A stretch of DNA of 64,000 bases from Metarhizium brunneum (lineage: Eukaryota > Ascomycota > Sordariomycetes > Hypocreales > Clavicipitaceae): assembly GCF_013426205.1 (NCBI RefSeq), contig NC_089423.1:7068001-7132000 (forward strand), written 5' to 3'. The notes beneath the pieces are model-generated. The model did not search any database, was not told where the DNA came from, and was given only the letters and a program-made list of their open reading frames with translations. Each line of letters begins with the position of its first letter. Within the stretch, counting starts at the first letter, position 1. Below are positions 1 to 64,000 of this stretch, piece by piece. A program made the position numbers and the translations under genes.

Positions 1-2152
1 GGTGGCAGCGAATATGCAAAAGAAAGTCTTTGCCTCCTTCGTTTCTTTGCCACTCCCAGATACGCTCAATGGGAAGGATGACACAAGACCCAAACAGTAC
101 GGGGGTTCTTGTGCGCAAATGACGTTGAAGATGCAGTGCCGCCACAAGCATGGACGCGTCTCCTGTGCCAGGGGATTCCATAATGGCGGCAAAGGGCATC
201 AGGTCTGTCCCAGATGAAGCTACCGGGGTGTCCATCGACACCATGTCGGTGCACAGAATGGTATGTCCCGCGCCATCGGCACGAGGCTGTTTGGCAATGC
301 CAATGGTACGATGCATCCAAGTCTGCACCATGACGGTTTGAATAACTATGCAGTCATTCTCGTCCAAGGACAATGGTTGGTTTCCCTTGTCTTGGGGGCT
401 GATGCCGATGAAATCCTCCAGCTTATCAACCAAGTCCGCGATCCGCTTTGCAAGCTGGGTTTGGATCAGCACGATGCGAGAACCATTAGCTATGTCTTTG
501 ACGCAATCAGCATCGGTCTCGGCTTTGGAGACGTCCTTGAACCCTTGCAGGGTTACGGACGCAGAGTGCCAGGCCGCGAGTGCCACCCACAGACCTCCCT
601 GCCTCATCAGCCCGTGAGGCATCTTGAACTGCCCCGAGATTTTGTAACCAAGGGTCTGGAGGTGCTCGGCCTTTTCGATTTCCGGAACCTCCTGCCAGAA
701 GATGCTTCCGCGATCAATAAAGCCCACCCCCTCGTGCACAATGGCAGCGAGTCGAATCATGGCCTTCTTGGCCGACACGGTGGCCCCTGGGAAGGTGATG
801 CCAGTTGCGAGGAACCAAGCAGGAAGAAACTGGTGCTCGAACTGTGGCAGCAATTCCAACAAAAGCTCCTGTGCATTACCTGGCACCAGCGAGAACATGC
901 GAAGATCGTCACTGCACTCGCGGGCACACTTCATGAGCTTCAGCTGTGACAGGTTCGAATAGACAATGGGAAAGTCTGTCACAAAACATCCAAGCATGTC
1001 ATCCATACTCATTCCATCAAAGTTGGCAAGGAGATCTAGGAGGAATGGGATGGATTGGTCATTGTCAACTCGACGACGAGGCAGCAGCTCAGCGAGCTTT
1101 GACGCCTCGGGCGCCAAGATTGTAATTCCCGTCGTGGGTGTCGAGGTTTGCCACACGTACGAAACAGCTTGGTTGACCTCCCACTGCGATGTTTGCTCGG
1201 GCTTGTACACGATCCGGCCACATTCCCAAATGGCTGCCTGTCGACGACGGCTAATGATGATGGCACCGAGGTTGTGAATTTCCATGGGAATTTGGCTCTT
1301 CTCGGTGCAGAAAAGAACTGCCGGGAAGGAACCGGGCTTGACTGGTTCAATTCTCATCGCCAGTATATGGGCCAAGAAACGGCTACTATTGACCAGATTA
1401 TTGACCCTTGCCCTCATCCGCAACAAACCTGTGATAATGGCATGTATTTCATCAGGGTGGCAAAGAACAATGGATGTCCTTTGCCCGTCGACCTGCGCTT
1501 TAACAAGTTTGACGACTTCATCGACAGAGTCTGGATCCGACCAGAGCAGTCGTTTCGGGGCTGGGCGGGTGGTGGCGACCCGAGTTGGCACCTGTACCAG
1601 TGAGACCGTGAGCTTTGGGCAAAAGTACTCCAGAGCCCTCTGGACGGACTCTTCCGGTTCTTCAAAGGTAGAGACTGTCAGGAAACGAAGACGAGTCTGG
1701 GACGTTGGGTTTGCTGCCCACTTGACCAACTCGAGGATGGCCAAGGCGAATGGTGCCGAGCAATATTGGTCAATCTGCGCCACGATGGTAACGCAGGCCT
1801 GTTCCCACAGCTTGGAGACCTTGGTCTTTCGCAGCTGCTGCAGAAGCAAGGCATAGTCGCAAATGGTGGGAATGGCGAAGTCGGGAGAGAGGGCAGCGCG
1901 CTGCTTCAACTCGGCCGACATGATCTGGCTCTCGGTGTCGTCGGCCACGACGTAGAGCTTGACATGACCCTCGGCAGTCATATCCATTCCCTCAAACAGG
2001 AGTTGAACCTGCTCGTATGGCGCAAGGTTGTTCGGGTTGCAGTGGCCAAAGACCACAGCCTCGGGCTGGTTGGCCCAATCGGTAAGTGTGAGCTGCTGAA
2101 AGTTAGTGAATTTGATATTCCGTGTTCAAGCACATCGACACACCTTGGACAT
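1..2152 (-). CDS. Degenerate DEAH-helicase-like protein, 3' end outside window
   Basis: The frame stays open for about 700 codons and runs off the left edge. The chosen start, in context CAACATGTCC, gives a three-codon first exon (2152-2144). A 48-nt intron follows (2143-2096, GTGTGT donor, CTAAC branch, TTTCAG acceptor), then exon 2 from 2095. The layout recalls a DEAH-type helicase: a segment reading VTIVAQIDQY lies where motif II would be, RLRFLTVST where motif III would be, TSIVLCHPDEIHAI like the start of the second RecA domain, and VLFCTEKSQIPMEIHNLGAI like the motif V region. The catalytic signatures are gone: there is no DEAH box and no QRxGRxGR motif. I infer a non-catalytic helicase fold; the assignment rests on spacing and weak similarity. 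It is transcribed divergently from the zinc-knuckle gene. The open frame and absence of stops over 2 kb argue against a pseudogene. Confidence 0.6.
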
Positions 2153-2541
2153 GTTGAGTTTGTCTGTGATGGATATGTCAATGGAAATGCTGTCAAGGTG
2201 TAAAAGGCAGAAGAGACAGATGGCGTACAAATATTTTCTAGTTTGTTTTTGTGATGCAAATTCATGGCCAGGTTCTCGGACAGCCTGCTCCCCTTTTGTT
2301 CACTTTTTTCTCACTTTAACTAGCCGCTGCCAGCCCCCCTGCTTCCACTGTGTAAAAGCTCCCACGTGCCAGAAAATTTTTACATTGAATAATTGATGGG
2401 CGAGTGAATTTTTAAAATTTGTACTCACCATCACCACCACACAAGCACAAGCACGAGCACAAGCACAAGCATCACCACCACCATCACAACAACAACAACA
2501 ACAACACCAACACCACCACCACCACCATCACCACCATCATC
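2153..2541. promoter_or_regulatory. Bidirectional promoter between helicase-like and zinc-knuckle genes
   Basis: This 389-bp spacer separates two genes read away from each other. It contains a CACGTG core near 2373 and ends on the zinc-knuckle side in a long CAC/CAA-rich low-complexity tract that is probably 5' leader. Confidence 0.45.
2430..2541 (+). repeat. CAC/CAA/AAG-rich low-complexity leader
   Basis: A run of CAC, CAA, ACAAGC and CATCAC triplets lies immediately before the zinc-knuckle ATG. Translated, it would give His, Lys, Asn and Thr homopolymers. It is more plausibly an unstructured 5' untranslated leader than coding sequence. Confidence 0.6.
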
Positions 2542-3753
2542 ATGTCTTCAAACAAGCAGATGAGCAAGGGAGTAGAAGACGGCGTTGTGGAGCAGCCCGG
2601 TGGCAGCCGCAGAGTCCGCTCCCTCAACGACGAGCGCTCCAGCTTCGTGGCCACCACCACCACCAGGGATCTCTCGGGGGCCATGGAGGATATAGCAAGG
2701 CGTTCCGAGGCGCATGACGACGATGATTGGGTCATCTATGCCAACAATGCTTCACGCATGTTGACAGGTGGACTCCTGCCGCCGCCGCCAGCCCCTCCCA
2801 GGGATTTGCTTGGCATCACAGCCAGTCCCCGGACTCCGGCCTCAGTCCAACGCGGAGCATTCCGTGGACAGGCCCGGGACGCTCGGGGGTCGCAGACGCC
2901 ACGGTCAGGCCAAGGCCGCCGAGGGCAAGACCGCCGAGGGTGGCAAGTCCAAGGACAGAACTCCCGTGGACAAGACCGCCGCGGCCAATCACGCGGGCCC
3001 AGCCGTGGTGGCATTCAAAAATCTCGCCGTCAGGGGACATCGTCTTCTGCTCGTAGCTTGGGGGCCAGGCTCGGCCAGGACCCTTCAATCATACAAGATG
3101 CCAACAAGTGGCGTCAACAGGAGGTGTCTCGAGGTCGCGACACGGCCCGGGCAGCCCAAGAGAAAGCTCAAAATGAGCTCTTTTGCGGCAATTGCCTCAA
3201 GCATGGACATAGAGTCCGTGACTGTGTCCATCCGGCCGAGGACGGCTTTGTGCACGGCTGTCCTGTCTGCAATAAAGCTGACCATGAGTCAGCTAAAGAT
3301 TGCAAGCAGACATGGCCGCAACGTCTGGAAAGGAAGCTGGGTTGGGCGATTGAACACCGCGCCAACCGTCCTACTCTGGCCGCGTTCCCCAACTGGGCAA
3401 AACTATTCATGGAGGCCAGTGAAAAAGGTGACATCACCTTGCCATCAAAATTCCCGTGGACACCATTTTTCGCCCAGGAATTGATGGAGCGCGAGACTCA
3501 GCCTTGGACAGATTTTGACTATGTCGCAAACGACTCGTCTAAACTGCCCTTGGATCCTATGACGGCCGGCCAAGAAACCGTCATTGAGCATGCGGAATCA
3601 CTTTTCCAGATTCCACTCCAAGTCATTGGCAGTACCGGTGGTGACCCATGGTACCCACGACGGGAGGAGGATGAGGACATGGCCGACCCGCGCCCTTTTC
3701 ACCGTCCTGCCAGTGACAAGCTGGATGAAAGGATGGATGAAGACTTGTCTTGA
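2542..3753 (+). CDS. CCHC zinc-knuckle protein with basic Gly/Arg/Gln-rich region
   Basis: The product is a 403-residue protein. I start at 2542 rather than at the in-frame ATG at 2419 because the 41 extra codons are only low-complexity His/Asn/Thr. Residues about 95-170 are basic and rich in Arg, Gly and Gln, typical of nucleic-acid-binding tails. A canonical CX2CX4HX4C zinc knuckle (CGNC...GHRVRDC) starts near residue 215. A second knuckle, CX2CX4HX5C, starts near residue 241. The C-terminus is acidic. CCHC knuckles bind single-stranded nucleic acid in Gag-like proteins and RNA-processing factors. No protease, integrase or reverse transcriptase is present, so this is not an intact retroelement. 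It faces the helicase-like gene, which suggests a two-gene RNA- or DNA-binding module (inference). No intron is apparent. Confidence 0.7.
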   Translation: MSSNKQMSKGVEDGVVEQPGGSRRVRSLNDERSSFVATTTTRDLSGAMEDIARRSEAHDDDDWVIYANNASRMLTGGLLPPPPAPPRDLLGITASPRTPASVQRGAFRGQARDARGSQTPRSGQGRRGQDRRGWQVQGQNSRGQDRRGQSRGPSRGGIQKSRRQGTSSSARSLGARLGQDPSIIQDANKWRQQEVSRGRDTARAAQEKAQNELFCGNCLKHGHRVRDCVHPAEDGFVHGCPVCNKADHESAKDCKQTWPQRLERKLGWAIEHRANRPTLAAFPNWAKLFMEASEKGDITLPSKFPWTPFFAQELMERETQPWTDFDYVANDSSKLPLDPMTAGQETVIEHAESLFQIPLQVIGSTGGDPWYPRREEDEDMADPRPFHRPASDKLDERMDEDLS

Positions 3754-4129
3754 AGTCGAGTCAAGTCCTGTCTGCGGCCGCAAGGTGAGTGCAAGCAGTT
3801 TCAAACTCATATCTGGTGCAATTGACTGACTTATAGTGGATTAGGCCAATGCCATTTGGTGATTTGTTCCTGGGGGAAGGGCAGGGGGGAGATTGTTTTT
3901 TTGTGATTTTCGTTGTTGTTTTTTTTTTCTCGGGTTGGGAATGGGGGCGGGGGCCTCTAATACAATTTTGCAGTTTCGTGGCCAATCTTGTCCAACTCTG
4001 TGTGCATGTATGTTCCCTACACGTTCCACGATGGGTACATGTGGTCATAAAGTCAACTTGTGAATTAAAAGCCACGAGCTACAATGCCATCAAGCCCAGG
4101 CCCTTACATTACTACGACTTCACAGCGTG
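3754..4129. other. Intergenic, convergent 3' ends
   Basis: This spacer lies between the zinc-knuckle stop and the UstYa stop. It holds T-rich and G-rich runs (3890-3955) and an intron-like segment from GTGAGT at 3785 to TAG at 3837, which could be a 3' UTR intron. No gene is seen. Confidence 0.5.
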
Positions 4130-5160
4130 TCAAACATTGAAATCCTGACCTAGATTAGCGCCATGGAGGTGGTTAGGGTTGTCCAAGTTATGATACGCGT
4201 AGAACTGATCCGCCATGGGACGTCCCCTTATACCCTCGGGCTTCTTCATGACCCGGACATATTTATCCATGTCAATCGTGTTTTCTTTCCGCCACGCCGT
4301 CAGCCGCTCAAAATTGACACATTGCCGATTCACAGACCTGCCAAATGTCAATCCCCTGCTACAAGCATCCTCCAAAACTGACTTACATGTCAGGAAACGG
4401 GTACGTTTGCGTTTCGACCCAATCAAGCGTTATGATATTGACGTTGCCGCTGCACTGTAAAGCTTGCATCAGAATATCCACGCAATGATTGACGTGAATC
4501 TCCGGCAGCCTCGCGACTTTCGGATTAACGGTTGACGCGTTATAATACGCCCCGTAGGCAATTTGCCGCAGGGAGTTGAGGCAATGAAGCTGGTGGTACA
4601 CGTCCAACACGCCGGCGTAGGCGTCGTCTCCTAGGCCCCATATGTCGTCCTCCAACTTGGCGGTATATGCGGGGTCTTTTCCCATCTTGATGACTTGGTC
4701 TTTGGTAATGGGCAAAACTCGTGTCAGCTCCCATTCTTCCCAGACTTGATCGGCAGCTGGGTTTGGCAGTTCACGGGCTATGGACGGGGCGTTGCTGGGG
4801 AACAAGGTGCCGTTGATCTTTTGAATACTGGGCTCAAGGTCGAGTTGATCGTGAATAGGACCTGTATAGTTTTAGTAACAATGCAGGTGGTGGGTGCTGG
4901 TGCCATGTACTGTACGATGAGCATTTTCGCAAATTGCCATTCAACTGACGGCTGTCGTGGAGGCGGGCAACGCCGATACCGATGAACAGTAGCAACGATA
5001 TTGCGTTGCAGATGGTTGATATGAGGAGCCTTTTCTTTAGACGGACAGTCGCTTGCCCCATGTCAAGCTCTCTGCTGTCATTGTCACTCTGCAACAGTGA
5101 CTTGTCCTCGTCTGGTAACCAAGAGTACTGGGCCTTGGGCTTGGTATATTTCGCAGCCAT
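4130..5160 (-). CDS. UstYa-like (DUF3328) protein
   Basis: Three exons, 5160-4911, 4861-4387 and 4337-4130, have good GT/AG introns (GTACAT and GTAAGT donors) and encode 310 residues. After a charged cytosolic N-terminus, one membrane helix spans about residues 45-64. The luminal part carries the two family signatures, HxxHC at 173-177 (YHQLHC) and HVNHC at 206-210. UstYa-family proteins are oxidases acting in the secretory pathway. They cyclise ribosomal peptides in ustiloxin-like pathways and act on polyketide or peptide products in other clusters. The start at MAAKYTKP is chosen because the upstream frame has no conserved character. It is divergent from the small secreted protein at 6223 and about 5 kb from the acyltransferase/PKS pair, so either could supply its substrate (inference). 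Confidence 0.88.
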
Positions 5161-5284
5161 TTGTGGCAACTTGGACCAAATGAAAAAAGGCCATGGAATG
5201 TAATGGATGCAAAAAATGGGATTAAAAACACATCCATCTTTTTGCAACATCTTTTTCGGCCCTCTTGGAGTAAGCAATAGCCGA

Positions 5285-5330
5285 GGCCACGCCACATGGA
5301 ATTGTGTGTTAGCCCCTACATCTCGTAACA
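5285..5330 (+). repeat. Direct repeat copy A
   Basis: It starts GGCCACGCCACATGGAATTG and ends CTCGTAACA. It matches copy B at 5648 with a few substitutions and a short indel. It lies upstream of the UstYa start. Confidence 0.7.
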
Positions 5331-5647
5331 CACCCCCTACTTTCTAGCATATTCTGTGACGCTAAAAGTACCGTAAGAATAAGATGCGCCTAAATACTAA
5401 TATCAACTAGCGGATATAGTCGAGTGATAGGGTCTTTCTCACCGCTATAGCGATCTATATGCCATTTTAGGCTACATAACGCGTTTATGGGGCTACTTCT
5501 TTTATGGCCTGTATCAGGAGCTTAAACTTGTGAGTAATAGCATGTTGTGGTGTAAATTAGTACATGTAGTAATTACCGGTAATCCGGCAAGTTATAGGAC
5601 GTAGCATGCCTCCCGGGCTCATAACTGTCACACCAAAAAATGGGCGT

Positions 5648-5696
5648 GGCCACGCCACATGTAATTGTGTGTTGGTAACCCCTATATCTTGTGACA
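5648..5696 (+). repeat. Direct repeat copy B with palindromic head
   Basis: It starts GGCCACGCCACATGTAATTG and ends CTTGTGACA. Its head lies inside the perfect 14-bp palindrome GGCGTGGCCACGCC (5643-5656). With copy A this probably marks remnants of a small mobile element, but no terminal inverted repeats or target duplications could be fixed. Confidence 0.65.
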
Positions 5697-6128
5697 GCCT
5701 CGTGTTCCACCGGGCGAATAATGCCAAGGACTTGATCCTGGAACCGGCGCGGGCACCAATAAGATTTTGCGTTGAAATACTTTCCTTATTAGGACAATGC
5801 CGGACCAATAGTGCCGGCGGTCGTTTACGTTGTTTTCGTTCATGCACGCCCGCCGAGCCGCCATGACACTACAATAGGAATCGTTTGTCAAACTGCTACG
5901 AATCAGAGCTTTTGGAGAGGGCCCTTGCGCCAATTTTGTGTTGTACGGGACCTTTGCATGGTGCGGCTGTGTCGGCGTTGAACAAATGAAGAATATACCG
6001 TCAAGAGAGAGTCACTGCGCACAAATTCTCGAACGGCTAACCATGATAATTTATCAGCAAATTACAAGTTTCCATTCGTAACAGGCTTACTAGCTACGAG
6101 AGACTCATTCGCATGGGTTGGGTTCAAC

Positions 6129-6136
6129 TATAAAAA
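6129..6136 (+). promoter_or_regulatory. TATA box of small secreted protein gene
   Basis: TATAAAAA lies 87 bp upstream of the ATG at 6223, a usual distance for a fungal TATA promoter. Confidence 0.55.
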
Positions 6137-6222
6137 TGGCCTCCATCGCCGCGATGTAGCTTTTTATTCTTAAAATCTCTGGGCAATTCACCATCAGCTT
6201 CGCGGTATTTATCATCATCATT

Positions 6223-6570
6223 ATGGTTTCCAAAGCAACTATCCTCGCGGCATGTATTGCCGTGGTCGCGGCCGCTCCAATCGATGTAATTGTCCCCATG
6301 GCCAGAAAAACGCCAGCACTGACGATTAAACAGCCCGCTCCTGGAATTCCCCATGACCTCTACGATCCGCTGTCGGAAACCACATACAGGCCAGCCGTCT
6401 TTCGAATCATTACAAAAAAGTCTGAGAATGGCCCCGCGTTGGATGCGTCCACCGGACCCAGTTGGTACCCACCGGCCAAGTTTGGAAAGAGGGAGGATGG
6501 CTCTAAAGGGAATAACCCGGAGCTTTATTCGCCTCTCGCCCACGTCCAGGAAAGCCAGACAGGTTTTTGA
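6223..6570 (+). CDS. Small secreted protein with Kex2-like KR site
   Basis: The product is 115 residues and has no intron. Residues 1-18 form a clear signal peptide, hydrophobic and ending in an Ala-rich cleavage region (VVAAAPID). The mature part is Pro-rich and contains no cysteine, unlike typical cysteine-rich effectors. A dibasic KR lies at about residues 90-91, after WYPPAKFG, and a KK lies in the middle. The ATG sits 87 bp after a TATA box. The function is unknown. The neighbouring divergent gene is a UstYa protein, so a precursor peptide is conceivable, but the repeated core units typical of dikaritin precursors are absent. It could equally be a secreted effector or a relic. Confidence 0.5.
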   Translation: MVSKATILAACIAVVAAAPIDVIVPMARKTPALTIKQPAPGIPHDLYDPLSETTYRPAVFRIITKKSENGPALDASTGPSWYPPAKFGKREDGSKGNNPELYSPLAHVQESQTGF

Positions 6571-7112
6571 AGAGCGCTGAGGAGACAAAGGAAGACTAAG
6601 CCCTTTGGGTGCACCCAGGAATATTGTTCTCGGCAATATCGTCATTGCGGATTTTGCCAATACCCAGCAGAAAAGCGAATCGCATACAAGGGGTATTTGG
6701 TTCATGTCATTCCGAGATTAGACAACATGGAACGTGGGCAGCAGTCTGGTTCAAACTTTGGGATAGGCAATGAATGTGACCGGCTACTACGCTTTTCGGA
6801 CGAATCCATGCCCGTGATAGTAAATCCCGCCAGTCAAAGTGTCCCGTCGTAGCCAATGTGCGCCTTGCTCTCGGAAAATACTATTTCTGGCAGGCAAATT
6901 GCCAAGAATTGCCTCGGCTCGCCGGCACGGCCCGCCCCTCGTGACAACTAATAGGTATTTAAAAGCGTCTTTAATAGCACTAAAAGGTAAGTTTAACTGC
7001 GTGCCTGATATATACCTTAAAATATAAAGAATTCAGGCCTGGCTGTAAATACTTATTTTTATAAATACTTTAATATACTTTATTATATTTTATTATATTT
7101 TATTATATTTTA
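6571..7112. other. AT-rich intergenic spacer
   Basis: The spacer becomes strongly AT-rich after 6950, in a manner consistent with RIP-mutated DNA. It ends at the decamer repeat that abuts the coiled-coil gene. No gene is seen. Confidence 0.5.
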
Positions 7113-7117
7113 TTATA
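7081..7117. repeat. Decamer TATTATATTT tandem repeat
   Basis: Three full and one partial copy of TATTATATTT. On the minus strand the stop codon of the coiled-coil gene falls inside the last partial unit. Confidence 0.85.
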
Positions 7118-7871
7118 CCTCCCGTGTTCTAAGGCCAAAAGCTAATTTTACTAATCGCCTTCTCTCACGCTCGGCTCTAGGCACAGGCTCACCAAGCTCT
7201 CGTAATAATCGTGCCAACTCTTGCACTAGCAAAACAAAGCATTAGCACTAACATGCACCCAGGTGCCATCTCCTCCTCAGATTTAGTGCATTTGGCTTAC
7301 TTGATAATCCCTCAAGCTGTCCCAGTGTGGATGGGCAATCGGATATCTCTTCACCTGTCCGAACATTGTGCATTGGTGTCAGTTCCATCAAAGGACTAAT
7401 GACAATGGAATTCGCCGCCCGAGCCCTAGAATTCTTGTCCCTGCGAAACGCCTGTCAGCCGTGACTGTGGAATCAATAAGAACGCGGTATCACTCACAAT
7501 GCTGTAACCTTGCCATCCAGTCCCGTAACCTTGCCATCCAGTGCCGTAACCTTGCCATCCAGTCCCGTAACCTTGCCATCCAGTGCCATAACCTTGCCAT
7601 CCAGTCCCGTAAACTTTCCATCCAGTCCCATAAACTTTCCATCCAGTCCCGTAAACCTTCCACCCAGTGCCGTAACCTTGCTATCCAGTGCATCTAGCTT
7701 CCGGTTAAACAAGACCATCTGTTCCATGAGAGCGTCCATTTTGCGCTCCAAGGCCGCACCACTGTCAACAGCTGGGATGTTGGAACAAAGCTTCACATTG
7801 TCAACAACAACCTCCAGGGCGCGAGCTGCCGCTTCAAAGTCAGGTTGCTGCTGCAAACCTTGCCGATTCAT
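7113..7871 (-). CDS. Heptad-repeat coiled-coil protein, three exons
   Basis: The exons are 7871-7498, 7440-7301 and 7225-7113, encoding 208 residues. Introns are GTGAGT..TTTCGCAG and GTAAGC..TTGCTAG. About nine consecutive heptads of the form LDGKVTG/LDGKVTA occupy residues 62-124 and predict an extended coiled coil. The C-terminal part, after splicing, reads NSRARAANSIVISPL, then VRTGEEISDCPSTL, and ends in ELARLLRELGEPV plus a basic tail. I recognise this as the C-terminus of an uncharacterised family of small ascomycete coiled-coil proteins that vary in heptad number. The complete match of that tail across two introns supports the structure. Function is unknown. The gene sits against an AT-rich tract and its array is a 21-bp minisatellite, so length polymorphism is expected. 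Confidence 0.8.
7498..7688 (-). repeat. 21-bp in-frame minisatellite encoding heptads
   Basis: About nine 21-bp units each encode one heptad. The units nearest the 3' end alternate between Gly and Ala at the last heptad position, giving a 42-bp higher-order period. Units nearer the gene start have diverged more (GGRFTG, DGKFMG). Confidence 0.85.
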
Positions 7872-10327
7872 TGCAGCTATACTCTAACAGACTCGAAAAA
7901 TTATGTCTCGAAGTCGGAAGTGGTCTCCTCTGCGTGAGGCAGAGTGAACGCGTTGCTCGTGCGGAGATCTCGCCCAGGCAACAGAGTAAATAAACGTTCG
8001 GATTAATAGTTCTTGCTTTCCGTTATTGACCCTTGTGCACATTAGTGGGCTTGATTGGCTCCTGCCGCGAGGACGATTTATTGCTGTGGACCCGGAGAAA
8101 CTGGACGTAAATTTAGGACTTGAATACACTTTTACGATGAGAAATAAGCTTAAAGAGGAAAATTATCGGGGCAACGCGAAGACAGGCCCAAGACTAGGTG
8201 ATCTCACCAGACTACTTCTGAACGCTAAGCTTTGCCCGCAGCCACCTGTTCGTGGCTACCTAATAGTAAGTGCCAGCTAGTGCCGCAATCAATTGATCTA
8301 AAATTCGCCAGTCGTGATCAGAATGTTGACTGCTATTCAGCGTATAGCGACTGGGGCATAAGAGCCCCTTTATTTCACCGCCAAGACGGGTTGGTGGAAC
8401 TTGTAGGAGATGAATTCTAGGTACTTTGGTGAATTGGATACATGAAAATTACTACCTACCTAAGTAGGTATATAAAACCATTTCTGCCCTCTCGCCGCCC
8501 CCAGAACATGTTGACTTTAAAATAACATGTACTTGCCTGACTAGATCTCCGGCTAATATATGTTTACAGTATTGTCCACTGGCCCAAAGACAGTCTCGAC
8601 TGTGGCTCCAGGGGTCCTGCTCCTGACAAATTTCACCATCTCCCAATTGTTCCTCTGCCACTTACAGCTACAGCGTTACGCGGCTGCCATTTCTCATCTC
8701 CCTGGTCATCTGCTGCAGTGACACCGACCCAAATGTCCCCCGACGCATTGTTGACTACTGTGATGTACGCCATTTTATCTATTGGAAATATTAGCCTCAA
8801 TGTTTATTAGTCGATGTGTCACAACGTACTTGTAGGCAGTCGATTGACGGGTTTCAGATTTGTAGAGACGATGCTCAGGATTTGATGGACTGAAGCTCGG
8901 GTGCAAGTCACAATATTGGACCAAGGGTAACCTTTCATGAGAGTAGAAAGTTTAAGAGGCTTGGGGGTAGGCCAGAAAGGAGTCGTCTTTGGGCTTAAGT
9001 AGCTATACGTGGTAAGAGTTTGTGCTTGGAAATCCGTTATTGCAAGCTAATAGTGTGATTGCCGAGATATATCATATATTCGCAGCAACCACGCCACCAC
9101 CCGCGCCAGTCCGCACTATCCAAGTCTCGATTTGTATGCTGCCAGTCTCCGTGTCTCGCTCCGTGTCTTGGTATTACTTTTTGTGTCCGGTGTGCGTAAT
9201 CCGGGCGAGTCTTTGCCGCTTCATCGCTGCCTGTTTCTATTACATACGCGGCGTGTCTTTTAAATCATATACTGCGGGGTATTCTTTTATTCATTGTTTT
9301 TTCGTGCAACGCCCCATTTTCTGGGGTCAATAAACGGCTGCACAGCGTGCCAAACCCCCGTGCCCTTTTCAGGTTCCGTCTTGGCCGCCATCCTCCCTAC
9401 CTCCACCCTAAAAAAAGACAAAAAAGGGGGTAGGGACGTCTTGCGACAGGTAAACTGATCTGAATAATGATCGCCAAGCGTGTCTCGGAAAGAACGGGCA
9501 TGGCATCTTTTGCGGAAATGGATGGCGAGGCAAAAAGGAATCCAAGGCAGTGACCATTCCGGCCTCTATCATGGACACACCCATCCCTACGTCCGAGTCC
9601 GCCCAGAGACCTTGCTTGCATGAATACTTTCCATCAGCATCTAGAAGAAGGGATGGACGCAAACCAAAGGTCCAAAAGGTGAGGAGAAAACACCAAGTAA
9701 AATTGCCATTCTAGAATTGATAGTGCACATGTGACAATTGCTGATAGCTCACAGTGTGTAAGGGCCCCAGGCCCCCAGGGCCCCCACAGTCACGTGTGGC
9801 ACCGCCTGCATCTGGTCGTTGTTCCTACGCCGGCTCTTCTAGCTAGCTAGGTATCTTCCTCTCTCACAAATGTCACCATGATCAAGCCTTTCACTTCTAC
9901 CAGCTCTCTTGCAATACAGCACTTGTCGTTTGCATCACGAGTTGTGCCTTCATCGTAGACCCCTCGCGCGGTCCCTCCCTGCTCGCCTGAAGGAACGTGT
10001 CAAACCTCCTACCTATTGTTGGGCTGACCGACGCTGCATTCAATCAACCGGTGGGAATCCACGCTACCACAACTACAATGAGCATGAAATTGAATCGTTT
10101 CACGCTTCCCTGCATAGTTGCGCGGATGGGCTGGAATGTCCATGGGTGGGCCATGATTCAGTTCGCCTTTGGAACCCCGGGGCTCCCTTGGCAATGAGAG
10201 TCCGAACCCCAGGTTTTCCCACGGCCCAAGAGCTGCTTGCAGCAACAAGAGATAATAGAGCGCGTCTATGCTTCCCTCCATACCTGCCCGGTGTAAAGAG
10301 GCAGACGCACGATTCCCAAGGACCACC
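7872..10327. other. Intergenic, 2.4 kb, no supported gene
   Basis: No frame shows family features or coherent splicing. The region holds an inverted TACCTA/TAGGTA motif near 8455, an AT/GC mosaic, a G/C-rich block near 9760-9795 and a CACGTG core near 9793 that may belong to the acyltransferase promoter. Confidence 0.45.
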
Positions 10328-11845
10328 ATGCCTACTTCTCCTTCTCAACCTGCGGCCGCGAATGGGGTCGGCATGGCGCCTCAAAACCATGAGGACGATT
10401 CCATCTCACCTCCATCTCTTGCCTCCACGGGCCGCCAGAGCACCTTGATCACACCAAGAGTCCCATTGATCCCCGGATGGATGAAATTGACTCCTCTAGA
10501 CCAAATCGAGAGTCGATTCATATTGCCATTGGTGCTGGTTTTCAACATGTCCTCACCGGCTCTTGGGCGGCTCGTACTGCGAGACTTGGAGACAAGTCTT
10601 GCCAGCACCATCGGGGAGATGCCGTTTTTGGCGGCAAATGTTGTGCCGGACTGTGAAGAGCAGGGCACGATCCAACTAGAAATCTCGGATGACGCTGGCG
10701 TCTGGTTCCACTCCCAGGAGCTGCCGGAAATCGATTACTATGCACTCGAGCGCCGCGAGTTTCCGCCTGGCGAATTCCCCCTCCTGGCTTTGATGCCGGA
10801 GCCTCGCGTTCACCACGCAGAGCAAAGTCCCGTCCTCACTGTACTTGCAACGTTCATCGCCGGCGGACTGCTGCTGACGTTCAACAGCCACCACTCTGTC
10901 ATGGACGGTGCCGGGATGCTCACCTTGGCCACGACGTTTGCAAAGCACATGGCGGCGCTGTCCGGCGGTCGCTTCATCGCGCCCGGGGATGCATTTCCAG
11001 AGGAAGCTCTCGACCGATCAAACGTGTTTGGGTGTGGCGGCAAGGAAGTCGGCGATTTCCCCAACTATCGCCTGAGTCAAACGTACCGATGCGCCATGGA
11101 ACGAGAGCTGGTCGAGGCTGCCGTTTCCGGGCACCACCCCAGGCTCCCGCTGTTGCAGAAACTCAGCCTTTCGCACTGGTTCATCTCGGCGGAGTCGATG
11201 CGCGCCATGAGGGACGCTGCACTGCCGCCGTCCGAGGGACTGCCCTTGTTGACCGACAACACGATCCTGTGCGCGGTGCTGTGGCGTCACATCTCCCGAG
11301 CGCGTCGGCTATCGTGCCGGGGCATCGTTGCGAGCTCCTTTGTCAACACGGTCAATGTTCGGAGGCGGCTGGATCCCCCGCTGCCGTTGGAATATCCCGG
11401 AAATGCAGTTGTCCACGCGAAAACGTCGGCCGCCACCGCTGACGTGGAGTCGACCGAGCCCGGGATGCTGTACAAGATGGCCAGGCAAATCACCGACGCG
11501 ATTGAGTGGTGGACGTCGGAGCGAATTTGGGAGCTGGTTGGGGCCATTGAGTCCAGTGCAATGGTGAACAAGGTCGAGCCAAGCATGGACAACTTCCAAG
11601 GTCCCGACCTCGAGGTCACCAGCACTGCGGCCATGGGAGACATTTATCGTGCCGAATGGGGTTCGGGGCTGGGGAGAATCAGAGCGTTGCGCTATGCGTA
11701 CCTGCCCATCAAGGATGGCTGGGTCAACGTGTTGCCGCAGAGAACGGATGCGGGACTAGAGCTGCTCATGTGTCTGGAGAAGAGTACCTTGAGGCTCTTG
11801 AGACAGGATGAAGAGTGGCTCCGGCTGGCCAGGGAGAGTCGATGA
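10328..11845 (+). CDS. BAHD-type acyltransferase (transferase family)
   Basis: The product is 505 residues with no intron. The start in context ACCACCATGCCT is preferred to the upstream in-frame ATG at 10268. The BAHD signature HxxxDG is intact as HSVMDG, with His189 and Asp193. The second family motif, DFGWG, appears as the variant AEWGSGLG near residue 442. The fold resembles fungal trichothecene O-acetyltransferases and other enzymes that move an acyl group from CoA, or a carrier, to a hydroxyl or amine. It lies 678 bp upstream of a highly reducing PKS on the same strand. It therefore probably acylates the polyketide or releases the chain from the thioesterase-less PKS (inference). The DFGWG change is common in fungal members and need not mean loss of function. 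Confidence 0.87.
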   Translation: MPTSPSQPAAANGVGMAPQNHEDDSISPPSLASTGRQSTLITPRVPLIPGWMKLTPLDQIESRFILPLVLVFNMSSPALGRLVLRDLETSLASTIGEMPFLAANVVPDCEEQGTIQLEISDDAGVWFHSQELPEIDYYALERREFPPGEFPLLALMPEPRVHHAEQSPVLTVLATFIAGGLLLTFNSHHSVMDGAGMLTLATTFAKHMAALSGGRFIAPGDAFPEEALDRSNVFGCGGKEVGDFPNYRLSQTYRCAMERELVEAAVSGHHPRLPLLQKLSLSHWFISAESMRAMRDAALPPSEGLPLLTDNTILCAVLWRHISRARRLSCRGIVASSFVNTVNVRRRLDPPLPLEYPGNAVVHAKTSAATADVESTEPGMLYKMARQITDAIEWWTSERIWELVGAIESSAMVNKVEPSMDNFQGPDLEVTSTAAMGDIYRAEWGSGLGRIRALRYAYLPIKDGWVNVLPQRTDAGLELLMCLEKSTLRLLRQDEEWLRLARESR

Positions 11846-12523
11846 ACCGGTGCTCGCCTGGGTGTGAGCGATTTCTCTCACTCTTGCTTTGAATGTCGCG
11901 CATCATCTATCCTCTGATGAACAGCGCGGCTGGCCAGTTTCAACCTTTTGACATCAACGATTTTGGCGTCTGGCCATTACGTCATGTTTGCTTGTTCAAC
12001 TGACAGAAGCAGCCTCGTCTGACTTTTGCGGCACCCTGTATTACAGTATATTACGTTGTATTTTCATATAGTCAAGACGGAATGTGTTTCTTATTATCCT
12101 CCGTCTGCTGGAAACGATTTCTGCAATCTCACAACAATAACATGCTTCCGCCCGACCTCGTGTCTGCTTTTTCCAGCTGAGAAACACCTTGTCAAGGTTT
12201 CACCCTTCCATATCTCATTTGTCTCATTACCCCTGAATCAAGACGCGATGCCAATATCAGGGGGGGCTGGCGGTGCCGACATCTCCTCGATCAGCAGTTG
12301 TCGTGTCTCGCAATGAGACAACTAAAGCTGTGTCAGACAACGCAAGTGGACTGTTTCCTCCGCGAACAGACCGTCCTCCGCGTGACACTCTGTCTGCAAC
12401 CAAATGTCAGTAGCGCTGCCTTATTGGCATATGGTATAATATGCAGCCGCCCCAGCAGAGGCACATGTCGATTCGTTTTGGCAAACCAGACTCTGACAGA
12501 AAACTTGACAGTTACTACCCACA
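11846..12523. other. Spacer between acyltransferase and PKS
   Basis: A 678-bp same-strand spacer that includes the acyltransferase 3' region and the PKS promoter. No gene is seen. Confidence 0.5.
12435..12441 (+). promoter_or_regulatory. TATA-like element of PKS gene
   Basis: TATAATA lies about 83 bp upstream of the PKS ATG. Confidence 0.35.
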
Positions 12524-15500
12524 ATGTCAGGCCGGCTCTCTTCCCATGCGAGCGGCACAGACGGCGATGGTCTCATGCCGATCGCCGTTGTGGGAATGTC
12601 CTGCCGCCTCTCAGGTATTGCCACGAGCCCGGAAGGCCTTTGGCAGATGCTGGCAAGGGGCTTAACGGGATGGTCAAGCAACGGGAGCAGCCGCTTCCAA
12701 ATGAATTCCTTCTGGCACCCGCAGTCTGACTTGAACGCTTCGGTGAGTCGAGCTCTGCCATGAAAGCTGCCGCCGCCCCCTTTCCACTAACAGGCTATAG
12801 TTCAACGCAAGAGGCTTCCACTTGATCAAGCAGGATCCCGCATTGTTTGATAATTTGTTCTTTGGGGTCACCAACATTGAGGCCAGGGCCATCGATCCTC
12901 AGCAACGAATGCTGCTTGAAGTAGCATACGAAGCGTTCGAGACGGCGGGAATCACGATGCAGAATGTCAAAGGCTCAGATACAGGGGTATATTGCGCGGT
13001 TTCACATCACGACTATGACAAGATCCTAGGCAGGGATCCCGAGTTATCCCCAGGGTGAGATTCTTGACGTGAGGGTTTTTTTCATCAGATGTTGACATTG
13101 GACAAGATACCGATTTACCGGAACTGGACCTGCGCTCGTTTCCAACCGCATTTCCTACGTGCTTGATTTGCACGGGCCAAGTATCACTCTTGATACAGCA
13201 TGTTCCGGTGGACTGGTTGCGGTTCATGAAGCCTGTAAAGCCATCCGGGCGGGAGACGTGGCGCAAGCACTAGTCGGTGGCACGAACTTGATTCTCGATC
13301 CAGACCAGGTCAATATCATATCTTCAATGGAGTAAGTGCTCCTGAGCTCAAAGAAGAGGGACGACGATTTAATTGTGCGACAGCTTCCTCTCTCCCCACG
13401 GCCGCTGCTACGCGTTCGATTCCCGTGCCGATGGTTTTGGAAGGGGTGAAGGCGTGGCTGCTGTCGTGCTGAAGCGCTTAGACATGGCCCTTGGTGACGG
13501 CGACCCGATTCGGGCTGTCATTCGTGGTAGCAACGTTTGCTCGGATGGTCGCACGCCTGGAGTCACAATGCCATCTTCCGACATCCAGAGGAGAATGATT
13601 CAGAGAGCCTACCAACAGGCAGGCCTAGACCCGAGGGATACCACCTATGTGGAAGCACATGGTTCGTTTCTGGTTGCCATGCCTTGATGCAGAAATGACT
13701 GACTCGGCGAGCAGGAACTGGAACCAAGGCCGGAGACAAGGCCGAAGCGACTGCTCTCCATGAGACCTTTTGCAAGGCAAGGCAAGAGGGAAATAGACTG
13801 TTTGTCGGAAGCGTCAAGGGTAATGTGGGCCATACAGAGAGTGTGGCCGGATTGGCCGGTCTGATCAAGACGGTTTTGATGCTCGAGAAAAAGATGATAC
13901 CCCCCAATGCCACGTTCATGAAACCAAACAGCGACATTCCATTGGAAAGCTGGGGCATGGAAGTGCGTCTTCAGACTCTCACAGAAGCCCCTTTACTATC
14001 CTGTCAAGCTGGGACTGATGCATTGTGTGCAGGTGCCTAAAAGGATGCTCCAGTGGCCGGACAATGCCACTCGCCGCGCCTCAGTCAACAGCTTTGGGTA
14101 TGGAGGTACAAACGCCCACGTTATCCTGGATGCGGCCGACGATTACCTCGACAATATGAAGCACATGTGCCCCCCAGTCGCTATTCGAGCTTGCGAGGGT
14201 AAAGTCAACGGAGACTTGGCACACGAAGTGGCAGAAGTTACGGAAACAAGTAGTCTCGCCATGACCATAATTGTTTCAAACCCAACGGAAGCAGAACCGA
14301 CGACGACGCACGTCCATGGCCATTCGACTCTACAACACAGGAGGAGCCTGAAAGCTTCACCCACCAACGCCATGACGCGACCACGCCTCTTTCCCTTGTC
14401 GCACGATCAGGAAGGGGGCGTGGCGAAATTAGCGGCCAATTTCAAGCGCTTTATTTTGGACAAGCTGCCTGATACGAATGAATCTCTGGATAGTCTTGCC
14501 TTCACTCTATCGGATCGGCGGTCTGTCCACAGGTTTCGTTGGTGTGTAGCCGCATCCAGTCGTGACGAACTTGTGGATGGACTTGAACACATAGTCGAGG
14601 GCACGGATCGGGCCCTACAACAAGCTGAAGAGCGAAAAATATGCTTTGCTTTTACAGGTATAGTCGTGATGAGGATATGCAAACTTTTGCACACAAGAGT
14701 CTAACACCACGTAGGTCAGGGTGCTCAATGGGCAGGCATGGGCCGCGAATTGCTGGCCGCATACCCTGTATTTGCCAAGTCCATGGAGCGCTCAGAAAAG
14801 TATCTCACCCACCTCGGTGCTGACTGGCGGCTTCTCGCCGAGCTGGATAAACCATGGGAAACGTCTCGAATCAACGAAGCCGCCCTGTCACAGCCTTGCT
14901 GCACCGCCATCCAGATTGGACTCGTCGACTTGCTCGAGACGTGGGGAATTCGACCAGCCTTGGTGTGCGGACACTCGAGCGGAGAAATTGCGGCGGCATA
15001 TGCAGCTGGCATCATGACAGCACAGGATTGTCTGAAAGTCGCCTATTTTCGTGGCCATCTGGTGAAGCGGCTGAAGGAGAAGAAACCCGAGCTTTCCGGC
15101 GGCATGCTTGCTGTTGGACTGTCGGTAGGCGAGGCGCAAAAATATCTTGACAATGACGCCACTTGCGAAAAGGTCGTCGTGGCGTGCGTCAACAGTCCTG
15201 CCAGTATCACCTTGTCCGGAGATGAAGCAGTGTTGAGCAGCATTCAAGAGACGCTCGCCGCCAGAGGCGTTTTCAACCGCAAGCTGGCGGTTGACGTGGC
15301 CTACCATTCGCACCATATGAACATGATTCTGGAAGAATACCTGCACGCCATTCAGGACATCAAACCTTTACACTGCGGGCAGCATGTCCAAATGGTATCT
15401 TCTGTGACGGGCAGGGCCGTTCAAGGCGAGGAGCTGAATGCGACGTATTGGGGTAGAAACCTGACATCTCCCGTTCTCTTTGCCGATGCTCTGGCCGAGA

Positions 15501-18500
15501 TCTTTGACACGGCGCGAAAAAACGAAAAGCGAAGCAACATGCTTGCGGTTGTCGAGGTTGGCCCTCATTCTGCACTGCAGGGTCCCATCAAACAGACCAT
15601 CAAGGCGTCCAAAACAGCGGGATCCATCAGCTATCACTCGGTGCTCTCACGGAAGCAAGACGCAAGTAGGACTGCCGTGGCCTTGGCTGCAAGTCTGTTC
15701 GTCAATGGAGCAACCGTCGATTTTGGTCGAGTCAACGATCCGCATGGCGACGCCAAAAAGAACGTCTTGACCAACTTGCCAACGTACAATTGGCATCACA
15801 ATACCACGCACTGGGTCGAGTCCCGCCGGAGCGCTCAATATAGACACAGAAAATTTCCCAAGCACGATCTTGTTGGAGTGCCCAGCAGCGACAGCATACC
15901 CAGCGAACCGACATGGCGCAACTACATCCGCCTCAGGGAATTGCCTTGGCTCAAGGGCCATTGCATTGGTGGCAACACCATTTTCCCAGCCGCTGGCTAT
16001 GTGACCATGGTTTTGGAAGCCCTGAAGCAACAAATCCTCGGTGGCGGAAACCCCTGGAAGAAGATGCGTATCAAATTTCGCCAAGTTCATTTTGGTCGGG
16101 CGCTCCTCGTTGCCGACGATTCTGTGGGCGTAGAGACATTCGTCACCATTCGACCTTTTACGTACACGGCACGAGAATCTTCGGCTTCGTGGAACGAGTT
16201 TCGGATATTTTCCGTGTCTGTCAATGGAGAATCAACAGAGCATAGTCGGGGTCTGGTGACTGCCATCAGTCCTTTGCCCAACCAAGACCATGAGAATATG
16301 ACGGATGCCGAGTCTCTTGCGTTTATTGAACAAGTTTCCGAGAAAGCTCGCATAGTACTCCCCCCGAAGCAGCTATACAAGGAGCTCAGAGACGTGGGTA
16401 TTGAGTATAGCCACCCGTTCAATGGCCAAGAGCACATTCGAGCATCCGAGTCCGCATCGACCTGTCGAATCAAGATTCCAGATATCGAGGCTCTTATGCC
16501 TTTGCATTACCAGCAACCTCATTGCATCCACCCAGCAACATTGGATGTCTGTTTCCAAGCAGCCTTCTCGGCCATGAAGGTCGGAGACAATCTTCGGGGT
16601 ACATTTGTCCTCGGCGGGTTTGACGACCTTGAAATCTCGAGTGAGATTCCGTCGCAGCCTGGAAAGCACATGTCCGTCGCGGCATCTCTTCGAGGCCTTG
16701 GCCACTCCAATTTCGCATCCGATTCAGTCATCTCGAGCTCCGACGACGGAAAATCAGAAGTCTTCATAAAGATCAAGGGGCTCATCCTTGCCAGGACAAG
16801 TGGACCATCTCGGCAGACTTCTTCACAGCATCTGGCTGGAGAATCCCTGTGCCATCGGCTAGAGTGGTCCCTTGACCCGACTTGCGCCGAGCCTCACAGC
16901 ATCATCAAGCGTTGCCTTCTCGACCCGGACGTGTTGGTGGCTGGGAGAACGAGCATGTGTGAGCAATACTGCCAAGCTGTCGTGGCAGGGGCACTAACAG
17001 AGCTCTCTCCCGACGACGAGGCAAAGATTACTGGCCACTTTTCTCAGTGGCTCCTGTGGATGAAGTCAATAAGGGCTGGAAGCTACCAGCCACTCCAGAT
17101 GGGCAACGCGCTCAACGATAAAATCAAGTCTCTTGGCATCTACGGCGAGGTCCTGGTGGACATGGCACCTCGGCTCGTAGGTATTCTTCGGGGAGACGTT
17201 GATCCCCAGGCACTCCTTCTGGAGAAGCAGCGTCTGTACCGGCTCTACACGCGCGACAACATCAAGAGGTGTCACATGCAGCTGGCCGAATATGTCAAGC
17301 TTCTTCGATTCAAAACTCCCAATCTCCGCATCCTCGAGATTGGGGCTGCAACCGCAGACGGGTCGATGCCGGTTTTGGAAGCTCTCTACAGCAACAAGGG
17401 CGTTGCAGGAGAAGCGAGGTCCGAGTCGTATACCTTGGCCTGTGCTCCGACAGCGTTCTTCCAGGACGCAGAAACGGGATGGGATAAGGCGCAAGAGTCT
17501 CTAGAGTGGAAGAGGCTTGACATGGAAATCTCACCCAAAGAACAGGGGTTTGAACTTGGCTCGTACGACCTCGTCATTGCCGCCAATGTCTTGCATGCGA
17601 CTCGCGAGATCAATGTCGCGCTGGGAAACATGAGGAGCCTGCTCAAATCAAATGGCAAGCTTGCTGTGATGGAGACGACGGCCCCAAAAATTCACGACGG
17701 AGTCATATTTGGCATGCTCCCTGGATGGTGGCTTGGAGCCACGGACGGTCGGGTGCACTCACCACTTCTCGATGCATCTGGTTGGCGTGATAGGCTCGGC
17801 CATTGTGGCTTCTCCGGAATCGACTTTGAGATGCACGACTTCGACTCGGCCGAGGACCACCAGGTCAGCGTCATGGTTTCTTCAGCAACTAGCCATCCAG
17901 AGCCATGGTGTTTGGGCATGCAAGACCCGACGAGAGGCGTGTCAACACTAGAATCCGAGTTGCCAATCTCCAAATACCCAACAAACCTGACGGGCTCGGA
18001 AGGAGGCCCTCGGCAGACCATTCTTGTGATTAGTGACGGTAAAGAGAGCAGACTTGCAGACCATGTAGCCGAGCTATTGACCTCTGTCGAGTCCAGCGTC
18101 CACGCTGAGAAGACCATGTTGGCTGAGGCGCAGGTTTCGCCTGGTCAGCTGGCCGTGGTGCTGCTCGAGGCAGTCCATCCGTTCCTGGCGACATGCTCTC
18201 AAGCGGATTGGGGAAAAGTCCGGCATATCCTTTCCAACGCAGACGGTGTTTTATGGGTCAGTTGTGGCGGCGCCGTCGAAGGCACGAATCCTCTCCAGTC
18301 GCTCATCGTGGGCCTAACGCGCTGCCTGCGATCCGAAGACCAGCACAGAAAGGTCGTCACGCTGGATCTCGAGCCGAATCACGGGTCGGGGCTCGAGACC
18401 GCAGAGCAGATTCGCAGAGTCTATCATCATGTATTCGGTCCACATGGTCCGCCAGCCTCTGCCTTGCCGGAATTTGAATACGCCATCCGCAATGGAGAGA

Positions 18501-20878
18501 TACTGATTCCTCGCTTGATGTGTAACAGTCCCGTGAATGAATATGTCCAAGACAGCGTTTCGAGCTACCACCCTCGACACGAGCAGGGAATGAAACCAGG
18601 CCGTGCCTTGAGCCTGAAGATCCACGAACCTGGGCTTCTCAACACACTCTACTGGGCCGACTCGGAGCGGCACGCGCGGAGCGTCGGAGCCGAAGAAGTC
18701 CGGGTGGATTTGCAATACGTCTCTCTCAACTTCAAAGACATCATGATCGCCATGGGACAACTAGAAGGGCACACGGCCATGCTGCTGGAAGGGAGCGGCA
18801 AGGTTGTCGAGGTTGGTGAAGCACTCCGTCATCAGTACTCTGTCGGTGACTTGGTCTTCGCCACCGATCCAGACGGTGTCGCCACGACCAGCGTCATTAA
18901 CAAGTGCAACGTTCATCACATACCCAGGAAGCTGTCCATGGAAGTCGCAACCGCTATTTCTCTCGCCTATGCAACGGCTCTGTATTCGCTGAGGAATGTT
19001 GCCAATCTCCAAGAGGGAGAGTCCATTTTGATTCATTCCGGAGCAGGCGCAGTTGGCCAAGCCGCCATCTCCCTGGCTCAATATCTCAACGCTGGCGAAA
19101 TATACGTCACGGTGGGGAGTGCGGACAAGAGGGCCCTCATAAGAGAACGCTTCGACATCCCAGACGACAAGATATTCTCCAGTCGCGGTCTCAGCTTCTA
19201 CCATCAGATTCTTCGCAGGACAAATGGTGATGGTGTCGATGTCATTCTCAACTCGCTCAGCGGCGAGGCGTTGCAAAAAAGCTGCTCCCTGCTCGCGCCG
19301 TTTGGACGGTTTGTCGAGATTGGTAAGAAAGATGTCATCTCCAACGCGAGGCTTGAAATGGCGTCTTTGGAAAGCAACGCCACATTTACTACCGTTGATT
19401 TGACGCTGCTTGCAAAGAGGAAGCCTCTTGTTCACCAAGAGCTCTACCGCACCATCTTTGAGCTCGTTGGCCAGGACAGGATCAAAGTTTTGAGCCCTAT
19501 AACGGTCAGTCCTGTCTCCGAGCTGGAGACTTCATTTAGGCTGATGCAGGCTGGAAAACACGTGGGCAAACTACTGCTCCAGTTGGACCCGGACATGGCA
19601 ATTTCCGTACGTGCACATCGTCCCATCTTGATAAACGTTTTTGCTGACTTGGGCTTGCAGGTCCAACCTCCACGGCCACCGACTCCTCGGCTGAAAGGGG
19701 ATTGCTCTTACCTGGTCGTGGGAGGAACCGGCGGCCTTGGTAGAGCCACCATGAAGCATTTTGCGAGTCTCGGGGCCAAGCACATTTTTACCTTGTCCCG
19801 ATCTGGTTCCGACAGTCCAATTATGAGAGAACTGGTGGAAGAGATGCGTCTTGCCGGTGTTTGTGTTGTCGTGTTCAAGGGCAGCGTCACAGACACGGTC
19901 GCGATTGAGTCGATCAAGGAGCAGGCCAGAGAATTCCCCATCAGAGGTGTTGTCCAAGGAGCAATGGTGCTGCAGGTACGTGCTCAACCGTCTTTCACAA
20001 CAGTGGAGATTTCTAATGGGAAACAGGACTCTCGCGTGGACAATATGAGCTACGAGCAGTGGCGGGCTGCAATGGAACCGAAAGTTGTGGGAACAATGAA
20101 TTTGCACCGCGTGTTCGGAGACACTCTAGACTTCTTCATCCTCCTTTCGAGCAGTGCAGGAATCATTGGCTCGTATGCTCAGGGCAACTATTCCGCTGGC
20201 AATACGTTTCAAGATTCCCTCGCTCGCCACAGGGCATCGCTCGGTCTGCCAGCTCGCTCCATCGACGTTGGCTCCGTGGAAGGGGAAGGGTACACGGCAA
20301 ATAACGAAGCGGCCGCGGAATTCGTCTCCCGCCAAGGACTGCAGCCGTACAAGGTCAAGGAGTTCCTGGCCACAATCAATGAGGCGATATGGAATCCCTT
20401 TCCATCCGGGCCCTCGGCAGCGCAGCTGATTTGCGGCACGAGGAGAGCCGATCCAAGTTCCCAAGCCAAAGAAGCAGCTCTGCAACGTCCAGATCCCAAA
20501 TTCTCCCACATATGGACGAAGCCCCATCGCCAGGCATCTGCCAAGGCTGACTCGAGCCATTTCAATATTCAAGCCATGTTTGAATCAGCAAAAACGGCGG
20601 ATGAAGCCGAAAAGGCGATGCAGATAGCAATCAAGCAGAAGCTTGCTCATCTGCTTGGCCTGCCAGAAAAGGACGTCAGCACGAATCGCTCCGTTGTGAG
20701 CTATGGAGTGGACTCTCTTATTGCGGTGGAGCTTCGCAACTGGATCTTGTCACAGTTGGAATCTCACGTCCAGATATTCGAGTTGATGAGTCCGATGAGT
20801 TTCGCCGAGCTGGCCAACACGGTTGCCAGAAGATCTCGGCTTGTGGCGACGGGACTTTTCGGCCATGTCAAAGTCTAG
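12524..20878 (+). CDS. Highly reducing type I polyketide synthase
   Basis: Nine exons encode 2635 residues: 12524-12742, 12801-13054, 13107-13331, 13384-13661, 13715-13962, 14033-14657, 14715-19606, 19661-19975 and 20027-20878. Domain order is KS (20-440; Cys190 in TACSGG, His325 in EAHGTG, His365 in KGNVGHTE), AT (612-930; Ser704 in GHSSGE), DH (998-1290; His1032, Asp1227), C-methyltransferase (about 1440-1640), ER (1915-2235; HSGAGAVGQ near 2057), KR (2260-2440; GGTGGLGR, Tyr2407) and ACP (Ser2582 in GVDSL). There is no thioesterase or reductase, so release needs another enzyme. The methyltransferase SAM loop reads IGAATADG instead of IGAGTGG and is probably inactive. The last two introns are multiples of three without stops; they are placed by GTACGT donors and the break in KR homology. 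The product is a reduced polyketide of unknown structure. Confidence 0.95.
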
Positions 20879-21174
20879 CGATTGCCAACGACTTGATTCA
20901 ACTAGCTAGTCGCTAGGCTGTTTCCTATCAAGAGGGACAAGAAAAAGTAAAGGTCTATTTTATCCAAGCCATTCCGTACAATCGTGCCATGTGACACACT
21001 GCCTCTATACAGAAGATGCAAGCATTCTACCCAGCAGCTACTGGGTACCGGCAAGCAGTAACAGGAAACTACACTACTACCTACGCAGCGGCACACATTA
21101 TTGTCCTTGTTCTATTCACATGCGCCAATCAATGCTCAACAGAATGATATCAGCCATTTGGCCGGCTACACGCC

Positions 21175-23340
21175 TCACCACCACTTGCTATCCGCCGGCA
21201 CACGTCGAATAACGTTGGATCCGCAGTGCACATCGCCCATTTCAACATGGTGCGTGAACCAGTCGTCAATGTAGCGAACCGTATAACCCGCCTTGGCGTA
21301 GGCCTCGTCCGCCGCGGCGGCCAGGACATCCCGCCCGTCGATCACGGGCCCCCACGGGTTCGGCGCAATGACGTGCTTCCTGTCGACGACGACGCTGTTG
21401 ATAATGCCGGGGTACAGCGCCAAAACGGGCCACGTCTCAAACTCGGACCAACTGAAGCTCTGGCGGCGCTCTATACTCGCTCCATTCCCGTCTGCCAACT
21501 TGGTAGGCGGCGTACCGGCGTCCAGCGCGTTGGCGGCCTTGACGCGTACGGCGCGACGGGACATGCGTCGCGTTTCGTTGCCGGCCTTCTTCTCATAAGT
21601 CCAGATGTCGCTCACGAAGCGGCCCCAGGGGTCCGGCTCGAGGTGGTACAGACACGGCAGGCGGATGACGTCGGCGTCGGTCAGGCCCGTCTCGCGCTTG
21701 AGAATCTCGATGTTGCCGGCGATGTGGGCGGCGCTCTTGTTCTGCACGGCAGCAAAGTCGGTGCTGTCGAGCACCTCGTCAATGGTGGTGGTGACGTGCC
21801 ACTCTTCGGGGTCGGCGGGCGAGCGAGGGCGCGAGACGGCCTTTTCTTTGCCGTGGCCTGCCTGCCGCGCCTGCCGGAGGATGTCGAGGCCCGCGAGCGG
21901 ATCGTCCGCCATTAGAACCCAGCCGAGCTTGTTGTCGGCGGGGAGGAACTGCAGGAACTCGTCGACGTGGCCGACGGAAAGCCACGACGTGTTGAGCTCA
22001 ATGGGGGCCTGTGTCTCCTGGGCCTCGAGAAAGGCCATCATGTGCGGCTTGGTCTTTTGGGTGCCCATGACGGCTCGCCCTGCGGGATAGGCCTTGCCGC
22101 GGTGCGAGTACGGGGGTATCGTCTCGAGGTTTCCGGTAGAGTCGACGGTGTCGCCGCCCGCGAGGTGCTGGACGGCTCCGACGGTGTTGGAGCGCAAATC
22201 CTGAAACACCTTGCGCCCGGCCTCGCGGTAGTCCTGCGCCGACCGCAGCATAATGTGCAGGCTGACGGGGCCGTTGGGCCCGGGGATGCTCATGTAGCCG
22301 GGCTCGAAGAAGTCCTGCGTCCACAACTCGCCGCAGCCTTCAAAGGCGTGCATGGGGCTCTCGAGGCCCAGGGAGGAGGACATCTCGCCGAGCTCCTGGA
22401 CGAAACGCTCGTGGCCCGAGTCCCTGCCTTTGGGGCCGTCGACTTGCGATGTCAGCAGCTGCTTGGCGGCCTGGCCGTGGTGCTGCGTCAGGACGGGCGC
22501 CACGCGGAGTGCCACCGAATCCCGGGCTTCGTGTCCCCCGTCTTTTACCGTGAACTCGACCGTGGCTCGGCCGTCCCACCCGCCGGGGCGGCGGACGTCG
22601 CGCGCATCAATGCCAAGCTCGAGACCTGCTTTGAGCTCTGCGGCCTTGAAGGTGTAGTTTGACGTGATGAACACCCACTGGCCACTGGTTTGCTGTTTGT
22701 GGAACAGGCGAACCTTGGAGGCGGCCAGCATGCGGGTCACGGCGACGGTTCCCGTGGCCGAGTTGCCAAGCCCGGGGATGGGTCGAGTACGCAGAGGCGC
22801 CAGGTAGGTTGCGTTGCGGAGTATGTCGTCCGAGGCGTCGTTGCAGGCCGATATCTTCCTGTCCACCTCGTTTATCTTTTGGTAATCCGGCCCCTTGAAC
22901 AAGTAGTCGTAATAGAGGGCTCTTTGGCCTTCATTGAGGCTGTTGTACCACTGTTCCATGGATCCCCCGTCTCCAGGCGTGTCGGGAAGACGTGGGTCGG
23001 GGACCGGCGTCTCGGGCGGCTCTGTCGCGTTGAAGATGTCGCCCAGCCCGCTGGCACAGGAGCCCGTGATTTGGGATGAGCATCGGCGGTCCGTGTCGAC
23101 GATATTGGCTAGGAAGAGGGCGCCGGCGTCGTCTGTCCACGTCTCTTTGCCGACGGTGTCGGTTTCGCCCGCGACATCGACCCTGCCGTCGCGGTTCGTG
23201 TCCGCCAAGATGGACACGGTAAAACTTGGGCCGCTGGAGGCCGTGGAGTCCTGGCCTGCCGCGGCGGCACGTTTCTTGAGCGGGCCTTGAGGAATGGCAC
23301 TGGCCAGGGGCAACACGACTAGAATGAGTGAAGGGCGCAT
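21175..23340 (-). CDS. Secreted protein-arginine deiminase
   Basis: A single exon encodes 721 residues. Residues 1-16 form a signal peptide (cleavage near ASA-IP), followed by a KKR site that may release a short propeptide. Residues about 40-90 match the middle calcium-binding domain of animal PADs (ADTNRDGRVD, then a WT...GA.FL.N..DTD pattern). The animal N-terminal domain is absent. The C-terminal catalytic domain keeps every essential residue: Asp343 in TQDFFEPGY, His458 and Asp460 in SVGHVDEF, and Cys706 in VHCGSN. PADs convert peptidyl-arginine to citrulline and normally need calcium. The signal peptide places it outside the cell. It ends 296 bp from the convergent PKS gene. Fungal homologues are known but rare compared with animal PADs. 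Confidence 0.93.
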   Translation of the reverse strand: MRPSLILVVLPLASAIPQGPLKKRAAAAGQDSTASSGPSFTVSILADTNRDGRVDVAGETDTVGKETWTDDAGALFLANIVDTDRRCSSQITGSCASGLGDIFNATEPPETPVPDPRLPDTPGDGGSMEQWYNSLNEGQRALYYDYLFKGPDYQKINEVDRKISACNDASDDILRNATYLAPLRTRPIPGLGNSATGTVAVTRMLAASKVRLFHKQQTSGQWVFITSNYTFKAAELKAGLELGIDARDVRRPGGWDGRATVEFTVKDGGHEARDSVALRVAPVLTQHHGQAAKQLLTSQVDGPKGRDSGHERFVQELGEMSSSLGLESPMHAFEGCGELWTQDFFEPGYMSIPGPNGPVSLHIMLRSAQDYREAGRKVFQDLRSNTVGAVQHLAGGDTVDSTGNLETIPPYSHRGKAYPAGRAVMGTQKTKPHMMAFLEAQETQAPIELNTSWLSVGHVDEFLQFLPADNKLGWVLMADDPLAGLDILRQARQAGHGKEKAVSRPRSPADPEEWHVTTTIDEVLDSTDFAAVQNKSAAHIAGNIEILKRETGLTDADVIRLPCLYHLEPDPWGRFVSDIWTYEKKAGNETRRMSRRAVRVKAANALDAGTPPTKLADGNGASIERRQSFSWSEFETWPVLALYPGIINSVVVDRKHVIAPNPWGPVIDGRDVLAAAADEAYAKAGYTVRYIDDWFTHHVEMGDVHCGSNVIRRVPADSKWW

Positions 23341-23415
23341 TGTGAGGAAAAGATTGCCAGTCCGCGGCCTGCCAGGAGAAGGTTGCGGCCATCTTCGTCT
23401 GATGTACTATGCGGG

Positions 23416-23423
23416 TTTAAATA
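23416..23423 (-). promoter_or_regulatory. TATA-like box of deiminase gene
   Basis: On the minus strand it reads TATTTAAA, about 76 bp upstream of the deiminase ATG. Confidence 0.45.
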
Positions 23424-23596
23424 CAAAGCCCGACGTGCGCTTGATTCTCCTCCATGCCACTGACTACATCCGCAGGTTCTACGCGTCTAGCAATGACTCG
23501 TGAGCCCTTTGATTTTTTCAATACTCGGTGTCACGTTCACCTGGGCAGATGTTATAACCGTGGTTAGCCCATGACCTATAGCAACACAGCCTCCAT

Positions 23597-23632
23597 GTAT
23601 AGGTCCACGTATAGGTCCACGTATAGGTCCAC
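23597..23632. repeat. 12-bp tandem repeat, three copies
   Basis: Three exact copies of GTATAGGTCCAC, followed by a fourth degenerate unit. Confidence 0.85.
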
Positions 23633-25019
23633 GTACATATAGGGAACATTAATGACTCGTGGGCACGGAGGCGGGACTTGTGTAGCCAGAAGCATGTTGG
23701 GAACGAACAACGGATGACATTGCAGACAAGACATGCAAGGGCGGAGGGCTCTCGAGCTGGCGGCCGGTGTGCATGGTATAACGCTCAAGGACAGATTGTG
23801 AGACGTTTATTCGGTGGCGGCGTTGCATCAGCATTAACGGCCGGGCCTGTTATAGTGAGCAGTACCCTTAAGTTCAGTTTATTAATAAATAGTCTGGTAG
23901 CTATTAAACCACGAGGCCAATCTCCACCATGGCCTTTCTGGTCTGGTAGCATGACACGGATGGCAGCCGACATTAGACGCGCAAGGCAATTACGTAGTCG
24001 TGGGCTATATGACCTTCTCATATGTGAATTATAGCGGCTTGACGGCTTGACAACCTGATGCGGCCTCACCCGGCTATCCGAAGCGAGATGAAGCCCCTCT
24101 GTAAACAGGCCACACGGACAGCTTTGAAAGTTGGAATTCAGTATTATTAATTCATCGTCAATTGGAGACGTCATCTACTCGGCAGCCTGGCCCATGAAAA
24201 GAATCTTACAAAGGCCGTGTTCGTCAAGGTGGACGGCGGTGGCCTTGTCCCGAGGCAGGTCATTGCAGAGGACGTCAATGTCTCGTAAAGCGGCGTCGAG
24301 AGCAATCCCCGCCGGCCGTCGCAGTACCCGACAACGTCCTTCGTGTCTGGGTGTCCTGCCAGCCGGATTGCGCGAAATATAACAGCCGGTGAACATTGGC
24401 ATCCAAGGCGCCCTCAAACAGGTCATGTAGAAACCTGCCGCTCATGGACAGCAGCGCGGCCGCCGCGTGCGCCGCCACGGGGACGTTCAAGACGGCGCCG
24501 GCCCGTGCCGTGTCGGGGCTAGCGCGGCGCTACACCACCACCGCCAACCACGCTGACGGCCGCGCGGCCACTTTGCTCGCGGCTCTGGCCATGTTCTACT
24601 ACCTGGTTTTGCTGCTGTGAGTCGACGCCGCCGGGGCACGGGCACGCCTGCTTCCGAGGCTTTGGGGCAGAGTGCAAAACAAGGCGTCACAGTGACTTGC
24701 AGGAACGTTGTGCGCAGGGTCAAGTGGGAAGTGCACGGCAGTGCTTGTAACTGTTGAATATATATGCGAGTATGCCTCGAGTGTTATAGATAGATGTCTG
24801 CGCAAACGTAGCAAACCACCAGACCCTTCACATCGGACCCGGCCAGCCCCACGATACATCGGACCCAGCAGCCCACAACTATGTATATACTTCATCGGAT
24901 CCCAATTCCCACCTCCGAGTCCCCGACGCCAAATGTCGACCTGGACAAGAACATTGACCTGTAATGTATCTCCTCTAGAGGCCCTTCGGGGACCCTGCAG
25001 CCGGCCTGTTACACCAGAC

Positions 25020-27041
25020 TCACGGCAGCCGTAGCCACAGCCTCCGCAGCTCCTCAAACATGGGCGTCCCCAGCCCCGTGACCGGATCCCACCCCCGCAC
25101 GGCAGAGAACCCCGACGAGCCGCAGTTCGGATTCGACCCGCGCGTCACGTCCGTCAGGGCCGCGGGGTTCTTGTACAGCGCGGGGTTGATGAACCCGACC
25201 GTGGTCTTGCCCGCCCGCGCCCTCTCCTGGTTCACCAGCGTGATGACGGCGCTCCACAGCGGCGCGGCGAGACTCGTCCCGAACACGTGCTGGTCGGTGC
25301 CGTTGGTGAAGGCGCGGAAATTGGCCCCGTTGGCCGCGATATCGGGGATCCCGCGGCCCGCCCGGTTGTACACGCCGCCGCCGGCGCCAATGTTGGACGC
25401 GTCCGCGTCGGCCACGTAGGAGCGGAGGCCCGGGTCGTGGCGCGCCAGGTACGACCGCACGGCGGCCCGCTGGTACTCGGGCACGGGGAAGTAGTTGGAG
25501 AAGCCGCCCCCGCTGGCGAAGAGCTCGGCGCCGGGGAGGGGCGTCTGGAGCGCGGCCTCGGGGTCGCGCACCGTGGTGTTGGGGTTGAGCTGCGTGGCCC
25601 CGACGGCGGTGAGGTACGGGCACGACACGGGGTTGCCCGGGTTGTAGACGGTGTTGGTCTGGCCGGAGCCGTTGAGGCAGGCGTTCGCGCCGGGGCCGAT
25701 GCCCACGCCGTAGTCGCCCGACGAGACGAGGACCGTGGTGCCCTGCAGCCCGAGCTTGAGGAACTCGTTGCACTGGCGCTGCATGTACTTTTTGGGCACG
25801 TCGAGCTCGCTCTCGCCGTAGGATATGGAGATGACGGGCGCCGCCTTGTAGGCTCCGCACATCTCGGCCTGCTTGTAGCCTCCCGGGTGGGAGTCGGGGT
25901 AGCTCGGGTCGATGCCGGGGCTGTCGCCGGTAATGTTGAAGTCCGTCTTGTGGCAGTAGGACCCGTCCAGGGCGTCGAGAAACGTGTTTAGGAACCCAGA
26001 GGTGTTGCTCTGGGTCGAGTAGTAAATGTCGTCCACTTGGTACAGCAGCATGGACTGCGGCCAGATGAGTGACTGCACAATGTCAATGTCAATGTCTGAT
26101 TCGCCCGTGTTCTGCGGTGACTGGGGTGGCACCGGAGCCTGGGCACCGTCTACAGAGTGTAGAGTGGGGTGAGTTCCGTTGGGGATATATGGCGTGTACT
26201 TGTGCAAGTACGAGTTGATGTCCTCTTGCGAGTACGTGTCTCCAATCTCATACACGGCCGGCTCCAGTCCCGGAACCGGGGTGTTGGCGAGCGGGATCTG
26301 ATACAGGGCACGATAGCACGCTGCCGTAAAGTTTCGCGCGCAATCCTTGAGTTCCGGCGGCAAGTTTGAGGGCGGGGGGGTCTTGCAGGAAGGCTTCTTG
26401 CGAGAAACCTTTTTTGGCTCCCAGTTCTTCCTGTTCTGTGCGGTGATTCGTTTCGCAGGCGATCTGGCCTTGGCCGAACGCCTCACCATGAGGGGGGACA
26501 ACTTTACCCCGGGGATAATATAGTCAATGTGCTGGGAGAGATGCTTCGGGACGCGGTACTCGTCGCAGCCAATCTTGATTGCGCCGTCGTGTTCATGCTC
26601 ATGGTATTGAGTTTGAAACAGCTCCTCGGCCTTGGACACGGGGACGTCCAGCGCCAGCCAGCCCTTGTTGGTGTATTGGCGAATTTGCGTCTTGCTGATG
26701 CCCATGTCGACAAGCCAAGAGTGAACGGCAGTCAACGTCTCGTCTGACGGGGCAAACAAGGCATGGACCTCATCTTGGGCCAGGTGCTTGCCAAAGTGCT
26801 CCGAGTCCGGGTCAGACACATTCATGAGCTTGCCATAGGCCTCGTGGAGATTGGACTGCGCCAAGCCAATCCGCAGCGGTATGACTGCGTCCGGATGGAC
26901 GCGATTTCCACGTTTCCATAGGTGGTTTTGGCGAGTGCTTGTCGGGTTCCGCGCCTCGTGAAGAACATGATTGTTTGATGGCAGAGCCCACGCCGATGCA
27001 GAGGCGAGAGCCACAACGGCGGCTATTGAGAGCTTCACCAT
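25020..27041 (-). CDS. Sedolisin (S53) tripeptidyl-peptidase-like protease, secreted
   Basis: A single exon encodes 673 residues. Residues 1-19 are a signal peptide ending in AWA-LP. A Pro-kumamolisin activation domain covers about 50-190 (HLAQDEVHALFAPS and related motifs). The mature sedolisin domain follows a basic Lys/Arg-rich linker. The catalytic residues of the family are all present: Glu314 and Asp318 (GESDIDID), Asp443 of the oxyanion site (SSGDYGVG) and Ser590 (FGTSLAAP). The length fits fungal secreted TPP1-like enzymes, which act in acid and remove peptides from protein N-termini. Several NxS/T glycosylation sites fit secretion. It is transcribed in the same direction as the deiminase. 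The 3' half has very high third-position GC, which produces long antisense open frames. Confidence 0.95.
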   Translation of the reverse strand: MVKLSIAAVVALASASAWALPSNNHVLHEARNPTSTRQNHLWKRGNRVHPDAVIPLRIGLAQSNLHEAYGKLMNVSDPDSEHFGKHLAQDEVHALFAPSDETLTAVHSWLVDMGISKTQIRQYTNKGWLALDVPVSKAEELFQTQYHEHEHDGAIKIGCDEYRVPKHLSQHIDYIIPGVKLSPLMVRRSAKARSPAKRITAQNRKNWEPKKVSRKKPSCKTPPPSNLPPELKDCARNFTAACYRALYQIPLANTPVPGLEPAVYEIGDTYSQEDINSYLHKYTPYIPNGTHPTLHSVDGAQAPVPPQSPQNTGESDIDIDIVQSLIWPQSMLLYQVDDIYYSTQSNTSGFLNTFLDALDGSYCHKTDFNITGDSPGIDPSYPDSHPGGYKQAEMCGAYKAAPVISISYGESELDVPKKYMQRQCNEFLKLGLQGTTVLVSSGDYGVGIGPGANACLNGSGQTNTVYNPGNPVSCPYLTAVGATQLNPNTTVRDPEAALQTPLPGAELFASGGGFSNYFPVPEYQRAAVRSYLARHDPGLRSYVADADASNIGAGGGVYNRAGRGIPDIAANGANFRAFTNGTDQHVFGTSLAAPLWSAVITLVNQERARAGKTTVGFINPALYKNPAALTDVTRGSNPNCGSSGFSAVRGWDPVTGLGTPMFEELRRLWLRLP

Positions 27042-27902
27042 GACGTCGACTCAAACTCTGCCGTGCAGGAACCGAGACGGCAAGCTCAATTGCTTCAATT
27101 GGCCTGCAGGAAGTCGTGTCAAGACTTTGTTCGCCATCGTATATATATGTGTCTGTGTCTCTGTGTTCGTGTGTGTGTGTGTATACGGCGCTCCCGGCTC
27201 AGCTGTCCACGTCAACGGGGCCCGTCGATGACATCCATGAACCACTTCACCCCGTAGATAAGCCCCATCATCCATCGTCACGTCTTGTCCATGCCGAACA
27301 TCCGGACATCTACCCAGGGCAAACAAGCACCCGCGTCAGTTGAAAGTTCCCACAAACCAGCCAGCCTTGTTACAACGGGCAGGTGCCTGTAGCTCCAGCC
27401 GCGATTTCTTTCGACCTGCCGCTTCGGTCCAAGGCCCCGACCGCGACCGGCACGGCATCCCCGGCGGCTCGGCAATCCTTGCCGACAGATGCGTCGCTAT
27501 CGAATTTGCAATGGAGCATGGTTGTGATGGATGGTTAGTCTGCAGTTGAGATTGCGGGGTTGGAGATGTGGACTGGAGGGGTGAAGTGATGGACGCCACC
27601 AGGCACTCCCGCCAATCGATGACCAATCAAAAACATCAATTGATTGACAGCTGTCAATACCGGCGACTTGACACCTTCAGCCACCAAGACCGGCATCCGA
27701 GGTGCAACACTGCGCATTCATTCAGACCACATCAGGAACAGTTCATTATAAAATCATAATCAAATTATATGACCCTCAGCCGACACAGATTATATCCGTG
27801 CAAAACATACACATGCCCAGATCTATATTCAATGCAATTACCATCGTACTCAACCCACCAATTCATCATTTCATGCCATTTTTTTATAACCTTGACTATC
27901 CA
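27042..27902. other. Intergenic, protease promoter side
   Basis: A TATATA tract and a GT-rich run at 27140-27182 lie about 100 bp upstream of the protease start. The remainder, to the stop of the channel gene, shows no gene. Confidence 0.45.
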
Positions 27903-30699
27903 TCAACGATGACCGGATGACGGACCCCGCGATGGTTTGTGCGACAGACCGCCCACGCTGTACGGCCCGGTTGGGTGTAATCCCTCCTCCTCTTCTGGGA
28001 CAGTAGGCTCGTGGCTACGGCTGACGCTGTAGAAGCGTTGCGGTATGCCCGTCTGGGCTTCTTCGTCAAACGGCCCTGCCCGAGGGCTGTGCGCCGAATA
28101 TCCTCCATGCGTCTCCGTTGGACTCAGAGTCTGCAGGCCTTCGCCGGCTTTTCGCCGTCCGCGCTGGCTCTCCTTCTTGAGTAGTTCATTGCGAACCGAC
28201 TCAATGTCCCTCGACCGTCGGGGGTCTTCAGACGGCGATCGCTGCGACCGGTCGTCACGGAACTCACCCCAGTTACCCGACGTCTCCACCGCCAATGACC
28301 GCGCGTTGAGTTCCGCCGCCGCGTGTTCTTCAGCAGAGCGGTGTTCGGCGTCTGTCTGGCCAGTTTGGACGGGGACCATGCGCCCAGCGTCCTTGTCCTT
28401 GGCGACGGCATCACGGCTCTTGGACGCCCACTCATCCGTCACTGCGACCGAATAAGTCGGGTTAGTAGGCCCGCCCAGAGCCTCGGCACCGCCTCCCGGT
28501 CCATAGATGGGAACCTTCTTGAGTGCGAGAGCCAAGGCGCACATGAACTTGGAGCGACGGGTGGCGCGGACAACACCATTGTGCCAGTTTGACTTGTGCT
28601 GGATGGAGATTTCCAGTGTGAGCTTGTCGAGCTCGCCCACTCCGCCCACGCCAATGGTGAAATCGGGCTTAAAGTCACGAGAGTTGTCGGGGTGTCTGAC
28701 AAACTTTTCCATTTCGGCACGGAGCAGTTCAATGTCTTCAAAGGACGTGTCATACGACACGTCAACCTGGAAGGATTCCGTCATGGCCTTGCTGCGTGAA
28801 ACATTATCGATCCAAAGATTATTCAGCACAATGTTTGGTACCTTTTTGATCCTTTGTTAGTTACACCAACACCAAAAAAAAAAAAGGAGAGAATATTCTG
28901 TGGCGACCTACCTGCGTAGACTGGTTCTGCGCAGTCTTGGTGAAGACGGTGTACAACAGGGAGATCCTCTCAACCAGCATCTGTGTGCCACCAACTTCGA
29001 CACGGTCGCCCACGTCGTAAGGATGCTTGACAAAAAGAAAAATGCACGAACCCAGGAATTCCTGAGTGGTCACAGCAAAGACAAAGGACAATGAGAGGAG
29101 CGCAGTTCCAGCCGTGGCAAGGTTGGTGACAACACTGCTCTGGAAAAAGACGACTTTCAATACTGTTAGCAAAAGGAACTTGAGTCTCTCCAAATGGGAC
29201 AAAAAAAATAACAAAGAAAGAAAAAGAGCAAGTGACTTACGAAAAATGAGAATGGTAATCAACAGAACCACAAACATCAGGACCTTATCAAAGACTCTGA
29301 GGGCCTGCCCAATATCCTTCATACCTTCACCAATAGCCTTGCGCTCCGTGCCCATCTCAACCGTCTTGCGAACCATCTCATCGAGACTGATATCCCCGTT
29401 CGAGTCTGAATCTATCATATTGAAGGCCTCTTCCGCGTCTTGCTTGTACGCAGGGCCGAGAACCTCCTCGAAATCTTCCAGGTAAAGGGCATCCTTGCCC
29501 TCGAGGACAAAGGACATCCAGATACGCCTGCCCAGGGCTTCGGACGGAAGCTTCTTTTCCAGAGCTTCAAGAACAATCGAGTGGGCCGAGTTGGGGTTGA
29601 ACACTTGCTTTCCGGTAATCTCCTTGGCAACATGGCCCACCACAGAAGTGACCTTGTCTCCAAACCGGCCAACGTCGCCGATAATCTTCATAGGTGTAGC
29701 AGCGCCGTTGCCCCCCATCATTTTGCCCTTTTTTCCACGCAGCATCATCTCGATACTGTCGTTGATGATGTAGTCCTCCTCGGCAAACTCTTCGCAATAC
29801 ATGGGGAAGAGGGTCCGCGAGGCATCGTAGAGGAGCCCGAGGAGGTGGATTTCACGCTTGGAGGCCTTGATTCGGTTGGCAAAGGAACGCTGGTGATAGG
29901 AAACACCGATGAGCTGAACGAGAGCCTTTTCAACCAAAAACACGACCAATGACACAAACAAGGCACCAAGCACCCGCTCCATGTTTCTAACCCAGACGAC
30001 GTTCTTGCTCAAGGCATCGTTGAAGAGTCCCTTGAAGGAGAGCCAGGCGGCCAGAGCCCAGAAGAAGAGCGACAGAGGAATACTCAGGTTCTTCAAAACC
30101 GTGGCATACTTTCGCACGCCCATGCTGACGATGCCGCAGAAAAACATAAAGACCTTGGGAAGCACCCAAGCGGCAATCTTGGCCACCCAGAGGGCACACC
30201 AAGCAATTAGAATCCAGAGAAACAGGTAGAAGAGGGTAGGGCCATCTCTGCCGCCGACAAAGGTACCGTCTCCAAAATCCGTAAAGCGAAAGATCAAGAC
30301 TGGCACAGCCAAGATGAGGCCCACGGGGACAATGTAGACCATGTAGCGAGTGACGACGGAGAAACCGACAATCTTGGCGTACAGCCTGCCCAGGGCATTC
30401 ACGCTGACCTCGTCAGAGCCGGCGGTGCCTCTGCGGCTCAACTTGTCGTCGCCCTGTTTTCGTCTACGCCCTGCATGCCGGTGATGCATTTCGGATTCGT
30501 TCTTCTCAAAGGTATTTTCCGGGGAGGAGTCATAGGATGTCGTGTTTCCGGTATTGGCCTTGCGGGCCCCGGTGCTAGAGGCATTGCTTCTGACCGTGGT
30601 CAGCGGGATGCCATTGTCGGTCATTTCGGTTCGCGATCTATTTCCAAGCGGGAGAAAGCCCGAGTTTCGCGATGCGAGAGATGAGTGCCTGTTGGGCAT
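27903..30699 (-). CDS. MscS-family mechanosensitive ion channel with EF-hand
   Basis: Three exons, 30699-29241, 29162-28912 and 28841-27903, encode 882 residues. Intron 1 is 78 nt, in frame and stop-free. It is recognised by its GTAAGT donor, GCTAACAG end and interruption of the membrane domain. Four to six hydrophobic segments flank a soluble domain carrying a perfect EF-hand loop (DSDSNGDISLDE, near 429-440). The MscS pore/beta region follows (SVVTNLATAGTALLSLSF, then the VKHPYDVGDRVEV motif). A long Ser/Arg/Glu-rich cytosolic tail has no known domain. This architecture matches the fission-yeast Msy1/Msy2 type, channels of the endoplasmic reticulum that control calcium during hypo-osmotic shock. 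The N-terminal 120 residues are polar and disordered. Confidence 0.93.
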
Positions 30700-33600
30700 C
30701 GCAGGAAAAAGGAGAGGCCAGGCAGGCTAGACAAAAGCGCACCGCCTCCTTTTTGAAAGAGTGTCCGTTGGAGCAGTCGCCTCAGGGGTGGAACGTCCAA
30801 TGTCTTGTTTCAAAGAGCAGAGATGAAACGCCGGTATTGGGTGAATGGCAGCGGAATGGTCCAAAGATGGTCTGGTTTTCTTCAGGGGACTGTTCGCCGT
30901 AGATGAATATTGATGCAAGATACGTTTCTATATGTATAGATGTAAACCGAATTCAGGAGTACGTATTCGCAACAGTCGTTATGCGCATTGGTCGGTAAAA
31001 AAGTGAGTGATGGCTGAACAGCAATGTGTGATGATACTTCTTCAGTCCTCGGCCATGCAGTCGTATTACTGAAGCCCTGCTTCTGGCCGAATTGAGGGCG
31101 TGCTGGTCAGAGCACAGAAGGGTAACACCGTTACACCTGATGGTGTGGCATCTGCGAGATGAGTGACCAGTTTGGAGGCGTTATCATGTGTCACCCGACG
31201 AGATGCTGCTCAACAAGGGACGGAATCTAGGAAACCACAATGACGCCACAAGCAAGAGTACTGAGGATAAAGTAAAGGACAGTAGGAAATGGATAGGATG
31301 AAAGAGACGGGCAAGGAAAATAAAGGATAGCAAAAGACCAGAGAAAAAAAAGGGTGGAGCGCAAAAAAATGCAGATGCTAGGGGGAGGCAAGGAAAACGG
31401 AAACACAAAACGAAGGCGCGGATGCAGATGTGGATGTGCGTGTGCGCATGTGCAATGTGGAGGTGAAACGAGACAGTCGTTCTCAAGGAGCCAAGATGCA
31501 CGTACTAGGTACTCGGCGCCGGCGTAGTTTGCACGAGTACGGAGTACATGGACACATGGATATGCGGGTACACGGGGTAAACGGGTACAAGTGTTTTTTT
31601 CCCTCGACTGGTACAGAGTACCTCGGGCACCTGTCGTACTGATCTTTTGTTACCTGTGCAAACTCCAACTTTGCACCCTTTTCTTTTCTCGGCCACAGCA
31701 TGCAATGATCGTCCAACTACATGCGAACGGCACCAGCTCCCGCTACCAACGAACAGACTAGCACAGCACATCACTACCAACATGGTGCTAGACATGGCAC
31801 CGCCCCGTTGCTTCTTAGCAGGCCATTGTCCGTTTCGCTGCCACGGTGGGCCTCGACGTCAAGGATAATGTCAAGGATTGCCGCCACGGATCCAAGACGT
31901 GCGAGCTTCTGCGCGGCCCGCTGTCTGGTGTTTGCTGTGTCTGAGCCGTCAACGTCGACTGCAGCCAGACTGTGCTCTTTCCAATTGACCACGTCCATGC
32001 CCACCCATGGCCAGCAAGAGTGATGAAATGGGTCCCTCTAGGTCCTTGGCCCCTTCACGATGGCGAGGATGATGGAGCAGGCCAGAGCCGTCCAAGCGCC
32101 ACAGGGGGGCGGCGCTGAGAGCACTCTGAGCTCCAGGTACCGCGTACGGAGTGCATGGCACATTGTGCTTGGCCAGCAACGACCCAGACAAAGTGGAGAT
32201 TATCAAGGGGGTCTTCATCCAAGCCGAGTGCCATGAATTCCGTCTATGGCAGTGCTGATTGGCCTCTGGTCTGATATTCAAGGTATGCCGCAGGTGGAGG
32301 GGACAAGTTGCGAATCTGCAATGCATGAAACGCAGTGGTCAACTGGATGCACGGGAATGGTAAAATAGCACGCAAGTGGCTGACTCTGGCATCTAGGTTA
32401 GTATACCCATCATCCAACGTTGGCCGTTGGCCATCCGATGTCGTCTAAACTCTAAAGATTGCTCCGATCTGCAGATGCCGTCTCGCTGTCACACCATACC
32501 GCCTTGGCAAATAAATAGAGAAGATTTATTAAAAAAAATACACATCGCCAGTTCGTCCCAAGCCATGTCCGCCGGCAGACTGCGGCAAGTGCTTGTCCCT
32601 GAGTCCCTTGACTCAGGCACGCGGCAACTCTGAACCTGGAGCTCAACGCATGACGTGAACCCATGTCTCTACATCAACCGCAATATCAACCTGCACAAAT
32701 AGCAAAGCCAAACTCCCAGAATAGCATCGCCCTCCCCGCCTCCCCTGGCATAATTCATGGCCCTCCCACCATTCCACCGGCCAACAACACGCAACATTTG
32801 AACTTTGATCTGTCCTGCATCCATCATCCATCCATTCATCCTGCCCCTGAGCCACGTTCCACACCCCGCCCCGTTTTTTCGTCGCGCCAGACACTGGAAT
32901 TCCGCGCCCCCCAGGCCCAGGGGTTTCAGGCATTACCGCGCGATTCAGCGCTTCCATCCGAGTATTTTTTTTTTTTTCTTCTTCGTCTCCTCTGCCGTTG
33001 CCAGCGGCATGGACATGCCCAGCAAACAGGTCAACCGTCTTGACCACAATCAATGCCATCCAGCAGCCCTGGACAGCTGAAAAAGTCGCCCGAGAATAGG
33101 ACCAAATCGTCCCATCGGGCATTGCGCTCGATCTCGGCTACCAGCACCACCACCCCCTGGCCCCTCTATCAATCGCAGATTTCCTCTCCACATGCACAAA
33201 CCACCATGGACAGCCCAGACGTCACCTGTCAGTACCGCACAGAAGATGCAGAAACAGGAAGAAACAAAGAAAAATCCACACACGCTCGTCCATTGGATTC
33301 GTCCAACGCCACAGTCCGTAATAAATTGGGCTTTTTTGCCCGAATTCTCCTAGCCCATGTCGCAAGTGTTGCAGGTTTCGCTAAGTCTTCGTATCACATC
33401 GTCAATCCGAGTGGCGGCGGCCCACACTGCCCAGGTGAGAGCAATGTGGGAGAGTGACGTCGCTTAGTCCCCGCATTCCTTGCGTCAACCGCCACGATAA
33501 TCATTGCCGCCTTGCCGGATGATTCAACCCAAGCGACTACTCCGTACCCGAGACGTGACATCACAGAATTGTAGTGTAGGGGTTCCCAGCCGAGACAAAC

Positions 33601-33978
33601 CCGTCTTGCCGGGAATCATCGGCCGGACAAGCACACAGCACGCACACCAGGTGGCCAGTTGGGGGAAAAAAAAGACGTATATCAATGTTCGCTAATCGCT
33701 CATCCAATATCCAACAAGTCAAGCCAAGGGTAAATTAAACATATCGAATGGGTATCGTTCCAGGCGCCTGACATTGTTCCAGCATTCCCCATACTCCAAT
33801 AATCATACAGTTGCAACCCATCAACCATCAACCAAAAACCTAACCCAGCAAACCAGCATCGACGCCAATAAATGAAAAGCATAGAGGGAAAAAAAAGCAT
33901 CATAGATGTTAACCCATCTCAAGACGTCATAACTCACTGCTGGCCGGTACAAAAAGCCCGGCATAGATAGCCTCGTGC
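30700..33978. other. Intergenic, 3.3 kb, no supported gene
   Basis: No frame looks coding. The region has G/A-rich and T-rich runs (31300-31400, 32965-32985) and copies of the TACGGAGTA 9-mer at 31538 and 33538. Parts must be promoter of the channel gene and 3' region of the transporter. Confidence 0.45.
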
Positions 33979-36266
33979 TTAGCTACTGTTGCTTCGACGT
34001 ATCGAGTCTGTCGTCGCACTCGTGTGCGTCGTGTACCCCGCTATATCCTTCATTTCAACTCTTACTTTATCGGTTTCAAATGCGGCGTCACTGCCGTCAT
34101 ATTCCTCTTCTTCGTCCTCTTCCTCCTGGTGTTGTGCAACATCCAGCGTGTACAGCGGTTTAAGCGTCTCATTCTTTCGAAGCAAGACCCACCGCTTGAA
34201 CCAAAAGGGAAGAGTCTTGGTCGTTTGATAACGCATAAAGACCCTTGAAGGCACGGCGAAGATGTAATCCAGCTCCTCCAATGTTCGTTGTTTAGTTTCG
34301 GGGACAAACAGAAATATCAACACCAAAGCCGCCATGTTGAGAAACGCGTAGAATCCAAACGCCCCAAAGACGCCCATTCGGTCGAGCATCAGAGGGAATG
34401 AAATGGAGAGAACTGCTGCCCAAAAGAGGTTGGTCGCCACCGCCCACGCCATGCCGACCTCGCGATGAGACAGAGGAAACACCTCGGCCGAGTAGGTGAA
34501 GGGAACAGGGCCTTCGCCTGGCGAGTAGAATACCGCGAACAAGTACACAAAGAGGGCCACCAGACCCATGTGCAAGCCGCCCTGTCCCGGAATCAAGTTG
34601 CATAATCCAGCAGCCAGCAACGTCCAGGCCATTTGCGGAAAGGTAAATAACAAGAGAGATCGGCGTCCAAACGTGTCAATGGTCCAAATGGCCGGAAAGG
34701 CAAATAGGAAATTGACCAAGCCGAATCCCCACGTGGCCAACAGTGATTGGAATTGGTCTGCCCCTGCAGACCTAAAAACATCAGCCGAATAAAAGGCGAT
34801 AATGTTGATGCCGCACATTTGCTGTGCAATCATGACAACAAAGGACGCCAGAGTAGCTCGGCGGATCCGCGGGATCCTGAAGAGGTCGATGAATCGGTTC
34901 AAGTAATCCCCATGCCCCATGAATTCTTTTTCTACTTGAAGCTGGACGTGGATGTAATATAAATCTCGCGCTGCTTGGATGGGCGTATTTCGCAATCGCA
35001 TGAGCGATCTCATGGCGTCTCTGTATCGACCTTTTTTGATATACCAACGGGGAGACTCGGGACAAAAGTAAATGAGAATGGCCAGTGGAACAGCTGGGAT
35101 GAAGGCAGAGCCTAGTTGGAATCGCCATGCATCCGCGGTTACTCCTCTGACAGCCAGGTTGGCACACGTTCCCAGGAATATCCCAAAGGCCGTCCACAAC
35201 TGCCAACTCATGACCAAGGCACCACGAATAGGAGCAGGCGAATTTTCGGCGGCGTAAATAGGCACTAGCAATGCACCCCATTAGCGACTCTTTGTCCTGG
35301 TATTGTTACTCTAATAATTTGCGCCGACTCACCCGTAGAAGCCTTGGTCCCCATGCCCACGCCCAGAAGCAGTCGACATCCAAACAGCTGCTGCCAGGTG
35401 TTGCAAAAGGCACTGGCAAGAACTGGCCAAAGGCAAAAGTTTGCGGCTACAAAAATGGTACCACGGCGACCAATGTAAGAGTTGATGGGATCGGAGAGCC
35501 AGCATCCGGCCAGAGCGGTCCCAATGTAGGGGGCAGCATTGACGAGTCCAACAATCAGCTTGTCATGAACGCTGGGGCTCTCGATGCCAAACACGTGTGG
35601 AAAGATGAGATTTGCACCGTTGGAGCCAGTCTGGTCCCATCCCTGGACCGCAGCCCCGATTGAGCAAGTAATGACGGTGAGATAGAGGACTTTTGGAATT
35701 CGCCACTTGTGGAGGACTTCGGCGCGGAGAGACTCAATCTCTTCCTGGCTGAGTGCTTGCGAGCCAGTGATATCTTCGTATCCGGTGGGATCCTGGGCAA
35801 CAAGCGCTCCCCGTCGAATGAGGTCGCGATACTCGCCAAGGTCCTTTTCGCGGCAGAATTCGTCGACATTGCCGAGGAGAACTCGCCGAGGAATCCCTAT
35901 CAATGGATTCTTGATTCTATGGAGACGTGGTTAGAAATGATTCGATATGAATGGTTTCGGGTAGTAAGCAGGCGTCGTACTTTGCTTCAATGTTGGAATT
36001 GAGGTTGATGTGAGGCACAGAGCCGGACCGCGAATGAAGTCCGGCTTCGGTCGAGGAGGCTGCATTGATTGGAATGCTAGACGTGAGTTAGCAAAAGCCG
36101 AGCCAGAGTAGCATTGTCTGTCAATTTCGGGCACGGATGGAATGGGAGGATAATGCATCATCCGAGACCACGAAGCCGGTGTGGCACATGAGAGTCTAAG
36201 ACGTTGCTGCCAGGCCGCATACCTGCTGCGGTCGCACACTTCAGAGCCGAAATTGTCCTTCAACAT
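33979..36266 (-). CDS. MFS sugar porter
   Basis: Four exons, 36266-36223, 36076-35981, 35916-35333 and 35264-33979, encode 669 residues. Phases fit exactly and give the joined text NIEAK-IKNPL and [12 protein letters not shown], both typical of this transporter family. Twelve membrane segments are expected. Visible sugar-porter signatures are [12 protein letters not shown] in helix 1, the [10 protein letters not shown] loop, PESPRW after helix 6, DTFGRR and [12 protein letters not shown] after helix 12. The C-terminal tail is acidic (EEEDEEEE) and cytosolic. It should move a sugar or polyol across the plasma membrane with protons; the substrate cannot be told from sequence. The 44-nt first exon makes the start easy to miss. 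Confidence 0.9.
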
Positions 36267-39200
36267 TCAACAGCGAAATTGTAGCTCACCTTGACGCCTC
36301 CTCGACTCTGCCAACATGCTGCTCCATCATGGACAACAACTACAGCAGCAGCAGCCGCAGCCGCCGCCCGCTGTCGCAAAGCGCTGGGAGCAAAATCTGG
36401 GGAAGTTGGCCCAATAATGAATGGTTGCGGCGATGGTGGAGAACGGGGGGGGGTTGACGGTTTGACGGGCTCAACGTGGCAGTCTGGAGCGGTGCCCTAA
36501 GGTTTACTGCGTCTGTGACAGCAGTAGACTGGCCGTGTGCACATGTGTACGGAGTAGATGGGGACCGAGTCGTCGTTGGCAGTGGCAGGTGGCCGTCCAT
36601 GTGCAACGCCTAGAAGCGCACGAATTCCGTGATGCAGAACGGGGTCGGTCGCTTCAAAGTTCATGAGAGAAGAGGGACGAGTTTTGCAAGAATGGAGTCT
36701 GGTCAGCAGCGACTCGGTTCAAGAGCAAACAACAGACATGGAATCAGAGGCTTGGCCCAGCCCACACCCGTCCGGCTGCAGTCCACTCAACTCAGCTGGA
36801 GTCCAGAGCTGGAGATCTCGGCTGGGGGCCGGGGACAAGAAGACGTGTCCACTCGAGTCGTTCGCGTTTCGCCAACAGCCGCCCAGCGGTATTGTATTCA
36901 TGCGCAATCAGTACTGTTACTCGGCACTGCTTGAGTACGGAGTACTTGGGTAGGAGTCTCGGTGCCACCAGCGGGGACTGGCGTCGAGAGAAACTCTGGA
37001 AGCTTTCAGCAGCCCAAACGGCCAGGGCCCTGGGGATGGTGGAGATTAACCGCGCTGTACGAATTGGTGATGCTGGTCGAGTGGCACAGGACGAGACTGG
37101 TGGACTGGCGCCACAAAGCAGCGAGATGGCGCTAGGCTCCAGATGTCCTCGGCCAGGCCGGGGGGACTTAAGTGAGATGCCAGGCCGTTATAACAGAGGG
37201 TGTGATGGGCAAGGTATCAAGAGTCGGGCCCGGGGTGCGAAATGTCGACTTGAAGTCTGGGGCTGCGAGGTGATGAGACTCTGTGGGCTGTAGGCACTCT
37301 GTATTGTGGTCACTCTTAATAAAGAGAAGCCACCGCCGGGTGGCTCCTTCCCATTCATGCTCGAGTGAGCAATGCATCAATGGCATTGGGGGACGAAAAG
37401 GACCGACGGGAGCACGCATCGTGACTAACTTCAGCCGTTGGTGGCTGTTTTCTTTCTTTCAGCACAAACCCGCCGAGCAGCTCAACGGCATTTTCATGGC
37501 AGATGACGGCCGGTGCTCCATGATGCCAATTCGGCAGAGCAGCCGAAAGGACGGACGGCCGGCCATGCTCACATTACAATAGCACCATGCACAACAAGGC
37601 TGAGCCTTCTCAAACAATGGCACCCGAGACATGCAGCGCCAGCAACTTTGGCCCAGAAATATCGGTCGTGGACCTGACAGGCGCGTTTCACCTCGAGACA
37701 AGAAGCGATCAGCAAGGCTGCTTTGCCCGATCTTTTCCATCAACCTATTGTGTCTCCCATGACAATAGCCTTACCCCAGAGGATCGACGGCCACAGCAGA
37801 AGACCTTGGTCGTTTGGGTGGTCTGCTGGCCCCCGCTTGGAACCGGGACTATCGCAGGCGCTAAACACGGTGACATTTCTCATTAGAACGTGGTCCAGAG
37901 ACATTTGGCTTCTCCTAGCCGGGGAACGAACCATGGGGCCCATCGGGATGGGTTCGACCGACTTGTTCAAACAATGACCTGCGGTGACCTACTGCTCTGC
38001 CCTTGGCGATTCTCCTCGCCCCCCCTCGAATCAATCTCACCCACCGACGCTGCCGCGCCTTTTGGCATGAGAGGCAGCAAAGCCGGCGGGAAGGGCAATG
38101 CGGTTGGCGTATACCAGGCAAGCCGTTTGGTCAGTGAGGAAAAACCTACCGCCACCGAAACACCGCGTCCGGTTGCGGTCGCATCGCCAGGAAGAGCAAT
38201 TGCGGGTGGTGGTGGCGGTTGTGGTGGCAGCATGCAGGGCCAGCCATGGCATCTCCCGTCTCCAGATGCACCATGATGGTTCTTTTTAAATGAGCCACAC
38301 CAAAAGTATGTACAGTGGGAGGCAGAAAGTGTTTAACAAGGCCAGGTTTCTGGCTATCACGCCGTGTACATAGGGTACTAAACTGTCAATAGTGTGTGTA
38401 TATTAGTGTATACTTGTTGGTGGGCAAACACATTCTGCCAGACTGTGCATACAAATCTGCAGCCAGGCGGGGCAGCCCCCAGCCGGCACGGGGTCCAACA
38501 AAAAAGCTTACTGCCTGCTCCATACTCCGTACTGCGCGTCCAATCCCGCCATTCGAGCTCATGTTCGTCGAGTCTCATTCAATGCCCCGGCCTCCTGCAA
38601 CTCTCAAAAGCCAAGACGTCGGTAGCAGGCTAGCTGCCATGTGTCCCGGTGTGCTCGTGCATGATTACGCTCACTGCACACTACGCAGAAACCACCCTCA
38701 ACTCACAGCGTCCCCGACAGTCGTTGCGCACAAGCACGTAGTCCCCAAGCAGCCATGTATAAGTAGTTGCTATAATCAGACCGACGCCCGTGCATCATCG
38801 TGTCTCGGGTGTCTTATCCTCTCCGTAATCCGTCGAATAAAACAGCCCGCCATCTATGTGCCAGAAAGAAAGAAGTAAAAAAAGGCACCCACCTCCTCCA
38901 ACATGTACTTGGATGCACAAAGTGACGCAGGGAAAGCCCCAGCCCGTCGTTCCCAGACCCGGGTCAGCAGCACAAACATTGTCCGAAGGATTCGCAGCCC
39001 CCTCGACAGCAAACAACAAAGTGCGCCTGATCCGCGAGCCGCAAAAAGCAACGGCCACGTCAGGAAATGAATGCGCAGTGACTCACGTCAGCCCGGCATC
39101 CCTTCCGCCGTGTCGCATCTGTGGCCTGCCGTCGCTGCAGCCGCCCACGACTGCTGTGTCCTTCCTCGGCGTGCATGCAATGTGCTGCGTGCCGTCCAGC

Positions 39201-39836
39201 TCACTGTCTGACAGGAACACAAATCATGCATCGGTGCTAATAATACTCGGGCTGATGCGCAAGGCACCAGTCCACCACCAGGGCGACTTGCACGGCGGGC
39301 AAGCACAGAAACAGGCACGGGGGGGTCCTCAACAGCCGTGAACTTTGACGACTCTGCTTTCCCGCCGAGACGTGCCCGTTATTCTGCCTTCTCAGAGGGC
39401 TACCAGCTGGCTCTTACATACATGGCCCGGCGGACAGAGGTGAGCCTTTTTCGCGCACGCAGATACTTGGACATTGGCGGGGTCAAAGCCGTTTGCAGGC
39501 GCGACGATTGATTATAGGCGTATATATGTATACACAACGACAAGGAACGCCTCGCTGATAAGCCTGGCCATTACTCCGTATGTAATGTACAAATTCTCCT
39601 TTATCCACGCCCTTGCACTGTTTGCCTCCGTCTACACCCACTTCCCACCTGCACCTGCGTCCGGTTGCCGGATGAGACGGGTAGTAAATAAAGCTGGTTG
39701 GCGTCGATGCCAAGCAGCAAAGTCGAATAGGCCATGAGGGCGGCGCCGGATACGCCAAATACCTGCAAGCACAAAAGAAGCAGGAAAACAAGTTGAAGAA
39801 AAAAGTAGCGGTCCGGCCCGCACCTCCCCACGCCCA
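36267..39836. other. Intergenic, 3.6 kb, no supported gene
   Basis: No coding potential was found on either strand. TACGGAGTA/TACTCCGTA copies occur at 36548, 36936, 38523 and 39572. A CAG/CAC-rich stretch near 36340-36365 may be transporter promoter. Confidence 0.45.
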
Positions 39837-42014
39837 TCACATAAAGTTCCGGCCCAGAGCCTTGGTCACCTTGTCCCTCAAATCAGCCAGGTTCCTGTCC
39901 CTGCTTTCCAGCTCGGCCGTCAGCGCCTCGTACTTTTTCTGCCAGTACTCCTTTGTAAACTTGCCCTCCTCCTCCTCCTCCTGCTGCTGCTGCTCCTGGT
40001 TCCGGTCCCGGTCCTCATCCGGGGTCGGCGGCCGCTTCGTCTTGGCCCACATGCTTGCCGGGACCACCTGGTCGAACGTAAAGCCGCCCTTTACATGGCC
40101 GAAGCGATACTCCCATTCGCACTTGTACCTGAACTGACCGTCGTTTTCGCTCAGGCGCGTGCATTTCGGCCGCGTGGTGACGAGGGTGGTGGAGCCCGCG
40201 AGGGCAGCCAGGTTGATGAGAAAGGCTTGCGGCGATGTGGCGGTCTTGTACATTGTTTGGAGCATGGCGTGGACCATTGCGGCGGATTCCTCCAGGGAGA
40301 CGGTCTTTGTTGAGTTTCCGTCGGCATCTCGCCAGTCGGCTTCGGTCATGGAGCGCGTAAAGTATGCCGTCAGGACGTCGACGTTTGTGCGGTCGTCCAT
40401 CCTGTCAAAGTAGTAGTCGGGCATGTCTGAGTCCTTGTCCCCCAAATCGCCCGAGCCGGCCGGCCCGTGGCTTTGGTCCGGTTGTTCGTAGGCATCGGCT
40501 GCTTCCCTTGCGAATTTGCGCCAACCATCGTGGTACTGGCTATCGTCGCCGGGAACTTGGCCGTTGGGTTCGGAGCCGTTGACCTCGACTTGACGAGGTT
40601 GAGGAGGCGGTGCTGCTGGTGCCGGTGCGAGTGTCGGGGCCTGTGCCGGGGCCTGTGTCAGTGCTGGCGCTGGCGCTGGCGCTGGAGGCGTGGCCAGACG
40701 CACAGAACCCCCGGCCCGTTCCGGGACCTGTAATGAGATGCTAGGTCGAGATGGTCTTGATCCTCCTTCGTATGGTGGTGCATGTTGGTCATGCTGTCCG
40801 GCGGGTGTAACTCTGCTCTGATTTTCAGGAAACTGGTGATGATACTGCTGCTGTTGCTGCGGCTGCGGCTGCGGCTGTTCTGGGTGCATCGCCGGGACTG
40901 GCCTAGGATAGTACGAATGTTCGGGTTGAGTCTCGTTGGTTGGCGTCCAGCCATGTGCGTGATGTTGGCCAGGTCCCTCTACAGGCGTTCGGTTGATGGG
41001 AGGCCGACCTCTTGGCCGAGTCCCCGGATCTTTGCCGGCCGTTTTCCACGCCGAAGATACATTTTTGGCGCCTCTGCGAAGATTGGGCACCTTGCCCTTG
41101 GTGGGAGCGGCTGCCGATCGAGGCTCAAGCGCGTCATCCCAAAACGAGCCCCTAGTCGTGGGTGTGACGGCAGACTGCGGCCACCGGCCTACAGGCGTTT
41201 GTAGAGACTCGTTTTGCCCCCATGACGCGGGATTGTGCGCTCTCTGGGCGTCTAATGGCGTGCCCCCATGGGCATCTGGATGAGCCGACCAAGGCCCTGA
41301 CTGTCCCTGACAATAGTCTTCTGCCGCAGAAGCCGGCGACAGTCGCTGTCTCTGGGCCGGCGACGCCAAAGCATCATCCGCCTCAGGTCTCTTCCGCCCT
41401 CTCTTGGGCCGTATATGAGGCAGCAAAGCCCTCAAGGCCATATCATCCTCAAGGGCGACGCCATCACGAACGCCGCTTGCGATGGGGTTGGGGTCCGTGG
41501 GGATCCTCATCCAGTAGTCATTAGGTATGTCCATGAGATACTCAAAAAAGGCCTTGACGTGCATCGAGTTCATCCATTTCTAACGCCAGGGTCAGCCTCA
41601 CAGGAACAAGCGCACATGGACAGCACTCACCTTTAACCGAACGCCATACTGGGCAACTTTCTGCGCGCTCTCGTCCTTGGATGGGTCCGGCGGCTCAACT
41701 CCAAGGGTTGTGGTCAACTCGGTCCACGTCTTGATCTCCTTGTTGTAAAACTTCCTCACCAGGTCGTATATGATGAAGGTGTCAAAGGACTTGCCACCGC
41801 TGCGTGGGGGCGTCCGAAAGGCATCTCTCAAACTCTCCGTGTCGCAGTCCAGCTGTAGCGCAGGATTGCAGTAAAAGATGAAGCGTACGTAAGCTTCCTC
41901 TATAGTAGCAGGGTTCACGTCTCTGTCTGGCAGGGTGGGCCGAACGACGAGCCCATGCGGCGATGGCATGGCCTCTCCAACTGGCTTGACTCCATTGCTG
42001 TGTTGTTGGTCCAT
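39837..42014 (-). CDS. ARS-binding protein 2 (Abp2) family
   Basis: Two exons, 42014-41631 and 41579-39837, encode 708 residues. The conserved Abp2 region covers residues about 35-160 and spans the intron (PATIEEAYVRFIFYCNPA, then SAQKVAQYGVRLK-KWMNSMH and AFFEYL). Fission yeast Abp2 binds AT-rich autonomously replicating sequences, so a nuclear DNA-binding role is expected. The middle is low complexity, rich in Pro, Gln and Ala (a Gln/Pro run and an APAPA tract). The C-terminus has a second conserved block (KYKCEWEYRFGHVKGGFTFD) followed by a Gln/Glu run and a coiled coil to the stop. The start MDQQHSNG is the first Met in the frame. Confidence 0.88.
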
Positions 42015-43447
42015 CCCTTGGGCCTGGCCTCAGGGGGCGGCAATGACACCCAGGGGTCACCAAGGTCCTAGCATGAAAAGCTCCGTCCGGGGGGGGGGGA
42101 TTGCTCGAATGGATGTTTTTTTTTTTTTACTCGGTACTGACGCAGGTACTCCCCGGGCCTGGGATTCGGGACTGGGACTCTGCGTCTTACCGTCGTGGAC
42201 CTGGTCGCGGCAGAGTGGAGACGACGACGTGAAGGACAACGGACGACGACAACGCAGACGTTATTCCCGGGCGGCGCATCATTCGTGCTCCCCGGCAATA
42301 AGGACAAAACTGCGCGTCGGAAACAAGACCAGGAATCGCGCAATTGGTTCCTTGTGCGGCAGGGCCTCCCGATTGGAGTTTGTGCAAATGGTTTGATCCT
42401 GGATAAAATGGCCGCCTTTGCCTCGCATGTGGAAGAACAGAGGTTGTAATTAGGCCAATGTGGCTGGCAGAAATTGGGCTAAATAGGGGGTTGGCGGGGC
42501 GCGCACTGGGAAGTTTGGTGCGTTCTCGGCACAAGAGGACAGTGCGGGACTCGCAATCGACACCAGCTGACGACCCCGCTCCAACACCTGGCTCCCCCCC
42601 TCCCGGATATGTGCGGATATGACCCGGAGCCTGACAGAAAGAGTGGGCCTGGGCTTGGACCAGGCAGCATGACCTACCACGTGATGCGCGGTTGCCGTTT
42701 GACGGCGAGGTGCGGTGAACAAGGTGTTGCACGACGTTTGCAGTAGTGCTAGTGCTAGCTTTCTAAGCGGTAGTTGTGGTTTGTAGTTGAAGTACCATGT
42801 TGTGGGCATTTAGCCTCCAAGCATGTCGACGGTACTGTTGCCTGCCGGCCGGATTTGCTTGGCAACATGAAGCTTGTTTGCCATCGCAGGTCAGGACAGG
42901 ACAGGCACAGCAGGCCATTGCCAATGCCCAAACGAGCAAAAATGACTGCGTTCACGCATCCTCGGCCCAGGAGTGCTGGGCCCGATGCCAAAGCAATGCG
43001 CATCCCGAGCACGCCATCCCACTCAAACGGTGCGGCCGTGTGCCGCGGCCACCCAAACAGGCAATTTAGTAATCACATCTTACAAATGGCCCAGTCGCCA
43101 TGACGTGCCAGGCCCGTCGATGCAGTACGCCCTGCAGGCGGGTAGAGCCGCCTGGTTTTTACCCGGACGATTGATTCACTGCTTGATTTGAAATCTAATG
43201 CCGGGCCATGGCCGAGGCTTGAGACCCGGCGAGAACATGTACATGTATAAATGGATGCGCTCGTCATGGACCTCAGCGCCACGGCTCCGGACTCACGCAC
43301 CAGACGCAGCCATCAACACACGCCAACAATCCGCTATTCAGTCGCATCCTGCATCCTTGCGCCCATCACATAACCGTACCCTTTAGATATTAAACCATTC
43401 TCGTCACAGGCCCGTCCCGCCCCGAAACCTCCGGCACATCGCCCACC
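42015..43447. other. Divergent promoter region, 1.4 kb
   Basis: The spacer separates Abp2 (minus) from the CmcJ/AsaB-like gene (plus). It includes G and T homopolymer runs near 42090-42130 and a TATA box at 43246. No gene is seen. Confidence 0.5.
43246..43252 (+). promoter_or_regulatory. TATA box, CmcJ/AsaB-like gene
   Basis: TATAAAT lies about 200 bp upstream of the ATG; the leader would be about 170 nt. Confidence 0.4.
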
Positions 43448-44305
43448 ATGGCCATCCCCTCCCCGGACCAAGTGCCTCGCGGCGACGTCACGGCGGCGCT
43501 CAACTTCTACGCGCCGCCCGCCGACAAGGCCGCGCGCCCATTCAACTACGTCGACTCCCCGCCGGCCGGGCAGCCCCAGCGCAACTACAGCGACCACGTG
43601 CAGGACACGCTCATCCGCGACGTGCGCGGCCGCGAGTCCGCCTTCACCCTCGACCGCGACGCCTTCCAAATCATCTCCGACGTGGCGCCCTCGTCGGAAC
43701 CCTCCTTCGCCGACGACGCCTCCATCCGCGCCCGCTACTACCCCGAGGTGGAGGCGCTCCTGCTCGCCGCCATCCCCGGCTCCCGCGCCGTGCACATCTT
43801 CGACCACACCCTCCGCCGCGCCGACCCGGCCGCGCCCCGAACCCCCGTCACCCGCGTGCACATCGACCAGACGGCCGCGTCGGTGGAAAAGCGCGTGCGG
43901 CGCTACTTCCCCGACGAGGCCGACGCCCTTCTCGCCGGGCGCCACCGCATCGTCAACGTCTGGCGCCCGCTCAACGCCCGCCCCGTCGAGTCGTTCCCGC
44001 TCGCCTTTGCCAGCGCCGCGACCCTCGACCCCGCCGACGTCGTGCCCGTCGAGCACCGCTACCCGGACGGCTACACGGGCGAGACGGCCGCCGTGCGCTA
44101 CAGCCCCCGCCAGGAATGGTACTACCTCAGCGGCATGACGGGCAGCGAGAGGCTGCTGCTCGAGTGCTTCGACAGCGAGTCGCTCCGGCCGGGGAGCCGC
44201 GTCGGCGGCCGCGTCCCGCACACGGCCTTTGTCGACCCGAGGACGAGGCTGGGTGCCGAGGGCAGGGAGAGCATCGAGGTGAGGGCCTTGGTGTTTGGGC
44301 CGTGA
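43448..44305 (+). CDS. CmcJ/AsaB-type hydroxylase/desaturase-like protein
   Basis: A single exon encodes 285 residues. The family pattern is complete: DVRGRESAFTLDRDAFQI, YYPEVEALL, FDHTLRR, RVHIDQTAAS, INVWRPLN as VNVWRPLN, GETAAVRY, WYYLSGM, PHTAF and RESIEVRALVF at the end. The family is annotated variously as 7-alpha-cephem-methoxylase P8-like, GA4 desaturase or AsaB-like. Members act as oxidising or tailoring enzymes in several fungal pathways, and the conserved His residues suggest metal use. No secondary-metabolite backbone gene is adjacent, so the substrate is unknown. Third positions are almost all G or C, far above the neighbours, which also opens a long antisense frame. Confidence 0.85.
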   Translation: MAIPSPDQVPRGDVTAALNFYAPPADKAARPFNYVDSPPAGQPQRNYSDHVQDTLIRDVRGRESAFTLDRDAFQIISDVAPSSEPSFADDASIRARYYPEVEALLLAAIPGSRAVHIFDHTLRRADPAAPRTPVTRVHIDQTAASVEKRVRRYFPDEADALLAGRHRIVNVWRPLNARPVESFPLAFASAATLDPADVVPVEHRYPDGYTGETAAVRYSPRQEWYYLSGMTGSERLLLECFDSESLRPGSRVGGRVPHTAFVDPRTRLGAEGRESIEVRALVFGP

Positions 44306-44805
44306 CGGAGGCATATTCTTGTCTTGAATTATTTTAGTATTGGGCATCTTCTTGCGCTGCGAGTCTTTGTTTGTTTTGGCATTTTTGCAATATCGAGTCG
44401 GAATATGGAAAGGAATGAAAAACTCTTGGCCAACGTGGATCAATTTAAACGCCCCGAGTAAACATCTATGCCTGCCAACTAACATCAATGGCAATGCGTA
44501 GCCCAACCAGAATCGTCAATCAAGTCAACCTAGGAAACTGTGACATAACAGAACAGAAGAGGGGGACCGGGAAACATAACAACTAGACCCTTATTGTCCA
44601 AAGCCAGAATAATCAATGTAACCCCCTTCCCCTCGGCACAGAGCAAGTGCGTCATGCAAAGACAAACCAGCGCATGCACATCTTTCTAACTGGCCCCCTA
44701 TGACAGCCCAAAAACAAAAAAAAAACAGTAGCAAGGACAGAGACGCCGTCGCTGGATGGCAAAATACAAATCCCCTCCATGCCGATGGATCCAAAAGCAG
44801 CGCTC
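44306..44805. other. Convergent intergenic spacer
   Basis: 500 bp between the CmcJ/AsaB-like stop and the Sds3 stop. It holds only 3' sequences and A-rich runs near 44710. Confidence 0.5.
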
Positions 44806-46545
44806 TCAGCCGCGGCGGGCTCTGCCTCGTCCGCTGCCCGTCGTTCCTTGTCGGCTCATGGCCACGCCGCCGAGGCTGCTCTGTCTGCTCATGGGTATGG
44901 CCGACGCAGAGTATCCCGCCACAGACTGGTTGGAGCCGCCGTGGCCAGGGCTCAGTTGGTCTCGCAGGCCGCTGGTGGGGATCCCAAGGGAGTCGCGAAA
45001 GTTTTCGGGGTCTTCCCGCGCGGCGCTGGTGATGGCTACGAAGCGGCCCTGTTGGTACGGGATGGAGACGGCTTCGAGGATTTTGCGCAGCCCAGTCGGG
45101 GCGTCAAGGTGTGCGCCGGGCTTGTGAGAGTGATCGTACTGTTTGAGGAAGCCCATGACGGACAGGTCCGACATGATGTCGTCCTGTGAAAGTGGAACCG
45201 GGAAGTTCTGGTCCGCAGATCTGGGGTACGGCTTTAGATACTGCTGGGGCACGTGAGGGGGCATCTTGGGGGGTTCTTGGGCATGCATCAGGTCCAGGTT
45301 GGCCGGGACCTCAAAGTTGGCAATGCCCTCCACGCCGAGGATCTTGTCGTCCAAGAAGTTTGTGTTTGCGCCGCCTCTGGTGCTGCGGGTGGCGTGTGAT
45401 ACCTGGCGTTCCATCATGGGCGCCGACAGGACAGAGTCGGCGTCGTTGTCGTCCCCGTTGCCCGAGTCGCTGTCGTCGGGGGACGAAGCGTTGCCGTTGA
45501 CACGGTTGCGCAGGACGTATTGATGCGCAGCCAAAGCCGCGCTGTTGTAATGCAGGGACAATTCTTTGTCGGTGAAGAGCTTGTCGATGCTATAAATGGG
45601 GCCGTTTTGCTTCGCGACAGCACGTGCCTTTTCCGACTGCCACAGGGGAGTTGTGCTGTTGGGATCCAGGCCGCGGCGCATCGGGCCGGGCGATCCGTCG
45701 TCCTCTCCAGGATTTCGCTTTCGCTTCTTATCCGAAAACATTTGAAGGTCGTCGGCATCCTTGCGAAGTCTGGTGGCACGCTTGCCGTGGGTTCCGCCGG
45801 GGCTGCCAGGGTTTGTGAGAGAAAAGTGATTCGGGTTCAGGAGCAAGGCATTGGAATCGTTAATCTCCAACACTTCCTTTTCCCTATTCAGTCGGTTCTT
45901 CTTTTGTGTCAGGGTGTTGATAAGTCGGTCGCGCAAGGTGCTGGTCAGGGCCATGTGCTCGCGGCGGGCCGTCTCGACCTTGTAGGCGTGGGTATTCTTG
46001 TACTCTTGTACTTTTCGTTCATATTCATTCTGAATACACAAGGTCAATGTCAGTTGTATTCACAAACGAACGTTGTTTCATTTCATCTTGTTTTATTCTT
46101 GAGGGGGAGGGGTGTCTTGTCTCTCGTCTTTGCTCACCTTTGACTGCGTCAGTTGAAAATCACGAATCTCAATCAAATCCTCAATTTCGTCAATAAAGTT
46201 GGGAAACTTGATTCCAGCCATGTCCATGAGGCTACGGGCAGACTCAGCATGGACCGGAGGCCCCTGGGTCTGTCTGTGTTCTCTTTGCAGCTCAGCGGCA
46301 ACCTCCAAAGCGTTTGTGTCGTATGGATCGAATCGCTGCACGAGGCCAATCTCGTACTGGATCTTCTGCAGCTGGTCGCGGTACGTCATGTCCTGTTCGC
46401 GCTGAAACTTGTCCGTCATGCTGGAGAGACGCTCCATGAGGGCCTGTCTCTTTCTGTCGCGCTTCGATTGTGACGCTGGAGGAGGAGAGCGTCGCTCGGG
46501 TTTGCCGCCAAGGGCGGAGGGGACGGTATTGTCACTTGCGGCCAT
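44806..46545 (-). CDS. Sds3-like subunit of the Rpd3 histone deacetylase complex
   Basis: Two exons, 46545-46138 and 46029-44806, encode 543 residues, joined in phase 0 (LTQSK-NEYERK). The start MAASDN is the first ATG in the frame. Residues about 35-230 form the Sds3/Dep1-type helical region (KRQALMERLSSMTDKFQREQ..YRDQLQKIQ, and after the intron YKVETARREHMALTSTLRDRL), a long coiled coil. The later part has a basic stretch (KKRKRNPGEDD) and a C-terminal Gly/Arg tail. Sds3 scaffolds Rpd3/Sin3 and is needed for deacetylase activity on chromatin; it acts in the nucleus. The assignment rests on the helical domain, and the rest is family-specific or disordered. Confidence 0.87.
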
Positions 46546-47557
46546 CTTCAGAGCTGGCAAGGCGGCCGCCGGTCCGAAGCAGAGAGTTCAGTTGCCAGTG
46601 ATGCAGGATGGAGAAAGCGGGCACACCAAGAGGAAATGCAGAGCAGTCTGGAGCGATTGCGGTGTTGCAAAGACTCGGTGCTCTGCCCGTCTGCGCCCCG
46701 AGTACAACTTGTTCCGGGTGTGAGTCTCTATTCCACAGCGAGCGGCGGAACGAGAAAGCAAAATCAACAGTGCTGCAAAATGCGCCTGCAACGATTGAAA
46801 GAGAGAAACATAAAGTACCGCCTGTCGGTGAGGTCGGAGCGAGAACAACGACGACTGACGACAAAGGTGCGTGGCCGAGTGCAGCAGCGTAGCAATCAGG
46901 TCAGCCGAACAATCGTCAGTCAAGTCTGGTCTCGTTCGTTCTGCCCCGGTGTCAAGGCGGCTTTGGCTAGGTCAAGCCCAAAGTCGTGTTAGTCGCGGAC
47001 CCGCTCACCGCCTGCCGCCTGCGCTTAGGGTCCTCAAGCGGGAGCCCTGTGATTGGTTGGTACGGGTTGAACCACTCCAAAGGGGCATGGGGGGTTCCGT
47101 CGTACAGTGCGAGACAATGTTGATGGACGACGCATGCACTGTAGGTTCTCTCGAGCCGCGGCGAGGTCGATTCACCCGCTTGTTTCATGTTCATGCATTG
47201 ATAGAGAAGGTGTGCTCGAGTAGTTATTAGTAGTTTCATCAGGGGGCTGCTCTTCTTCAAAAGCGCCCATGCGTTTCTGCCTTGCAAAATTGTATATAGC
47301 CGCAACTGGCAATGCACCACAGGTGCTCAAGGACCAGACCAGAACGCAGCCCACGTCAGTCAAGTAGTTGCCATGGACAAATGTCATATGTCTCCCATAT
47401 CAAAAGTCCAGGGGGATATTTCGCCTCTTTCTACACCAGTGACCAGAAGTTTTCATCATCATCGACTTACCTCTGTCCCAGCGACATCCTTATTCAGTCC
47501 ATGGATACACATATCGTATATACCAGCCCACAAGCCCATTCAGTCACAACCCATCAT
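46546..47557. other. Intergenic, about 1 kb
   Basis: The promoter of the Sds3-like gene and the 3' flank of the next gene. No coding sequence was recognised. Confidence 0.5.
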
Positions 47558-48700
47558 CTACAGCCCGCTCCTCAATTTCTGCAACTGGCTAATGAGTCCA
47601 AACCCGCCAGGAACCTTGGATTCCTCGCCAGCCCCCTCCTGGCCACCAGGCTTCTTGCCTTGTGAGCCCGCAGCCCGGCCCTCCCTCCTCGCCGCCTGGT
47701 CCATCTCCCTCACCAAGTCCCTATGCCTATCCTCGACCATCTTGGCCAGGCTCTCAATAAACTTGCTGCGGCCCTTTTCCTCCGCCGTGCCTTTCCACAC
47801 GACACTCAGCTCCTTGAGCTCCTCGATCCTAGCGGCGGCCCTTTCAATGCCCTGGATGGGGTCGTCGCTCTGCTGTAGAAAGCCCGCAATCTCGTCGCGC
47901 AGCTTCCGTAGTACTTGCTGCCCCTTTTCCTCGGAGCTCTGCTGCTCGGAGCCGGGTTCCGGCGCGGAGACGGACAGGAACCCCGAGCTGACGGATACTT
48001 CTGACGGCGGGAAGGTAAAGTCCATGGCGTCGCCAAAGGTCTGGATGACGGATTCGAGGCGTGACCGGACCAGTGTGAGTGTCTGTAGCTGTTTGATGTA
48101 TTCCGGGTCAGATGAGTCGTTGGCACCGGTGGCAGCGGCGGCATCAGCCGGCGGCGGCGACGCCTCAACGCCGTCCTTGTCCTCGTCGGCTTCACCCCTC
48201 CTGGTGGCCTCCTTCCTCGTTTCGTGATTCGGCTGCAGACCACCCGGGACGAAAACCTCAATGTCCTCCTTGAGCGTCTCGTGCAACATTTCCGACAGGC
48301 CCAGCGTCTCGCCCCTCAGCAACTCCACCTCGTACGCCAGCCGGCTGCCGCTCCTCAAAATATCATCCGTCAGCTGTGTCAGCGTATTGGACAGCCGGGT
48401 AGTCTGCGCATTCAGCTGCGATAGCAAGGTCTGCGCTTGGGCGGACAGCTCGGCGAGCGGCACAGCACCAGCCGGCTGGGAGGACGCCTGCCTGCTGGCG
48501 AGAGGCGGCAAAGTAGCATTCAGGTAGGCGGCGGGATCAAATGAGGCGTCTAGAAAGTCGTGGAGAAAGTCGTCGGCGGTATGTGCCGACCTGGGCTGTA
48601 CGGCTGCTTTGGACTGCTTCCGCGCATGCTGGCCGTTTCTGACGGGGAGCGTGGCCGCATTGCTGCTTGTCCGTCTGCGGGCATGTTTCTGCTCCGCCAT
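47558..48700 (-). CDS. Probable conserved oligomeric Golgi complex subunit (Cog7-like)
   Basis: The product is 380 residues with no intron. The start is the first ATG (MAEQKHARRR); the frame extends upstream only to non-ATG codons. After a basic N-terminus, residues 43-62 read FLHDFLDASFDPAAYLNATL, the short motif that opens several COG/exocyst-like tethering subunits. A long coiled coil follows (LLSQLNAQTTRLSNTL...GETLGLSEMLHETL) like the first helices of Cog7. The middle is acidic and disordered. The C-terminal half is helical, with KKPGGQ and Gly-rich segments near the end. COG tethers vesicles in retrograde Golgi traffic. The choice of Cog7 over Cog5 is uncertain; the identity as a vesicle-tether-like coiled-coil protein is firmer. 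Confidence 0.68.
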   Translation of the reverse strand: MAEQKHARRRTSSNAATLPVRNGQHARKQSKAAVQPRSAHTADDFLHDFLDASFDPAAYLNATLPPLASRQASSQPAGAVPLAELSAQAQTLLSQLNAQTTRLSNTLTQLTDDILRSGSRLAYEVELLRGETLGLSEMLHETLKEDIEVFVPGGLQPNHETRKEATRRGEADEDKDGVEASPPPADAAAATGANDSSDPEYIKQLQTLTLVRSRLESVIQTFGDAMDFTFPPSEVSVSSGFLSVSAPEPGSEQQSSEEKGQQVLRKLRDEIAGFLQQSDDPIQGIERAAARIEELKELSVVWKGTAEEKGRSKFIESLAKMVEDRHRDLVREMDQAARREGRAAGSQGKKPGGQEGAGEESKVPGGFGLISQLQKLRSGL

Positions 48701-48999
48701 TTGCGGTTGTGGATTCCGAACCAACGGCTGCCGGTGCTCCTTGCTCAATCAAGCAGAAATGACAAACTCATTGGTCTGGTTGGTTTGCCGGGCATGTATC
48801 TGAAAGGGCGTCGATGTGCACGGAAACGTGACAAGTTGTGGTTCTACATGGCGAAAGTGGACCAGCCGATGATGACCCGACTCATCGACTCCAACGCCAG
48901 CCAAAACTCATCAGATAACTTGACCTCGTTCCGAAACCCTCGTCCCGCCTTGCCGCCGAATTATCCAGGCCAGATGAGAGAGAGAAAAGGACTGGGGAA
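48701..48999. promoter_or_regulatory. Divergent promoter, COG-like and YggS-like genes
   Basis: About 300 bp between two genes read apart. No clear TATA box was seen. Confidence 0.4.
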
Positions 49000-49932
49000 A
49001 TGAGTGAAGCCGAGGAAATGCGCGTCGATCCCACGAGAGCCCAGGCTCTCATCTCGCAGCTATCGTCTGTCAAGGAGCGCATCGGTGGCCTCGCCCATGG
49101 CCGTGATGTAAGTAGGCGCGGCACCCGACGGCACACATGGTAAATACCAGCGGCACGACACCGTCAGTTGACACACCACACGCAGGTCAGGCTCGTCGCC
49201 GTATCCAAGCTCAAGCCCGCCAATGACATCCTCGCCCTCCACCAGGCGCCCGCCTCCCACCGTCACTTTGGCGAAAACTACACGCAGGAACTCACTCAAA
49301 AGGCACAGCTCCTCCCCAAGACCATACAATGGCACTTTATCGGCGGCTTACAATCAGGTAACAACTGCTACTCCCCTGCTTCTCATCGACAGGTCCACAG
49401 CGGCCCGTTGACACACCTCCCAGGCCACTGCAAGACGCTCGCCAAGATCCCCAACCTGTTCTGCGTCTCATCCGTAGACACCCTCAAGAAGGCAGCCCTC
49501 CTCAACACCACGCGCGGCGCCCTCCTCGCCTCGGACCCGTCGCTGCCCAAGCTGTCCGTCCACGTGCAGGTCAACACGTCCGGGGAGGAAGCCAAGTCCG
49601 GCTGCGCCCCGGGCGAGGAAACCGTGGCGCTGTGCCGCGAAATCATCAGCAACTGCCCGAACCTGCACCTCCTGGGGCTCATGACCATTGGCGCCATCGC
49701 GCGGAGCAAGGCCACGACCGCGGACAATGAAAACGACGACTTTATCGCGCTCAAGCAGCAGAGGGATCTGGTGGCCAGGCAGCTGGCGCTCGACGACGCG
49801 AGGCTGGAGCTGAGCATGGGCATGAGCGAGGACTTTGAGGGCGCCGTCGTTTTGGGCAGCGGCGAGGTGAGGGTTGGCAGTACGATTTTCGGCACGAGGC
49901 CCGCAAAGGCCGATGCAAAGATTAAGGAGTAG
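49000..49932 (+). CDS. YggS/PROSC-type PLP homeostasis protein
   Basis: Three exons, 49000-49107, 49186-49357 and 49424-49932, encode 262 residues. The second intron is 66 nt and stop-free; it is placed by the GTAACA donor and by restored homology (GGLQS-GHCKTLAKIPNL). The fold is the alanine-racemase N-terminal barrel. The PLP-binding lysine is Lys44 in AVSKLKP. HFGENYTQEL, WHFIGGLQS, HVQVNTSGE, LHLLGLMTIG and LSMGMSEDFEGAVVLGS-type blocks follow in order. Members bind pyridoxal phosphate without known catalysis and keep the cofactor balanced; human PROSC and yeast YBL036C belong here. The length is typical. Confidence 0.94.
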
Positions 49933-50326
49933 CCCGTAGGTCGGACCCATTGGTGCTGTACATACATGCAGGGACAACATGTTCCCAGCCCGCACCGTTG
50001 ATTGATTTGGCGAGAGCCACGGCGGCCAACTGGAATCATGGACGTCAAGAGTGAAAAAAAGAAAAAAAGAAAAAGAAAAAGAAAAAAAAAAGACAAATCT
50101 CATTGAAATCCTGGTATCGGTCCACATAAAACAAATGCTCTCTGCGGCCGGACTATGCTTTTCACAACCTTCCCATGCAGAGCAACCATTAACTAAGTAG
50201 TATGCACATTCCAAAAGTCAAACTTTCTCCACAACTCCAAAATGCCTTTCCGTTCCAAAAACCGCCCTGTGCTTAGCGAACCCGCAAAGCACATCCTTCC
50301 ACAGGACATGATGACTTGGCACCCGT
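49933..50326. other. Convergent spacer with purine tract
   Basis: 394 bp between two 3' ends. A 40-nt GAAAAA-type purine run lies at 50052-50092. No gene is seen. Confidence 0.5.
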
Positions 50327-53300
50327 CTACGTAACCATGGTGTTTGCAAACGCTTCTGAAATTTCCTGACGTGTGGGCGGTTCACGGTGCTCGGGGATAG
50401 TTGAGACCCCCTGCGCGAGTCTCTCCTGCGTGAGTTTCAACATGATTGCCGGTACTGAGTCGTCTGTGGCGCGGATGGTAAGTCGGATCATCTACAACGT
50501 TTGTCAGTCAGAGCAATCACTATGCGGGTTTGCCAGCAAGGGTCCCCCTACCTGGCTGGAATAGTTGGGCTCCAGACGCAAGAGACAGCCAAATTTTCCT
50601 CCCTCCGAGGTGTGCAGCACGCTGGCGCCAACAATGTTCTTTGGGTTGGGGTCAACCATGTCCAGCACACGCCATCGGAGGCCCTCGACGGTGTCGACAA
50701 CAAACTTCTCCGTGAGTTCTCTCGTGTTGCTCTTGCCGCTTGTGAGCCCGAAAATCGCCTGTGCCTCGCGAGATCCCGCCCCAATCTGCTTCCAGCGCTT
50801 GAAGAAGTCTTCGGCGGAAAGATCCGCAGGGTCCATGAACTTGTGTGCGGCGACGGGCAGCTTCACCGTCACCGCTTGCAGAGCGCCCGCGAGATAACTG
50901 ATTCGCACGGTCGGGCTCTTGTCGAAAATCTTCTTGGACTCAAACACGGTGACTTGTTTCGTTTGTCCCCCCGGGGCAATCGTACTGTCGGGGAGCTCTC
51001 TGACATCCCAAGTCAGTTTGCTCTTCTCGCTCTCGTCAAGATCCAGGGTGGTTGTGAAGGAAGTCATGGGCGACGGTGACTTGTTGGAAAAGTAGGCAAT
51101 AATGCAAACCGCCTGTCCGCGGCATTCGGATCGGACACCGATTTGAACCTGACCATCTTCGTACAAGATACCATCCGATCGGACCATGAGTCTGTCGAAA
51201 CCCTTCTCCCAGCCAGGAGACAAGTGCGCAGCGCTCGCCAGGTTAGGAGCCTTGAGCATCTTGGGCTCCGACGGCGATGGGGCGTTCATATTCAGGCCCG
51301 CAAGATCGTTGGCACCATTGGCACTCCCATTGGCTCTTCCACCGTTGATGGCGGCAGCGGAGCTAAAGGTCCTCTTAAGGCCTCCCGGCTTTGCCATACC
51401 GAGCTCGGTGCCGTCAGAATTGGCATCCTTGCCTCCGACGACCCACGTACGGCGGTCACTGGTGTTTGCGTGCTTCTGGTGGAGTCGGGAAAGAAGTGCA
51501 GACTCTCGCTCGGGAAAAGGTGGCATCTCATCGCAAACTGTTCTCAGCAAGTCGTCAGTGGGCATGCTCGCCAGAGTCAGATATTCGCACGCTCTCTGCT
51601 GCATCTCCGAGTCCAACGTGTGACTGTACACCTCGAATGTGTGGAGCAACTGTGGTTTGATTTCAGGGAACAAGTTGACGAATTTGATGAAGCATGACAA
51701 GATCATGGCCCGAGTGCTGGGAGAACAACCAGACAGCTTCCCCTGGAGAGCCATGAATTGCTCAATCGGGCTGCAGCGAGGCTGGTCGGCGACCAAGTGG
51801 CCAAATTCGCCCAGAATATACGCTCCAATCTTGACCAATGTCTCGTGGCAGTGGTCTGATTTGACGTACTGCAAAGCAGTTTGCGCCGCATAAACTTGGA
51901 GCTCTTCATTGTTGGTGACGATTTGAATTACTCGTTGCCAGACCTCGTCACTGACATGATCACCAGCCATGGCAATCAGACGCAACGAAATATCGACGTA
52001 CCACTGGACATCAGTGGCATATTTCTCCGTGAGAATGGCAATCTTGAGAACCATTTCCTCTCGAATGGCAAAGTCTGCGTTCTGAAGAAAGTGCAGCAAT
52101 TCGCCGACAATGATCCTGGCGTTGGTGGCGTCGCACATGCTGTACAGCAGATCCAACCCCTTTCTGCGAACACTAATATCTCTGTCTTTGAGGGATCCGA
52201 GGATAATGTCTTGATGCTGCTTGATGGGTATGAGGGTTTCTGTTCGAGCTGCCAGATGTGTCATGGCCTCCAAACCGAGATATCGCACATTTGTCTCTCT
52301 GCTCTGGATGAACCGGCCCAGTCGGGAAGAAATCTGCTTCATGAGCGCATGCTCGGTATCAAGGTGGATAATTAGGTTGATGGCTTCGAATAAGACTGCA
52401 TTCTGGGCGTTGTTCTGCTGAACATTCTTGTTGGCTTCCATTGCCAGGTTTAGGATTCGCTGCAAAGATTCTCGAATCATGTTTCGCACATGAGTGTCCT
52501 CTGCGTTGTTGCGCACATTAGCACGGAAAACCATGCACACCGGACACAAGAGCACAACATACCAGAGGGTGGAAAGTATTGAAGAAGCCTCAAAAGCTTA
52601 ATCTGTAGCCAAGGGCACGGAACTTTGTAGTAGAGGTAGTCTATGGTGTATTCGCCATCAATGATGATGCGCTTTAGTCGCGCGGCTGCCTTTGCATAAG
52701 CCCCCTTGTATCCGTCGAGGTTGTCTTGCGCAAGAGCCATGACAAGCGACGTGACAGACAGGGCAACTCCCAGATCGACATCATCCATGAGATGAATGAT
52801 GCGCTCGGCCCACTGGGGAGAGACGATGTCGGGATATTTGCGGTAGAGACGCAGCAAAGTCAGGGCAGCCTTCTTCTTGACAAACGACTTTGAAGTTCTG
52901 CAGCCATGTTAGCACGTGAAACTGTTGATGGGTCAGCCAGCTGATGAAGGCTCACGGTGAGATCAGCAGTCGATGAACCTCGGAGCTAAGCGCCTCGCCC
53001 ATCTCCCGGCCTCCTACATTGGCAATGGCATGCAGAGCCAAGCAGTTGAAAAGCTCGTTATGATCCAACAAATCCTTCCGAATGCTATTGACGACAAGAT
53101 GTAGCAGCTCGTGCTTTTCGTGGAGGAAGAGCGTCATGGCAAGGTAGCCAATCTGCTTCTCTGAATACTTTTGTGCCGAGATGAGATTGACTGCCTCGAG
53201 GTGGCCAAAGTCGACGTTCCAACCCAAAATGTAAATGTACAGCAGCTTGCAGACATATTTCTTCTTGTGGTAGCCGCTGAGGTTGCCATCCTTGAACTTT

Positions 53301-53452
53301 TGCCGAATGTTGGCCAGCTCCTTGTTGATTCGCTTCTCTTCCAGTTCACGGGCTCGGGCGTTTCTCAAATCGGCGATGAACTGCACCAAGCCTCGCATGT
53401 TGGCGTTGCTGCTGCTTGAGCGGCCGAGAAAGCCGCTTCCTGGAGCCGACAT
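50327..53452 (-). CDS. AP-2 adaptor complex subunit alpha
   Basis: Four exons, 53452-52956, 52897-52563, 52500-50552 and 50491-50327, encode 981 residues, the usual length. The N-terminus reads MRGLVQFIADLRNARARELE and KRINKELANIRQKFK, diagnostic of alpha adaptin, including basic residues that bind phosphoinositides. The helical trunk runs to about 600 (HLMDDVDLGVALSVTSL, LLRLLQYFPPSEDTHVRN, LGLEAMTHLAAR). A Ser/Ala/Asn-rich hinge follows, then the ear domain (WKQIGAGSREAQAIFGL). The last exon ends MIRLTIRATDDSVPAI...FANTMVT and matches the family end. AP-2 recruits cargo and clathrin at the plasma membrane for endocytosis. In filamentous fungi AP-2 also works at the hyphal tip. No defect is seen. 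Confidence 0.96.
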
Positions 53453-54341
53453 GGTGGAAGTCGTCGGGCAGCCCCTGGCTGACGTCTCCTTTCCCTAGGA
53501 CGCCACGGCGAGCAAGTTTTGTCGGCGGGATAATTTCGGTGAGGATAGGAATTAATTGTCGATTAGGTGCAGGTCCGATGGCATAGCCAAATGCCTGGCG
53601 CGAAATGGCAACGGATGGTTCGGCTGTCGCTTGTCGTTTGTCGCTCGTTGTGCCCAAGCGTCCAAGTGTTGAATGTCGGCGATGGACGATGGGCGGGATA
53701 CGCGGCCAGGGGCTAAAGTGCAAACGTTCCAACGTTTCCTCTCCCAAATCGCCGCCTTCCAGGGTTGCGCCGTCGGCCAACCTATACTTGACCTCTGGAT
53801 ATCTCCGCTACAGACTTGCCACAGGCGCACGACAAACTGAAGCTCCCACGTGTGCGGGCGGATGGCAAGTTGCTGAGCTTGGTAGCTCTGACGATCTTGA
53901 AGAGGGAGGGGTCTACTCGGTGCTCCGTACCCTCCGTCAGGTTGATGTCGGGTAACTGACCAGTCCCGTTCTTCAGCAGGCCAGTATCCTGAAGTACGGG
54001 CCTGGCACGAGGCGCCTTGGGCGGCCAACAGGGGATGGTGCTGCCCATTGGCGCCTGTCGCCGCCACCGAGGCCACTCATGCGTCCTGGAAACGGATCAA
54101 TTGATGACTGATGTGGGCAGCGCATCGTTGAATGCCAAGCTGACGTCCCCGAACGGCTATCCAGCCCGCACTTCATTGGTCAGCATGGACGGCAACCTCC
54201 AACCTTCAAATATCGAGCGTAAAATAAATCCATCGAGCTCAACAGTAAAGCGCAGCTGCACCATTGACATCCATGGATTGAATAGCATCGCCTCCCGCCG
54301 TCTTCCGCCGCATGCATTGTCTGCGTACCCATCCGAATGTA
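53453..54341. other. Divergent promoter region, 0.9 kb
   Basis: Between the AP-2 alpha start (minus) and the complex I assembly gene (plus). Small open frames here lack family features. Confidence 0.5.
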
Positions 54342-55505
54342 ATGTCAGCATGCATGCGACCACGCCCGCTGGGCAACGTCCTGCATAGACTGCCGCCCTT
54401 GTCCGGCCCTTCTCCCCAAGCCACCAGCCGACGAACATACGCCGTTCATTCCACGGGCGCCCCGCGGTTCCAAGTCTTCAACCGACGGACGAAATGGCTT
54501 CAAAAGGAGCGCGCAGCTTCCAGGCCCCAGGAAAGCCGGCAGGCAGACTACCTGAAGGATGAGGTGGCCGTCCGAGTCTCTGAGCGACTACTTGTACGGT
54601 GTACCACGGCCTTCAACACGCCTTCATTGCTCAAATTGCTACAATTGCTAACAAACGGTTCCCCCCTCGTCTCCAAATAGGACATCAACCGACACTTTCC
54701 CAAAGTCCTGGACCTGGGCGCCAACTCATGCAACCTAGCCAGAGCGCTCGTCCGCGAGAACCCCGACCCCGACCCGTCCACGCCTACATCACCGCCTCTA
54801 TCAGCGCGCATATCCGAATTAATCGCCGCCGACTCCTCCGAAACTCTCCTGTACCGCGACTCGGACCACGACTTCAACAGGAAGCTCCACATTACGCGGC
54901 AAGTCCTGGAGGACGAAGAGAGCATCCCCTTTGGGCCAGATTCCTTTGACCTGGTCATGAGCTCGCTCAGCCTGCACTGGATCAACGACCTGCCCGGCGT
55001 CTTGTCCCAGATCAACAGCATTTTAAAACCAGACTCACCCTTCATCGGAGCCATGCTCGGCGGAGATACGCTCTTTGAGCTCCGCACATCCCTACAGCTC
55101 GCCGATCTGGAGCGGAGGGGCGGCCTGTCCCCCCACGTATCACCACTGGCGGACGTGCGGGACGTCGGCGGTTTGCTGCAAAAGGCTGGGTTCAAAATGC
55201 TGACCGTCGACGTGGACGACATCATTGTCGACTACCCGGATACCTTTGCGCTGATGCGAGACCTCCAGGCCATGGGGGAGAACAATGCCATCCTGGGCAG
55301 GGAAATGGGCCCCATCCGGAGAGACGTTCTCCTCGCGAATGAAGCCATCTATAGAGAATTGCACGGGAACCCAGACGGTTCTATCCCGGCCACGTTTAGA
55401 ATCATCTACATGATAGGCTGGAAGGAGGGTCAAGACCAGCCGCAGCCGCTGGCCAGGGGCAGCGGCGAAGTCAACTTGAAGGATGTCCTGGAGAAGAAGC
55501 AGTAA
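54342..55505 (+). CDS. NDUFAF5-type complex I assembly methyltransferase-like protein
   Basis: Two exons, 54342-54593 and 54681-55505, encode 358 residues. The intron has a GTACGG donor, TGCTAAC branch and AATAG end, and restores SERLL-DINRHFPKVLDLG. The N-terminus is basic, rich in Arg, Ser and Pro, and lacks acidic residues: a mitochondrial targeting sequence. The Rossmann core has motif I VLDLGANSCNLA, a variant of the DLGxGxG loop, and SLSLHWINDLPG, which is diagnostic of the NDUFAF5 group. GGDTLFELRTSLQLADLERRGG and the PDTFALMRDLQAMGENN block follow. In animals NDUFAF5 hydroxylates an arginine of the NDUFS7 subunit during complex I assembly. In-frame ATGs at 54312 and 54354 are alternative starts. 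Confidence 0.9.
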
Positions 55506-55689
55506 AACACAGTCATGTACCATAGCCACGAGGCATGTGCCAATACCCACACCGGCCGAGACGCCAAATCTTGCGCTTTGCTCGTGTTGTAGGAGTAACC
55601 TCTATTATTCCATTTTGCACCAGTGTCATCAGAGTCGTTTACGCCTTTTTTTCCCAGCACCCTACAAACATGCCAGCCCCGGCAATCCT

Positions 55690-56461
55690 TCACACCCTCC
55701 TCCAGTCCGTCATGGTTCGGCCAATGCATCCCAGCCCCGCAACCTCGACAAGCTTCTCGTGCCAGCTGAGCAGGACGCTCATCGCCGCGGACGCAGGCTC
55801 GTTGGAAACACCAGAGCGAGAGCCAAAGCCGCCGGTGGACTGGGGGGTCACTCTCGACGCTGACTTAGGCTGGCCCATGGCCATTCCCTTGTAACTACCG
55901 GGCCCGTTAGTCACATCTCGTTCCCGATGCATGTGGTCCAGGAACGTGGCGGGATTCCATACATGTACTTCATCAGAACGTCGAGGCACTCGCTGCCGCC
56001 TGGGGATTCGTAGATGCCCCTGAGCAGAGGGCTCATGTCACTCGCCTTGATCGACTGTAGGACCTCGATGATGGTCTGGAGATGTGCATCCTATATTCCC
56101 CGCCCGCCCGTTAGCAAATGTCCCCTCTTGCAAAGTGTAAAGAAAAAGAGAGTACACAGCCTCCCACGCTGGCAGACATAGGGTCCCAGGGTCCTCCCCG
56201 ACGCACCTTTGCCCCCTCGGTGCCGTTGTAAACGGGCGTCTCCAAGCATCCCCTCAGTGCGCCCTCGGCGTCGCCACCCCTCAGCAACTGTCTGACCTGG
56301 CCGGATAGTTGGCGGGCTTCGGCCTCGCTGATCTCGGGCTGTGGCGGGTGCAATGTCGAGGTGTCGAAGTTGACGCTCGAGTCTTCATTGTATGCGTCGA
56401 TGTTGGTGGTCCGCCATGCGTCGCTGAGCGTGGCGCTCGTGTGCTGCTGGATGATGGACAT
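55690..56461 (-). CDS. Arp2/3 complex subunit 5 (ARPC5, p16)
   Basis: Three exons, 56461-56207, 56090-55963 and 55894-55690, encode 195 residues, the family length. The joined frame reads YNGTEGAK-DAHLQTII and VLMKY-IYKGMAMG. The opening SDAWRTTNIDAYNEDSSVNF and the conserved core LQTIIEVLQSIKASDM, LYKGM (here IYKGM) and C-terminal LSWHEKLVEVAGLGCI all match ARPC5. The seven-subunit Arp2/3 complex nucleates branched actin and is used at endocytic patches, so it works in the same process as the nearby AP-2 alpha, though the genes are not co-regulated by position. It converges on the assembly-factor gene with 184 bp between stops. Confidence 0.94.
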
Positions 56462-57063
56462 GGTTCGTTTGGCGTGGATTTTTTCCGGGTCGGCAGGGTG
56501 AAGACGAGGCGTGCCAAAGGCCCGACGTTGGCGACGTATGCTTCAATGTTTGTAGATGGAGCAGCTTGGGAGCTGCGACGAGGCCGAACGAACCGCAGGA
56601 AGCTGCGTCACGGATGGCGGGGCGAGATGGGGAGGGCTTAGTTGGGGCGGAGGTTCGGCTGGTTAGCAGTATACCTTTTTTTACGTTTTGGATTGGTGCG
56701 TCTAGATGTACCGTGTTAGCAGAGCCGCGAGCCCTTGCGTTGCGCGAGACTCGGGCACTTCATCTTGCATATGTGTTTTATGGCGTGCTTGTTTTAGTCG
56801 TGTGTTTATTGTTCGGTTTGCAGCGTCGGTTGTGGTGCAGCAAATTCGGTTGTGGTTGAAAAAAGCATGCGTTTCATGTGTTTCGCGAATCCAGCCATTC
56901 TCAAGCCTTTACAACCAGAGCACTGATAAGAGTCCAAACCCGACCAGTGTCAGCCTTGATACAGCAAGGCATAGAAGCGTAAAACTACTCAAGTACTTGA
57001 GTAGGTAGATGCCCAGGCGCCTACTCCGTACTATTGCAATGTATTGTATCTCTTCCTACTTCC

Positions 57064-57103
57064 CCAGGTACTTACCTACCCTAAGGCGGGTAGGTACACC
57101 TGG
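57064..57103. repeat. Hairpin CCAGGTA..TACCTACCC / GGGTAGGTACACCTGG
   Basis: Two arms of about 16-18 nt with one small mismatch zone flank a 6-nt loop. Confidence 0.7.
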
Positions 57104-58607
57104 TAATCTCAGAAGTACTCACACCCAACTACCCTGTACTTGGAAACGTGTCAACAACACACTCAACGATGATGTAAATACGGCCACTGGCTATTTTGTA
57201 ACCAAGTGCATCGAACATAACGAGCCGTTGCGAGAAAATTCTTGATTGCGCAGATTGGGGGCGGAATATCCCTCCCAATATGAGTATTGTGACAGCTCAG
57301 CTGTTGAAGTCACAGCATTTGCACCTTGCTTATTGTAGTCGCAACTTTAGCCAAATGCAGACACACGACCAACCAAGACCTCGAGCAATACCAGTCTTCA
57401 GCTGTCCATGGTAAAGGAAGGGGATTAACACCGGGTAAGATTTGGCTGCCAAATACTCTGTACTACCTACTCCATACTTCACGTCTCCCATTCTCACAAC
57501 GCAGCGTGGTTTCAACTTGATTCGAGATGGAAAGTGACATTCATTTCTAGAAGGCCTTCCCCTGGAGATGACATCCACTTCATCTAAAGATGATTGATGC
57601 CGCGTTCCAGAAGACCACTTGCCCAATTCGTGCCCCTGAACGGCCAAGCACCCAAAGTCCCAAGGTCCACTGCCAAAGACCCTTTCGCTAGGACTTGGTC
57701 GATTGAAATTTTTTTTTTAAAATTAATAACAATGGGCCGAACGAAGCGGAAGGCTTCCCCGGTACCCTGCCAGACTGCCAGACTGCTAGACTGCCTGGTT
57801 GCCTGCTAGGTCAAAGAACATTGATCCTTGTTAGGGGTGGGACTAAGACGTCGGCCGTCTGGCAACCCCAGACAACGCGGAATGATGATTGACGACGCCC
57901 CGTACTCCTGTGGCAAATTTTGGTCTTGACCAGTTTTGTGGCGTGAGTCTTGATACACAATTGTTACTGGAGAGAGCGTGCCTGAGATGCGGCCGAGCGT
58001 TGTCGTGTCATGGCGTTGACACAACGAGCATCAAGAGGTGTCCGTCATGCGCATGGACGCGCAACTTGACTCTTGACTGACACATTATTGCAACGATGCT
58101 ACTAAGCAGTGCAACGGCGCGGCGCGGCCTCCCACTGTATGTATGCATGCTCCACGGCTTTGCGGTAAGCATTGTGGCTCGGGATGATTCTAGAAGGCAG
58201 CTTGGAACAAGGCTGCCGCTGTCTTCATGCGCCTTACCTGCAACAGCACCTTGTCCACGGATCAGCGAGTCCTGCATTTCCGTGCCGAGTGCTTGGTGGA
58301 TGATTTAGTATTAATGTGCGCCTTGCCATTATTATGGCTGTCAAGAAAAGGGCCGTAATACATGTGGACCAGTCTAATCAATCGACGGTCGAGGACAGCA
58401 TTCTGGCACTACTGAAGGTCTGAATACGACATCGAGGACCTATCTCGCCCCTTTACCCCTAAAGTTCTTACGCGGATGAGTATTGGGGGACCGCGACCTT
58501 GAAGGCACCGAAGTATTATGAGAGCAGAGTCAGCCGTAGTCGTTAATCGATGTTGCGTATGCATAGCTCTGTACGATGCAAGCATGTACCAGTAATAATG
58601 AGATGCG

Positions 58608-58623
58608 TACGGAGTACGGAGTA
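58608..58623. repeat. Tandem TACGGAGTACGGAGTA
   Basis: Two overlapping copies of the TACGGAGTA 9-mer. Confidence 0.9.
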
Positions 58624-59097
58624 GATTGCTGTTAAACGAGTTAACTGAGACTGCCACCTGCAATCCGCCCATGTATCGGACTTTGCGAGATCATGAATAG
58701 TACCGGGACGGCAGGGGCCTGCTTCCGCCGTTGAGGCGACTGGGCATGTGTTCCACAACCATCGTCCAAAGAAGAGCCAGGGATCACGAATCAGTTGTGT
58801 CCTGCCAACCTGCTTCGGCCAGCTCCATTTCTGGGGCTCTTGTGATCCTGCTGGGGCCTGCAAACGGTCTATGGGGCTGCGTTGAAGAACATCTGGGTTG
58901 CGACAGTCTGCAAAATCGCGTGAGGCGGCGGTGCGCAACACCTATGTATTGTATTGCATGGCAAAGTGGTAGTCATGGCCATCCTAGTAAACAAGGGACA
59001 TGAGTTGGCCCTTTAACCAGACTGAATTTGCTAGCTGATGTTTGGATAAGTACTGATTGGAAAAAGGTCGTTACTGTCCGACGGGGCATGGTGGGCC

Positions 59098-59101
59098 AAA
59101 A

Positions 59102-59144
<43 letters not shown>
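59098..59144. repeat. Poly-A plus (GA)n microsatellite
   Basis: About 13 A residues are followed by about 17 GA units. Confidence 0.95.
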
Positions 59145-59146
<2 letters not shown>

Positions 59147-60678
59147 AGGGCCCCAAGCCGAGGCCTTATTCAGACAATTCGCAGTACAGGATCCTAGCAT
59201 GCATATTATGTGTGAAAATCAGTGTGACAACATACGCCGGCTCGGGGGCACCGACAAAAAACTATGAATTGATGCGCTGGCCGTGGAAGTAGAAATGTTT
59301 GTCTCCTCTGACACTGTAAACGTCTATAATTCTCTTGGTGCAATGCAGAGAAGCTTGCTATAACATGGGCGAGCCGATGCTACTGTTAGCAGTCTGCAGA
59401 CGTTTTGCCCAATCTGACACCCCTGTGAGTTGGCAGGCATTATGACGTGAGGTCTTTGTAAAAGCCATAATGACTGGACTGGGAACTTAGCCGAATGCCA
59501 AATTGCCACTGTTTCATGCTGGGTATTGTCTGGGCATAGCTCGCCAAAACAAGCTAATGCAGGAACAACGGAACAACATCCAATTTAGCCTCTGGACAAG
59601 AGAATGGTGGTGAGGTGGCCCTGTGACGGCGTGCCATCGGCACGTGTATTTTAGCATACTGGGTGCCTGGGGTGCATATGATGCCGATTCCAAATTGTGT
59701 ACGGCGCACGAGGTACAGTGGGTTGCATGCCGATCGAGAATGAAGGGATTCGCGAGATCTACGTAGTTACATGAATGCCGCTGGCGTACTCTGTACATTC
59801 CACTGGAACTACCGCCGTAAAGAATTTTCCCAGAGCCGTGTCTTTTTTTGCCTGGTCGCATAAGCCAACGTCCTCGGAGACATTTGCTTGGCCGAGGCGT
59901 GAATCGGTGGTTCGCCAAGGTTGGCATCCTAAATTGCTGGACAGGGATCGTGTCCACAAGGGCCAAGCTATACGGATCACCAAAGTGCGGGTTGTACAAT
60001 GGTGTACTAGTAATAAGAAGCTGCCTGGCCTTGAAATTTTTAGTTGCTGTTTCCTTGACCCTCACATTCTGGAAGATTTCCTAGTTCGACCAGCACTGGG
60101 GGGGGATCCTTCGTGACACCAATTTTGGCCGTGGCACCGAGTCGGATCAGCCGAATAGGTGTAATTTAGAGGGCGGGACCAAGTCATGACAGGTGAGTCT
60201 AGGTGCGAAAGCTCCAAGATCAGTGATATGCCCGAAGTATAGGGGGAGAGACGCTTTCTGTCACTGTTTGATCAGCGTTTGATCCCGAATAGCCGTGGCA
60301 TTTGAAGTGTTCAAAATAGTGAGGGTGGGGGGTGCATACGCGTGTCGAGATCAACAGCCCCGACACCATGATGTTGAATTGGCATTCTTCAAATCTCAGA
60401 AATAAGGTAGCCAGGTCAGGCCTTGCCCTGTAAGCGCTACGGGGAGCCTCATCTTGTCTCGTAAAAGAGGCTGGACCGGTATACAAAAAGTGCTTGCATA
60501 AAGAACTAAAGGAATTGTCCAGCGCATAAAGATGGACCCAGTCATGGCGAAGTTGCCAGCGGCAATTGCTGTAGGACCGGGTGTGGAACTTCCATCTATG
60601 CACTTGCAGGGAGTGATAACCCGACGTCAACGGATGCTGTTGGCAAAGTTGCACCATGATGATGTATGCCAAAGGTAC

Positions 60679-60694
60679 CTACCTACGTAGGTAG
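60679..60694. repeat. Perfect palindrome CTACCTACGTAGGTAG
   Basis: A 16-bp palindrome in gene-free sequence, related to the hairpin at 57064 and the motif near 8455. Confidence 0.85.
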
Positions 60695-62614
60695 TAGGCT
60701 GCTTGTTGGAGGTTGCTCATCAATATCTGTTATGCTGACGGTGCTCAGCCTAAGCCAGGCTGTAGTGAGAAAACCTGCCTGAGGCTCAACGTGTTGAGCC
60801 GTAGCACTTGAGGTAGGTGCGGCCAAGCGGACCTTCCCGGCTGGTGAAGCCAATCTGAGATTGAAACATCACGAATGGAATCGCATCCTGGACTTCACAT
60901 CTTGAAAATCGAAATGCCATGACACGGCTGGCCGGCCTCGTGGGCTGCAAAGGCCAAGCATGGGGCTCCGTGCATCTTGGTTCCGCTTCATCTCATATCA
61001 GATCCTTGGGCAGATTGATGCAAAGGTTGATGGGGCTAATGCCATTTTCTTTATGGTTGTTAGTTTGTGAGGAATTCTTGGCGTTGGAAACGTTCCATCT
61101 TCATGCGCCGCATGAAAGAGACGAAAATTGTGAGCCTCCCTCGCGGCTAAACAACATGAACAAAGACTCCTTCATCCCCCCTCCTTTGATGGACACAGTA
61201 TCTAATTCAGAATGGATAGCACATGCTAAGCCCCAAGATGGAAACTCGGACCAAGATGCGACGAAAATACATATCCGGCCTGAGCCAATCTGCTCCGTGT
61301 TTTACTCATGGCCACTGCGCAACCGCCGACGCAGGGCTCGACTGTTTGCTGAGCTGCCATTTGGGCTGATTCAACTTCTGCGCCAAGGAAGAAAGGAATC
61401 AGTGCTGAAGTATAGCTACATGGTCCATAACAAATGTTTACCCGCATTATGAAGAATTTTTTTCTTCAAAGACAGAAAAAGAATGAAGAGAACCACTATA
61501 TAAACATAAACCCATGTTTATATGAGGTGAGTGAGGCAGGTGTTATGATCATGCTAATACAAGGCCATGATAGAATGTCCAAGGGGACACTAGTCGATGG
61601 CATTGCTATTTTTACCGAATCTACCTAGGTGTGTGTGCCCACGCATGGATTCGAAATCAGACGCAAGGTGTCTTGTCTTGTTGCTGTGTTGCCTTCCACT
61701 TCTCTTGGTACGCAGGCACTGACCAGTTTATTAGCAGGCAGGACAAAGCATAAGAAAGGAACAATGGGGGGCCGTCATGCAGCCAACAAGACTGGAGTTA
61801 TCACTCAAGCCAATGCAGGGATTCGGCCCGCTTATTGTTGGCGCTGCATATGGGTCAATAATCCGAGCTGTCGGGACGACTGACAGGGATGCGTGCCATG
61901 TGTCTGTTTGCTTACAACGCTTCTTGGCTGTCTTTGTGCGTTCTGGTCAAAATGGTCCAATTGAATGCCCACTTTGGCGAGCTTTCGCCATAACAGCCCC
62001 CAAGTGTGAGAGCTGTGGGTTGTTGGCGACTCCTGTAGGTTTTTGCAGATAGTATGTACATACATCCTGCTAACAGTTGCTCCGAAGTCAGCGGTGTTCA
62101 ATTTGGCAAAGGCCGATTCGTGGTGTTTTTGGGCATGTCTGCGGGCTGCTCTACTGACGCATCACCACTAAAATCGAAACACAAAAAAAAGCACATGAAC
62201 TTGCCCTGGAACGCGACCATGGAATGACGCACGTTTCGCAGAGACTCGGTTTACAACTAATTATTTGAATGTTGATGCTCCAGCCGCGAGTCGATGCAAT
62301 TTGCCGGACCACCCGAGAAGTAGCCAAGAAACTTGGGCGATACAGCGGGATGTACCGCGTATGTGGGCGGTAGCTGATTTGACACCCTCACGGGCCTGCA
62401 GCCGCCAGTCAAACCAACTACTACTACTACCACGTTAAAGTTGGCGACGTCCAAGCGCCGTGAAGAAGGTGTCAAAACAAATAGGGGATGCTGAGACAAA
62501 CGAAGGTTCCCCCATATCATCAAACTTCGGTTCTGTGCAGCAAATGATTGTAGTCAAAGCTGGTGCAAGTGAGGCGAATGCACGCACCTGCAATCACGGC
62601 AGGGACGGGAAAGC

Positions 62615-62634
62615 AGTACTCCGTACGGAGTACT
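62615..62634. repeat. 20-bp perfect palindrome containing TACTCCGTA and TACGGAGTA
   Basis: AGTACTCCGTACGGAGTACT reads the same on both strands and joins two head-to-head copies of the 9-mer. Confidence 0.95.
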
Positions 62635-63155
62635 ATTTCTCGGTTTGCGGCACCGCATCTAATGGACCTCGACAGGAGCGTATGCCCTTTCTTTTTCCAG
62701 CTTCCCAGCTAGTCGGGTCAGCCACTGAGGCAAACGGATTTCTGCCACAACCCGCCGTTTAAGGCCAAGCGCCCAGGATGACCATTGCCAAAGACCCTAA
62801 CGCGACCTCTTACGCTCAACCCCTGCTCGAGGACCGGCTCAAGGCTCCGGGGGATGGATCCCTGTCAGGAACCCGAAGAAATAGGTCTGGTGCAAGCACT
62901 GGCGAGGCTAGCAGCCCCTGTTTGGGGGGTACTAGAGGCTAAGTAGCTGAGGACACACCCCGTCCAAACGGACCCAAGCCCAAGCCCAAGGGATGGAAGG
63001 GCGTCGTGGCAGGCTGTTGCATCCCAGTCTGTGGTCAAGGCCTGGGATGCCTCTGCCCGGACAGCAGACATCGGAAAGCTGAGCCCTGGGACCTATCGGT
63101 GGAGCTCGTCAATGGTCAATGGTAGGAGTCGCCTTGTGCTTGTATCGAGGTGCCA

Positions 63156-63173
63156 GGTACGGAGTACTCCGTA
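63156..63173. repeat. 18-bp palindrome GTACGGAGTACTCCGTAC
   Basis: Head-to-head 9-mers in the opposite order to the palindrome at 62615. Confidence 0.9.
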
Positions 63174-64000
63174 CACAAGACTACGTGTGCATGTACGTGT
63201 TGTGCTCGAACGTGGTGGCCTAACACAGTCCGACGTTTCTGGCAGGATCATCAATGCCGCCACCGTGACAGGAGTCAGCACGGGGCCCTGTGTTTTCGAC
63301 TCGGCTCTGGAGATGGCCACGTTCATGCTCCTAGGCACCTGCACGCTGTAGGTACGCTTGGGACTTCTGACATTCACTTCAGCGACGAGCTACTCCGTAC
63401 ATGGACCAGTATTCCTCCCCGTTGGGCGACCGCGACATGGATGCGAGAGTGGCTGGTGACCGTGTAGGCCCTCCTTCTGCGCTGTTCTTCATTCCCCAAG
63501 ATGCCGGGATGAAATTTCCCAGGTCCCTGGGCAATTGGCAAAAGTTTCCTCAATTCTTTCTTTTTGGCCAGGCCGCTGCGCGTGGTGGTGCAAGGTACGG
63601 GGCATTGCCTTGCCGCGGCGGTTTCCACACCCTTTCATGAGCACGGACAAGAAGCAAAGCGTTGGGGCTGGGTATTTACTTCACACTGCAAGGTCGCAGG
63701 TCGCAGGTCGCAGGTCGCAAATCCCAGGTCTCAAACCGCAAAGGAGTCTTGCCCAGTGTCTGGCTCTCAAGCTCTGTCAAGCATCTCACACGCCAGGCAC
63801 GTAACCACACGCCCCCCTTCCGCTTCCCTTGCTTTTGTGCCCTGCCTAACTGACTCTTTGGCTTTCCCCAGTCCAAGTCCAAGTTAACGACTCGACAATC
63901 ATTATTGCTAGCCTGTTGCCTTTGTACTGGGTACGAATGGCCTTTGACCAGCCGGTAATTGTACAAAAGCGCCTTGCTCCCTCTTCATCCCACCCCGATT

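Follow-up and report, generated by a model that had tools for sequence, protein, structure and literature searches.

The closest described systems are the protein-arginine deiminases (PADs) of fungi, which were detected in 177 of the 1,098 fungal species for which proteomes were available (PMC8826395). According to the available part of that study, fungal PADs are of a two-domain type and sister to actinobacterial PADs, with a probable horizontal transfer from actinobacteria, and active PADs from Aspergillus nidulans and Emericella dentata are cited there. The preliminary description of the present locus had called citrullination hardly studied in fungi, which is fair for function, but fungal PADs themselves had been described and active enzymes cited (PMC8826395, available part). 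Histone citrullination is listed as unreported in fungi in the accessible portion of PMC8038932. We found no literature on a protein-arginine deiminase in Metarhizium in searches made mostly without subscription papers, and among papers on citrullination and entomopathogenic fungi, covered to the same extent by title and start of abstract, none dealt with fungal PADs. The solved human PAD4 and PAD1 (PDB 3b1u, 5hp5) have an N-terminal domain; the PAD studied here lacks it, begins with a putative signal peptide and carries a kexin-type site in a long loop.

The gene lies in a stretch of 64,000 nucleotides of Metarhizium brunneum (GCF_013426205.1, contig NC_089423.1, positions 7,068,001 to 7,132,000), which is called the window here. 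The position given for a PAD in the preliminary description, 21175..23340, is exact: a single frame on the minus strand, unbroken over 721 aa, runs from an ATG at 23340 to a stop at 21175. Its features are as follows.

21175..23340, minus strand: PAD gene, single ORF, 721 aa (ORF list; PF03068 at 367.8 bits)
23296..23340, minus strand: putative signal peptide, residues 1-15 (ASA / IPQG; by eye; pLDDT <50 at residues 4-33)
23269..23295, minus strand: putative short propeptide IPQGPLKKR, residues 16-24, with a dibasic end (sequence)
22495..23226, minus strand: middle (PAD_M-like) domain, residues ∼39-282; contains the DTNRDG loop, Cys87 and Cys166 (structural alignment to PAD4; conserved columns)
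22846..23079, minus strand: long Cys87-Cys166 stretch, 78 residues (row comparison; predicted structure there mostly confident)
21178..22527, minus strand: catalytic PAD domain (PF03068), residues 272-721 (Pfam profile match)
22312..22314, minus strand: catalytic Asp343 (alignment to human PADs; conservation count)
21961..21969, minus strand: catalytic His458 and Asp460 (GHVDEF; alignment to human PADs; conservation count)
21415..21642, minus strand: residues 567-642, the loop that joins the catalytic His/Asp and Cys segments (variable except for an IxEA-type core and the Kex2-type site)
21460..21471, minus strand: Kex2-type site ERR/Q, residues 624-627 (site statistics; low pLDDT at 622-629)
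21223..21225, minus strand: catalytic Cys706 (HCGSN; alignment to human PADs; conservation count)

By computation, the window protein is a PAD of the fungal/actinobacterial two-domain type in family, fold, active-site residues and missing animal N-terminal domain. PF03068 was the sole family matched in a Pfam search at E 0.01 (8.7e-110; curated cut-off 25 bits), and profile positions 3-394 of 395 aligned to the whole catalytic domain; an NCBIfam search at E 0.1 gave zero matches. Of the profile check against PAD_M and PAD_C proposed earlier, the catalytic half thus succeeded, whereas the middle domain went unrecognized by Pfam at E 0.01. The calcium-type middle domain claimed earlier is nevertheless borne out by the predicted structure, which has the PAD fold with middle and catalytic domains and superposes on PAD4 from PAD4 residue 105 onward. 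Only ∼30 residues, signal peptide counted, precede this aligned part, and Pfam at E 0.01 detected no PAD_N domain, in agreement with the claimed absence of the animal N-terminal domain. Cys87 and Cys166 are each a cysteine in 125 of 126 fungal rows; they are separated by 78 residues in the window PAD and by 11–25 in the genome's five other open-frame PADs. A stretch of at least 40 residues is found in 27/154 fungal rows. With its middle and catalytic domains, no N-terminal domain and conserved catalytic residues, the window gene belongs to the fungal PAD group as set out in the available part of PMC8826395; what sets its subgroup apart from the PADs described there is the long Cys87-Cys166 stretch, which marks most of this insect-pathogen subgroup (23/25 rows of the window gene's clade). 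Two PAD records carry extra domains, P0012 (PF11927) and P0126 (zinc alcohol dehydrogenase domains), and are perhaps gene-prediction fusions.

The active site described earlier is indeed intact. In the alignment to solved human PADs, W-x-Q-D343, G-H458-V-D460-E and H-C706-G-x-N match the PAD motifs, and both His458 and Cys706, on which the earlier identification was to stand or fall, occupy catalytic positions. The residues are kept in the first homologue list (Asp343, Asp460 and Cys706 in 120/120, His458 in 119/120), and each of the four in 80/80 bacterial PADs. The picture for calcium site 2 is mixed: its PAD4 ligands E351 and D369 align to Phe344 and His362, but the PAD4 switch aspartate D388 aligns to Asp381, in a column that varies among fungal PADs. 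Calcium site 2 would be kept partly at most. The available part of PMC8826395 reports that calcium sites 2 and 4 are missing from the fungal type and gives glycine at the switch position, where the window protein has Asp381.

Secretion had been claimed on the basis of a signal peptide; the peptide was identified by eye (MRPSLILVVLPLASA followed by IPQG), and secretion itself is likely. KR occurs at a similar N-terminal place in P0001, P0004, P0006, P0009 and P0015, and is lacking in others, e.g. P0003 and P0018. Between signal peptide and middle domain, the insect-pathogen PADs P0003, P0009, P0014 and P0022 contain runs of DDGPPYNPK-like repeats, well ordered in P0003 and P0009 and less so in P0014 and P0022; the window protein has none.

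The loop varies from 38 to 163 residues in 120 homologues, yet most fungal PADs have L-x-R-R-Q or a variant close to its end. Site counts were made on 154 fungal rows (the window protein, four paralogues and 149 homologues, with the interrupted copies L006, L008 and C7:275834-276953 excluded); the homologues, taken from the best 120 of 1,022 and the best 120 of 846 matches, are mostly Hypocreales, include some Glomerellales and one name from the Dothideomycetes, and contain no Aspergillus PAD. The aligned P1 is Arg in 142/154 rows; among these 142, P2 is R or K in 110, P4 is L, I or V in 120, and P1' is Q in 83, E in 22, D in 12 and A in 9. A KR or RR falls within the last 30 loop residues in 118/154 rows (77%), compared with 42.1 ± 4.9 of 154 in shuffled tails (maximum 55 in 300 shuffles) and 18.3% of 30-residue core stretches. 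After removal of rows of at least 70% identity the numbers are 63/85 and, for shuffles, 21.6 ± 3.8. In the 107 of 126 rows that have KR/RR in the loop, the distance from the end of the last one to residue 642 has a median of 11 residues (middle half 11–14). Bacterial PADs (L009-L088, mostly Streptomyces) resemble the fungal ones in having a loop at the same place (20–76 residues), but KR/RR is not enriched in their tails (11/80, shuffles 16.7 ± 3.1; 2 of 13 non-redundant proteins, shuffles 2.5). The IxEA-type core is found in 103/126 fungal and 8/80 bacterial rows. In the predicted structure of the window protein, pLDDT falls below 50 over three or more residues solely at 4-33, the putative signal peptide and propeptide, and at 622-629, which contains ERRQ. 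A dibasic site with a conserved context in a segment predicted to be unordered matches the expectation for a secretory protein processed by a kexin. The main text of PMC8826395 lacks the strings ‘secreted’, ‘signal peptide’, ‘Kex2’, ‘proteoly’ and ‘zymogen’; the loop site of fungal PADs is described here. Titles and starts of abstracts, mostly without subscription papers, yielded no report of a PAD processed by Kex2.

While conservation of the cleavage-type site is a computed result, from the sequence we infer that the site is used: with moderate confidence, we regard the window PAD as a secreted, calcium-dependent two-chain deiminase of the fungal/actinobacterial two-domain type. The signal peptide would take the protein into the secretory pathway, where a Golgi Kex2-type protease would trim the N-terminal propeptide after KKR24 and also cleave the loop after Arg626. 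Asp343, His458 and Asp460 would then lie on a heavy chain, and Cys706 on a light chain of ∼95 residues; outside the cell, with calcium, the enzyme would convert peptidyl-arginine to citrulline. We know of no animal PAD with such a secretory two-chain maturation step.

Several counts speak against two chains. Twelve of the 154 rows lack the P1 Arg and 36 lack KR/RR in the loop tail; a basic P2 is missing in 32 of the 142 P1-Arg rows (e.g. GRQ, ARQ), and a site without it is a poor one for Kex2. The window gene's own clade has the Arg in 25/25 rows but the dibasic tail in 15/25. The dibasic state must change 14 times across a 70-row tree, in which KR/RR is present in the tails of 3/7 bacterial rows, and the aligned bacterial P1 is often basic as well (K 38, R 24; 62/80). 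The protein might instead be an ordinary single-chain secreted PAD, in whose flexible loop RRQ is cleaved rarely or without consequence. Human PADs are active as a single chain and have few residues at this place (577-583 of the PAD4 chain versus 568-640 of the window protein), which favours that reading, as do the variability of the loop, the non-basic P2 residues and the genome itself, where only three of five complete PADs have the dibasic tail (the window PAD, L002 and L005; not L001, counted as P0116, or L004). We still consider a single chain unlikely, since L-x-R-R-Q stands far above shuffles, exceeds the bacterial relatives and is conspicuous within a variable loop at a low-confidence segment. 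The conserved Arg could also be a target of autocitrullination or regulation and not a protease site. Human PADs do modify themselves, P1 Arg (142/154) is better kept than a basic P2 (110/142), and the Arg is invariant in the window gene's clade; the aliphatic P4, the R/K mostly at P2 and the Q/E/D mostly at P1' suit a kexin-like site better, and we judge such a role improbable. Processing into two chains is the reading we retain. As a separate matter, a conserved disulfide across the loop was considered and rejected: of 126 fungal rows, 90 have a cysteine in each of the segments 504-522 and 564-610, 34 have one in neither, and 2 have one in a single segment, which is suggestive at most because only 3 independent pairs on supported branches inform it, and the window protein has neither cysteine at the usual place.

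A profile search of the genome (7 contigs, 37.8 Mb) gave 14 matches, corresponding to at least nine PAD loci on five contigs. In five (window, L001, L002, L004 and L005) the frame is open and the catalytic residues are complete. A sixth open frame, L007 (G000:C5:4028215-4029504, minus strand), retains the aspartate equivalent to Asp343, but Gln, Ala and Arg replace the other three catalytic residues (His, Asp and Cys), and it sits on a very long branch; it is a possible pseudoenzyme, and the record of a solved structure labels mammalian PAD6 inactive. L006 and L008 are each interrupted by a single in-frame stop, the ninth copy (C7:275834-276953) by several. L008 (G000:C6, first 12 kb; also L090) belongs to the same subgroup as the window gene, and its open frame starts behind an AT-rich stretch, with a telomere-type repeat ∼9.4 kb away at the C6 end; the intact P0015 of M. 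humberi resembles it by eye. RIP was considered as the cause of the broken copies but was not supported, as TpA/ApT and (CpA+TpG)/(ApC+GpT) of L006, L008 and the C7 copy were not clearly RIP-like in comparison with the window and open copies; TpA/ApT was highest in L008 (0.95).

Among the best 120 of 1,022 matches, the closest relative of the window protein is 97% identical, another 76% and five Beauveria proteins 69–74%, whereas proteins assigned to Metarhizium reach ∼55% at most. These Beauveria PADs (P0002, P0004-P0007) come from a different fungal family but share the clade, the long Cys87-Cys166 stretch and an RRQ/RRE loop site. The preliminary description had proposed a PAD phylogeny; computed with fungal and bacterial rows, it places the window protein among fungal PADs. 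In the quick 70-row tree, the root of which serves for drawing only, the 63 fungal rows are separated from the 7 bacterial rows. A more careful tree of 21 rows from known genera groups the window protein with six Cordycipitaceae in a seven-member set (100/100), and a second set again mixes Metarhizium with Cordyceps, Akanthomyces and Beauveria. Forcing the five Metarhizium rows together was rejected (AU p = 4.0e-6; grouping chosen after inspection of the first tree). Transfer between insect pathogens would explain the mixed grouping, although old paralogues followed by losses may lie behind it as well. GC3 is 0.81 in the PAD gene, 0.82 in the neighbouring protease and 0.61 in the neighbouring polyketide synthase (PKS) ORF; it decides nothing on transfer because other window ORFs reach 0.74 (44806-45954), 0.76 (47558-48700) and 0.95 (43448-44305).

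The PKS ORF (14738-20878, plus strand) lies tail to tail with the PAD gene and spans acyltransferase to carrier-protein domains, with no ketosynthase matched within that ORF. A sedolisin (25020-27041, minus strand) comes next on the PAD gene's strand. Its relatives, among the best 120 of 663 matches, fall into a 98% cluster, proteins of 69–78% identity, and then Trichoderma, Purpureocillium and Tolypocladium at 67–68%; none was assigned to Metarhizium, Beauveria or Cordyceps, and the sedolisin, too, may therefore have a patchy distribution within Metarhizium. That Beauveria passed on PAD and protease together was not supported, as the closest named relatives of the protease in that set are from Trichoderma, Purpureocillium, Tolypocladium and Cladobotryum. 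A repeated PAD-protease unit was likewise rejected: of 12 pro-kumamolisin matches in the genome, some of them exons of one gene, only that in the window lies within 100 kb of a PAD. The functional link to PKS and protease proposed earlier is not supported, on the same count and on the spread of the nine PAD loci over five contigs; nothing beyond position joins the three genes.

The window PAD probably carries out calcium-dependent protein deimination outside the cell. M. brunneum is an insect pathogen. An insect host is the likeliest setting, as every named protein among the 23 best matches belongs to a genus of insect pathogens. Two observations point to a host role: the insect-pathogen subgroup, and one of three Bb8028-specific arginine deiminases of B. 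bassiana, which was higher in infected mosquitoes in an experiment with no replicates (PMC5134283, available part). The enzyme might instead mainly deiminate peptide arginine for nutrition, or the fungus's own secreted or wall proteins, with no role in the host. In favour of this, PADs are also present in Fusarium, Trichoderma and Verticillium, among other fungi, and PAD-like enzymes of Pochonia are lower during mid-infection (PMC12405259, available part). With the named rows of the window gene's 25-row clade coming from insect-pathogen genera only, and with the mosquito result, we lean against this explanation while granting it a real chance. A broader proposal is made tentatively: that fungal PADs gained the kexin site after their acquisition from bacteria and became two-chain enzymes with an active site built from both chains, and that the insect-pathogen subgroup with the long segment multiplied and moved between Metarhizium and Cordycipitaceae, serving as a toolkit for citrullination directed at the host. 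If the two-chain model is true, fungal PADs would provide an enzyme family of medical importance in a form that is processed in nature. Should the insect-pathogen subgroup act on the host, fungi and insects would interact through citrullination in a way that is new, in animals among which a PAD is recorded in 0 of 142 insect species (PMC8826395, Table 1).
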